A stretch of 38,366 bases of DNA from an uncultured Clostridia bacterium (GTDB lineage Bacteria > Bacillota > Clostridia > Christensenellales > UBA1242). A model generated the notes under the pieces. The model worked only from the letters and a program-made list of their open reading frames with translations, was not told the origin of the DNA and made no database searches. The position numbers were made by a program, and so were the translations under genes. The DNA is taken from NCBI GenBank assembly GCA_944332315.1, contig CALVJT010000044.1, positions 1 through 38,366 of the forward strand. The letters are read 5' to 3'. Below, piece by piece: positions 1-38,366 of the stretch (positions are counted from its first letter, which is position 1; the number at the start of each line of letters is the position of its first letter).

Positions 1-215
1 TGGATAAAATGTTCTAATTTATAGTTAAGTATTTAACTATATAGGGTTAATTATGCTACTTTACACTATAATCGCTTTTTACTAAGTATCAATTCTTTAT
101 TCTTTTTGTTCTCCCTACTATAATGCACCAAGTGTTAAAGCAAAATGCCTAAACTTAGAAATTCAATTTAGTTTAGTTATTGTTTGTTTTAATATGCCTA
201 TTTTGCATAAAACCA
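1..215. other. AT-rich stretch without a gene
   Basis: No convincing open reading frame is seen on either strand. An 8-bp perfect inverted repeat with a 4-nt loop (ATAGTTAA at 21-28, TTAACTAT at 33-40) is the only clear structure. The first bases (10-16, TGTTCTA) match the left end of the dispersed repeat described below, but no second end follows, so this is not called a copy. Confidence 0.5.
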
Positions 216-244
216 ACAAAAAAAGAGTGTATTGCACACTCATT
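216..244 (-). terminator. Rho-independent terminator downstream of the engB operon
   Basis: A 6-bp stem (GAGTGT 225-230 with ACACTC 236-241) with a 5-nt loop is followed, on the minus strand, by a run of seven T. It lies about 220 bp beyond the stop of the metallophosphoesterase gene. A transcript ending here would carry repeat copy A in its 3' untranslated region. Confidence 0.65.
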
Positions 245-346
245 TAATTAGGTTCCTTAAGCTTAAAAATGCTTTGAAAATTAGGAATAAATCTCTATAA
301 CATACTAAAAAGGCAAATTCTACACTTTGCCACATTTTATTAATTT

Positions 347-444
347 GGGTTTATATATTAGTGGGGGTTAGTTAAAAATTTAGCAGAAAAAGATTAGCAA
401 AGGTCTGAACTTATAGCTTGCTATACCCCAATTAATAAAGAACC
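347..444. repeat. Dispersed palindromic repeat, copy A
   Basis: About 98 bp, clearly related to the segments at 13502-13603 and 15428-15504. Shared blocks include GTGGGGG near the left end, TTAGC and AGCAAA in the middle, CTATACCCC, and AATAAAGAACC at the right end. The two ends form an imperfect inverted repeat beginning GGTT. Bases 412-425 form a perfect internal hairpin (TATAGC-TT-GCTATA). The copy begins about 18 bp beyond the stop codon of the metallophosphoesterase gene. No clean target duplication is seen, so it may be an older copy; its left boundary is uncertain by several bases. Confidence 0.75.
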
Positions 445-462
445 TTATTTTTTATATAATAA

Positions 463-1173
463 TTATTTGTTACCTTGACAAATAAATTTGAGTTTGTTCT
501 CTAACTTATCACAGCTAGTAAGATAGTATTGGATGCCGTTCTTATTGTATTCCATAATAGACCTTGTCTTTTTGCCGTGCAGGTGCCCAAAAACGCAAAT
601 ATCCGCACCATATTTTTCCATAAGGATAGTAAAATCACTATCATCAAGCGTGCTATTAAATGGTGGATAATGTATCATCACAATTAAGGTATCCCCTTCT
701 TGCCTACTTTTAACAGCGCTTTGCAAAGCAAGCTCCAAACGAATTAGTTCTCGCTTATAAATTTTCAAGTCCTCATCATTTTGTACCCGATTGCGCTCTG
801 GCACAGTCCACCCGCGCGTGCCACAAATAATTATATTACCAAACTTAATGCTATCATTTTGTAAAAAGTAAATATCATCTCTACTAGACTTGCGCACCGC
901 AGAAATTGATTGCCACCAATAATCGTGATTGCCCCTTATCATCACTTTTGTACCTTTTAAGCCGTTTAAGTACTCAAAATCTTTTACTGCATCCTCTAGA
1001 TACATTGCCCAAGAAAAATCGCCCGCAAGCAACACAATATCCTCATCGCTTACTTTTGCATTCCAATCGTTAGCAATTTGCTCGGTATAATTTTCCCATA
1101 TCTCCCCAAATATATCCATAGGTTTTGGCGTTGATATAGATAAATGTAAATCGCTTATTGCAAAAATGTTCAT
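463..1173 (-). CDS. Calcineurin-like metallophosphoesterase
   Basis: A 236-residue cytosolic protein with the full set of dimetal phosphoesterase motifs: D8-L-H10 at the start, GD 51-52, GNHD 81-84, H168 in HYPP, and GHLHG 196-200. The family hydrolyses phosphomonoesters or phosphodiesters with two metal ions, but substrates cannot be read from these motifs. The length and motif spacing fit the small YkuE/UPF0046-like group. Its ATG overlaps the stop of the upstream EngB gene by 4 bp (ATGA) and its Shine-Dalgarno, AAAGGGG, lies inside that gene, so the two are translationally coupled. There is no signal peptide or membrane segment. The enzyme class is secure; the physiological role is unknown. 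Confidence 0.9.
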   Translation of the reverse strand: MNIFAISDLHLSISTPKPMDIFGEIWENYTEQIANDWNAKVSDEDIVLLAGDFSWAMYLEDAVKDFEYLNGLKGTKVMIRGNHDYWWQSISAVRKSSRDDIYFLQNDSIKFGNIIICGTRGWTVPERNRVQNDEDLKIYKRELIRLELALQSAVKSRQEGDTLIVMIHYPPFNSTLDDSDFTILMEKYGADICVFGHLHGKKTRSIMEYNKNGIQYYLTSCDKLENKLKFICQGNK

Positions 1174-1976
1174 TTTTTCCCCTTTCTATTTTTTAGAGCA
1201 TAACGAGGTGTATGTTTAGTTTTAGTAGATACTTTTTGAGCGCCTTTAGTGTTGTTTGCTTGCGTTTTGATTTTAGTGGCTGTGCCTTTAGTAGCGTTCA
1301 TAACCTTTTGTTTTTTAGCATTAAAATTACTTTTAGTAGCTTTTTTATTTAATTGCAAAGTACTAATTAAGGTTGTATTGGGCTTTAATTTTTCATACTC
1401 TATAGTGGTATCTATAAAATCTAGTACCTCCTGCAAACCGAGTTTGCTTTCGGCAGAAACTGGCATTATGTCGTCATCACCAAGCCCAAGTTCCACTGCA
1501 ATTTTGTGCAAGCTAGGCTTAATTTGACTTTTTGGCAATTTATCTGCTTTTGTAGCAAGCACCTTAAAAGACATATTATAAAAATATAGGTAATTAAGCA
1601 TTTGCTTATCAAGTTCCGAGGGCTTTATCCTTATATCAACTAGCACAAATATAATTTTTAATTGATTAGAGTTTTCTAAGTAGCCATCAATCAATTTTTT
1701 CCACTCTTTTTGAGCTTCTTTGCCAGCTTTTGCATAGCCATACCCCGGTAAATCTACCAATATAAAGCGTTGATTTATTAAAAATAGATTTACCAATCTT
1801 GTTCTACCTGCCGAACTGCTCGTTTTAGCCAATTTTTTATTGTTTGTCAAAGCATTTATTAAACTTGATTTGCCAACATTGCTACGCCCTACAAAAGTAA
1901 TTTCGGGCATACCATAGTCTTTATATCCAGCAATTTTGCCGATGCTGGTAATAAACTCCGCACTAACAACTTTCAT
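1170..1976 (-). CDS. engB: Ribosome biogenesis GTPase EngB (YsxC)
   Basis: TrmE-Era-EngA-EngB family GTPase of 268 residues needed for late assembly of the 50S ribosomal subunit. The G motifs are visible in order: G1 GRSNVGKSS 30-38, G3 DLPG 75-78, G4 TKAD 142-145 and G5 SAE 174-176. The ATG at 1976 is preferred because AAAGGTG lies just before it; the reading frame stays open ten codons further upstream without a ribosome site there. The conserved GTPase ends near residue 195 and is followed by about 70 residues rich in Lys, Thr and Asn, which most family members (about 195 residues) lack. The basic tail may bind rRNA, but this is inference. First gene of a two-gene operon with the phosphoesterase. 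Confidence 0.95.
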   Translation of the reverse strand: MKVVSAEFITSIGKIAGYKDYGMPEITFVGRSNVGKSSLINALTNNKKLAKTSSSAGRTRLVNLFLINQRFILVDLPGYGYAKAGKEAQKEWKKLIDGYLENSNQLKIIFVLVDIRIKPSELDKQMLNYLYFYNMSFKVLATKADKLPKSQIKPSLHKIAVELGLGDDDIMPVSAESKLGLQEVLDFIDTTIEYEKLKPNTTLISTLQLNKKATKSNFNAKKQKVMNATKGTATKIKTQANNTKGAQKVSTKTKHTPRYALKNRKGKK

Positions 1977-1996
1977 TTTACACCTTTTATTAATAA

Positions 1997-2025
1997 AGTA
2001 TATCAATAATAAAAGAAAATGTCAA
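1997..2025 (-). promoter_or_regulatory. Sigma-A promoter of engB operon
   Basis: On the minus strand TTGACA (2020-2025) is separated by 17 bp from TATACT (1997-2002). The -10 box ends 20 bp before the engB ATG, leaving room for the ribosome site. Confidence 0.85.
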
Positions 2026-2033
2026 ATACTATC

Positions 2034-2060
2034 ACAAATTGAATTTTTGTTACATATTAT
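2034..2060 (+). promoter_or_regulatory. Possible late-sporulation (sigma-K-like) promoter
   Basis: AC at 2034-2035, then 17 bp, then CATATTAT at 2053-2060, close to the SigK pattern AC-N16/17-CATANNNTA. No good sigma-A pair is visible here. The match is short and the region AT-rich, so it is only suggestive. Confidence 0.3.
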
Positions 2061-2087
2061 TTAATAGAACACTATAAGGAGGAAAAT

Positions 2088-2750
2088 ATGTCATTTTTTA
2101 TTGGAAATGTTCGAGGCGATAGAACGCCGGGTATTATACAAGGCAACCCCTTAAATGGTCTTTGCGAACGCATATGTATTCAAACTCAGAAAGTTTTTGA
2201 TGCGTGCCTTCAACAAACACAAATTGAGGGGCAACTAATTGAATTGACCGATTTTAGACCTGCATCCCCTGCTTTTCCGCTTACATTTGTATCGGGACAA
2301 AATGACCCTAATGAGCCATTTACTGTAACAAATTTATCTATCGAAAGATTGGATGACCGCCCTAACTTTGCAAGAGTGCGCGCAACGGTAAATATACCTG
2401 TCGAGGTTATCTATACCGATGCCAACAATGTTGCAGGTTCGGCAAGAGGCTCATTTACTATTGATGAGGATGTTGTGCTTTATGTACCACAACCATCTAT
2501 TATGCCTTATACAGTACAGGCAACGGGTGGAGTTATTTTGACGGAAGGCACATTCCCACCTGATGCGGGCTCGCCATTAACTGTAAATTGCTGTTTGGCA
2601 CTTATATTAAAAGTGGTTGCGGATGCCGAAATTTTAATACCAAGCTATGGCTACTGCTTGATACCGCCTTGTCAAAGCTTTACCGAAGATGTTTGCACTG
2701 GATATTTTGATTTACCATTGTTCCCTACACCAGCGCCAAATATTGAATAA
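2088..2750 (+). CDS. Cysteine-containing protein, possibly spore-associated
   Basis: A 220-residue protein with no signal peptide and no clear membrane segment. Near the N terminus is a Cys-containing stretch (CERICIQTQKVFDAC, residues 26-40). The middle, rich in beta-forming residues, carries paired valine-rich strands, and more cysteines cluster near the C terminus (CC about 168-169, then CLIPPC and VC). I recall similar Cys and IQTQKV-type openings in clostridial proteins of unknown or spore-coat function, but cannot assign a named family with confidence. It has a perfect Shine-Dalgarno (AAGGAGG, 2076-2082) five bases before ATG, its own terminator, and is the only protein gene on the plus strand here. 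A possible SigK-type promoter precedes it. Function unproven. Confidence 0.85.
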   Translation: MSFFIGNVRGDRTPGIIQGNPLNGLCERICIQTQKVFDACLQQTQIEGQLIELTDFRPASPAFPLTFVSGQNDPNEPFTVTNLSIERLDDRPNFARVRATVNIPVEVIYTDANNVAGSARGSFTIDEDVVLYVPQPSIMPYTVQATGGVILTEGTFPPDAGSPLTVNCCLALILKVVADAEILIPSYGYCLIPPCQSFTEDVCTGYFDLPLFPTPAPNIE

Positions 2751-2756
2751 ATACAT

Positions 2757-2795
2757 AAAAGACGACCAACAAACATAATTGATCGTCTTTTTTTC
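2757..2795 (+). terminator. Rho-independent terminator of the 220-residue protein gene
   Basis: A 9-bp stem (AAAAGACGA 2757-2765 with TCGTCTTTT 2783-2791) is followed by further T residues, 6 bp after the stop codon on the plus strand. Confidence 0.85.
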
Positions 2796-3048
2796 TAGTA
2801 CTCAAAACTATATAATCATTATTTAGTATTGGTATAATTGGTGTTTAATTATCACTTAGAATAGTTACCTCCATTGCATCATATCACTTGTTGTAGTTTT
2901 ACAACCCTATCATTTTAACATAAAGCCAAATAATATCACACTTACAAATTACATACAAATATATTGTTCGATATGGCAATTAAACTAATAAATTTATTAA
3001 TATTTTTAGTAAAGCAATCACTTTTAACTATAACATTTTCATATTCAA
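2796..3048. other. AT-rich intergenic stretch
   Basis: No gene is supported. A 6-bp hairpin (GTTGTA 2890-2895 with TACAAC 2900-2905) lacks a T-tract on either strand and is not called a terminator. No clear terminator is seen for the minus-strand gene that ends at 3049. Confidence 0.4.
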
Positions 3049-4311
3049 TTAAGATTCTTTTTGCTTATTGCGTTTTTTGTATCCATAGTTGTAAAAGCAC
3101 AATATAAAGCAAATAACAACCAAGATACCTGCCAGTATCCACCAACTGTAGTACAAAATAACGGCAGGGTCTACAGATGTACCCGAGCCAGCACTTGCCT
3201 CTGGATCCACAGCTATATCTGATAAAATATTAAGGCTGGCATCTGTTGCCGATACTCCAAAAATTATGTTTTGATTTAAGTCTGTCCTATAAATGTTTTC
3301 GGGGTTAACATTTACCGTAGCTAAATTATCAAGAAATTCTTGATCTGGATGCCCATAAGTATTATCTAAGCCACAGCTAATCACTACATATTCAGGATTT
3401 ATTGCGCGCAATAAATCAAGTTCGTTGCATCCCTTTTCGGCACTGCCGTGGTGTTCGGCTTTATATACAGTAATTCTATCTAGCCTATCAGCAAGAGTAG
3501 AGTTAGTAGAAATTAAACTTAATAATTCCTCGTTTTGTCCCTCACTTGCATCACCGGTAAATAGCATACTTATTCCTTGATACTCAAGCAATATTATTGG
3601 AGAATAATCGTTAGAATCGGAATAATATTTTTCATTAGGCGTTAAAAATTCCATAAGATATGCATTAGTTGCATCATCGCTTGTAATTGTAAGCCCTGCA
3701 GAAGCATATTGTATATCCCTATCATCGGCGTAATCGTTTTCTAGTTCCACAGCGGTTATATAGTTTGCATAGGTTATTGTATTAACCTCGAGCGCATCAT
3801 AGGTATTCGCTGATTCCTCATATTCACTTGATGTGGAATACTGATATGGCCTAATACTACAATTTATTTGGAATTCCTCGTACACTTCATCCATACTACC
3901 ACAGTGGTCCTCATCGCTATGGGTGACCAATGCATAATCGAATTCTCTTTGAGTATCATTTTCAAAGAAAACATCGTTTAGATAAGGGATTAATGTATCA
4001 TGTGCTCCACTATCTCCTGCATCAATAATCATTGTTTTGTCATCAGGAAAGCGTATTGCAATGCTATCGCCCTGACCAACATCTATAAAATGCACCTGCA
4101 AATCGCCCGAAGAAATAACAGTGCCGTGCTCGGTTGTAACAACATCAATATCAAGTACATCTGCCACAAATTTTTCTATAGGTTCTTTAACTAAATAGGT
4201 ACAACCTATAGCAACTACAAGCAACGCAAAAATTATAAATCTTACCCAAGAAAATGTAAAATTTTTCTCCATCTTGCTTTTAAGTTTTTTTATATCAGAT
4301 TTTTTTGCCAT
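3049..4311 (-). CDS. Membrane-anchored ComEC-like metallo-beta-lactamase protein
   Basis: A 420-residue protein: a short Lys-rich N terminus, membrane segment 23-41, a metallo-beta-lactamase domain from about 70 to 350, and a second membrane segment 384-407 with a basic tail. Metal-binding motifs are HSDEDH 131-136, FTGD 251-254 and HHGS 287-290, then GHP 320-322, as in the C-terminal domain of ComEC/Rec2, where the domain is thought to degrade one DNA strand during uptake. The ComEC channel domain is absent. Positive residues on both ends predict that the catalytic domain faces outside. ATG at 4311 is chosen because AGGAG lies five bases upstream; an in-frame GTG at 4317 overlaps that site. 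It starts 8 bp after the patatin gene. Substrate unknown; a nuclease or phosphodiesterase role is inference. Confidence 0.88.
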   Translation of the reverse strand: MAKKSDIKKLKSKMEKNFTFSWVRFIIFALLVVAIGCTYLVKEPIEKFVADVLDIDVVTTEHGTVISSGDLQVHFIDVGQGDSIAIRFPDDKTMIIDAGDSGAHDTLIPYLNDVFFENDTQREFDYALVTHSDEDHCGSMDEVYEEFQINCSIRPYQYSTSSEYEESANTYDALEVNTITYANYITAVELENDYADDRDIQYASAGLTITSDDATNAYLMEFLTPNEKYYSDSNDYSPIILLEYQGISMLFTGDASEGQNEELLSLISTNSTLADRLDRITVYKAEHHGSAEKGCNELDLLRAINPEYVVISCGLDNTYGHPDQEFLDNLATVNVNPENIYRTDLNQNIIFGVSATDASLNILSDIAVDPEASAGSGTSVDPAVILYYSWWILAGILVVICFILCFYNYGYKKRNKQKES

Positions 4312-4319
4312 ATACACTC

Positions 4320-5261
4320 CTAATTAAGACTATTATCGAAAATTTCAATTTCCTGTTCAATATCAACAGTCTTATTTCTGCCAAATCGTTTTTTCTTTTC
4401 TCTTATTTTCTTTGGTTTCTTTTCTTTCAATGTAACTGAGGTTTGATTGAATAATGCAAGTATTTCATCTTTATGTTCCATAACAGCTCGGTATCCTTCT
4501 TGTATCATTTCCTCCGCGCCCTCAAAACTTGTTGATTTATAATCTTTTAATTCGGGCTCTATAAGAATATCACTATTTAATTTGCCTTTAACACAGTTAG
4601 ATTTCATTAAAATACGAATTGATGCCATAACTAAATCAAAAAGTTTAGTGCTTTCCGTACCTCTGCCCCTATATTTATTTATATCAACAGCTACCACTTT
4701 GGAACAGCCCATCATTTTAGGAACATCCGCAGGTATTGTGTTAGCTAAACCACCATCCATCAAATTCATTTTTTCGTACGGCACACACTCAAACACTACA
4801 GGAACAGCGCACGACCCAGCAAGCACTTTGCACAATCTACCTTCCGAAAACACGACTTCATCCCCACTAATCATATCTACAGCAATAGCACAAAAAGGCT
4901 TTTTTAAGTCCTTTATATCAATATCGCCCATAAACGATATAATAAGTTCCTCAAGTTTATTCGTCTTTGAAGGCACAAACATAATTTTAGAAGTTCTAAT
5001 GTCTTTCACTTTAAGTTGTAACGCTTTTTCGATAATTTCATCCGCTTTCATACCATAGCAATACAACGCACCTATCAAACTGCCCACACTAGTGCCTGCC
5101 ACACAATCAAATTCTACTCCCAACTCCTCAAAAGCCTTTAGAGCACCTAAATGTCCAAAACCGCGCGCACCACCACCGCTTAAAGCAAGCCCAATTTTGG
5201 GTTTACCTACAATTTCTGGCTCCTTCTTTTTCCAAGTCAAATACTTCTTAAAGAAATTCAT
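4320..5261 (-). CDS. Patatin-like phospholipase (RssA/YlbK-like)
   Basis: A 313-residue serine lipase-type protein. It has the oxyanion GGGARG 29-34, the nucleophile elbow GTSVG 56-60 (Ser58) and the DGG motif 169-171 that supplies the catalytic Asp, so the Ser-Asp dyad is intact. Bacterial members are acyl hydrolases, usually cytosolic or loosely membrane-bound, and no signal peptide is present. The C terminus (about 280-313) is Lys-rich and variable. The gene heads a two-gene operon with the metallo-beta-lactamase protein, whose ribosome site overlaps the patatin stop codon. A good promoter (TTGATA-N17-TATCAT) and the ribosome site AGGTG support the ATG at 5261. The natural lipid substrate cannot be told. 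Confidence 0.92.
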   Translation of the reverse strand: MNFFKKYLTWKKKEPEIVGKPKIGLALSGGGARGFGHLGALKAFEELGVEFDCVAGTSVGSLIGALYCYGMKADEIIEKALQLKVKDIRTSKIMFVPSKTNKLEELIISFMGDIDIKDLKKPFCAIAVDMISGDEVVFSEGRLCKVLAGSCAVPVVFECVPYEKMNLMDGGLANTIPADVPKMMGCSKVVAVDINKYRGRGTESTKLFDLVMASIRILMKSNCVKGKLNSDILIEPELKDYKSTSFEGAEEMIQEGYRAVMEHKDEILALFNQTSVTLKEKKPKKIREKKKRFGRNKTVDIEQEIEIFDNSLN

Positions 5262-5279
5262 TATACTTCACCTACAAAA

Positions 5280-5308
5280 ATGATAACATATTTTTACGCA
5301 AATATCAA
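5280..5308 (-). promoter_or_regulatory. Sigma-A promoter of the patatin operon
   Basis: TTGATA (5303-5308) and TATCAT (5280-5285) on the minus strand with a 17-bp spacer, close upstream of the patatin ribosome site. Confidence 0.75.
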
Positions 5309-5420
5309 TTAAATGTATGCAAGTTTTTGTTATTAAATTTACATAAATTTTACACTTGCAAACGGATACATTGCTCTTTCTTTTCTATAAAACTATACAC
5401 GCAACTTTTGCATAAAGCCT

Positions 5421-5459
5421 AAAAACAAAAAACATAGTATTTTATATATACTATGTTTT
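5421..5459 (-). terminator. Terminator of the coiled-coil gene and ssrA region
   Basis: A 12-bp AT-rich stem (5429-5440 with 5448-5459, core AAAACATAGTAT) with a 7-nt loop is followed on the minus strand by two T-runs. It lies 27 bp past the stop of the coiled-coil gene. Confidence 0.85.
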
Positions 5460-5486
5460 CTTATGTGATATTGATAATTTTGATTA

Positions 5487-6836
5487 TTATTCATTATCTT
5501 GTTGCTCATCTTGAGCTTTTTTTGCTTGTTCAATCTCTTCCTCAACCTGCGCGATATCTGCCTTTATTTGCGCATTAGTTTCGGTTAAAATTTTGTTAGT
5601 GTGTTCAAGTATTGGATATCTATCCTTATTGGCTTCCATAACTTCCTCGCAATGAGCCACACTCAATCTTAACCCTTCAAGCAAATCAAGTTCCTCGTTA
5701 AGTTCTTTTGCCTTTTCCTCATCAATATCGGCATAGTTGTTAACCCCATATAGCAATACCTTGCGTTTAGCAACTATGGCTTCCCTTCTACGCAACTTTT
5801 TCTTATCACTTTCAAGAGTTTTCTTTACCCTAGATAAAGGAATATACTCTTTTTTATTAATTCTTAGTTCTTTTTCGTTTGCTTTCAATCTTTCCTTTAG
5901 AACTTCCAAACGCGCTTCAAGCTCATCAAGATTGCCGACATAATCTATAATCTTTCTACCTTCGTCGTCGTCATCACCACTGCGTTTAGCAATTAAAGCG
6001 TTCAATCTAGCTTTTTCTTCCTCAGCAATTCTCTTTAATTCCTCGTTTTCGCGTTGTTGTTCCTCAAGTTGTTTTTTTAGTTCGTTAACCTGTTCCTCAA
6101 GGCGCCTTAAGATTTCGTTTTGAGCTTCAACATTTTCTACAGTTTGAACTTGTTCCTCAACTTCCTCTTGCTCAATAGGCTCCTCATCCTCAACTGTTTC
6201 ATCGCCAAAATCAATTTCTTCAGCTAAAGTTTCGTCAGCTGGTTCCTCCTGAATAGGCTCCTCAACAGGCTCTTGAACCTCGTCAACTACTTCAACCTGT
6301 TCTTGAACTGCAGGTTGTGCACTCTCTGCTCCTAATACTTTTTTAGCGAATTCCTCGCTTTTTACTTTACTATAAGCATTAAGCGCAGTAGTATTAATTT
6401 CCTCAATCATTGCGTCATAATCAGGTTCGTTAGATTCAACCGCTACAGGTTCTGGCTCGGGTTCTGGTTCTGAAATAAGCTCGGGTTCTGGTTGAGCATT
6501 TAATTCCAATTCCTCTTGTCTAGCCTTTTCGAAATCAATTTCCTCAGCAGTTTTTTCCTCTTTTACTTCCTCGGTTTTTACAAATTCCTCTTTTTCTTGT
6601 GGCTTGTTATAATCGCCATAGTTATTAGTGATATTTGTAGTATTTGTGGTATTGTTATTTACCTGATTTTTGTTTTTCTTAAAGAAAATACCTTCCTTGC
6701 CATCTATAGTTGACAAAATCCAATCTGCTACAAATACGACAATGAACAGTGCTATAAGTATTAACCCCACAATACCTAGAACATTAAGAAATGCTCCCCA
6801 AAAATCACTTGTTCCAGCCAAAATATTCGTTATCAT
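5487..6836 (-). CDS. Membrane-anchored acidic coiled-coil protein, function unknown
   Basis: A 449-residue protein with one N-terminal membrane segment (about 15-40). A short Asn/Thr repeat follows (59-72), then a very acidic stretch rich in Glu, Pro and Val (about 80-235), then a long predicted coiled coil (about 240 to the end) rich in Glu, Lys, Leu and Arg. The layout predicts a single-pass anchor with a long cytoplasmic rod, as in many structural or division-related proteins, but I recognise no family. ATG at 6836 is chosen because AAGGAG lies just upstream; a longer in-frame reading runs through the 3' end of tmRNA and is an artefact. It begins 27 bp after tmRNA with no terminator between them, so it is probably co-transcribed with ssrA. 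Confidence 0.85.
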   Translation of the reverse strand: MITNILAGTSDFWGAFLNVLGIVGLILIALFIVVFVADWILSTIDGKEGIFFKKNKNQVNNNTTNTTNITNNYGDYNKPQEKEEFVKTEEVKEEKTAEEIDFEKARQEELELNAQPEPELISEPEPEPEPVAVESNEPDYDAMIEEINTTALNAYSKVKSEEFAKKVLGAESAQPAVQEQVEVVDEVQEPVEEPIQEEPADETLAEEIDFGDETVEDEEPIEQEEVEEQVQTVENVEAQNEILRRLEEQVNELKKQLEEQQRENEELKRIAEEEKARLNALIAKRSGDDDDEGRKIIDYVGNLDELEARLEVLKERLKANEKELRINKKEYIPLSRVKKTLESDKKKLRRREAIVAKRKVLLYGVNNYADIDEEKAKELNEELDLLEGLRLSVAHCEEVMEANKDRYPILEHTNKILTETNAQIKADIAQVEEEIEQAKKAQDEQQDNE

Positions 6837-6863
6837 AATATTCTCCTTATTTTTACTTCCATT

Positions 6864-7227
6864 TGGTGGAAGCGGTGGGAATTGAACCCACGTCCACACC
6901 AAATTTGCAGTGCTTTTCTACGCGCGTAGATTGTTTTCAAAATTCCACAAAGAACGCCCACAATCAAAACCCGCTTTGCTATAGGTTGCCTAGTTCAATT
7001 AAGGCACAACCATAACCTTAATCTATCGTTCTAACTTAAAGCCTAAATTGTAAACGAACGATTATTTGCAATTAGACTAGGCATTCTGACTAAGCAGCCA
7101 ATGCCATTGCACCATTAGGTGCCGAAACATTTTTATTTGCGTTTATATTTAATTTCCCTTTTAACGAAGTGGGACTTCGGCGCGCTTTTTCACGCAAATT
7201 TTGGTATGTCGAAGCCAAGTCGCCCCC
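6864..7227 (-). ncRNA. ssrA: Transfer-messenger RNA
   Basis: The 364-nt RNA rescues stalled ribosomes together with SmpB. Its ends pair as a tRNA-Ala-like acceptor stem (GGGGGCG at the 5' end, CGCTTCC before ACCA at the 3' end), and the T-arm GTGGGTTCAATTCCCAC is visible near the 3' end. The conserved 5' stretch GACTTGGCTTCGACA is present. The tag frame starts at GCA (7138-7140) and ends at TAG (7090-7092), giving ANKNVSAPNGAMALAA; the ALAA ending is the classic degradation tag recognised by ClpXP, whose genes lie further along this window. It lies 21 bp downstream of smpB, matching the Bacillus order secG-rnr-smpB-ssrA. Confidence 0.97.
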
Positions 7228-7248
7228 GTGTTTGAGTGAATTCATTGC

Positions 7249-7686
7249 TCACAACTGTCTTGCTTGCTCTCTTTTTTGATCTCTTTCTTTAATAGATTTG
7301 CGCTTATCGTACAACTTTTTGCCTCGAGCTAACGCTATTTCAACCTTTACTAGATTCCTACTATTAAAGTAAATTTTTAGCGGTACAACACTTAAGCCCT
7401 TTTCGCTCATTTGTGATTTAATTTTGAGTATTTCACGCTTATTTAGCAGTAACTTTCTTGCCTGTCTTTCATCAGGGCAAAACGATGTGGTTTTATCGTA
7501 TGTTTTAATATAACAATTTTTTAGCCACAGTTCACCCTTAGAATACTGCACAAAACTATTTGCTAAACTGATGTGCCCTTCTCTTATAGACTTAACTTCG
7601 CATCCCATTAAAACAATGCCTGCCTCATAAGTTTCTAAGATTTCGTACTCAAAACGCGCTTTTTTGTTCGTAGCAATGACTTTCAC
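7249..7686 (-). CDS. smpB: SsrA-binding protein SmpB
   Basis: A 145-residue RNA-binding protein of usual family length that delivers tmRNA to stalled ribosomes. Conserved features are the opening (IATNKKARFEYEI), EAGIVLMGCEVKSIREG, and the basic C-terminal tail LYDKRKSIKERDQKREQAR that enters the mRNA channel. The start codon is GTG, with AGGTG nine bases upstream. The gene lies about 120 bp after rnr and 21 bp before tmRNA, so protein partner and RNA are probably made from one transcript. Identification is secure. Confidence 0.97.
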   Translation of the reverse strand: MKVIATNKKARFEYEILETYEAGIVLMGCEVKSIREGHISLANSFVQYSKGELWLKNCYIKTYDKTTSFCPDERQARKLLLNKREILKIKSQMSEKGLSVVPLKIYFNSRNLVKVEIALARGKKLYDKRKSIKERDQKREQARQL

Positions 7687-7807
7687 AATTCACTACACCT
7701 GTATTATATCACAAAATATAAATTTTGCAATACCCTTTTTGAAAAATTTAATGTTTTTTACAAAAAATAACGATTTTTTCATCACTTTTTGATATTTTTG
7801 ACTTTTT

Positions 7808-10300
7808 TTATGATTTATCTAGGCTTTCGCCATCTTTATCTTTAGGTTTCAAATACTTATTTTCTCTAAAATTCCTACGCGTACTTAATGGTTCACTTTC
7901 TTTTTTTTTATTTTGGAATCTCTTGCTATCACCTTCATAATTCTCAAAATACCTATTTTGTTGTCTTTTACCTTTCCCTCTATCTTTATGTCCTTTATCT
8001 CGATGCGGGCGAGAATTGCTGCGCCTAGCGGATGTATCCTCTTTGCCTATTCGTCTTAAAAAATCTTGTTTAGATTCATCTCGACTGCGCCTTTCAACAA
8101 AATAGGATTCTCCATTTTGTTCATATACTTTTTTCCTTATAATAGGTTCGCGCTCCATATTAACTGTAGGATAATCTTTAACAAAATCGCGCACTAAGCC
8201 AAAGTTAATTTGTCTTGCTGTTTCATTGACACTCAAAACTTTTACTTTTAGAGTATCCCCCATTCTAAAAGACAAATGCTCACCATCCAATCTGTGTAAA
8301 TCCTCATCTAGCACATAATTATCAAAAGGTAAATCTGCTACAGAAATAGCGCCCTCAACAGTGTTAGGCAACTCCACAAAAATTCTATCTGCTGTTACGC
8401 CATTAACTTTACCTTCAAATTCCTCGCCAAGGAATTTTGCCATATATTTACACATATAGTAGTCATTTACAGTGCGTTCCGCTTCATCGGCATTGCGCTC
8501 TTTTTCGCTCGAATTGCGTGCAAGTTCTACAGTATAGCGCTCCCAGTAGTTTTTTCGTTCTGCATTTAGTTTTCCATCGAGATACTCTTTTATTATTGTA
8601 TGAATAATAAGGTCTGGTAATCTACGAATAGGTGAAGTAAAATGACAATAATGTTTATTAGCAAGAGCAAAATGTCCTAAATCTTCCACATCATAGTACG
8701 CTTTTTTGGTGCTACGCAGTGCAACTTTACGCACAACCTCGCCGTAATCTTTATCCTCTATTTCTTTCAAAAGCCTTTGGAAATCAAGCGGTTTTATTTC
8801 AGCAAGGTCATCGCCTTCACATTTAATTGCTAAACCGTACTGTCCTAAAAATCTGTTAAAGGATGCTAGCCTTTCTGGGTCAGGAATGTTGTGAACTCTA
8901 TATATGCCGGGGATTTTCATTTTGCCCATAAATTCAGCAACAGCTTCGTTCGTGACAACCATAAAACTTTCGATTAATTGGTTAGATTTTTCGATAGGAT
9001 ACGCTTGAATATCCACAACTTCATTATTTTCATCTAAAATAATTTCGGTTTCAGGCAAATCAAAATTCAATTCGCCACGCTTATCCCTATTTTTAGATAA
9101 AATATCGGATAACTTTTCCATATTACGAGCAATTTCTATAAGATGCGGATATCTTAGTAGCATCTCTTTATCGCCGTCCAAAATTTTCTGGAAGTTTTTA
9201 TATGTCATCCTCTCCTTGGAGTTTATAACAGCCTTATTGATATCAAAATTGAGCACGCGCCCATTTTTATCAATATCCATAAATACCGATAGTGTCAATC
9301 TATCAACCTGTGGATTTAATGAACATATACCATTAGATAGCTCTGTAGGTAGCATTGGTATAACTAATCTTGGAAAATAATTGCTCGTTGCCCTTGCATA
9401 AGCTTCCTCTGCCAGCACAGAATTGGGGCTAACATACTCTGAAACATCTGCAATATGAACGCCCAAATGATAGGTACCATCATCATTTATAGTTAACGAA
9501 ATAGCATCATCAAAATCTTTCGCATCGTCTCCATCAATAGTAAAAATGAGTTGGTCACGCAAATCTAATCTACCCTCAATTTGCTCTGGCAAAACTTGTT
9601 GTGGTATTTTTTTAGCATACTCAACTTGCTTTTCGGGATAATTTTCGTTTAGGTCGTAGGAACGAAGTAGCCCTCTAACCTGCACAGATGCATCATAGCT
9701 ATCACCTAAAATTTCTACCACTTCTCCATGAGGCAATTTATCCTCGTAGCTTTGTATTTTAACAACAACTTTATCGTTTGGCAAAGCATCTAGCGTAAAG
9801 TTGGGTTCAATTTCTATCATAGGATACCTATCAGCATCATCTGGCACCAAATACAGTTTTTTGCCATGCTTTTCCACTGTGCCCACTATATTTTTTGTAG
9901 TGTGACCTGTTACAGCGCGAATGATGCCACAAGTTTTTCCTTCGTTAAATTTATCGTCAACAATTTCGACAAGCACCCTATCGCCATACAAAGCTTTGCC
10001 CATAAACACAGATGGCACAAAAATATCCTCTGCCTGCCCCTCTACTGAAACAAAACCATAGCCTTTAGGATTTTTTGTTAATATTCCTTGTACAAGCCCT
10101 AGCTCTTGAGGCGTTTTTAGGCTTTTAGAGTTTAAGTCGAACACCAAATCTCCATTATCAATCAATAATTTTACTTGATATTCTGCTGCCTCCTCATCTA
10201 AACCCATTGTATTTGCTACAGCTTGCGAAAGCGTTTTTACTGTGCAAATGCCGTTAGATTTTTGACTATTGTAAATATCAATAATTTTTTGTTTATCCAT
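7808..10300 (-). CDS. rnr: Ribonuclease R
   Basis: An 830-residue 3'-5' exoribonuclease of the RNB family that degrades structured RNA and helps clear mRNA released by trans-translation. In order: a helix-turn-helix-like N terminus (1-65), cold-shock OB domains (about 66-200), the RNB catalytic domain starting at GRLDLRDQ with the acidic metal cluster DGDDAKDFDDA 256-266, an S1 domain (about 640-720), and a long Lys/Arg/Asp-rich tail (about 735-830). The basic tail is typical of RNase R and longer than in RNase II. ATG at 10300 has AAGGAA upstream and its own promoter. The neighbours secG, smpB and tmRNA are the classic partners. Confidence 0.97.
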   Translation of the reverse strand: MDKQKIIDIYNSQKSNGICTVKTLSQAVANTMGLDEEAAEYQVKLLIDNGDLVFDLNSKSLKTPQELGLVQGILTKNPKGYGFVSVEGQAEDIFVPSVFMGKALYGDRVLVEIVDDKFNEGKTCGIIRAVTGHTTKNIVGTVEKHGKKLYLVPDDADRYPMIEIEPNFTLDALPNDKVVVKIQSYEDKLPHGEVVEILGDSYDASVQVRGLLRSYDLNENYPEKQVEYAKKIPQQVLPEQIEGRLDLRDQLIFTIDGDDAKDFDDAISLTINDDGTYHLGVHIADVSEYVSPNSVLAEEAYARATSNYFPRLVIPMLPTELSNGICSLNPQVDRLTLSVFMDIDKNGRVLNFDINKAVINSKERMTYKNFQKILDGDKEMLLRYPHLIEIARNMEKLSDILSKNRDKRGELNFDLPETEIILDENNEVVDIQAYPIEKSNQLIESFMVVTNEAVAEFMGKMKIPGIYRVHNIPDPERLASFNRFLGQYGLAIKCEGDDLAEIKPLDFQRLLKEIEDKDYGEVVRKVALRSTKKAYYDVEDLGHFALANKHYCHFTSPIRRLPDLIIHTIIKEYLDGKLNAERKNYWERYTVELARNSSEKERNADEAERTVNDYYMCKYMAKFLGEEFEGKVNGVTADRIFVELPNTVEGAISVADLPFDNYVLDEDLHRLDGEHLSFRMGDTLKVKVLSVNETARQINFGLVRDFVKDYPTVNMEREPIIRKKVYEQNGESYFVERRSRDESKQDFLRRIGKEDTSARRSNSRPHRDKGHKDRGKGKRQQNRYFENYEGDSKRFQNKKKESEPLSTRRNFRENKYLKPKDKDGESLDKS

Positions 10301-10317
10301 AATAATTCCTTTTTTAT

Positions 10318-10346
10318 ATTGTACTAAATATTTTGCTAAAAAGCAA
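10318..10346 (-). promoter_or_regulatory. Sigma-A promoter of rnr-smpB-ssrA
   Basis: TTGCTT (10341-10346) and TACAAT (10318-10323) on the minus strand with a 17-bp spacer, just before the rnr ribosome site. Confidence 0.8.
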
Positions 10347-10416
10347 TAAAAATAAAGAATATTTTATTTGCGTTGGATGATATACCAATGCTCATTATTC
10401 GAATTAGAAAAATCAT

Positions 10417-10466
10417 TTGCAAACAATACAATTAAAGTTGCCCTCAACACAAACAGATGTTTGCAA
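10417..10466. repeat. Inverted repeat between secG terminator and rnr promoter
   Basis: TTGCAAACA (10417-10425) and TGTTTGCAA (10458-10466) are perfect 9-bp arms separated by 32 bp. They lie about 70 bp upstream of the rnr -35 box. They could be a protein-binding pair or a weak hairpin; no T-tract follows. Confidence 0.5.
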
Positions 10467-10502
10467 TAATTTTGATTTTTAGTTATTTGCTATAAAACCG
10501 AA

Positions 10503-10530
10503 TAAAAAAGCACCCCCTCGAGGTGCTTAT
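10503..10530 (-). terminator. Rho-independent terminator of secG
   Basis: A 7-bp stem (AAGCACC 10508-10514 with GGTGCTT 10522-10528) and a following T-run on the minus strand, about 10 bp past the secG stop. Confidence 0.88.
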
Positions 10531-10538
10531 TAATACTA

Positions 10539-10853
10539 TCAACCGTGATAGATAGCAAATGATATAAAGTACAACACTGTTAGTACAAATATTATACCAG
10601 CAAGTATATATGTCCATTTTTTTAATCTACCTTCACGCGAGTTGCCTTTGTTCAAAGAATAAAAACTATTTTCCGCCCCACCAAGAGAGCCCAAACCGTT
10701 TGAATTAGATTCCTGACAAAAGACCAACACTATCAATGCTATTGCACACAGTGCAATTATTGCTACTAGCACTATTTGTATGATAGGAAACGATGTTGTC
10801 ACCCAATTAGGTAATGGCCCATCTGCCAACATTTGAAATAAACTTAAATTCAT
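10539..10853 (-). CDS. secG: Preprotein translocase subunit SecG
   Basis: A 104-residue inner-membrane subunit of the SecYEG channel. There are two membrane helices (about 22-46 and 83-102) joined by a loop with the family signature QESNSNGLGSLGGA, followed by a Lys/Arg patch. The length is slightly above the usual 75-80 of Gram-positive SecG because of a longer N terminus. ATG at 10853 has AGGAGC upstream. It has its own promoter and terminator, so although it sits next to rnr as in Bacillus it is probably transcribed separately. Confidence 0.93.
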   Translation of the reverse strand: MNLSLFQMLADGPLPNWVTTSFPIIQIVLVAIIALCAIALIVLVFCQESNSNGLGSLGGAENSFYSLNKGNSREGRLKKWTYILAGIIFVLTVLYFISFAIYHG

Positions 10854-10890
10854 ATTTTGCTCCTAAAACAATCTATAACTTAATGTTTGT

Positions 10891-10919
10891 ATTATAGCAC
10901 AAGATTGACAAAAATACAA
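10891..10919 (-). promoter_or_regulatory. Sigma-A promoter of secG
   Basis: TTGTAT (10914-10919), 17 bp, TATAAT (10891-10896) on the minus strand, with a TGn extended -10 element. Confidence 0.8.
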
Positions 10920-10945
10920 CTATTTTTATAAAGATTTTTAGATTT

Positions 10946-13237
10946 TTAACCTTTTCTTTCCAAAATTCTAATAACAAATACAGTCATATCGTCATTAGGC
11001 GCTTCGTTATTAAGGTGGACTGCCTCGTTCAAAATATTTTCGGCTAAAGTTTGAGGATTGATGATTTCTAGATTATTGATGTGATTTTTTAGGAGTTCCT
11101 CATCGTTAAAAGCATCCAATACTCCATCGGTCATTAAAATAATATTATCCCCATGTGACAAAACATACTTTGACACACTAGGTTTAAGTTCATCTAGTAT
11201 ACCCAATGGCAATGCTCCAGCATCAATAATCTCTGTACTTTCCTTGTGTTTTATAAAACCTAAAGGCGCACCTATTTTTATGATATCACAACCACCATTT
11301 TTAAGGTCCAATACCCCCAAATCAATTGCAGTAAAGATATCGTTGGATGCCATAGTTAGTAGGTTGTTGGCACAATCTATTACAGTTTCCGAATTAAAGC
11401 CCGCCTTATAAAGATTTTCTATAATGCCTATACTAATTGTACTTGCCCTCTTTGCATTGTCGCCACTGCCCATACCATCGCAAAGCGCAAACAAAAATTT
11501 ATCGTTATCGATTTTTAGAAAAGAATGTGTATCTCCACTAGCAGAACTATTGTATTTAGTGCGAGAAGCCACACCATAAATCACATCAAACTTCGGTGCT
11601 ACACCAAATATTACACTGCTATAATTAGGAAAATCACTGGTAGTTGCCGAAATTAAATACATATTCATATCCAGCACACTAGATACTATTTTATTAAGCT
11701 TGCTTTTATATAAATTATCATTTTTTACTAGTAAAGCAACAGTTGTATTGTATTCTTTTTGATATATTAAAACTTCCTTACATTGTATGCCCTCGCAGGT
11801 CAATTCATCCATAAGCTCGCGTTCATAGTTTGAATCGACCTTTATTTTGACATTGATTTCATCGGCAAGTTCCTCTAAAACTCCACTTACTCCACCAAAA
11901 CTTCTTGCAACTATGTTGCGACTGGTATCAGCGCGATTAACGCTATTCTCATACTTTTTGTACTCTAAAATTAACTCATTAAGATATGGTATTAGCGCGT
12001 TTAGCTTAATACAATTTTTCGAAAATCTTTCCTCAACATCCATCAATGTTAGTTTGCCCTTTTTTAGCCCCATAAAAACAAGGTTTTTTATGTTTTGCAT
12101 AGTTTCGCGATTATTTAGTCTTAAACACCTATTTTGCTCCTTACAATTTTGACAATTTTTTTGCACAATTTCTTGAGAAATTGTATCAACCAATTCCTCC
12201 TCGCTCAAATTGCCCTTAGACATCGCCCTAAACTGATTTTGTAGTTCACTAAAAATTTCAGCTACTTCCAGTAAACGCCTATTTAACTTTTTAGTGGATA
12301 CATTCATTATATTTTCGACTAAATTCGATTTATCGTTAGAGGATATATAACTTATAATATCATTCAATTGCCGTTTAGGTATTAGCATAAAAATACCACA
12401 TCCAATTAAAACAGCAATTAAAGATTGATAGTGATAAACCGGCAACACTTGCAAATATAGCCCTACAAACAAATCAATAAACAATAAGCCAAGTATTAAA
12501 AATATAGGATTTTTATCGGCAAATATCCAAATTATAATAGCATAACTTGCAAAAACAAACAACAAACCTGTGTAAAACGCATTTAGGCTAGCACCCAAAC
12601 CCATTACTATTGCACTTAATAGCATTGTGCTTTTTGATACTTTTCGTAAAAAAAGCAACAATAATAAAGCAAAAATTGATAGTAAGTTTATGTAAAAAAA
12701 TTCAAATGTAGATAATCCTAAAGAAAATATTGCAAGAAAAACAAATGCACAAACATTTTCATCTAATATAAAATTTTTTAGCTTTTTCCTTATAACTGCC
12801 TGAAAAAATATTAGTGTAGCAAGCAAAAAAATAATTCCCACCGCTAAATATGCTAAACAATAAAATAGCCCATCTAAACTATCTATATTAAAATACATAA
12901 ACGCTATTTGGCTTAAAAAACTATAAACTAAAATTAGCCATATGTTAAGAGGCTTTTTTAATTTATAATGTAAAAAATAGCAAAATAAAAATATCAGTAT
13001 AGTACTAGCACTGCAAATTATATTTACTTCGTTAAAGCCCATTACTAAACAAGATAAAAAGTATGTTATTGCCACACAGTATATATTTTGATTGCACCAA
13101 ACAAGCGCAAAAAACATTGCAAAACCAAAAGGTTGCAAATTGTTGTTTAGCGAGGCAGAGTTTAGCACTACCATCATAAAAAAGAACGCAAGGTATTTTA
13201 CTACAAACTTTATAATTTCCTTTTTCTTTGCTTCCAT
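10946..13237 (-). CDS. spoIIE: Stage II sporulation protein E, SpoIIE phosphatase
   Basis: A 763-residue protein. The N-terminal half has about ten membrane helices (residues 10-300), a central regulatory region follows with a Cys cluster (CQNCKEQNRC), and the C terminus (about 555-763) is a PP2C-type phosphatase with ALCDGMGSG, LPLGI, LMTDGV and the final DDMTV metal motif. In Bacillus SpoIIE localises to the polar septum and dephosphorylates SpoIIAA, which releases SigF in the forespore. Its presence marks the organism as an endospore former. ATG at 13237 is chosen; an in-frame TTG lies two codons upstream. No Shine-Dalgarno is visible, and TATAAT sits six bases before the ATG. No terminator is seen downstream. 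Confidence 0.95.
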   Translation of the reverse strand: MEAKKKEIIKFVVKYLAFFFMMVVLNSASLNNNLQPFGFAMFFALVWCNQNIYCVAITYFLSCLVMGFNEVNIICSASTILIFLFCYFLHYKLKKPLNIWLILVYSFLSQIAFMYFNIDSLDGLFYCLAYLAVGIIFLLATLIFFQAVIRKKLKNFILDENVCAFVFLAIFSLGLSTFEFFYINLLSIFALLLLLFLRKVSKSTMLLSAIVMGLGASLNAFYTGLLFVFASYAIIIWIFADKNPIFLILGLLFIDLFVGLYLQVLPVYHYQSLIAVLIGCGIFMLIPKRQLNDIISYISSNDKSNLVENIMNVSTKKLNRRLLEVAEIFSELQNQFRAMSKGNLSEEELVDTISQEIVQKNCQNCKEQNRCLRLNNRETMQNIKNLVFMGLKKGKLTLMDVEERFSKNCIKLNALIPYLNELILEYKKYENSVNRADTSRNIVARSFGGVSGVLEELADEINVKIKVDSNYERELMDELTCEGIQCKEVLIYQKEYNTTVALLVKNDNLYKSKLNKIVSSVLDMNMYLISATTSDFPNYSSVIFGVAPKFDVIYGVASRTKYNSSASGDTHSFLKIDNDKFLFALCDGMGSGDNAKRASTISIGIIENLYKAGFNSETVIDCANNLLTMASNDIFTAIDLGVLDLKNGGCDIIKIGAPLGFIKHKESTEIIDAGALPLGILDELKPSVSKYVLSHGDNIILMTDGVLDAFNDEELLKNHINNLEIINPQTLAENILNEAVHLNNEAPNDDMTVFVIRILERKG

Positions 13238-13243
13238 AAGCAA

Positions 13244-13249
13244 ATTATA
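13244..13249 (-). promoter_or_regulatory. Possible -10 box directly before spoIIE
   Basis: A perfect TATAAT lies six bases before the spoIIE ATG on the minus strand. No good -35 hexamer at 16-18 bp (or at the 21 bp used with Spo0A in Bacillus) and no clear Spo0A box are visible, so this may be chance in AT-rich DNA. Confidence 0.3.
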
Positions 13250-13493
13250 TCATTGAGAAATTGTTATAAAATAAAATGTTTTGTATTTTTTTGTAAATAT
13301 TTGTAAAATTATATTTATAGCTTTTATTTTAAGAAATTTTTAGAATACATAAAATAATGTATAAATATTTTTATTTAACTGAATATTCTTTAATTGCAAT
13401 ACGCCCCACAAAAATAAGTCGTATATTGCTTAAAATTTTAGTAAGCAACCAATATAATTATAAAAAAATAAATATTATATTGTTTTATAAAAT
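13250..13493. other. Very AT-rich stretch without a gene
   Basis: Runs of A and T dominate. A 71-codon plus-strand reading frame (13357-13572) has no ribosome site, biased composition and runs into repeat copy B, so it is not called. Nothing else is recognised. Confidence 0.5.
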
Positions 13494-13501
13494 AAAAAAT
13501 G

Positions 13502-13603
13502 TGTTCTACAATATTCGTGGGGGGGTATCAAAAATTAAGCGAAAAGAGCTTAGCAAAAGTTCGAATCTATAACTCACTATACCCCCATTAATAATAAAGA
13601 ACC
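13502..13603. repeat. Dispersed palindromic repeat, copy B, with 8-bp target duplication
   Basis: A 102-bp element with imperfect terminal inverted repeats: left TGTTCTACAATATTCGTGGG and, read from the other strand, right GGTTCTTTATTATTAATGGG. About 16 of 21 positions agree from GTTCT through the G-run. The inner arms GGGGGTAT and ATACCCCC pair well. The element is flanked by identical 8-bp direct repeats AAAAAATG (13494-13501 and 13604-13611). The right flank is part of the terminator of the RluA-type gene. There is no room for a transposase gene, so it would be a non-autonomous miniature element. Confidence 0.85.
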
Positions 13604-13627
13604 AAAAAATGTTGCAGAACAACATTT
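13604..13627 (-). terminator. Rho-independent terminator of the RluA/CBS operon
   Basis: An 8-bp stem (AAATGTTG 13607-13614 with CAACATTT 13620-13627) with a 5-nt loop is followed on the minus strand by a T-run that ends exactly at repeat copy B. It lies about 65 bp past the RluA-type stop codon. Confidence 0.88.
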
Positions 13628-13692
13628 CTTATCAATTATAAATTTATATATTCGTACTACTTATTGGATTTGCCTAAAGACATTTTACCGCT

Positions 13693-14409
13693 TCAATACT
13701 CAATAGGCGTTTGTTTTAGATTTAGAAACCTATTTATATCAAATAAATTAAAAGGATATAAATCATCTGGCGGATACACAATAAAATTCATTTTTTCTTG
13801 CTTAATGGGGTGTTCAAATTGTAGATTATAAGCCCAAAGTGCTAAATTGTGCTTTTTATCCCCTTTACCATATTTAGAATCACCAAACACAGGACATTTT
13901 ATTGCACTCATTTGCACACGAATTTGATGTCCCCTACCTGTTAATAGATGCACTGTAACTAAGCTTAAATTGTCTTTTGTATCCAAAACATTATAATCGA
14001 GTTCAGCACACTTTGCTCCTGTAGTTAAACTAGGTACTATTGCTACAATATTATCAACCTCATTCTTTTTTAAATAATGCACTAAATGCCCTTTGTTTGT
14101 TTTAGGCGTTCCATCCAAAACTGTAAGATATTTTTTTTCAAATCCACCATTCCTTATTTGCTCCGAAAGCCTAGAAGCTGCCTTACTAGTCTTAGCAAAC
14201 ACCATTACCCCGCCTGTAGGTCTATCTAATCTGTGTACTAACCCTAAATATACATTACCCGCTTTGTTATCTCTTTGTTTTATATATTCTTTAAGGATGG
14301 TTAGCATATCTTTATCCTTGCTAGCATCCTCTTGGCTAGGTATATTTTGTGGCTTAACAACCACCATAATGTGATTATCCTCATAAATAATCATTTCATC
14401 TACATTCAT
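13693..14409 (-). CDS. RluA-family RNA pseudouridine synthase
   Basis: A 238-residue enzyme that isomerises uridine to pseudouridine in RNA. The catalytic motif HRLDRPTGG (59-67, Asp62) and LLTGRGHQIRVQM are clear. There is no N-terminal S4 domain, unlike RluD at 24537-25445, so it belongs to the short RluA-type group, whose targets may be rRNA or tRNA. The ATG at 14409 is preceded by GAGGCG, which overlaps the stop of the upstream CBS-domain gene, so the two are coupled. Exact target position unknown. Confidence 0.93.
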   Translation of the reverse strand: MNVDEMIIYEDNHIMVVVKPQNIPSQEDASKDKDMLTILKEYIKQRDNKAGNVYLGLVHRLDRPTGGVMVFAKTSKAASRLSEQIRNGGFEKKYLTVLDGTPKTNKGHLVHYLKKNEVDNIVAIVPSLTTGAKCAELDYNVLDTKDNLSLVTVHLLTGRGHQIRVQMSAIKCPVFGDSKYGKGDKKHNLALWAYNLQFEHPIKQEKMNFIVYPPDDLYPFNLFDINRFLNLKQTPIEY

Positions 14410-14416
14410 AATCGCC

Positions 14417-15148
14417 TCAATATAAGTCTAAAATTTTATTCATATCTACTACATCGCCCACCGTAATAATACCAATAGGCCTTTCGGTTAAAACTCCATT
14501 AGGAGTAATTAAAACAACTAAAAGTTTTCGGTTCGAATTAAATAGCTCCATTACTTGCTCTATGGTAACCTTACTACTACAAATTACATAGTAGTTATCG
14601 TCAACTGCCTCCATAAGCACATCGCCAATTTTTGTTTCTTGCACAAATTCTTGCAAATTATCCCCAGCATCAAGTACCCTCCCCACTATTTCGGCAAGTT
14701 TGCCGGCGTTTGCTACCCCTATTAAAGCGTTGTTGCCATATATAGGTATATTTTTATAGCCATTTTGATACATCAGTTTATAAACTGTTGCAAGTGGAGT
14801 ATTGGATTCTAACGTTTTTACATCTCTAGAAGCAATAGAAGGTAATGCTTTAGGTGGTGTGCTCAACAAATTTGCTATTTTTTCAAATTCCTCTAATACG
14901 TCTTTGTGCGGTTCTGCTATAATTACATCCTCGTAGCTACTGTGCACAATCGCATTCCTTAACCTGCCATAATCGACAAGTTTATCCTCGTATTTTCTAA
15001 CAACATAGTTGAGTGACGCTGCACGCCTGATCATATCCGCGTAGCTCATACTCCTCTTAAAATTATATATAGAGCGCAAAGCATTGTCGATTGTGTTATA
15101 AGCCGTTATAAATCTCATTGCATTACTATTATCATCTTTATTAATCAT
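14417..15148 (-). CDS. HEPN-like domain fused to tandem CBS domains
   Basis: A 243-residue cytosolic protein. Residues 10-95 are helical and contain RNAIVH (64-69), which fits the Rx4H motif of HEPN-type domains, many of which are RNases. Residues about 100-243 form two CBS repeats, ending in PIGIITVGDVV; paired CBS domains usually bind adenine nucleotides and act as regulatory modules. The simplest reading is a nucleotide-sensing protein with a HEPN-like effector or dimerisation module; RNase activity is unproven. GAGGAAA before the ATG at 15148 fixes the start. It leads a coupled operon with the pseudouridine synthase. A cluster of inverted half-sites lies just upstream of its promoter. Confidence 0.85.
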   Translation of the reverse strand: MINKDDNSNAMRFITAYNTIDNALRSIYNFKRSMSYADMIRRAASLNYVVRKYEDKLVDYGRLRNAIVHSSYEDVIIAEPHKDVLEEFEKIANLLSTPPKALPSIASRDVKTLESNTPLATVYKLMYQNGYKNIPIYGNNALIGVANAGKLAEIVGRVLDAGDNLQEFVQETKIGDVLMEAVDDNYYVICSSKVTIEQVMELFNSNRKLLVVLITPNGVLTERPIGIITVGDVVDMNKILDLY

Positions 15149-15166
15149 AAATTTCCTCGTTTTTAT

Positions 15167-15195
15167 ATTTTACCATATAATTAGGTATTAATCAA
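15167..15195 (-). promoter_or_regulatory. Sigma-A promoter of the CBS/RluA operon
   Basis: TTGATT (15190-15195), 17 bp, TAAAAT (15167-15172) on the minus strand with a TGn extended -10 element. Confidence 0.8.
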
Positions 15196-15204
15196 TCTAA
15201 TTGA

Positions 15205-15229
15205 ATGGTTTAACCATAAATTATGGTTA
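15205..15229. promoter_or_regulatory. Operator-like overlapping palindromes
   Basis: Three alternating half-sites: ATGGTT-T-AACCAT (15205-15217) overlaps TAACCATAA-A-TTATGGTTA (15211-15229). Both palindromes are perfect around a single central base. They lie 10-34 bp upstream of the -35 box of the CBS gene, a usual place for an activator or repressor. Confidence 0.5.
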
Positions 15230-15419
15230 GGAAAATAAAAATTGCATTCTCATCCCCCATCCAACTCGTAAATATATTCATTTACGTCAATATTCATTGT
15301 AAAACTTTTTATGATAGTGCAAAACAGATTTATTTTCATTATGCTACAACGCTCTTATTTTGCTTTATTAATAAACAATTAATAAGTTTCAACACAACTA
15401 CCATAGTACATTAAAATAT
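15230..15419. other. Intergenic stretch without a gene
   Basis: No supported gene. A 63-codon plus-strand reading frame starting at 15223 has no ribosome site and no recognisable content. Confidence 0.4.
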
Positions 15420-15427
15420 ATATAAAA

Positions 15428-15504
15428 TGTTCTATAAAATTCGTGGAAATTAATATTTTAGCAGAAAGAGCATAGCAAAACTTACGATATACCTATTAAA
15501 AACC
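15428..15504. repeat. Dispersed palindromic repeat, copy C, with 8-bp target duplication
   Basis: A 77-bp shorter relative of copies A and B. The left end TGTTCTATAAAATTCGTGG matches copy B closely, the middle shares TTAGCAGAAAGAGCATAGC, and the right end is AAAACC. About 20 bp before the right end are missing relative to copy B. Identical 8-bp direct repeats ATATAAAA flank it (15420-15427 and 15505-15512). The right one is part of the T-tract (minus strand) of the terminator of the 86-residue gene. Confidence 0.8.
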
Positions 15505-15508
15505 ATAT

Positions 15509-15546
15509 AAAAAAACTGCAAAGATAATAGTTATTCTTTGCAGTTT
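15509..15546 (-). terminator. Rho-independent terminator of the 1232-residue/86-residue gene pair
   Basis: A 12-bp stem (AAACTGCAAAGA 15513-15524 with TCTTTGCAGTTT 15535-15546) with a 10-nt loop and a T-run on the minus strand; it begins 7 bp past the stop codon. Confidence 0.92.
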
Positions 15547-15553
15547 CTGTTAA

Positions 15554-15814
15554 CTAATCATCGGTTTTTAACATATCTCTCAAATCTTTTAGTAAATCAT
15601 CATTAAGAGTATTGAGTTTTGTTAACGCATCAGTATAAGCGTATTTTAATTCATCTGGATACGCTCCACTTTGTGCAACCTCATTCATAATTTGTGCAAT
15701 TTTAATTACTTCAGTTATGTTTTTATCATCAGTTTTGATAATCATTGTTTCCAAAACATGAAAACATAATTCGATGATTTTAGGATCATTTGCATCTATA
15801 TTTGTTGCTTCCAT
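15554..15814 (-). CDS. Small hypothetical protein, 86 residues
   Basis: A short acidic, helical protein rich in Asp, Leu and Ile with no membrane segment and no motif I recognise. It has a strong ribosome site (AAAGGAG) before the ATG and starts 11 bp after the stop of the 1232-residue gene, so it is the second gene of that operon and ends at a strong terminator. The close spacing suggests that it works with the large protein, perhaps as a binding partner, but nothing in the sequence shows how. Confidence 0.75.
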   Translation of the reverse strand: MEATNIDANDPKIIELCFHVLETMIIKTDDKNITEVIKIAQIMNEVAQSGAYPDELKYAYTDALTKLNTLNDDLLKDLRDMLKTDD

Positions 15815-15825
15815 AATAATCTCCT

Positions 15826-18800
15826 TTATTCCTTACCTGTATTTTTTTGTTTTTGCATATCTTGCTTAAATAATTCTGCTTTTTTAGCATCTACGACAAC
15901 ATTCGTTTTACCGTACGACTCAAAACTCCCTATATAACCGCCATTCTCTAACGATTTTTCAATATGATCTTTATTTAGTAAATATTTGTGCAATAGTATT
16001 TTATCTTCGAGCAATAAATTACTTTCAGAATAAATTTGTTTTGAAATTATCTTGGCATCGTTATTCCCTTTAGGAACAACATCATAAATTCTAAAACACT
16101 TAGTTCCATGTTTATCAGCCGCTTCATCTCTTTGCACAAAATTACCAAAAACTTGCATAAAACCATTAGGATCTTTTGCAACCAAATTTTCATAAATTGT
16201 CTGATTGCCAGATACTGTTCTAGTTATTAGTTTAGTTCTATTTTTAATCACATTAGCATATTTAACAGTTTTACCATTTTCCAAATCGTCAACATCTAAA
16301 AGCTTTCCGATGGATGGGATGGAAGATTTATATTCTTCTTTAGCAATATTGCTATTCGGCAATACTGAATTTGCAAAAAAGTTTACAAAACCAGATGCAG
16401 ATTTAGATTGTTCCCATTGTTGTAACAATTCTTTCTCTTTACTAGATAAATTATCTGATTCCTTAAAGCGCTTGTAAGTTCGCATTATATTTTCTTTTTC
16501 TTCAAGAGCAATTTGATTTAGTATAAGCACATTATGCCCTTCCAAACTTTCGGAATAGTCACTGGAGGTTAACATTTCTCCTACTAGATTGTGGCTTGCA
16601 ATCTTAGTTTTCATATCTCCACGATGGCAATTATTGAATAAGCTTTCCATTGATGCTTGGGTTCCAGCAATTTTTTGCGCTCTTTTGAATGCAAATGAAT
16701 TGGTATCCTCAATATCTGCTACTTTCTTTTTATCTTGTCGGCTCTTTTCAGCAAGTGCTTTAGACATGCTGTCAGTTATAAACTTCATAACATTATTTTC
16801 AATTTGTGCATAAGACTTAGAGCCATATGTCCCTTTGCTTGCCACTATTATTCCAACTTGTGACGGATCATCTATACTTTTAACATGCTCAGGATTTTTT
16901 ATCTTTGCCATAACTGCTGCTGCATTATTTATAATTTCGGCGGTTTTTTTATTTTCAGCTTGTTCATCGGGCGTTAACCCTGCTACTTTATCTTTACTAG
17001 CATCAATAACAACAAGCGCCATACTTTTCTTGACTTCTAATGCATCAGCACTTATTTCTGGAACATCATCAGTGACCTCAGCATTCTCAACCTTTTCCTC
17101 TGGTAAAACTTCAGGAGTCGTTTCAGCCTTATGTATGTTGTCTCGTTTTACATCCTTAGAAGGGATTACTTTTGACATAAAATCTGCTTTTGTATTTTCC
17201 TTTGGTCCAACGCCCCAAGCTCTTTCACCTTTTTCAACCAAATCAATTAATTGGATATGCAAATTTTCAACTTGTGCCTGATTCCATTTTTTAATTGCGT
17301 CTAAATATCTAGCATCACGCTCATCATCAGTCACCAGACCTTCATTTGAATCGTTTTCAGCCGATTTTTTCTCGCCATAATATTCAACATAGTTTTGCAC
17401 TTGATTTACAAAACGAATTTTTTCCTCTGGCGAAGTATCAGCACTCAAAACACTCTGCAGTAGGGTATCCAAGTCTAATACCACTATGCCATCATTTATA
17501 GATGTTGGCACTAACTCCATAGATAAAGGAGAATTTTCTATGTATTTGCCATCTTTGGTTTTTAATACCCATCCATCACCATCACCATATCTTTCTAGAA
17601 TAGTGCCGTCTAACAATTTTATTTGATTTTCATTTATAAGATCCAATGCTTCGATTCGATTTCTTATTTCCTCAATACTAACTTCAGGTTTTTTCTCTTC
17701 AATTTTATGTTCCTCTACCTTAAGCGGAGCAGTAGGTGCAACACCTGTAGTCCCCTTTATTTCGGTTCCTATCGAAGATTCTCCGATACCATAGTGCTCT
17801 TTTGTCCTTTTGATATTTTCTTCGTAATCGAAATTTTCAGTTTCTACATTATCATTAATATCACTTTCAGCTGTAGAATCTAGAGTAGACGGTTCTGTTT
17901 CATCTTTTATAATTTCAGCGTCTTCAGTATTTTCCTCTATTGGGTTAATTACCATTTCGACATCAGATAAGGCGCTTGTTGGCGGAGTTCCAACCAAGAT
18001 TTCAGCATCTTCTGCGTCAACAGCAGGAGATACAGCACCAAAACTTGCTGTACTAGATGGACCCTCTGACATATAACGACTGACATGTATATGATCAGAC
18101 GCTTCGTCAGTTGTACCAGAATCATCACCTATGCCAGGCTCTGCTGATGCCCCAGTACTAACACCTACACTAGCTTCATGTTCTTCTGCTGAAGCACTAG
18201 CAGCTGGAGCGCCAACTTCAGCCCCTACTCCAGCCTCTGCACCAGCCTCAGTCGATGTACCAACTCCAGCACCAGCTTCAGCTCCTGGCGTTTCTGCAGT
18301 TTTATCAGCTTCTCTTACTAACTCAACTGGAGTTAAGGTATATTCCATTTTACTAGCGGTAGGCAAATCATACTCACCAAAAGTAGCATTATCTCTTGTT
18401 GTAGTCCTAGACCTTTTTGTAAAAAGCATATCCTCGTACACTTTTCTTATGTCAGCAGCCGTAAATTTTGAATTTGCGTTGTATCTACTTATAGAATCTG
18501 TTACAGTACTTGCAATAAACTTCATTAAGTATGGATCATTTACATAATCTTCAAGCCCATTTATTCTTTGTGCCGCACTCAATATAAACCCTTGCGAAAG
18601 AGTGTATCTTTCTTGAGCAGTAAGATTAGGCACAGTTTTTATAATTTCACTAGAAATTAAATCGGAACAAATCGCATGAATATTGCTGTGAAAAGTTGTA
18701 TTATCCTTAAAAGCCTTTCTATACTTGTTAAGCAATTCTTGTTTTTCCTCAAGAGGCAAACCTAAATAGTCACGATCCTTTTGCAACTCTCTTTCAAAAC

Positions 18801-19524
18801 TATTGATGCTAGTACTTATAGACATAGTAGCACATTGAGCAATATATCTTGTTAATATTTGAGAAGGATTAAGATCATCCGTCCTCATATAAAGCACTCC
18901 GCTCAAATTATTAAATTTTTCGCCTCTTAAAATCATTTTTGCTGAATGTTTAATTGAGGATGCTCTGGAGTGCATAAAAATATTTGCGCCTCTAGGGCCA
19001 GATGTTGGATGCAACTTGATACCAGTCACTTTAGATAATTCATCACAAATTGCTAAAACAGCATCCATAGATTCGCTTTGTATTTTATCAACAACCTTAT
19101 CATCGCAGACTTCGCTTTTTTCAAGTTTAAGTATTCCTCTTGGCTTTACATCTATAATCATAGATGGATCATAATACACATTGCCATCTTTATCATATAC
19201 GGGTATTGCATAAGGTGCAAGCCTTAATTTTTTTTCTGCAACATCTTTAGCGCTTATCATAGAATCAAAATTTTGTCCTGTAACAAAGCGCATTTGCATC
19301 AAATATTCTATAAACATCTTTAGTGTAACTCTAGATGTACTAGAATCCACCTTGCCATCAGCTTTTGCTCTTGCGCTATCAGATTTGATGCAGTTCATAA
19401 GAACATTCATTGGGGTTTTGCCCGAGACATATTCTCTTAACAAATTGAAATCTATTTCTTTCCTTTCGTTAAAAGCTTTTAATAAAGCAATTTCTTCTTC
19501 TGGGCTCAAACTATCTATAGCCAT
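15826..19524 (-). CDS. Large cytoplasmic protein of unknown function, 1232 residues
   Basis: I do not recognise this protein. Residues 1-405 look folded and mostly helical, starting with an acidic helix (SPEEEIALLKAFNERK). Residues 410-475 are a low-complexity Ala/Gly/Glu/Ser/Pro stretch with AEAG- and GVG-type repeats, followed by an acidic, probably disordered region to about 610. A short motif-like beta segment (about 650-700, GDGDGWVLKTKDGKYIE) and a long helical C-terminal part follow. There is no signal peptide, membrane segment, P-loop or metal-binding signature that I can see. ATG at 19524 is preferred because AAAGGAG lies upstream; the frame is open 12 codons further back. It has a good promoter and is followed by an 86-residue gene. 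The codon choice in the Ala-rich stretch is locally more GC-rich than the surroundings. Confidence 0.85.
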   Translation of the reverse strand: MAIDSLSPEEEIALLKAFNERKEIDFNLLREYVSGKTPMNVLMNCIKSDSARAKADGKVDSSTSRVTLKMFIEYLMQMRFVTGQNFDSMISAKDVAEKKLRLAPYAIPVYDKDGNVYYDPSMIIDVKPRGILKLEKSEVCDDKVVDKIQSESMDAVLAICDELSKVTGIKLHPTSGPRGANIFMHSRASSIKHSAKMILRGEKFNNLSGVLYMRTDDLNPSQILTRYIAQCATMSISTSINSFERELQKDRDYLGLPLEEKQELLNKYRKAFKDNTTFHSNIHAICSDLISSEIIKTVPNLTAQERYTLSQGFILSAAQRINGLEDYVNDPYLMKFIASTVTDSISRYNANSKFTAADIRKVYEDMLFTKRSRTTTRDNATFGEYDLPTASKMEYTLTPVELVREADKTAETPGAEAGAGVGTSTEAGAEAGVGAEVGAPAASASAEEHEASVGVSTGASAEPGIGDDSGTTDEASDHIHVSRYMSEGPSSTASFGAVSPAVDAEDAEILVGTPPTSALSDVEMVINPIEENTEDAEIIKDETEPSTLDSTAESDINDNVETENFDYEENIKRTKEHYGIGESSIGTEIKGTTGVAPTAPLKVEEHKIEEKKPEVSIEEIRNRIEALDLINENQIKLLDGTILERYGDGDGWVLKTKDGKYIENSPLSMELVPTSINDGIVVLDLDTLLQSVLSADTSPEEKIRFVNQVQNYVEYYGEKKSAENDSNEGLVTDDERDARYLDAIKKWNQAQVENLHIQLIDLVEKGERAWGVGPKENTKADFMSKVIPSKDVKRDNIHKAETTPEVLPEEKVENAEVTDDVPEISADALEVKKSMALVVIDASKDKVAGLTPDEQAENKKTAEIINNAAAVMAKIKNPEHVKSIDDPSQVGIIVASKGTYGSKSYAQIENNVMKFITDSMSKALAEKSRQDKKKVADIEDTNSFAFKRAQKIAGTQASMESLFNNCHRGDMKTKIASHNLVGEMLTSSDYSESLEGHNVLILNQIALEEKENIMRTYKRFKESDNLSSKEKELLQQWEQSKSASGFVNFFANSVLPNSNIAKEEYKSSIPSIGKLLDVDDLENGKTVKYANVIKNRTKLITRTVSGNQTIYENLVAKDPNGFMQVFGNFVQRDEAADKHGTKCFRIYDVVPKGNNDAKIISKQIYSESNLLLEDKILLHKYLLNKDHIEKSLENGGYIGSFESYGKTNVVVDAKKAELFKQDMQKQKNTGKE

Positions 19525-19550
19525 ATACAATCTCTCCTTTGTTTGCTTAT

Positions 19551-19579
19551 AGTTTATCACAATTTAAACTAAAATGCAA
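19551..19579 (-). promoter_or_regulatory. Sigma-A promoter of the 1232-residue protein gene
   Basis: TTGCAT (19574-19579), 17 bp, TAAACT (19551-19556) on the minus strand with a TGn extended -10 element. Confidence 0.7.
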
Positions 19580-19903
19580 TACTATTGCCAAAAGTTATTT
19601 ATTATTCTACTATATTTTGAGTAATTTTATAAGCAAAATACCATAATGCTTAAAATTTGTTGCGTAAACTCGTTTATAATTAAAACTTAAAACAATGCAA
19701 TAAACTAAATTTTTATTTGAAACTCTGCAAATAAGTAAAGGAGGGTGCAAAGTAAATGTGATAAAGTAGCTTAAAGCGCACAAAACCATTTCAATAAACA
19801 ATTTACCTAATCAAATATGTTTGAATAAAATTGATTTACACGCCTTTTGATATTAAAATGTTATTATAACAAAAAGCCAATTTTATTTTTTTATAAAAAT
19901 TGC
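19580..19903. other. Divergent intergenic region without a gene
   Basis: About 320 bp of AT-rich DNA between two divergent promoters. A Shine-Dalgarno-like AAGGAGG near 19738 is followed by ATG-TGA and thus by no reading frame. Nothing else is recognised. Confidence 0.45.
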
Positions 19904-19932
19904 TTGCTTTGTAATTATGAATATGATATAAT
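19904..19932 (+). promoter_or_regulatory. Sigma-A promoter of SRP RNA
   Basis: TTGCTT (19904-19909), 17 bp, TATAAT (19927-19932) on the plus strand; the RNA should start about seven bases later, at the predicted 5' end of the SRP RNA. Confidence 0.85.
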
Positions 19933-19938
19933 AAAAGA

Positions 19939-20204
19939 GCTGTGCTAGGTGGGGAGCTAGCGGTGCCCTATTCCTACAATCCGCTATAGTAGGACTGAAT
20001 GCCGTTTTCGGTGTCTATCAAATACTGCAAGTATCAATTTACAATGTTGAACTCAAGGTCTTGTGCAATATTAACCTTCGAACCATGTCAGAGCTTGACC
20101 GCAGCAGCATTAAGGAGGAGCTGATATGTGCCACAAGGGCGCTTTGGGGGAGTTGGCAAGTTGATGGCTACTTTATTTGAAGGCAACAACAACGGATGCA
20201 CAGT
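19939..20204 (+). ncRNA. ffs: Signal recognition particle RNA, large Firmicutes type
   Basis: About 266 nt. The 5' part has the conserved Alu-domain-like start GTGCTAGGTGGGGAGCTAGC, followed by GGTGCCC and later GAATGCC. The S-domain signature ATGTCAG...AGCAGCATTAAGG at about 20083-20115 is the Ffh-binding region. CTGTGC (19940-19945) pairs with GCACAG (20198-20203), closing the molecule. Clostridia and Bacilli carry this long form with an Alu domain, while most Gram-negatives have only the 4.5S RNA. The RNA is the scaffold for Ffh in co-translational targeting of membrane proteins. Exact ends are inferred from the promoter and the end pairing. Confidence 0.93.
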
Positions 20205-20206
20205 AT

Positions 20207-20280
20207 GCAGGTGTAGTTTAGTGGTAGAACACAAGCTTCCCAAGCTTGTCGTGAGGGTTCGATTCCCTTCACCTGCTCCA
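20207..20280 (+). tRNA. tRNA-Gly (anticodon CCC)
   Basis: A 74-nt tRNA with acceptor GCAGGTG/CACCTGC, T-arm GAGGGTTCGATTCCCTT, anticodon stem CAAGC/GCTTG and loop TTCCCAA, which puts CCC (20239-20241) at the anticodon for GGG codons. The 3' CCA is encoded. It begins only two or three bases after the SRP RNA, and no promoter lies between them, so both are probably cut from one precursor. Confidence 0.95.
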
Positions 20281-20300
20281 ATTACAATCACTATATAAAA

Positions 20301-20324
20301 AGAAGGCTAAAGCCTTCTTTTATT
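20301..20324 (+). terminator. Terminator after SRP RNA-tRNA-Gly, possibly bidirectional
   Basis: A 7-bp stem (AGAAGGC 20301-20307 with GCCTTCT 20312-20318) with a 4-nt loop followed by TTTATT on the plus strand. The opposite strand also ends in a T-run, so it may serve clpX as well, about 110 bp past its stop. Confidence 0.8.
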
Positions 20325-20429
20325 ATATTAAAATACTAGCGATTTAATCTATATAGTAATAGACAAATAATAAAAAAATTTATAATTAATATTTTAATTT
20401 ACTACTAAACTATTCATAAAGTTTTCTTT

Positions 20430-21740
20430 CTAATTATGCACAACCTTTATATCTATTTTTGGTTGCGTCTTTTTAGCCTTTGGTTTTTCTATTTTTGCAA
20501 CTACTTCGCCACGCGTTATTTGTGGTTCGCCCTTTTTATCCAAATAGTCTTTGGTAATTACTATCTTTTTTATTGATTTATCGGAAGGAATCATATACAT
20601 AAGTTCCAGCATACTTTCCTCCATAATAGTTCGCAGACCCCTAGCACCGGTGCCCAATTTTATAGCCCTTTGCGCTACATATTGTATAGCGTCATCAGTA
20701 AACTCTAGCTCGACATCATCTAATTTGAACATCTGTTTATATTGTTTGATTATACTGTTTTTAGGCTTAGTGATTATATTTATCAAAGATTTTTCGTCAA
20801 GTGGTTGCAAGCCTGTTACAACTGGCAATCTACCCACAAACTCTGGAATAAGTCCAAATTTAATTAAATCTTGAGGTTGAATATCCTTTACAAACTTATA
20901 ATCACTTTGGTCACTCTCCTCATTTGGTAGTGCAACAAAACCAACGGTCTTTTTCTCGTTTTTGCGCTCCTCGACAATCTTATCAAGTCCAACAAAAGCC
21001 CCACCACAAATAAACAAGATATTTGTGGTATCAATAGGAATTGTTTCCTGCTGAGGGTGCTTGCGTCCACCTTGTGGCGGAACATTTGCAACAGTGCTTT
21101 CCAAAATTTTAAGCAATGCTTGTTGCACGCCCTCGCCCGAAACATCCCTGCTTATTGACCTGTTTTCCGATTTTTTAGCAATTTTATCAATTTCATCGAT
21201 GTAAATAATGCCACGCTCTGCCTTTTTTACATCAAATTTTGCCTCAACAATGAGTTTTAGCAAAATATTCTCGACATCGTCACCTACATAGCCTGCCTCT
21301 GTAAGTGTTGTGGCATCTGCACTAGCAAAGGGCACATCAAGAATTTTAGCAAGTGTTTTAGCAAGCAAAGTTTTACCACTACCAGTAGGACCAATTAACA
21401 AGATGTTGCTTTTATCTAATTCAACAGCATCATCACCCTTATTATCAATTAAATAGTTAATTCTTTTGTAGTGGTTATATACCGCAACAGATAAAATGCG
21501 TTTTGCATCATCCTGCCCCACTATATATTCATCCAAAAACGCCTTGATTTCGTCAGGTGGTAGCAAGTTCACTTTTTCGCTAGAGCTATACGAGCGTTCA
21601 TCCGCGCTCAAAATTTCCCTGCACACTCTAACGCAAGTATCGCAAATACAAATATCGCCTTCTGCGTTCGAAACAAGCCTACCTGCTTCACTCTTTGTGC
21701 GCCCACAAAATGAGCATCTAAGTTCTTTACTATATGCCAT
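20430..21740 (-). CDS. clpX: ATP-dependent Clp protease ATP-binding subunit ClpX
   Basis: A 436-residue AAA+ unfoldase. The N-terminal zinc-binding domain has CSFC (9-12) and CDTC (33-36), the Walker A motif is GPTGSGKT (117-124), and Walker B is [10 protein letters not shown]. The RKHPQQE pore-region motif and the C-terminal sensor [11 protein letters not shown] are present. ClpX recognises tagged proteins, including those carrying the tmRNA ALAA tag encoded at 7090-7140, and feeds them to ClpP. It starts 11 bp after clpP with a good ribosome site (AGGAGA), in the common tig-clpP-clpX order. The Lys-rich C-terminal tail is variable in the family. Confidence 0.98.
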
Positions 21741-21751
21741 AAAATCTCCTA

Positions 21752-22342
21752 TTATTTAACTGGCCTTTTTGCCATAATATCATCTATAAGACCATATTTT
21801 TTTGCCTCAACTGAGGTCATATAAAAATCGCGGTCCACATCTTTAGTGACAATTTCTTTAGACTTTCCTGTGGTAGCAACAATGATATCAATGCTTTCCT
21901 CTTTAAGTTTCTGAGCCTCTTGCGCCTGAATTAAGATATCGGTAACCTGCCCTTCGGCATAGGAATGTGGTTGGTGTATCATAATTCTGCTATGTGGCAA
22001 CGCAAAGCGCTTACCTTTTGCCCCACTTGTTAAAATGAGAGCGCTCATTGACGCTGCAAGCCCTACACAAAATGTAGATACATCGCAGGATATAAAGTTC
22101 ATAGTATCTATTATAGCCATACCGCTATAAACTTCCCCGCCTGGGTTATCTATATAAAGAAAAATATCCTTTTTAGCATCTTTACTTTCTAGATAAAGCA
22201 TTTGCGAAATTACAGAATTTGCAATTTCTGCATTAATTGGTTGAGGGGGCAAAAAAATTATTCTATCCTCAAGTAGCCTTGAATAGATATCATAATTAAA
22301 CACTCCATTAGGATTTTTTTCAATGACTGATGGTATTATCAT
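21752..22342 (-). CDS. clpP: ATP-dependent Clp protease proteolytic subunit ClpP
   Basis: A 196-residue serine peptidase of normal length that forms the double-heptamer chamber with ClpX. The catalytic Ser98 lies in GLAASMS, His123 in MIHQPH, and the Asp in the DRDFYMT region. The opening ([13 protein letters not shown]) matches the N-terminal loop that docks to the ATPase. AGAGAGG precedes the ATG. It is placed between tig and clpX in one operon. Confidence 0.98.
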
Positions 22343-22360
22343 ACTAACCTCTCTATTAAA

Positions 22361-23659
22361 TTAATCTACGAATTTATTTTCTTTAGCAAGGAAATCATAT
22401 AATTTATTGACAATAATATCGTTAATTATATAATCGAGTTGTTGATTTGGTAATGACTTTTTGAATTCATCTACATTTTTGTGCGCATTTAGTGCTAGTT
22501 CTTGAATTTTTGCATCTATTTCCTCTTGCGATATTTTGAGGTCCTCTTTTTCAATTATCTCCTCAAGAACTAGACGGGTACGAACAGCATTTTCTGCATC
22601 GGCTTTTTTCTCTTGTCTAATTTTATCTACAGTAGTTTGCATCATATCTGCGTACTGCTCCAAGGTGATGCCTTGATACATTAGTCTATAGCTTAAGTCA
22701 TGCATTATAGCATCTAGTTGCGCCTCAACCATCTCATCTGGTATTTTTACTTGAGAATTTGCAACTATTTTATCGACAAGCGCATTTTCGGTTTCGTGCT
22801 GAGAACGCGTTTGAGCCTGCTTTTCCAAAGCCGATTTAATAAAAGCGCGCAAAGCTTTTGCATCCTCAAATTCACCCATAGATTTAGCAAACTCATCGGT
22901 AAGTTCTGGTATTTGTTTTTGCTTTATTTCTTTTACAGTAACATAAAATACAGCATCTTTGCCAGCCAAATTTTTGGCTCCATAATTTTTAGGGAATGTG
23001 ACTTTTATATCCTTTGTATCGCCCTTTTTCATCCCAAGCATTTGCTCCTCAAAATTATCTATAAAACTATGAGAGCCTATTTCAAGAGGATAATCCTCTG
23101 CCATTCCTCCATCAAAGCGCTCGCCATCTATAGTGCCATCAAAATCTATAACAGCAATGTCCCCATTTTCAAGCACTTTATCGGCATCCTCGCAATCAAC
23201 TTGCTTTGCTTGAGATGCTAGCATATGCTCTATTTCGTGGTCTACATCCTTTTCACTTACTGCATGAACAACCTTTTTAACCTCTAAGCCTTTGTATTCA
23301 CCTAGGGTAACTTTTGGTGTAAGGGTTATAGTCATTGTAACTTTATAACCATCTTTACCAATTTCATCTATTGTAAACTCGGGATAGTTTTTTAGGGGCT
23401 TCACATCTTTATTTTCTTGCAAATAATTAATATAAAAATCTGTTATAGTCTTATTAAAAGCTTCCTCGTAAAAAACATTTTCACCGTAAAAATTTTCGAT
23501 GACCTTTCTAGGCGCTTTGCCCTTTCTAAAACCTTCGATATTGTATTTGCCTTTAAGCTTTTCGTAGGCTTCTTGCAAGGACTTTTCCCATTCATCTGCC
23601 TTCATTTCGACATTAAGTACTATTTTTTCTTCATCTTTATTAACAACTTTGTTTTCCAT
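22361..23659 (-). CDS. tig: Trigger factor
   Basis: A 432-residue ribosome-associated chaperone and prolyl isomerase. The ribosome-binding loop GFRKGKAPRKV is near residues 43-53, the FKBP-type domain spans about 160-245 (GDIAVIDFDG, with LEIGSHSFI and FEEQMLGMKKGD), and a long helical C-terminal domain completes the protein, so all three domains are present. It binds nascent chains at the exit tunnel. TTAGGAGAAA supports the ATG at 23659. It lies 47 bp after a small membrane-protein gene, with clpP and clpX downstream. Confidence 0.97.
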   Translation of the reverse strand: MENKVVNKDEEKIVLNVEMKADEWEKSLQEAYEKLKGKYNIEGFRKGKAPRKVIENFYGENVFYEEAFNKTITDFYINYLQENKDVKPLKNYPEFTIDEIGKDGYKVTMTITLTPKVTLGEYKGLEVKKVVHAVSEKDVDHEIEHMLASQAKQVDCEDADKVLENGDIAVIDFDGTIDGERFDGGMAEDYPLEIGSHSFIDNFEEQMLGMKKGDTKDIKVTFPKNYGAKNLAGKDAVFYVTVKEIKQKQIPELTDEFAKSMGEFEDAKALRAFIKSALEKQAQTRSQHETENALVDKIVANSQVKIPDEMVEAQLDAIMHDLSYRLMYQGITLEQYADMMQTTVDKIRQEKKADAENAVRTRLVLEEIIEKEDLKISQEEIDAKIQELALNAHKNVDEFKKSLPNQQLDYIINDIIVNKLYDFLAKENKFVD

Positions 23660-23706
23660 AATTTTCTCCTAAATTCGATAAAAATGAGCGATAGTTCGCC
23701 CAAAAA

Positions 23707-24051
23707 TTAAATTAGCAAATATATAAACATATATAAACATACTATTGTTGCTACTATGCTAAATATTACAAGAGAAAGTCTATCATTGTGATATTTAGTC
23801 TTTTTATTTTCAATTTCAACATCATCAAACTGCGTTTCCTGCAACATACTAGCTGCCAATTCATTTCTATGTTCCCTATTCGCTCTGCGATAGCTCAAAA
23901 CAGCTAGTATACTTAAGCCTATAAAAAATATTGTAGCCATTCCTAAACCTATAATCAATAGTACCGGCGCTACCTTAGATAGTGCCATAAAAAGTATTGC
24001 TAATACTAGTAATGTTAATTCAATTATAATATAAATTGTTTGCTTTTTCAT
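23707..24051 (-). CDS. Small membrane protein, 114 residues
   Basis: Three likely membrane helices (about 5-24, 28-50 and 93-113) with an Arg-rich loop (SYRRANREHRNE) and an acidic segment between the second and third. No family is recognised. AGGATAAAAT precedes the ATG. It lies 14 bp after another small membrane protein gene and 47 bp before tig, so it is probably transcribed with them. No function can be given. Confidence 0.75.
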   Translation of the reverse strand: MKKQTIYIIIELTLLVLAILFMALSKVAPVLLIIGLGMATIFFIGLSILAVLSYRRANREHRNELAASMLQETQFDDVEIENKKTKYHNDRLSLVIFSIVATIVCLYMFIYLLI

Positions 24052-24065
24052 ATTTTATCCTAAGT

Positions 24066-24350
24066 TTATACTTCCAATCCAACAAGGAACATAAATACAA
24101 ACATCACAATTAATGCTACTATAAACACAACAGTAACCCAAACATTCTTTTTACTACGCACATAGTAAAATGCTGCGATAGATGTTATTAAGTAGGCAAT
24201 AAAGTTTGCCACAAGTGTTAGTGCTGTTACAAGTGAACCACCACCAGAACCTATCCAATTAGCAATTTGTGCGATTAATAGTGCAACAGCAACCATTATT
24301 ATGCCTACAAACGCAAGCAAGTTTAAGAACTTACCAAAATCACCTTTCAT
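24066..24350 (-). CDS. Small membrane protein, 94 residues
   Basis: Three hydrophobic helices (about 10-28, 38-60 and 68-90) and a Gly-rich turn (IGSGGGS). ATG at 24350 is chosen over the in-frame ATG at 24377 because AAGGAG lies between the two. It heads a likely unit of two small membrane proteins upstream of tig and has its own promoter. No family is recognised. Confidence 0.75.
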   Translation of the reverse strand: MKGDFGKFLNLLAFVGIIMVAVALLIAQIANWIGSGGGSLVTALTLVANFIAYLITSIAAFYYVRSKKNVWVTVVFIVALIVMFVFMFLVGLEV

Positions 24351-24385
24351 AATTCCAATTCTCCTTATAAATATCAATATAAAAT

Positions 24386-24414
24386 ATTATATCAAAAATA
24401 ATATCTTTTGTCTA
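24386..24414 (-). promoter_or_regulatory. Sigma-A promoter before the small membrane genes and tig
   Basis: TAGACA (24409-24414), 17 bp, TATAAT (24386-24391) on the minus strand with a TGn extended -10. It may drive the whole run to clpX, as no terminator is seen between. Confidence 0.75.
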
Positions 24415-24536
24415 CGGTTTTTACGATTTAATTTACAATTTTTGCCTGCAATTTGTCGAAATAAGCAATATTCAATCGCAATTTTAATACAAACAATATA
24501 ATATACAACTTTTTTGTTAATTATATTTGCGTTTTA

Positions 24537-25445
24537 TTATTTAACTTTATCCAATTTTTTAAGAATATCAGTAAAATAATCTGGCAATGGACACTCAAAA
24601 GTTTTAGGTTCTTTAGTGCTTGGATCTAGCAAAGATAATTTATAAGCGTGCAACAACTGCCCATTTGTCTTAAATTTTTGTTTTTTATATCCATACACGA
24701 AATCGCCCACTATTGGATGCCCAATATAATTGCAATGCACGCGTATTTGATGGGTGCGCCCAGTTTTTAGTTCACACTCTAGCAAGGTAAAATCTTTATA
24801 ATTCTTTACTACCTTAAATATGGTTGTAGCACACTTGCCTTGATTATCTTTACATACCGCAAATTTTTTTCTATCTTTAGGGCTACGCGCTATGTTTGTT
24901 TGTATCACTCCCCCCTCCCGCACAATTCCCTCAACAAGTGCAAGGTAATATCGCTTACACTGCTTTGTTTCAATTTGTTTTGCTAAAATTCTATGCGCTT
25001 TATCGTTTTTTGCAATCACAATAAGCCCCGATGTATCTTTATCAAGCCTATGCACAATTCCGGGGCGATATTCGCCATTTACATCGCTCAAAGTTTTTAT
25101 GCGGTAAAGCAGAGCATTTACAAGTGTGCCATTGTAGTTGCCCACCGCTGGATGCACAACCATTCCTTGCGGTTTATTGATTATTGCGTAGTCCTCATTT
25201 TCAAATATAACATCTAAAGGTATGTTTTGCGGAGTGAGGTCTATTTGGGGGTTTTGCAAATTAATTATTGTTATAACATCGTTTTGTTGTAGTGCAAAGC
25301 CCGCCTTTACTTTTTTATCATTGACCAAAACTTCGCCGTTATCTATGTGTTTTTTTAGTTGAGAGCGAGATACTTCTTTTAATTTTTCAGATAAAAAAGT
25401 ATCTAGACGCATAGGAACCGAATTTTCATAAATGATTTTTTGCAT
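24537..25445 (-). CDS. rluD: Ribosomal large-subunit pseudouridine synthase, RluD-like
   Basis: A 302-residue enzyme with an N-terminal S4 RNA-binding domain (about 12-75) and an RluA-type catalytic domain with HRLDKDTSG (132-140, Asp135) and TGRTHQIRVH. In E. coli RluD modifies 23S rRNA helix 69; the Gram-positive homologue (YlyB) lies next to lspA just as here. The reading frame overlaps the lspA stop by 20 bp, and AGAGGGG lies about 13 bases before the ATG, so the two are coupled. The exact target positions are inferred from the family. Confidence 0.92.
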   Translation of the reverse strand: MQKIIYENSVPMRLDTFLSEKLKEVSRSQLKKHIDNGEVLVNDKKVKAGFALQQNDVITIINLQNPQIDLTPQNIPLDVIFENEDYAIINKPQGMVVHPAVGNYNGTLVNALLYRIKTLSDVNGEYRPGIVHRLDKDTSGLIVIAKNDKAHRILAKQIETKQCKRYYLALVEGIVREGGVIQTNIARSPKDRKKFAVCKDNQGKCATTIFKVVKNYKDFTLLECELKTGRTHQIRVHCNYIGHPIVGDFVYGYKKQKFKTNGQLLHAYKLSLLDPSTKEPKTFECPLPDYFTDILKKLDKVK

Positions 25446-26187
25446 TTTTCTTTTCTTTCCCCTCTAAAAAAATTAGCCACACTATAAGCAATATTACACC
25501 AACAGTCAATGCACAATCGGCTATGTTAAATATTGGAAAATCAATAAATTCTAACTCAATAAAATCACGAACATACCCAAATGCTACCCTATCTATTAAA
25601 TTGCCAAGCGTACCCCCCACCATTAAGGATGTTGCCACATAAAATGTGTAGCCTCGACAATTATCCATTGTTAAATACTCAAACATAAAGTAAAGCAACA
25701 AACATACTATTGATAAAACAAGCAAAAATACTGTTGCGTTTGAAAATAGTGAGAACGCAGCCCCTGTGTTATGCGCAAAGCCATTAATACCTATAAAACC
25801 TTCAATAAAATCATATTCTTTTTGGTCAAAAACACTTTTTAATATTAAATCGAGCGCTAAAACTACCGCCACAATAGCAAAAAAAGTTATGTATTTTTTA
25901 TAAACATTTTTTATGTTGCTTTGTATGTACTGCTTACTAAATCTATACCTAAAATATTGTTTAGAAAAAATAGGCTGTTTTGATTCCTGCTCAGCAAAAG
26001 TTTCAACTTGGGGCGCTGTTTTTTCCTCATTACCTTGTTGTTCCTCGCTTTTTTGTTGAATAAAATCATCCACCTCTAAAGAACTATCTTGTTGAATATT
26101 TTCTTGAATTGTTTGGTTCCCCGCTCCCAAATCACCTGCTCCGTTATTTTTTATAACATTAGGCTCATTATTATTAAAATTTTCCAT
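25426..26187 (-). CDS. lspA: Lipoprotein signal peptidase with N-terminal extension
   Basis: A 253-residue inner-membrane aspartyl protease that cleaves prolipoprotein signal peptides after lipid attachment. The core (about 97-245) has four membrane helices and the conserved NTGAAFS (140-146), GNLIDRV with Asp208 in GYVRDFI, and Asp224 in FNIAD, so the catalytic pair is intact. Typical LspA has 150-170 residues; here about 95 extra residues precede the first helix, rich in Gln, Glu and Asn, with a basic aromatic patch just before the membrane. No Shine-Dalgarno is visible. A consensus promoter ends six bases before the ATG at 26187, which predicts a leaderless mRNA or an alternative, internal start. 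Operon with rluD. Confidence 0.92.
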   Translation of the reverse strand: MENFNNNEPNVIKNNGAGDLGAGNQTIQENIQQDSSLEVDDFIQQKSEEQQGNEEKTAPQVETFAEQESKQPIFSKQYFRYRFSKQYIQSNIKNVYKKYITFFAIVAVVLALDLILKSVFDQKEYDFIEGFIGINGFAHNTGAAFSLFSNATVFLLVLSIVCLLLYFMFEYLTMDNCRGYTFYVATSLMVGGTLGNLIDRVAFGYVRDFIELEFIDFPIFNIADCALTVGVILLIVWLIFLEGKEKKNAKNHL

Positions 26188-26193
26188 ATAAGT

Positions 26194-26222
26194 ATTTTAC
26201 TGAGTTTTAGGAATAATGTCAA
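26194..26222 (-). promoter_or_regulatory. Sigma-A promoter of lspA, unusually close to the start codon
   Basis: Perfect TTGACA (26217-26222), 17 bp, TAAAAT (26194-26199) on the minus strand. Only six bases separate the -10 box from the lspA ATG, so transcription should begin at or next to the start codon. Confidence 0.8.
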
Positions 26223-26463
26223 TCTTATTTTGCCATAAGTTTTGTTGAAAATTGCTTTTATAAGAGTACTGTGTAGAATTTTGTTGATTTAATGACCCCA
26301 ACTTTACTTTTGATATCTAAACAATTAATCAAAATTACAAACTAAATGCAACACCATAAAATGTGTTGGGAAATTAAAAAATCGTAGCCATAAACATTTG
26401 CTAATTTACACTGCATAATTAAGTAGACAATAATTAGGCTATACTGATTATTATAAAGCTGAA
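26223..26463. other. Intergenic stretch without a gene
   Basis: About 240 bp of AT-rich DNA between the lspA promoter and the next terminator. No reading frame, RNA or repeat is recognised. Confidence 0.4.
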
Positions 26464-26490
26464 CAAAAAAAAATAGGCATTTTATGCCTA
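26464..26490 (-). terminator. Terminator overlapping the stop of the 287-residue gene
   Basis: A 7-bp stem (TAGGCAT 26474-26480 with ATGCCTA 26484-26490) with a 3-nt loop and nine T on the minus strand. The stem includes the TAG stop codon of the gene. Confidence 0.88.
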
Positions 26491-27351
26491 AATTAATAAA
26501 TCGTCTTTATGGCGCCCAATAAATGTTGGTTCCTCAAGTACTCTATCGTGCCCTTTTACTTGTGGCACTTGCACTTTATGGCTAGTGATATCCAATATTT
26601 GCTTTACACAATATGTTTGTACATTAGTCAAATTTTCCATGTATTGCTGTGCATCCATATCTTTTGTGCCAATATATGCCGATACTGCCCCTCCCCATAG
26701 GGCGTCTATTGATTGATACTTTTCATTGAACTCTTTTATCGTCTTTTTGAATTGCTCCACAGCGCCCGCTACGCTATAGAAACTTTCTAAATCAAATACT
26801 TTTACTGCAATTTCGTTCAGCTCATTTAATTTTTTTAGATTCTTTTTGATATCTATTGTATTATTTTTTAGTTGTGTACGCTCCTGCGGGGTTAAATCAG
26901 TATAAAAATTTGCATAATAATCACCGTTATCTATGCTTCGTAAAATATTAGGAGTAAGCTCTTTTACTTGTTGTTTAATAGTTAACAAACACGTTGTTAC
27001 GCCATAAAATATGTGGTTTGGGTCTTTTATTGATAGGAACACTTCATCTGTATTTTTTTTGAGTTCAGATATCTCGTTCATTCGTTCCTCATCACTCATA
27101 TATATGGCGTATTTGCTATTTTCTAGCACATTTTTCCACTGTAAATTTAGATTGCTGATTTGTTCTGCCCATTCTTGTGCGGTAAATTCCTCGTCTATGA
27201 TACTTTGATTTGCGCTTTTAAGACATTTATAGATTATTGGCACATTTTTATTAAGTTCGTTAAGTGCATACTCAACCTCTTTTATATCACAGTAAATATC
27301 TGGCTCGGTTGTTACGAGAGATTTTTTATTTTTATTTAATATATTGAACAT
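26488..27351 (-). CDS. Hypothetical helical protein, 287 residues
   Basis: No family is recognised. The protein is mostly helical and soluble, with heptad-like stretches at about 150-185 (LKNNTIDIKKNLKKLNELNE) and 205-225. There is no signal peptide, membrane segment or catalytic signature. Cysteines are few and scattered. GGAGATT precedes the ATG at 27351. It stands alone between a clear promoter (TTGTTG-N17-TATAAT) and a terminator that overlaps its stop, so it is a single-gene transcript. A structural or adaptor role is possible but unsupported. Confidence 0.8.
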   Translation of the reverse strand: MFNILNKNKKSLVTTEPDIYCDIKEVEYALNELNKNVPIIYKCLKSANQSIIDEEFTAQEWAEQISNLNLQWKNVLENSKYAIYMSDEERMNEISELKKNTDEVFLSIKDPNHIFYGVTTCLLTIKQQVKELTPNILRSIDNGDYYANFYTDLTPQERTQLKNNTIDIKKNLKKLNELNEIAVKVFDLESFYSVAGAVEQFKKTIKEFNEKYQSIDALWGGAVSAYIGTKDMDAQQYMENLTNVQTYCVKQILDITSHKVQVPQVKGHDRVLEEPTFIGRHKDDLLI

Positions 27352-27373
27352 AGTTTAATCTCCAATCAACAAA

Positions 27374-27402
27374 ATTATATCACAAATAAAATATAACAAC
27401 AA
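27374..27402 (-). promoter_or_regulatory. Sigma-A promoter of the 287-residue gene
   Basis: TTGTTG (27397-27402), 17 bp, TATAAT (27374-27379) on the minus strand, extended by a TGn element. Confidence 0.8.
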
Positions 27403-27629
27403 GATGCTTTTTACTTTTTTGTTAAATTTGCACATACATTAACATAAAATTACACCTAATTTAAGTAAACTGTTTAACGCAATACGCTAAAAGTATTTTA
27501 CAATAAAATAGCAGACAAAAAGGTAATTTGTTTACAATTTTTCCTTAACAAATATGTGATTATAGGTGATAATTTACATTAGCATTTTATCATTATTTTT
27601 TATTTTATCTACATATAAAATTTAAGTTA

Positions 27630-27965
27630 TCATTTTGTTTTCATTAAAAGCATTTTTACTTCATCAATAAAATGCTGTTTTGAGCGTTCATCCGGACTAT
27701 TTAATGAAACTCCATACTTCATAACTATACGCTTTATAAGTTCGTAGTTATCAAGCGTTTTACCATCGGTATAAAAATAAGTAGCATAATTGTTGTTGTG
27801 CCTAACAAAACAACGGCCATCCTCGATAAAAATTTCCTCGCCTGTGGGCGATTCAAATGGTATTAAATTTTCAAAATCGGCAATAGCGGAACTACCAAAT
27901 GGATTTTCAAGCGCTTTAAGTAAAATTTTTCTAAAATTATCATTTATTATATAGTTGTTTTCCAT
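27630..27965 (-). CDS. Hypothetical protein, 111 residues
   Basis: A small soluble protein with a central beta-rich part (IFIEDGRCFVRHNNNYATYFYTDG) and a C-terminal helix. No family recognised. AGGAGG lies five bases before the ATG, one of the best ribosome sites in the window, which supports a real gene. No clear promoter pair or terminator is seen, and the flanking DNA is AT-rich on both sides. Confidence 0.7.
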   Translation of the reverse strand: MENNYIINDNFRKILLKALENPFGSSAIADFENLIPFESPTGEEIFIEDGRCFVRHNNNYATYFYTDGKTLDNYELIKRIVMKYGVSLNSPDERSKQHFIDEVKMLLMKTK

Positions 27966-28249
27966 TCTATCCTCCTAGTAACAAAAATTTTAGCAATAAT
28001 GGAATACAATTTTTACTCTTGTAGTTATATAAAAATTTTGCAATTAAAAAAGTTTATAAGTGTTATATTAAATTTTTATATAATCATTTGATTTATTAGA
28101 ATATATATTTTAATTAAGTAATATTTAGAATAAGCAATTTTAATAAAAATAATAGAATTTATAATCAACATTTATGTATCAATACAGTTGAGTTGCCCCA
28201 TTACCTAGAATAACAAACTCCAAAATTGCATTGATATAATAAAAAAGAT
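27966..28249. other. AT-rich intergenic stretch
   Basis: About 280 bp with no supported gene, RNA or repeat on either strand. Confidence 0.4.
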
Positions 28250-28281
28250 ATGAAAATAAGGACAATTATCTCATTTGTCCT
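28250..28281 (-). terminator. Rho-independent terminator of ndk
   Basis: A 7-bp stem (AGGACAA 28259-28265 with TTGTCCT 28275-28281), then TATTTT on the minus strand, 3 bp after the ndk stop. Confidence 0.75.
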
Positions 28282-28284
28282 CAT

Positions 28285-28686
28285 TTATTCTCCAAAAAAT
28301 CTTTTTATTTCTGCTTTTGCAGTTTCCTCGGAATCGGAGCCGTGGATAAGGTTTTGAGTTGTGTTGCAAGCAAAATCTCCCCTAATAGTACCTGCCTCTG
28401 CCTCCAACCACTTTGTTGCGCCCATTATTTTACGCATACCCAAAATTACATCATCGCCTTCGACAATCATACCCAAAACAGGGCCACTTGTCATATAAGC
28501 CACAATATCCTTAAAGAAAGGCTTGTCCGCAAGGTGAGCATAATGCTCTTGCAACTGAGCTTCGGTTAATGTAAACATTTTAGCGTTTACAATCTTAAAG
28601 CCTTTATCCTCAATTCTTTGAATAATTCTACCCATAAGCCCGCGCTTTATAGCATCTGGCTTTAACATAATATAAGTTTTTTGCAT
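28285..28686 (-). CDS. ndk: Nucleoside diphosphate kinase
   Basis: A 133-residue enzyme of usual length that transfers the gamma-phosphate from ATP to nucleoside diphosphates through a phospho-histidine. The catalytic His115 lies in NLIHGSDS, and the opening TYIMLKPDAIKRGLMG and RGDFACN motifs are canonical. It has its own promoter (TTGAAA-N16-TATAAT) and terminator, so it is a single-gene unit. AAAGGAG lies about 12 bases before the ATG, a long spacing. Confidence 0.97.
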   Translation of the reverse strand: MQKTYIMLKPDAIKRGLMGRIIQRIEDKGFKIVNAKMFTLTEAQLQEHYAHLADKPFFKDIVAYMTSGPVLGMIVEGDDVILGMRKIMGATKWLEAEAGTIRGDFACNTTQNLIHGSDSEETAKAEIKRFFGE

Positions 28687-28733
28687 AATTTTATATTTCT
28701 CCTTTTAAGTGTTTATATAATTTTAACATTGTA

Positions 28734-28761
28734 ATTATATCATAAACAAAAAATTTTTCAA
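28734..28761 (-). promoter_or_regulatory. Sigma-A promoter of ndk
   Basis: TTGAAA (28756-28761), 16 bp, TATAAT (28734-28739) on the minus strand, with a TGn extension. Confidence 0.75.
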
Positions 28762-28778
28762 ACAAAATTATAAGTTTG

Positions 28779-29705
28779 CTATAAATTTTGTTGTCCGCTA
28801 GCCAAAAATTTTAGTATGTTTGAAATTACATATTTGTTTTGCTTAAATATTGTCGGCAATTTTTCTAGCCCTAGGGGATGGGAATAGGAATCGTTCCCTA
28901 CCTCTATGGTGTAGGCAGGTATATTATAGTGCTGTATGCAATAATCTTTATAGCCACCTGCACTAGTTGTAGATATATCTTTAATGGCATATTTTGTAGT
29001 TTTTGCAATAACTTGCGCTATGCTTTTATCTCTCAACAACATTTGTTCATCCTGAAAAAATTGGTAATAAATCTCCTCTCCTTTAGAGTGATAACTTATA
29101 GTTATATCTGGTTTTACCTTTTGTGTAAGAGCAATTAAATTTTGTGTTTCTACCTCACTATTGGGCTTATCGCCTATAAAGTTTTCGTAATTTTTGTGTT
29201 TTATGTTGCATTTGCCTGTGCCCCACCTAGCATCGAAGTTGACATTAAGGTCTACACCGTTTATATTTGCTTTATATAAAGAAAAATCTAAATTGCCTTG
29301 ATTTATAGATATTAATTTATTGCGCAAAGCAATATCCGTAATGCAGTCTAAGCCCATCGTACAAAGCCTAAAACCATCTACATTAGTGTTTATTGCAAAA
29401 TAAAGTTCGTAGTTAAGGTTTAGGTACTCGCTTTTTCGTTCCTTATTTAGCATTGATAGCTCTCTATAAATTCTTACATTATAGTATTCTATTAATGCAA
29501 ATAATAAAAAAGTCGTGATATACTCGCGTGCATGTATGCCCGCTTGCACCAAGACTTTTATAGGCTTTTTGGTGTAGTCTATTTTTTTACTTAATTTGTA
29601 GACATACATAGGTAGCCCCAATGTTGTATAGCCATAAATATGGGGTTCAAGTCCTATTCTTTTTAGTTCATCTATTTTTTGTAAATAAAGTTCATATTCG
29701 TTCAT
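28779..29705 (-). CDS. M14-family zinc carboxypeptidase-like protein
   Basis: A 308-residue protein with the M14 zinc site: H58 and E61 in GIHARE, and H206 in SYHSKGE; Glu268 in YTIEVG is the catalytic glutamate. The GVDLNVNFDARWG block (150-162) resembles that of the bacterial gamma-D-glutamyl-meso-diaminopimelate peptidases of this family, so a peptidoglycan-peptide substrate is likely. No signal peptide is visible, so it may act on recycled cytosolic muropeptides; that is inference. The gene starts 13 bp after the tmk stop, without a Shine-Dalgarno. TATAAT occurs six bases before the ATG, as for spoIIE. Confidence 0.9.
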   Translation of the reverse strand: MNEYELYLQKIDELKRIGLEPHIYGYTTLGLPMYVYKLSKKIDYTKKPIKVLVQAGIHAREYITTFLLFALIEYYNVRIYRELSMLNKERKSEYLNLNYELYFAINTNVDGFRLCTMGLDCITDIALRNKLISINQGNLDFSLYKANINGVDLNVNFDARWGTGKCNIKHKNYENFIGDKPNSEVETQNLIALTQKVKPDITISYHSKGEEIYYQFFQDEQMLLRDKSIAQVIAKTTKYAIKDISTTSAGGYKDYCIQHYNIPAYTIEVGNDSYSHPLGLEKLPTIFKQNKYVISNILKFLASGQQNL

Positions 29706-29718
29706 AAAAATATTATAT

Positions 29719-30405
29719 TTACAAATTTTTAGTATGTGCTAATATTTTATTGCAAACTTTGCTACAAATTTCGTTATTTATATCTTGAATAGTTTTTAAT
29801 TTCCCATTTTTATCTACGCAGTCAATTATAGTAAAATCAAATTTTTGCGCTATTTTTAGCCCGCGCTCATAGACATTTTGCATATAGATATCATCATTCT
29901 CGTAAATATCAGTTTTTAAGTCATTCTTTTTGCCCCTACTTTGTATCAAGTGCTTTGATATATTAGGTGGCATATTTAAGTAAATAACAAGGTCGGGCTT
30001 TGGCAGTTTTAGAGTGCTGTATTCAAAATTAAGTAGCCAATTAACATATTCCTCAAATTTCGTTGAATCTAAAATGCGGGTTGCTTGATACAGCAAGTTA
30101 GATTCCACATATCTATCCAGCACTAAAACATCGCCTTTATCTAAATGCTCTTTTAGTACAGTTTTATAGGTAAAAAGCCTATCCACGGCAAACAAAACAC
30201 TAGTTTGATATTCATCCAGTGCATCAACATTTGTGCCAAGATTACCAGATAGCAGAGTTTCAACGGGTTTTGCACCTGCGCTACCATAGTTAGGGAAAGA
30301 TTGTCTAAACGCCTTTATGTTTTGTTTGCCTAACCTTTCAACAAGCAATCTGGACTGCGTTTCTTTGCCACAGCCATCGGTGCCCTCTATAACAACAATA
30401 CTCAC
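29719..30405 (-). CDS. tmk: Thymidylate kinase
   Basis: A 228-residue kinase converting dTMP to dTDP. The P-loop is GTDGCGKET (8-16), where many tmk proteins have GKTT or GKQT; the DRY-type motif LDRYVES and the arginine-containing lid region (QSRGKKNDLKTDIYE) follow. The start codon is GTG with AGGAGA in front. The M14 peptidase gene follows at 13 bp. Length and order of motifs support the assignment. Confidence 0.9.
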   Translation of the reverse strand: MSIVVIEGTDGCGKETQSRLLVERLGKQNIKAFRQSFPNYGSAGAKPVETLLSGNLGTNVDALDEYQTSVLFAVDRLFTYKTVLKEHLDKGDVLVLDRYVESNLLYQATRILDSTKFEEYVNWLLNFEYSTLKLPKPDLVIYLNMPPNISKHLIQSRGKKNDLKTDIYENDDIYMQNVYERGLKIAQKFDFTIIDCVDKNGKLKTIQDINNEICSKVCNKILAHTKNL

Positions 30406-30438
30406 AGTTTTCTCCTAATTAGTGCTATTTATTTTCGT

Positions 30439-30468
30439 ATAATATTGTAGGGCTACACAACAAAGCAA
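30439..30468 (-). promoter_or_regulatory. Possible promoter of tmk with internal palindrome
   Basis: TTGCTT (30463-30468), 18 bp, TATTAT (30439-30444) on the minus strand. The spacer contains the palindrome TGTAG-GG-CTACA (30446-30457), a position where a repressor could block RNA polymerase. Confidence 0.4.
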
Positions 30469-30560
30469 TCTGCTTTATCTAGTCCTATTTTGTCGATAAA
30501 ATATGATATAGAATTCATTTATAACATATCTTTTGTGCGAATTAGTATGCTAAAGCCATT

Positions 30561-31013
30561 TTATTTATGATATGGCGTATTGTTCATAATTGTAAAAGCG
30601 CGATATATTTGCTCTAATAACAAAACTCTAAAAAGTTGGTGCGGAAAGGTGAGTTTAGAAAAAGACAATAGCATATTTGCACGCTCTTTTAATCTATCAT
30701 CCACCCCAAAAGACCCGCCAATTACAAATGTTATGGTAGAGTTACCTTGTACACCTATATCTTTAATTTTATTGGCAAATTCTTGACTAGATATGCTTTT
30801 ACCTTCTATGGCGGTTATAACTACAAAGCCTTCGAGGTGTTCTAAAATAGGTTCAAATTCCTCTTGTTTTGCTATTTCGGTATCGCTATGCCCCTGCTTT
30901 ACCTCAATAATTTCTAACTTACAATATTTTTGTAATCTTTTGGTATATTCAAAAATTGCTTCTTTATAAAAAGGTTCCTTTATGCTACCTACACAAACTA
31001 ATTTAACTTTCAT
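30561..31013 (-). CDS. rlmH: 23S rRNA (pseudouridine1915-N3)-methyltransferase RlmH
   Basis: A 150-residue SPOUT methyltransferase that adds a methyl group to the pseudouridine at position 1915 in helix 69, a position made by RluD, whose homologue lies at 24537-25445. The SAM-binding knot is visible as FVIGGSFGV, and the C terminus NNTPYHK is the family ending. ATG at 31013 is chosen: it overlaps the stop of the upstream CPBP gene in TAATG, and the extra codons further upstream lie inside that gene. The enzyme therefore shares a transcript with the CPBP gene. Confidence 0.96.
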   Translation of the reverse strand: MKVKLVCVGSIKEPFYKEAIFEYTKRLQKYCKLEIIEVKQGHSDTEIAKQEEFEPILEHLEGFVVITAIEGKSISSQEFANKIKDIGVQGNSTITFVIGGSFGVDDRLKERANMLLSFSKLTFPHQLFRVLLLEQIYRAFTIMNNTPYHK

Positions 31014-32263
31014 TAAAATAAACCCCAAATAAATGTCATTAAGGTGACTACTGCACCTAGAAAAATAGAGCAGTACAAAAAGAAATTTTCCTTAAATGTA
31101 GGTTTATATTTTTCGCCTTCATTTTTAGGTAAAAGATTTTTTATTAGTTGCGCCATAGTCATACCTCGCTTGACCTGCGCTTGGTTTGTGCCAACTTCAA
31201 TAGTATCAGCATTGCGCTTAATTACAACTTGTGGCACATCAGTATTTTCGTATTGCACATCATTAGTTTTTGGCTTTTTAGAGTTTTGCAATTCCATATC
31301 TATGCTTTTGCCTTCGGAAAGATAAATTTTTAGCAATTCTTGCATATTATCGATATCTATTGGCTGATTAGGATCCTTTATATTCGAAAATTCGTTTACA
31401 AATTTTTTGAATTGCTCGCGTTTTGTAAGTGTAAACATTTTAATTAATAACCAAACGCCCACATACAAAACAATTGCTATAATTAAAATGTAAAGTAGAA
31501 ATCTTAATAAAATATTCACCCCTGGCAAAGTTATCCAAGTATTAAAGTTAGCCCCAAACAAATCGTTTGCCGCTGCAAAATCTAAATAGGTATTCAAGCC
31601 ATTATTTATAAAGTGGATGATAACACTAGGCCAAATACTGCGAGTGATGAGTGCCACGGTTGCAAGTAGCATTCCAACTACAAAAGCATAGAAAAATTGA
31701 TTTATATTTAGGTGCATCAATCCAAAAAGCAAACCTGATAGAACTACTGCCCTAACCGACCCCATTTTATTGAAACCCGAAAGTAGCATCCCTCTGTGCG
31801 AGAATTCCTCGAAAATACCCGGCATAACTGCTACAGTCAGCATACTCAATAAAAATGTCCAAACGCTCATACCGCTATCGGTTGCATAGGTAACATATGG
31901 CTCATACCCCAGCATTTGTATAAACACCGAAAAGAAACTAGATACAAACATTATGACAAAAAATGCTATAAAGCCCATACCTATGCTACACAAAATAACT
32001 TTACCGCTTACCTTTCGATAGCCAAAGGCACGAAAAATTTCTTTAGGCTTTTGCTTAAATGCGAATGTATAAACTAGCATTGGCACTGCAAAAAGTATGC
32101 ATACTTGAGTTAAAAGCGTGAAAATTGCATCCTCATAATCTCCAGCAAAGTCTAGCCAACCCAAACTGCTAACTATTCTTAAAATTACAAAAAGTGAAAG
32201 TATGATAAAATAACAAAGATTGCACCAAAACAATCTTTTTTCGTTTTTAGCTAAATCCTCCAT
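31013..32263 (-). CDS. CPBP-family intramembrane metalloprotease 1
   Basis: A 416-residue membrane protein with about eight helices in its first 290 residues, a Lys/Gln-rich cytosolic stretch (about 290-390) and a final helix. The catalytic signature EEFSHR (152-157), His184 in GLMHLN and His217 in IIHFINN match CPBP (CAAX protease and bacteriocin-processing) proteins. Bacterial members act in membrane protein processing or bacteriocin immunity; a precise substrate cannot be inferred. AAAGGAGAA precedes the ATG. It overlaps rlmH by one base. A related gene with the same layout lies 199 bp upstream. Confidence 0.9.
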   Translation of the reverse strand: MEDLAKNEKRLFWCNLCYFIILSLFVILRIVSSLGWLDFAGDYEDAIFTLLTQVCILFAVPMLVYTFAFKQKPKEIFRAFGYRKVSGKVILCSIGMGFIAFFVIMFVSSFFSVFIQMLGYEPYVTYATDSGMSVWTFLLSMLTVAVMPGIFEEFSHRGMLLSGFNKMGSVRAVVLSGLLFGLMHLNINQFFYAFVVGMLLATVALITRSIWPSVIIHFINNGLNTYLDFAAANDLFGANFNTWITLPGVNILLRFLLYILIIAIVLYVGVWLLIKMFTLTKREQFKKFVNEFSNIKDPNQPIDIDNMQELLKIYLSEGKSIDMELQNSKKPKTNDVQYENTDVPQVVIKRNADTIEVGTNQAQVKRGMTMAQLIKNLLPKNEGEKYKPTFKENFFLYCSIFLGAVVTLMTFIWGLF

Positions 32264-32462
32264 TATTCTCCTTTAGTACTATTTATATGCACAATTATTG
32301 TTTTTAATTATACTAATAATATTTTATTTTAGCACATTTTGTTTGCTTTATTTATTTATTTATGGTTTTATTATTTATACGCCATGACATAAAAGTAAAA
32401 GTTTATGATTAAATTATTATATAGATATTTAAGCAAATTAATGCTCGCAAACGCTATATAAA

Positions 32463-33542
32463 CTACATAAACATAGCAGTTGAATTTATTATTAAAAATA
32501 CAAGCGAAACAAATATGCCTATAACCCCCTCTCTTTTAAGCGTTCTATCTTGCATAAAATCTACAAAGCCAGCCTTAAAGGACATTGCACGGCTACCATC
32601 CTCCGCCATATCGGGTAATTTGCTATTAGTTTTACTTATTTTTGATTTATCGGAAGCTTGCACTTGTGTTTGACTAGCTAAAGCGGTTTTATCATTTTTA
32701 TAAATATGCTTAATTAAATACACTCCAAGGCACACTAGAGCAACCAACACTACAGTATATATTGCAAATTGCACCCAAAATTCGGTATTTAATTCTACTG
32801 TTTGCGTGGCGGTTCCATTAATTTCGTTTACTGCTTGCACTATAATTACAACTATGTTGTTTAAGCCGTGGATGGCAATAGATGTCCAAATAGAACCAGT
32901 TTTTACAACGAGCCACCCCGCAAGTACTCCAAACGCAAACTGATAAATTGTTTGCTGAATGTTTGCGTGCATAAGCATAAATAGCAAAGCCGATGCTATG
33001 ATTGCAAACCAATCGCCGTGCTTGCGGAGCCCTTGCAATATTGCCCCACGAAAAATAAATTCCTCAATAAAGGCAGGTATAATTCCTAAGCCAATAATGG
33101 CAAATATAATTGTGCCTGCATTAGTAAGTTCAAAACCCAAAGTGCTATCTATATTAAACCCAATTGCAGTTAAAGCCTTTTCAAACAGCGTCATTAGTGG
33201 AGACGAAAACCACATGAACGCAAAACCTAGGCAAACAGCAACTGCTATTGCCCACGCGTTGGGCACTTTATTTAATTTTGTGGCTGATACAAAATTAATT
33301 TTTCTTTTATAGTTAAAAGCAAAAAATATGGCAATAAAGCAAACCTGCATAAATATAGAGTTTACCATGATAACCGGCAATTGTTCCATAAACTCGGTGG
33401 TGTTCATATTGATAGATGTACCTATAATCATATAAACGCCATACAACAAAAACATTGCAACATATGGAATTATTAAAGCATACAAAAACAAACGAACTGA
33501 ATCGTTAGAATTATAATACTGTTTATAATCTAATTTATCCAT
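32463..33542 (-). CDS. CPBP-family intramembrane metalloprotease 2
   Basis: A 359-residue paralogue of the preceding gene's family: EEFIFR (160-165), His192 in MLMHAN and His225 in IAIHGLNN. Helices fill residues 15-275, then comes a polar cytosolic stretch and a last helix near the C terminus, the same architecture as protease 1. The sequences differ strongly outside the motifs, so duplication, if any, is old. TAGGTGA precedes the ATG, 7 bp after a Sel1-like protein gene, so they share an operon. Confidence 0.9.
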   Translation of the reverse strand: MDKLDYKQYYNSNDSVRLFLYALIIPYVAMFLLYGVYMIIGTSINMNTTEFMEQLPVIMVNSIFMQVCFIAIFFAFNYKRKINFVSATKLNKVPNAWAIAVAVCLGFAFMWFSSPLMTLFEKALTAIGFNIDSTLGFELTNAGTIIFAIIGLGIIPAFIEEFIFRGAILQGLRKHGDWFAIIASALLFMLMHANIQQTIYQFAFGVLAGWLVVKTGSIWTSIAIHGLNNIVVIIVQAVNEINGTATQTVELNTEFWVQFAIYTVVLVALVCLGVYLIKHIYKNDKTALASQTQVQASDKSKISKTNSKLPDMAEDGSRAMSFKAGFVDFMQDRTLKREGVIGIFVSLVFLIINSTAMFM

Positions 33543-33549
33543 TATTCAC

Positions 33550-34140
33550 CTACAGTAGCTTCATAGTGTTTTCAATAACCCTATCGCGCACCCTTTCTAG
33601 CTCTCTTAAACTTTCATCCGTAAATGGTTCGGGTATGACTGCCAACTGACTCATCACCTTTATATTTACATCACTTACGCTCATAATCATATCCGAAAGC
33701 GCCATTGCAAAAAAATATTCTATGTTTTCGGCAGTTAAATTATAGTTATCTATAATTTCATCAAGTTTAGGATGCTCCGCTATCTTATAGAATGCTGGTT
33801 GAAAGAAAAATTTTAGACGCATTATAGAAAGTTTGCTACCGTTTGAACTAGCAATTATGCCCCACTTATATGCCCTTAGTAGATTATTTTCGAATAAACC
33901 CACTCTGCCCTTTTTGTAGATGTAGGTTAAAAAATCTTGCGCTATTGTATCGCCTTCGCAGGCAAGCATAATAGTTTCCTCTAGATACTCTTGATATTGT
34001 TGATTTGCATAATCAAGATTATAGGCACTTAAAGCATCAAACTGCCTTTTGAACCTTCTATAAAGTTGAGATTGCTCATCGTATGACATATCTATGAATG
34101 TTTCTGCTATTTTATCATTCCACACTTGTTTTATTGCCAT
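33550..34140 (-). CDS. Sel1-repeat-like helical protein, 196 residues
   Basis: A soluble helical protein. Residues about 55-100 resemble a Sel1 (TPR-like) repeat, with the pattern A-FL-YIYKKG and AYKWGIIAS-G. Such repeats bind other proteins. Only one repeat is clear, so the assignment is tentative. AAGGAG precedes the ATG, and the promoter TTGACA-N18-TATAAT lies just upstream. It is the first gene of an operon with CPBP protease 2. Confidence 0.75.
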   Translation of the reverse strand: MAIKQVWNDKIAETFIDMSYDEQSQLYRRFKRQFDALSAYNLDYANQQYQEYLEETIMLACEGDTIAQDFLTYIYKKGRVGLFENNLLRAYKWGIIASSNGSKLSIMRLKFFFQPAFYKIAEHPKLDEIIDNYNLTAENIEYFFAMALSDMIMSVSDVNIKVMSQLAVIPEPFTDESLRELERVRDRVIENTMKLL

Positions 34141-34158
34141 ATTAACTCCTTGCTAAAG

Positions 34159-34188
34159 ATTATATCATTTGCATTTTTGTTTTGTCAA
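34159..34188 (-). promoter_or_regulatory. Sigma-A promoter of the Sel1-like/CPBP operon
   Basis: Perfect TTGACA (34183-34188), 18 bp, perfect TATAAT (34159-34164) on the minus strand, with a TGn extension. It lies in the short gap after cls. Confidence 0.85.
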
Positions 34189-34214
34189 CAACATAACGCC
34201 CCAAACAAATAATT

Positions 34215-35681
34215 TTACAAAAGCGGTGTAAATAATCTGAATAAACTCATTTTTATACGCATAAAAATTGAAAGTTTTTTTATTTTATTTTCATCAAACA
34301 AATCACTATTTGCCCTATCGTTTTTGAATGCATCCACTACTTGTTCTGTAAACTTTTGATTATAAATTATTGTATTAATTTCAAAATTCAACTTAAATGA
34401 CCTTATATCACTGTTGCAAGTACCTATAGTACAAATTTCGTCATCGATAGTCATTGTTTTTGAGTGCAAAAAACCTTGATACATATAAACTTTTACACCT
34501 AACTTTACAAGGTCTCGCAAATAACTTAAACTTGCGTAGTAAACAAAGCGCTTATCTGGTATTTTAGGTATCATTATTTGCACATCTATACCACTGGCTT
34601 TTGCTAGTTTAATGCTATCTAGATAAACCTCGTCGGGCACAAAATATGGTGTTTGAATTCTTATGCGTTTTTTAGCTAGATTAATCATTTTTACCAAACA
34701 ATTTTTAATTTCGCACTTATCATTGTTAGGGCCACTCGTTACAACTTGTATTGGACAATCACCTATAGTGCTATCATCCGGAAAATACGCTTTTTGTAGG
34801 TACTTGATTGGATATTTATAATCATTGGTAGAAAATCGCCAATCTGATAAAAAGGTTGATTGCAAACCAAAAACTCCTAACCCCTCTATGCGTATATGCG
34901 CATCTCGCCAAGGTTTTAGTTTTTTATCATAACCCATATGGTCTAAGCGCAGATTTATGCCCCCTACATAGCCGATTTTGCCATCGATTACTGCAATTTT
35001 TCGGTGATTTCTATAGTTCATTTTTAGATTAAACAATTTTAGTGGTATTATTGGAGGGAAAAACTCTCTAAATTCTCCACCCGCTTTTATAAATTGCTTA
35101 AAATGGCGCTTGCGCGTTTTTAGAGAACCTACGCTATCTATGATAATTTTAACTTTTACGCCTTCTTTTAACTTTTTTATGCACAACTCTAAAATTTCTT
35201 TGCCAATGGCATCGTTTGCAAAAATATAATAATCTAAATGTATGTGATTTTTTGCATTTTTAATATCATTTTTTAGGGCATTAAATTTATCTAAACCATC
35301 ATTAAAAAATCGTACATAATTATTTACAGTTAAAATGCTATTTGCCCAAGTATAATTAAACTGAATTAAATCTTTGTATTTTAATAAAAGTTTATTAGTT
35401 TCATTATCAAAATTATAATCGTGAGATTCTATTACATCCTGCAATTCTTTGGCATTAATTGCATTTGCAATATTAGTTTTTTTAAGCATTAAGCGAGTTC
35501 TTAATCCAAGCCCACTGCCAAATAAAACATATAGTATAAAACCCACTATAGGCAAAAACACCATTATTGATAGCCATGCTATTACAGATTGTGCTTGTCG
35601 TTTTTCAACAAAAACCATAACAATGGCAAGAATGGTATTTATGACATATAGTACAATCATTGATATGCTTCCAGCATCCAT
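34215..35681 (-). CDS. cls: Cardiolipin synthase
   Basis: A 488-residue membrane enzyme of the phospholipase D superfamily that joins two phosphatidylglycerols to cardiolipin. Two N-terminal helices (about 5-25 and 33-54) are followed by two HKD motifs: H226, K228 and D233 in NHRKIAVIDG, and H406, K408 and D413 in LHSKTMTIDD, each with the downstream GG-N or CNSDIRSF block. Length and order are typical. The ribosome site is weak (ACGGG) at the ATG 35681. It has its own promoter. Confidence 0.96.
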   Translation of the reverse strand: MDAGSISMIVLYVINTILAIVMVFVEKRQAQSVIAWLSIMVFLPIVGFILYVLFGSGLGLRTRLMLKKTNIANAINAKELQDVIESHDYNFDNETNKLLLKYKDLIQFNYTWANSILTVNNYVRFFNDGLDKFNALKNDIKNAKNHIHLDYYIFANDAIGKEILELCIKKLKEGVKVKIIIDSVGSLKTRKRHFKQFIKAGGEFREFFPPIIPLKLFNLKMNYRNHRKIAVIDGKIGYVGGINLRLDHMGYDKKLKPWRDAHIRIEGLGVFGLQSTFLSDWRFSTNDYKYPIKYLQKAYFPDDSTIGDCPIQVVTSGPNNDKCEIKNCLVKMINLAKKRIRIQTPYFVPDEVYLDSIKLAKASGIDVQIMIPKIPDKRFVYYASLSYLRDLVKLGVKVYMYQGFLHSKTMTIDDEICTIGTCNSDIRSFKLNFEINTIIYNQKFTEQVVDAFKNDRANSDLFDENKIKKLSIFMRIKMSLFRLFTPLL

Positions 35682-35737
35682 AAATTTTACCCGTAAGCCT
35701 TTTTATTTTGCGTAATACACAATGTATTATGAGTTTT

Positions 35738-35765
35738 ATTATAACATTTTTTATAAAAATATCAA
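35738..35765 (-). promoter_or_regulatory. Sigma-A promoter of cls
   Basis: TTGATA (35760-35765), 16 bp, TATAAT (35738-35743) on the minus strand, about 56 bp before the cls ATG. Confidence 0.7.
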
Positions 35766-35850
35766 AATGCTTTACCACAAAATAATGGCATATTTGACAA
35801 ACGTTAATTAAATATTGGTTCTTTATATTAGAATTTAATTTAGTTAATAA

Positions 35851-35880
35851 ACAAACAAAAAAGCATAGCAATGCTATGCT
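35851..35880 (-). terminator. Rho-independent terminator of the NfeD-SPFH operon
   Basis: An 8-bp stem (AGCATAGC 35862-35869 with GCTATGCT 35873-35880) with a 3-nt loop and a run of six T on the minus strand, 4 bp past the stop. Confidence 0.92.
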
Positions 35881-35884
35881 AATT

Positions 35885-36910
35885 TTACTCGCTCAACTGT
35901 TCGCTAGATTTTGCTTTTGCAGTTGTCTTTTTTTCGGTTACTTTTGCTTTATTACTTGGGGCACTTACTTGGTCGCCATCAGGCATATTAGTGATAGTTT
36001 CGGTGACACTTGTCAAAAGCCCTGCAATATTTTGTATTTCACTTGGCACAATTATTTTAGTAGCGGTGCCGTTTGCTAGCGCTTTAAGTGCTTCAAAACC
36101 CTGCAAAGTGATATATGCGCTATCGGCTTTGGCATTTACAATCATTTGTATAGCTTCTGCTTGACCTTGCGCTTCGTTAATAAATGCTATTTTCTGCGCT
36201 TCGGCATTCAAAATTGCTGCCTGTTTTTCTGCTTCGGCTTTGAGAATTTCGGCTTGCTTATCTGCCTCAGCTTTGAGAATTTTGCTTTGCTTTTCGCCCT
36301 CTGCGACCAATATGCTGGAACGCTTTTCGCCTTCCGCCCTCAAAATTGCTTCTCGTCTTTCTCTTTCTGCTCTCATCTGCTTTTCCATAGCATCTTGAAT
36401 ATCGCGAGGAGGTAAAATGTTTTTTAGTTCAACCCTATTCACTTTTATCCCCCAAGGGTCGGTAGCCTCATCCAAGATTTGACGCATTTTTGTATTCACA
36501 GTATCACGGCTAGTCAATGTTTCATCTAGTTCCAATTCGCCCACAATATTACGTAGTGTAGTTGCAGTCAAATTTTCGATAGCGCTCATAGGTCTATCTA
36601 CGCCGTACAAATACAATTTAGGGTCGGTTATTTGAAAGTACACAACAGTATCAATTTGCATTGTAACATTATCTTTTGTAATAACTGGCTGCGGCTTAAA
36701 ATCTGCAACGATTTCCTTTAGATTTATAGGTTTACTAGGTCTATCTATAAATGGTATGATAAATCGCACTCCAGTTTGCAGTGTTCTAGAATATTTACCC
36801 AACCTTTCGATAACAACTGCTGTAGATTGTCTTATAACCCTTACGCTAAAGCATAGAATTATTAATACAATAATACCTAGTACTAAAAATATAATGCCAA
36901 CTGTACTCAT
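35885..36910 (-). CDS. SPFH (stomatin/QmcA-type) membrane protein
   Basis: A 341-residue band-7 protein: one N-terminal helix (about 4-24), the SPFH domain beginning RQSTAVVIERLGKYSRTLQTG and running to about 180, then a coiled coil rich in Glu, Ala and Lys (about 180-255) and a polar tail. Such proteins form large membrane-bound oligomers, often together with an NfeD partner, and organise membrane microdomains or control proteases. Its ATG overlaps the NfeD stop in TAATG with AAGGAGG just upstream, so synthesis of the two proteins is coupled. Substrates not known. Confidence 0.93.
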   Translation of the reverse strand: MSTVGIIFLVLGIIVLIILCFSVRVIRQSTAVVIERLGKYSRTLQTGVRFIIPFIDRPSKPINLKEIVADFKPQPVITKDNVTMQIDTVVYFQITDPKLYLYGVDRPMSAIENLTATTLRNIVGELELDETLTSRDTVNTKMRQILDEATDPWGIKVNRVELKNILPPRDIQDAMEKQMRAERERREAILRAEGEKRSSILVAEGEKQSKILKAEADKQAEILKAEAEKQAAILNAEAQKIAFINEAQGQAEAIQMIVNAKADSAYITLQGFEALKALANGTATKIIVPSEIQNIAGLLTSVTETITNMPDGDQVSAPSNKAKVTEKKTTAKAKSSEQLSE

Positions 36911-37488
36911 TATTTATTTTCCTCCTTTTTATCAACTGCATCCACTACCTTGGCTTCATTTGCAGTTACATCGGGTTCTACAATTTGATTTTTATTTTCT
37001 ATGCTTTTTGTGGTGTCCTCAACTTTAACAGAATTTTCATCGGTTTTATTTGCCACTTCTACGCCCTTGACAATCATTTTATTGCCATCTACTCTTACAA
37101 TCTCTACTTCTGCGCCACTTTCAAGTGCTGTACCATTTTCGGTCAGCGCACTCCAAGTTATGCCATTAAACTTTACAGTGCCAAGATGATCCGCATCACT
37201 GATGCCAGTTACTAACTTTGTGCGCTTGCCAATAAAGGCATCCACATTTGTCTTTTCATCAGATTTTAGCAACAGTTTTTTGCAAATTTGCCTTACAAAT
37301 ATGATTAAAACTGCACTGACTACTATAAACACACCTAACTGCCATACCCAATTTATTCCATCTATGGCAGAAAGTATTAAAGATACTAAGCCAGCAACTG
37401 CAAACCATATTGATGTTAAATCCCATGTAAAGAATTCAACTATCAAACTGACTGCAACAACTGCTAGCCAAACCCATATCATTTCCAT
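36910..37488 (-). CDS. NfeD-like membrane protein
   Basis: A 192-residue protein of the short NfeD type: three or four helices (about 5-70), a C-terminal OB-fold (about 85-145, GKRTKLVTGISDADHLGTVKF) and a charged tail rich in Lys, Glu and Val. The long NfeD with a serine protease domain is not present. NfeD proteins pair with SPFH proteins, as the overlapping downstream gene shows. AAAGGAG precedes the ATG. Confidence 0.9.
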   Translation of the reverse strand: MEMIWVWLAVVAVSLIVEFFTWDLTSIWFAVAGLVSLILSAIDGINWVWQLGVFIVVSAVLIIFVRQICKKLLLKSDEKTNVDAFIGKRTKLVTGISDADHLGTVKFNGITWSALTENGTALESGAEVEIVRVDGNKMIVKGVEVANKTDENSVKVEDTTKSIENKNQIVEPDVTANEAKVVDAVDKKEENK

Positions 37489-37509
37489 AAAACTACTCCT
37501 TTTTTATAT

Positions 37510-37536
37510 AGTATAATATTATAATCTAAAAGTCAA
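37510..37536 (-). promoter_or_regulatory. Possible promoter of the NfeD-SPFH operon
   Basis: TTGACT (37531-37536) and TATACT (37510-37515) on the minus strand, but with a short 15-bp spacer. Several TATA-like alternatives overlap. Confidence 0.35.
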
Positions 37537-37680
37537 GTTTTTTAGCACACAAACTAAACAATTAAAGCCTAAATAATGTTTTATCGCATATTAAAACTTT
37601 AATAAACTACAAAAAGATTTTATGTTATAAGTTAATAATTTTTTGTTACAATTAATATCATAGTGCGCTATTTTTATATT

Positions 37681-38366
37681 TTAGTATTGTTTTTTTACTA
37701 TAATATATGCAACAATTATAAATAAAATTATAAACAAAATGCATCCTGCTATTAAAGAGCCAATTTTTACCCAATCGGTATGAGTTATAGCAACTACATT
37801 ATAGTTAGAGCCATCAAATACGATTTCATCCCCTATATTATAAACTGTGCCATTATATTCAAAGCCATCTATCGTTTGACCAAATGGTGAGGAGTAGTTT
37901 GGCACTGTAAATACTTCCCCTTTCCAATAGTATTCATCTGTTGTATGAATTTTATTGCCAACTTGAAAATTTATTTTGTAGGCACTTTCGCCCACTGCGT
38001 AGATTTTATTTACGCCTTCTACCATATATATAGTACTATTTACATCGTATTTTTTCAAATCGTACTGCCATTCGGAAAGGCGGAAATATTCCGGCACCGT
38101 AATTTTTGATAAATCTATTGTATCCCCCTCAATGTACTGTCCTGCAAGTGTTTGGGTATAAATTCCGTAGTGCAGTATTATACTATATGCTTTGCGAACT
38201 AATACTTCTATTGTAAGTGTTTTTGATGCAAATTTTATGCTATCGGTAGATTTATAAACCTTGTTGTTATATATGTAGCCAACAGTTTTATAACCATTAT
38301 CCACAACTATTTCGTTTAGATTTATTGTATCGCCATCTATGTATTTTGTTGGCAACTGCACGGACT
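37681..38366 (-). CDS. Surface protein with C-terminal membrane anchor (5' end beyond window)
   Basis: The reading frame is open to the right edge of the window, so only the last 228 residues or so are seen and the start is missing. The visible part has repeats of the type found in InlB-B / Listeria-Bacteroides modules: short beta segments beginning with a hydrophobic strand, then a GDTI-type turn (YIDGDTINLNEI, YIEGDTIDLSKI) and a Tyr-rich strand. A membrane helix near the C terminus (VKIGSLIAGCILFIILFIIV) is followed by KKQY, so the protein is exported with its repeats outside. Function unknown; adhesion or cell-wall contact is a guess. Confidence 0.8.
   Translation of the reverse strand, partial: SVQLPTKYIDGDTINLNEIVVDNGYKTVGYIYNNKVYKSTDSIKFASKTLTIEVLVRKAYSIILHYGIYTQTLAGQYIEGDTIDLSKITVPEYFRLSEWQYDLKKYDVNSTIYMVEGVNKIYAVGESAYKINFQVGNKIHTTDEYYWKGEVFTVPNYSSPFGQTIDGFEYNGTVYNIGDEIVFDGSNYNVVAITHTDWVKIGSLIAGCILFIILFIIVAYIIVKKQY

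Follow-up and report, generated by a model that had tools for sequence, protein, structure and literature searches.

A miniature element with ISL3-type ends and a partial preference for terminator T-tracts in a small Clostridia genome

The stretch of DNA analyzed here (the window; 38,366 nucleotides) carries on its minus strand a gene for an RluA-family pseudouridine synthase (13693 to 14409; PF00849, 1.2e-31), whose match to the rluA_subfam model TIGR00005 (E 3.1e-49) falls below that family's curated cut-off. The next gene downstream, also on the minus strand, is a spoIIE-like sporulation gene (10946 to 13243; PF19732, PF07228); the whole genome measures just 1.33 Mb. Elsewhere in the window lie a tmRNA (6864 to 7227; tag ANKNVSAPNGAMALAA) and the large SRP RNA (19940 to 20203), with a tRNA-Gly directly adjoining it (20207 to 20280).

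Between the rluA-type and spoIIE-like genes, 102 bp (13502 to 13603) that start with TGTTCT and end with AGAACC are enclosed by two exact copies of the 8-mer AAAAAATG (13494 to 13501 and 13604 to 13611), the left and right copies of a target-site duplication. The ends of the segment form imperfect terminal inverted repeats: TGTTCTACAATATTCGTGGGGGG on the left (13502 to 13524, plus strand; family consensus GGTTCTATAATATTCGTGGGGG) and, read inward, GGTTCTTTATTATTAATGGGGG on the right (13582 to 13603, minus strand). The element is placed on the plus strand according to which end matches the left end of the insertion sequence discussed below. A preliminary description of this DNA had reported a 102-bp segment with imperfect terminal inverted repeats and identical flanking 8-mers, and both our coordinates and the exact AAAAAATG pair agree with it.

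The right 8-mer belongs to a terminator-like hairpin 3' of the rluA-type gene, AAATGTTG-TTCTG-CAACATTT with a T-tract (13604 to 13627, minus strand; -9.3 kcal/mol, z = -4.1). Read on the minus strand out of the gene, the sequence is AAATGTTG-TTCTG-CAACATTTTTT, with a stem at 13607 to 13614 and 13620 to 13627 and a T-tract from 13609 to 13604, so that the 8-mer supplies the T-tract and the last bases of the stem. The preliminary description had made the same assignment, to the terminator of the RluA-type gene; we confirm the observation, but a stricter consensus terminator scan did not list the hairpin because its stem has only 2 G-C pairs, and we therefore call it terminator-like. All four congeners examined have the same gene order (the rluA-type gene followed by a similar reading frame downstream) and a terminator-like hairpin with a T-tract at the same place, and this conservation argues that the hairpin is a real terminator.

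The element belongs to a large family. A 161-bp query found 42 places in the home genome by BLAST, and a sequence profile based on 33 copies gave 105 matches, from which 91 non-redundant copies were kept (hence a copy number of about 90), 76 of them of full length. This genome is an incomplete draft in 77 contigs, and copies of insertion sequences may be lost at contig ends. The family consensus reads GGTTCTATAATATTCGTGGGGGT..T.AAAAATTTAGC.GAAAGAGCTTAGCAAAAGTTTGAATCTATAACTCACTATACCCCCATTAATAATAAAGAACC. The element at 13502 to 13603 scores best against the family model (98.7 bits), in part because that model includes it; the window also holds a second, diverged copy that by now lacks an exact duplication (about 346 to 444, plus strand; 75.7 bits), probably the one called copy A in the preliminary description, and a decayed partial copy (about 15428 to 15500, plus strand; 30.5 bits). 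The length of the G-tract in the left end (13518 to 13524 in the window) varies widely among copies, reaching 12 G at C37:4643, which suggests slippage. At the median, two copies are 73% identical, and nearest neighbors mostly 80-90%, so the burst of copies was not recent; most copies are old and diverged.

Exact 8-bp flanking repeats enclose 13 of the 76 full-length copies, against an expectation of 0.08 obtained by pairing left flanks with the right flanks of other copies. Repeats of other lengths are about as frequent as chance predicts (3 observed vs 1.47 expected for 5 bp, 2 vs 0.8 for 6 bp, 1 vs 0.15 for 7 bp and 0 vs 0.07 for 9 bp). Thus, the duplication is 8 bp long, and the duplicated 8-mers are AT-rich. 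With about 100 bp, no coding capacity, 22-bp imperfect terminal repeats, about 90 copies and a fixed 8-bp duplication, the family has the properties of a miniature inverted-repeat element (MITE). At E 1e-5, its profile found no match outside the genus across 197 genomes of the taxonomic family, and a search of viral contigs for the exact 22-bp end found none. Two congeners (G001 and G002) hold elements of their own, about 95-124 bp long, with the same two ends and different interiors.

Those ends are also carried by an insertion sequence of the same genus. In a third congener, G003, we found a complete ISL3-family element: two contigs (L082 and L078) share an identical overlap of 141 bp and together give 1362 bp; the joined sequence may combine two insertion sites. 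Its left end is GGTTCTATAATATTCGTGGGGG and its right end, read inward, GGCTCTTTGTCAATAATGGGGG; the MITE consensus matches the former at 22 of 22 positions and the latter at 18 of 22. The 389-aa transposase has the ISL3 DDE domain (PF01610, 223 bits, 5.8e-66) and the ISL3 zinc ribbon (PF14690, 1.8e-8) and matches NF033550 (286.7 bits, 2.7e-85). Given the match of both ends, together with the 8-bp duplication and the GG-starting ends, we regard the element as an ISL3-derived MITE. One copy, at C59:8570, has a right end still closer to that of the insertion sequence and adjoins 42 bp identical to its left region. Past the 22-bp ends, the match between MITE and insertion sequence is not significant alone (121/2000 and 172/2000 shuffles), and subterminal homology is at most suggested. 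ISL3 relatives on plasmids are all less than 60% identical.

The 77-contig home assembly contains no intact ISL3 transposase. The sole recognizable one is a fragment that runs into a contig end (C62:29064-29195; 88% identical over 42 aa), and a MITE copy abuts it, inside the reading frame. At this place (L039, 350-471) a second partial MITE end lies in tandem, with a terminator-like hairpin adjacent, and the arrangement is one of nested insertions. The preliminary description had proposed a non-autonomous element mobilized by a transposase elsewhere, and had named IS6 and ISL3 as families that duplicate 8 bp. The ISL3 kinship is supported by the ends and the transposase found in G003; the IS6 kinship falls away. 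Mobilization of the family by an ISL3 transposase would fit these data, and its present-day activity at home is open to doubt, the transposase there being only fragmentary.

The preliminary description had also suggested a preference for terminator T-tracts. Each insertion point was given a score for the presence, to its left or right, of a hairpin followed by a T-rich tract, with the 3' foot of the hairpin placed 3-16 nt ahead of the duplication's outer edge. The score is home-made, the terminators are predictions in an AT-rich genome, and the threshold was 18 or more. By this measure 27 of 75 copies (about 36%) lie at terminators, compared to 5.3% of intergenic positions (24,861 in all) and 7.6% of those that are AT-rich (Fisher test, 3e-10, with the autocorrelated control positions thinned beforehand), an enrichment of about 5-7 fold. 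When shifted positions in the same flanks served as the control, with a slightly different, earlier version of the script, the counts were 26 of 75 copies vs 5.8%. Among the copies with exact duplications, 7/13 score at least 16. Insertions are most frequent in the tracts that border a hairpin, on both sides of it, and nearly none cuts a stem. More than half of the copies lack a terminator by the detector used; since that detector misses several terminators recognizable by eye (e.g., C39:14535, C26:19302 and C4:29147), the true share is probably higher. The preference is thus real but partial, and not exclusive.

The same preference is seen in full-length ISL3 elements. The right end of the G003 element lies directly after a strong terminator, ...CCCTAATATGATTTTTTTA (score 33), and four related elements of congeners (L073, L075, L079 and L080) abut strong hairpins with T-tracts; the threshold is not reached by three others (L074, L077 and L081), nor, on contig 31 (L078), by the left flank of the G003 element. 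From 37 transposase relatives in other Clostridia genomes we delimited 14 elements with exact 8-bp duplications, all with ends close to GGTTCTATAATAAATGTTGGGG / CCCCAACACTTGACAAAGAGCC. Seven of these 14 are at terminators, compared to 4.1% of intergenic controls and 1.1% of the full set of control positions (p 1e-6); several belong to a single genome (Herbinix) and are not fully independent, although their insertion sites differ. The clade as a whole (L090-L123; Herbinix, Acidaminobacter, Thermobrachium and others) has nearly identical ends across distant Clostridia, although its transposases share only about 40-46% identity with the query. Its members in Herbinix, Acidaminobacter, Thermobrachium and Lachnoclostridium resemble the MITE in terminal repeats, 8-bp duplication, A/T target and terminator preference; they are full-length elements of about 1.4-1.7 kb with a transposase, unlike the window element, which consists of ends only.

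Orthologous loci without the element exist at the level of the locus, not of the base, because the congeners are too diverged. The rluA terminator is empty in four of four congeners, G003 and G004 have no element in the convergent terminator at C60:4772, and G002 and G003 have none in the tRNA-Trp terminator, which is occupied by a MITE here (C49:4293). In G001 the tRNA-Trp terminator carries the end of a different ISL3-type element in the opposite orientation (L204), apparently an independent insertion in the same terminator. At a uvrA-type locus, the downstream side was clearly comparable in only two of four congeners.

Three other explanations have to be weighed. The element could be the non-autonomous derivative of another family that duplicates 8 bp, IS6 or IS1595, since both its 8-bp duplications and its GG ends are features of a general kind. 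The home genome has no match to the IS6-type transposase (PF13610), a profile that does match control genomes, and the IS1595-type transposase (PF12762) is absent as well; both families were rejected as parents, and with the exact ends carried by an ISL3 element of the same genus, we consider such an origin the least probable of all. Hardly more credible is a conserved element that happens to recur, either a structured RNA or a regulatory one of attenuator-like or tRNA-like type. Folded as a single copy, the window element shows some stability (z -2.6 and -3.3), and within it lies TTCGAATC, which resembles a tRNA T-loop. Across 33 copies, however, there is no consensus structure and no covarying pair, neither Rfam nor a tRNA search gave a match, and the family consensus reads TTTGAATC in place of TTCGAATC, on which account a tRNA-like origin was dropped. 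A structured RNA would also leave the duplications and the transposon ends unexplained, and this reading is largely refuted.

A more serious competitor, though still an unlikely one, is survivorship: the element would insert in any AT-rich DNA, insertions in genes and promoters would be purged, and the copies left in 3' intergenic DNA would appear linked to terminators. The duplicated 8-mers are indeed AT-rich, and open frames of at least 100 codons hold only 2 of 81 copies, compared to 78% of random window positions. Purging of genes and promoters does not account for an enrichment that persists against intergenic, AT-matched intergenic and shifted same-flank positions, nor for the precise register of the insertions in the tracts beside the hairpin. 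That full-length ISL3 elements with exact duplications share the preference in unrelated Clostridia also speaks against it.

We therefore favor, with a probability of roughly 0.88, the reading that this is a MITE derived from ISL3 ends, multiplied in trans by an ISL3 transposase of the genus and inserting in A/T tracts beside hairpins with an 8-bp staggered cut. Deletion of the transposase gene from an ISL3-family insertion sequence would have produced the MITE as two joined ends. The transposase of the genus would then have multiplied it in trans, directing it to A/T tracts next to a hairpin, chiefly the T-tract of an intrinsic terminator, and cutting with a stagger of 8 bp. Because the duplicated 8 bp are the T-tract itself, one full terminator would be kept on the hairpin side, and the upstream gene would still end properly and stay insulated. 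The cue for the transposase may be a hairpin or cruciform, a bent A/T tract, or a paused or terminating transcription complex. Insertion that spares genes may account for the persistence of the family.

We also lean, with distinctly less assurance, toward a wider claim, namely that a widespread ISL3 clade of Clostridia has a built-in specificity for intrinsic-terminator T-tracts (the tract DNA flanking the hairpin, or the terminating complex) and that its insertion regenerates the terminator, a near-neutral, safe-harbor form of targeting comparable to that of class C group II introns. Insertion sequences are mostly treated as loose in target choice; if the claim is true, this clade would follow a predictable safe-harbor rule, the toleration of about 90 copies by a small genome with no visible harm to genes would be explained, and it becomes a testable question whether a DDE transposase recognizes a hairpin in DNA, the geometry of the tract or an RNA polymerase that has paused.

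Group II introns of class C (IIC) combine a retroelement with a ribozyme and are not known to duplicate their target, and their machinery is unrelated to that of the MITE. The likeness lies in target choice, as these introns are described as inserting after intrinsic terminators, 3' of the hairpin (PMC3522654, citing Robart 2007). An ISL3-associated insertion in an rRNA-operon terminator of Enterococcus faecium (PMC11702846), a single event, shares with the MITE an ISL3-family element, an 8-bp duplication and a rho-independent terminator as target; that report describes the terminator as disrupted and, in its accessible part, draws no general rule. Also on record is an ISL3 transposon whose 8-bp duplication is AT-rich (PMC9782665). 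In the open-access literature on terminator-targeting insertion sequences, we found the group IIC introns and the one ISL3 terminator event but no terminator rule for ISL3, and a terminator-tract specificity common to this clade provisionally appears undescribed there.

MITEs that share the ends of insertion sequences are well known, e.g., MITEAba12 (PMC6382973), which is likewise about 100 bp long, with ends common to a full insertion sequence, fixed-length duplications and AT-rich targets. It differs in being tied to ISAba12 and in its 9-bp duplications, and the accessible part of its description mentions no terminator preference, whereas the family described here has ISL3 ends and duplicates 8 bp. 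The type of element, a non-autonomous derivative of an insertion sequence, is thus already known, and the family with ISL3 ends is new. Finally, a 2010 study of Firmicutes found terminators clustered upstream of ISL3 transposases and read them as part of the insertion sequence (PMC2965389); as a lead only, some of these could instead be target terminators.

Follow-up and report, generated by a model that had tools for sequence, protein, structure and literature searches.

Copy C, a 77-bp element in the 38,366-nucleotide stretch of DNA from an uncultured Clostridia bacterium analyzed here (the window), is very probably a non-autonomous MITE with ISL3-type ends that was presumably mobilized in trans and landed in the A/T tract adjoining a terminator hairpin. 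This reading draws on the membership of copy C in a MITE family, an 8-bp target-site duplication (TSD), ends homologous to those of ISL3 elements, empty sites in congeners, and an enrichment of both the MITE and complete ISL3 elements next to terminator stems. Terminators throughout this work are predicted ones.

Copy C and its MITE family

The preliminary description placed a 77-bp relative of two other repeats, copies A and B, between two copies of the octamer ATATAAAA, and the sequence bears out both its coordinates and its description (Table 1). The TSD of copy C is perfect. The claim that the right-hand octamer is part of the T-tract of a terminator holds as well: on the minus strand the tract TTTTATAT coincides exactly with the right-hand duplication and abuts a perfect 12-bp stem, formed by AAACTGCAAAGA (15513-15524) and TCTTTGCAGTTT (15535-15546) around a 10-nt loop. 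This hairpin follows the stop codon of the 86-aa ORF, closing a minus-strand operon. The upstream gene of this operon encodes a 1244-aa protein with no match in Pfam and NCBIfam, whose C-terminal part is conserved within the genus (30-45% identity).

Table 1. Features of the window at copy C and at the related copies A and B
Feature	Position	Strand	Basis or remark
Left target-site duplication ATATAAAA of copy C	15420-15427	.	Identical to 15505-15512
Copy C, ISL3-derived MITE, 77 bp	15428-15504	+	Alignment A1, model R1, B-C alignment
Right target-site duplication ATATAAAA of copy C, the distal T-tract of the terminator	15505-15512	.	Sequence
Predicted intrinsic-terminator hairpin of the 1244-aa/86-aa operon	15513-15546	-	Sequence; terminator in four congeners
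86-aa ORF, last gene of the operon	15554-15814	-	ORF list; no Pfam match
1244-aa ORF, GTG start, upstream of the 86-aa ORF	15826-19560	-	ORF list
Left TSD of copy B, AAAAAATG	13494-13501	.	Sequence
Copy B, same MITE, 102 bp, near consensus	13502-13603	+	Model R1, 86.6 bits
Right TSD of copy B, AAAAAATG	13604-13611	.	Sequence; overlaps base of terminator after RluA-family gene
Copy A, same MITE, approximate ends	341-437	+	Model R1 match 352-442, 75.8 bits

Copies B and C share 63 identities in 76 aligned columns, with a score of 69 against a shuffled maximum of 25.5. Copy C is 25 bp shorter, having lost 4 bp near the left and ~22 near the right, which is close to the loss of about 20 bp near the right end reported earlier. 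In this internally deleted copy the left end is kept, and the right terminal inverted repeat is badly decayed; the assignment of copy C to the MITE family is based on its left half and on the family context. The family model R1, built from an eleven-copy alignment and from sequence only, matches copy C with 45.6 bits (E 1e-11).

Queried with the C region, the 1.33-Mb genome initially gave 15 matching places; model R1 finds 97 matches there at E up to 1e-3, a count that may be a lower bound, with 150 of 2246 candidates scored. The family element is ~101 bp long (median 98 bp, range 74-107), its consensus starts with GGTTCTATAATATTCGTGGGGG and finishes with CCCCCATTAATAATAAAGAACC, and an internal motif, TTTAGCAGAAAGAGCTTAGCAAAA, is conserved in many copies; many copies are decayed. 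Copy C, like other MITEs, is short (<500 bp) and has no coding capacity. Under stricter filters, matches among 59 genomes of the same bacterial family are confined to the genus of the window, where one congener has three and another has one. In congener G001, three diverged relatives of 114-120 bp (L041, L043 and L044) may form a sister MITE family that arose from a similar ISL3.

The target-site duplication is a property of the family. The bases flanking both ends were compared over 87 copies, with flanks from different copies paired as the null: identity peaks sharply at 8 bp (0.644 vs 0.42 in the null, z = 12.1) and is weaker at neighboring lengths (z = 5.7 at 7 bp, 4.7 at 9 bp). A perfect 8/8 duplication is present in 14 copies (16%), as against 0.1% of mismatched flank pairs. 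The duplications are strongly A/T-rich, and the earlier reservation that AT-rich flanks reduce the weight of the 8-bp match was not upheld by this comparison.

Probable ISL3 parentage and empty sites

The left end of the MITE agrees at 18/22 positions with the left ends of Clostridia ISL3 elements, of which GGTTCTATAATAAATGTTGGGG is the type in complete copies; the right end agrees at 18/22 with the ISL3 right end of a sister species (congener G004), with 80% identity over 40 bp. Both ends are matched, and the MITE ends therefore correspond in polarity to the IS ends. The complete elements, sampled from Herbinix, Acidaminobacter, Fusibacter, Thermobrachium, a Lachnoclostridium and Clostridia MAGs, are flanked by A/T-rich 8-bp duplications. 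The MITE thus shares with the ISL3 family (PF01610, NF033550) its terminal repeats (GGTTCTATAAT... and GG(C/T)TCTTTGTC...) and an A/T-rich 8-bp TSD; copy C differs in being 77 bp long and gene-less.

The ISL3 transposase (PF01610) occurs in 2 of 98 same-family genomes, that of the window and that of one congener. The congener gene is nearly full (NCBIfam NF033550, 257.9 bits with a cut-off of 180; Pfam PF01610). The genome of the window carries only a short transposase remnant, a 44-position match at a contig end. One MITE copy (L009, G000:C62:28972-29070) is nested in this remnant and is directly adjoined by another right-end-like sequence, TGTTCTTTATTATTA. An intact ISL3 transposase was not found in the draft genome (77 contigs, in whose gaps full IS copies may fall), which counts against taking the MITE as currently mobile.

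Synteny of the C locus extends to all four sequenced congeners, which share the large gene, the 86-aa gene, a CBS-domain gene, an RluA-family (pseudouridine synthase) gene and spoIIE; the CBS-domain gene beside the operon is 80-89% identical across them. A terminator is predicted after the 86-aa gene in each of the four, and the MITE is absent both from this site and from the B site in the RluA-spoIIE gap, where a terminator is likewise present. The empty terminator to which the preliminary description looked in relatives thus exists in all four, and the terminator most simply predates the insertion. Apart from the MITE itself, the gaps that contain the two copies (15150-15425 and 13246-13498) exceed those of the four congeners by ~150-240 bp; the additional DNA is not a genomic repeat and may represent older decayed insertions.

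These observations bear on the suggestion that selection maintains the repeat for a terminator-linked function, as a regulatory or RNA element, and that it is no transposon, which we regard as very improbable. Its appeal lies in the conserved internal motif and in the consensus RNA, which folds well (z = -4.6), but the 8-bp duplications, the empty orthologous sites, the ISL3-like ends and the copy nested in an ISL3 gene remnant are at odds with it, as are the occurrence of both orientations and the many decayed copies. The consensus fold is a long hairpin of the terminal inverted repeats only, the fold of copy C is not significant (z = -0.82), and an Rfam search gave no match at its place; a structured-RNA reading was rejected on these grounds. 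Elsewhere in the window, Rfam matches comprise a tmRNA (6864-7227, minus strand), a large SRP RNA (19940-20203, plus) and a tRNA (20207-20277, plus).

Placement at predicted terminators

To score placement, insertion sites were restored by joining the flanks, and one detector for terminator-like hairpins was applied to both strands; the joined empty sites were scanned because a flank-by-flank scan misses sites at which the TSD cuts the tract. The controls, intergenic positions rather than insertions of another IS family, numbered 2500 and were drawn at random from 430 kb of this genome. MITE insertions are most frequent just after the 3' stem (0-16 nt: 27 observed vs 3.9 expected); a second rise, at -40 to -24, corresponds to the far base of bidirectional hairpins, and there is a dip inside the stem. 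The interval from -2 to 20 nt around the stem end holds 28 of 86 copies vs 6.3% of controls (odds ratio 7.2, p = 1e-12), and a threefold excess is left when controls are matched for the target 8-mer (15 of 44 copies vs 4.9 expected, p ~3e-5). The earlier argument, drawn from two insertions, that site choice is more likely than coincidence is thus supported, and the genome-wide comparison with intergenic positions shows the excess at terminators that this argument implies.

Since hairpins and T-tracts abound where DNA is AT-rich, such an association could in principle arise by chance or through the detector; moreover, the hairpin at copy C itself went uncalled in a generic terminator scan, because its loop of 10 exceeds the limit of 8 in that scan. 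Yet the detector used here finds terminators at 4-8% of control intergenic positions for the same intervals, the enrichment is stable whatever the stem-score threshold (odds ratio 6-9), and it is replicated in independent ISL3 elements of other genomes, which makes a chance or detection artefact the least credible of the alternatives.

Selection deserves more weight, although we consider it an unlikely explanation on its own: the MITE would insert into any A/T-rich intergenic DNA, and purifying selection would purge insertions near promoters and 5' ends, so that the survivors would lie downstream of genes, where terminators stand. The strongly A/T-rich duplications are compatible with this, and in the pneumococcus MITEs and IS are over-represented between convergent genes, which was read as a sign of parasitism (PMC3049150). 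Selection hardly explains, however, a peak within 16 nt alongside a near-normal density at 16-96 nt: given a nearby terminator, insertion at 0-16 rather than 16-96 nt has an odds ratio of 5.7 (p = 5e-8; a conditional test computed from binned placement counts). The excess that is left when intergenic sites are matched for the 8-mer also speaks against it. Removal of harmful insertions by selection probably contributes to the pattern without predicting its sharpness.

Complete ISL3 elements behave similarly: 12 of 24 lie at a terminator vs 7.3% of same-locus positions (p = 6e-8), where the elements counted have a duplication of at least 7/8, come mostly from other genera and form a sample that leans on few genomes. 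The ISL3 of the sister species (L010) extends exactly to the T-tract of a strong hairpin. Two of the remaining complete elements (L149 and L208) apparently lie inside the loop of a long hairpin, not beside it.

Terminator placement is a partial preference and no rule, seen in roughly a third of the MITE copies and in half of the complete ISL3 elements; about two thirds of MITE copies are found away from any recognizable terminator. Copies B and C share one orientation relative to their terminators, as first described, but this is no family trait: 12 copies have the terminator on the left, 16 on the right and 1 on both sides, and a fixed orientation was rejected.

Proposed targeting and its precedents

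The insertion of copy C can be pictured as follows. An ISL3 (DDE) transposase supplied in trans would bind the ~22-bp terminal inverted repeats. The A/T tract at the foot of an intrinsic-terminator hairpin would then receive the element, with 8 bp of the tract duplicated. As these 8 bp would stay on the hairpin, the terminator would retain its T-tract and no gene would be interrupted; termination may thus persist. Copy C would afterwards have lost ~25 bp and its right terminal repeat, and is for this reason probably immobile now. The transposase itself may pick terminators, through the shape or bending of the A/T tract, hairpin extrusion, or DNA exposed by a paused or terminating polymerase. 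That ISL3 transposases as a group prefer terminators, or the DNA at terminating RNA polymerase, with the terminator kept working by the 8-bp duplication, seems to us somewhat more plausible than not. The ISL3 elements of Herbinix, Acidaminobacter, Fusibacter, Thermobrachium and a Lachnoclostridium have ends like those of the MITE and, as a set, a like preference for terminators.

MITEs, ISL3 parentage and hairpin-targeting IS such as IS1272 are already known types. IS1272/TnSha1, of the IS1182 family, resembles copy C in targeting hairpins, among which several are confirmed transcription terminators (PMC4923244); it differs in that its cuts are blunt, part of the hairpin is deleted and no TSD is made, whereas copy C has an intact hairpin and an 8-bp TSD, so that an identity with IS1272-type hairpin targeting was rejected. 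The pneumococcal RUP, BOX and SPRITE are likewise small interspersed intergenic repeats, of which BOX and RUP carry TIRs and generate TSDs (PMC3049150, PMC10969869); their sequences are unrelated to the MITE, and SPRITE resembles a terminator itself, as opposed to an insertion next to one. For ISL3, a single case is on record, an ISL3-associated vanHAX insertion that lies in the terminator of an rRNA operon and is flanked by an 8-bp TSD (PMC11702846); it fits a terminator preference of this family. No report of such a preference as an ISL3 trait was found in the open-access literature searched, where the preference appears to be undescribed.

The ISL3 family is present in at least 30 phyla (PMC9208149) and has been linked to moves of resistance genes (PMC11702846). 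If the preference holds for the family, a widespread group of bacterial IS and its MITEs would have a built-in rule of safe-harbor targeting, in a testable form: a T-tract flanking the base of a terminator hairpin, an 8-bp duplication and either orientation. Such a rule suggests how a small AT-rich genome can bear ~100 copies of a mobile element at little apparent cost.
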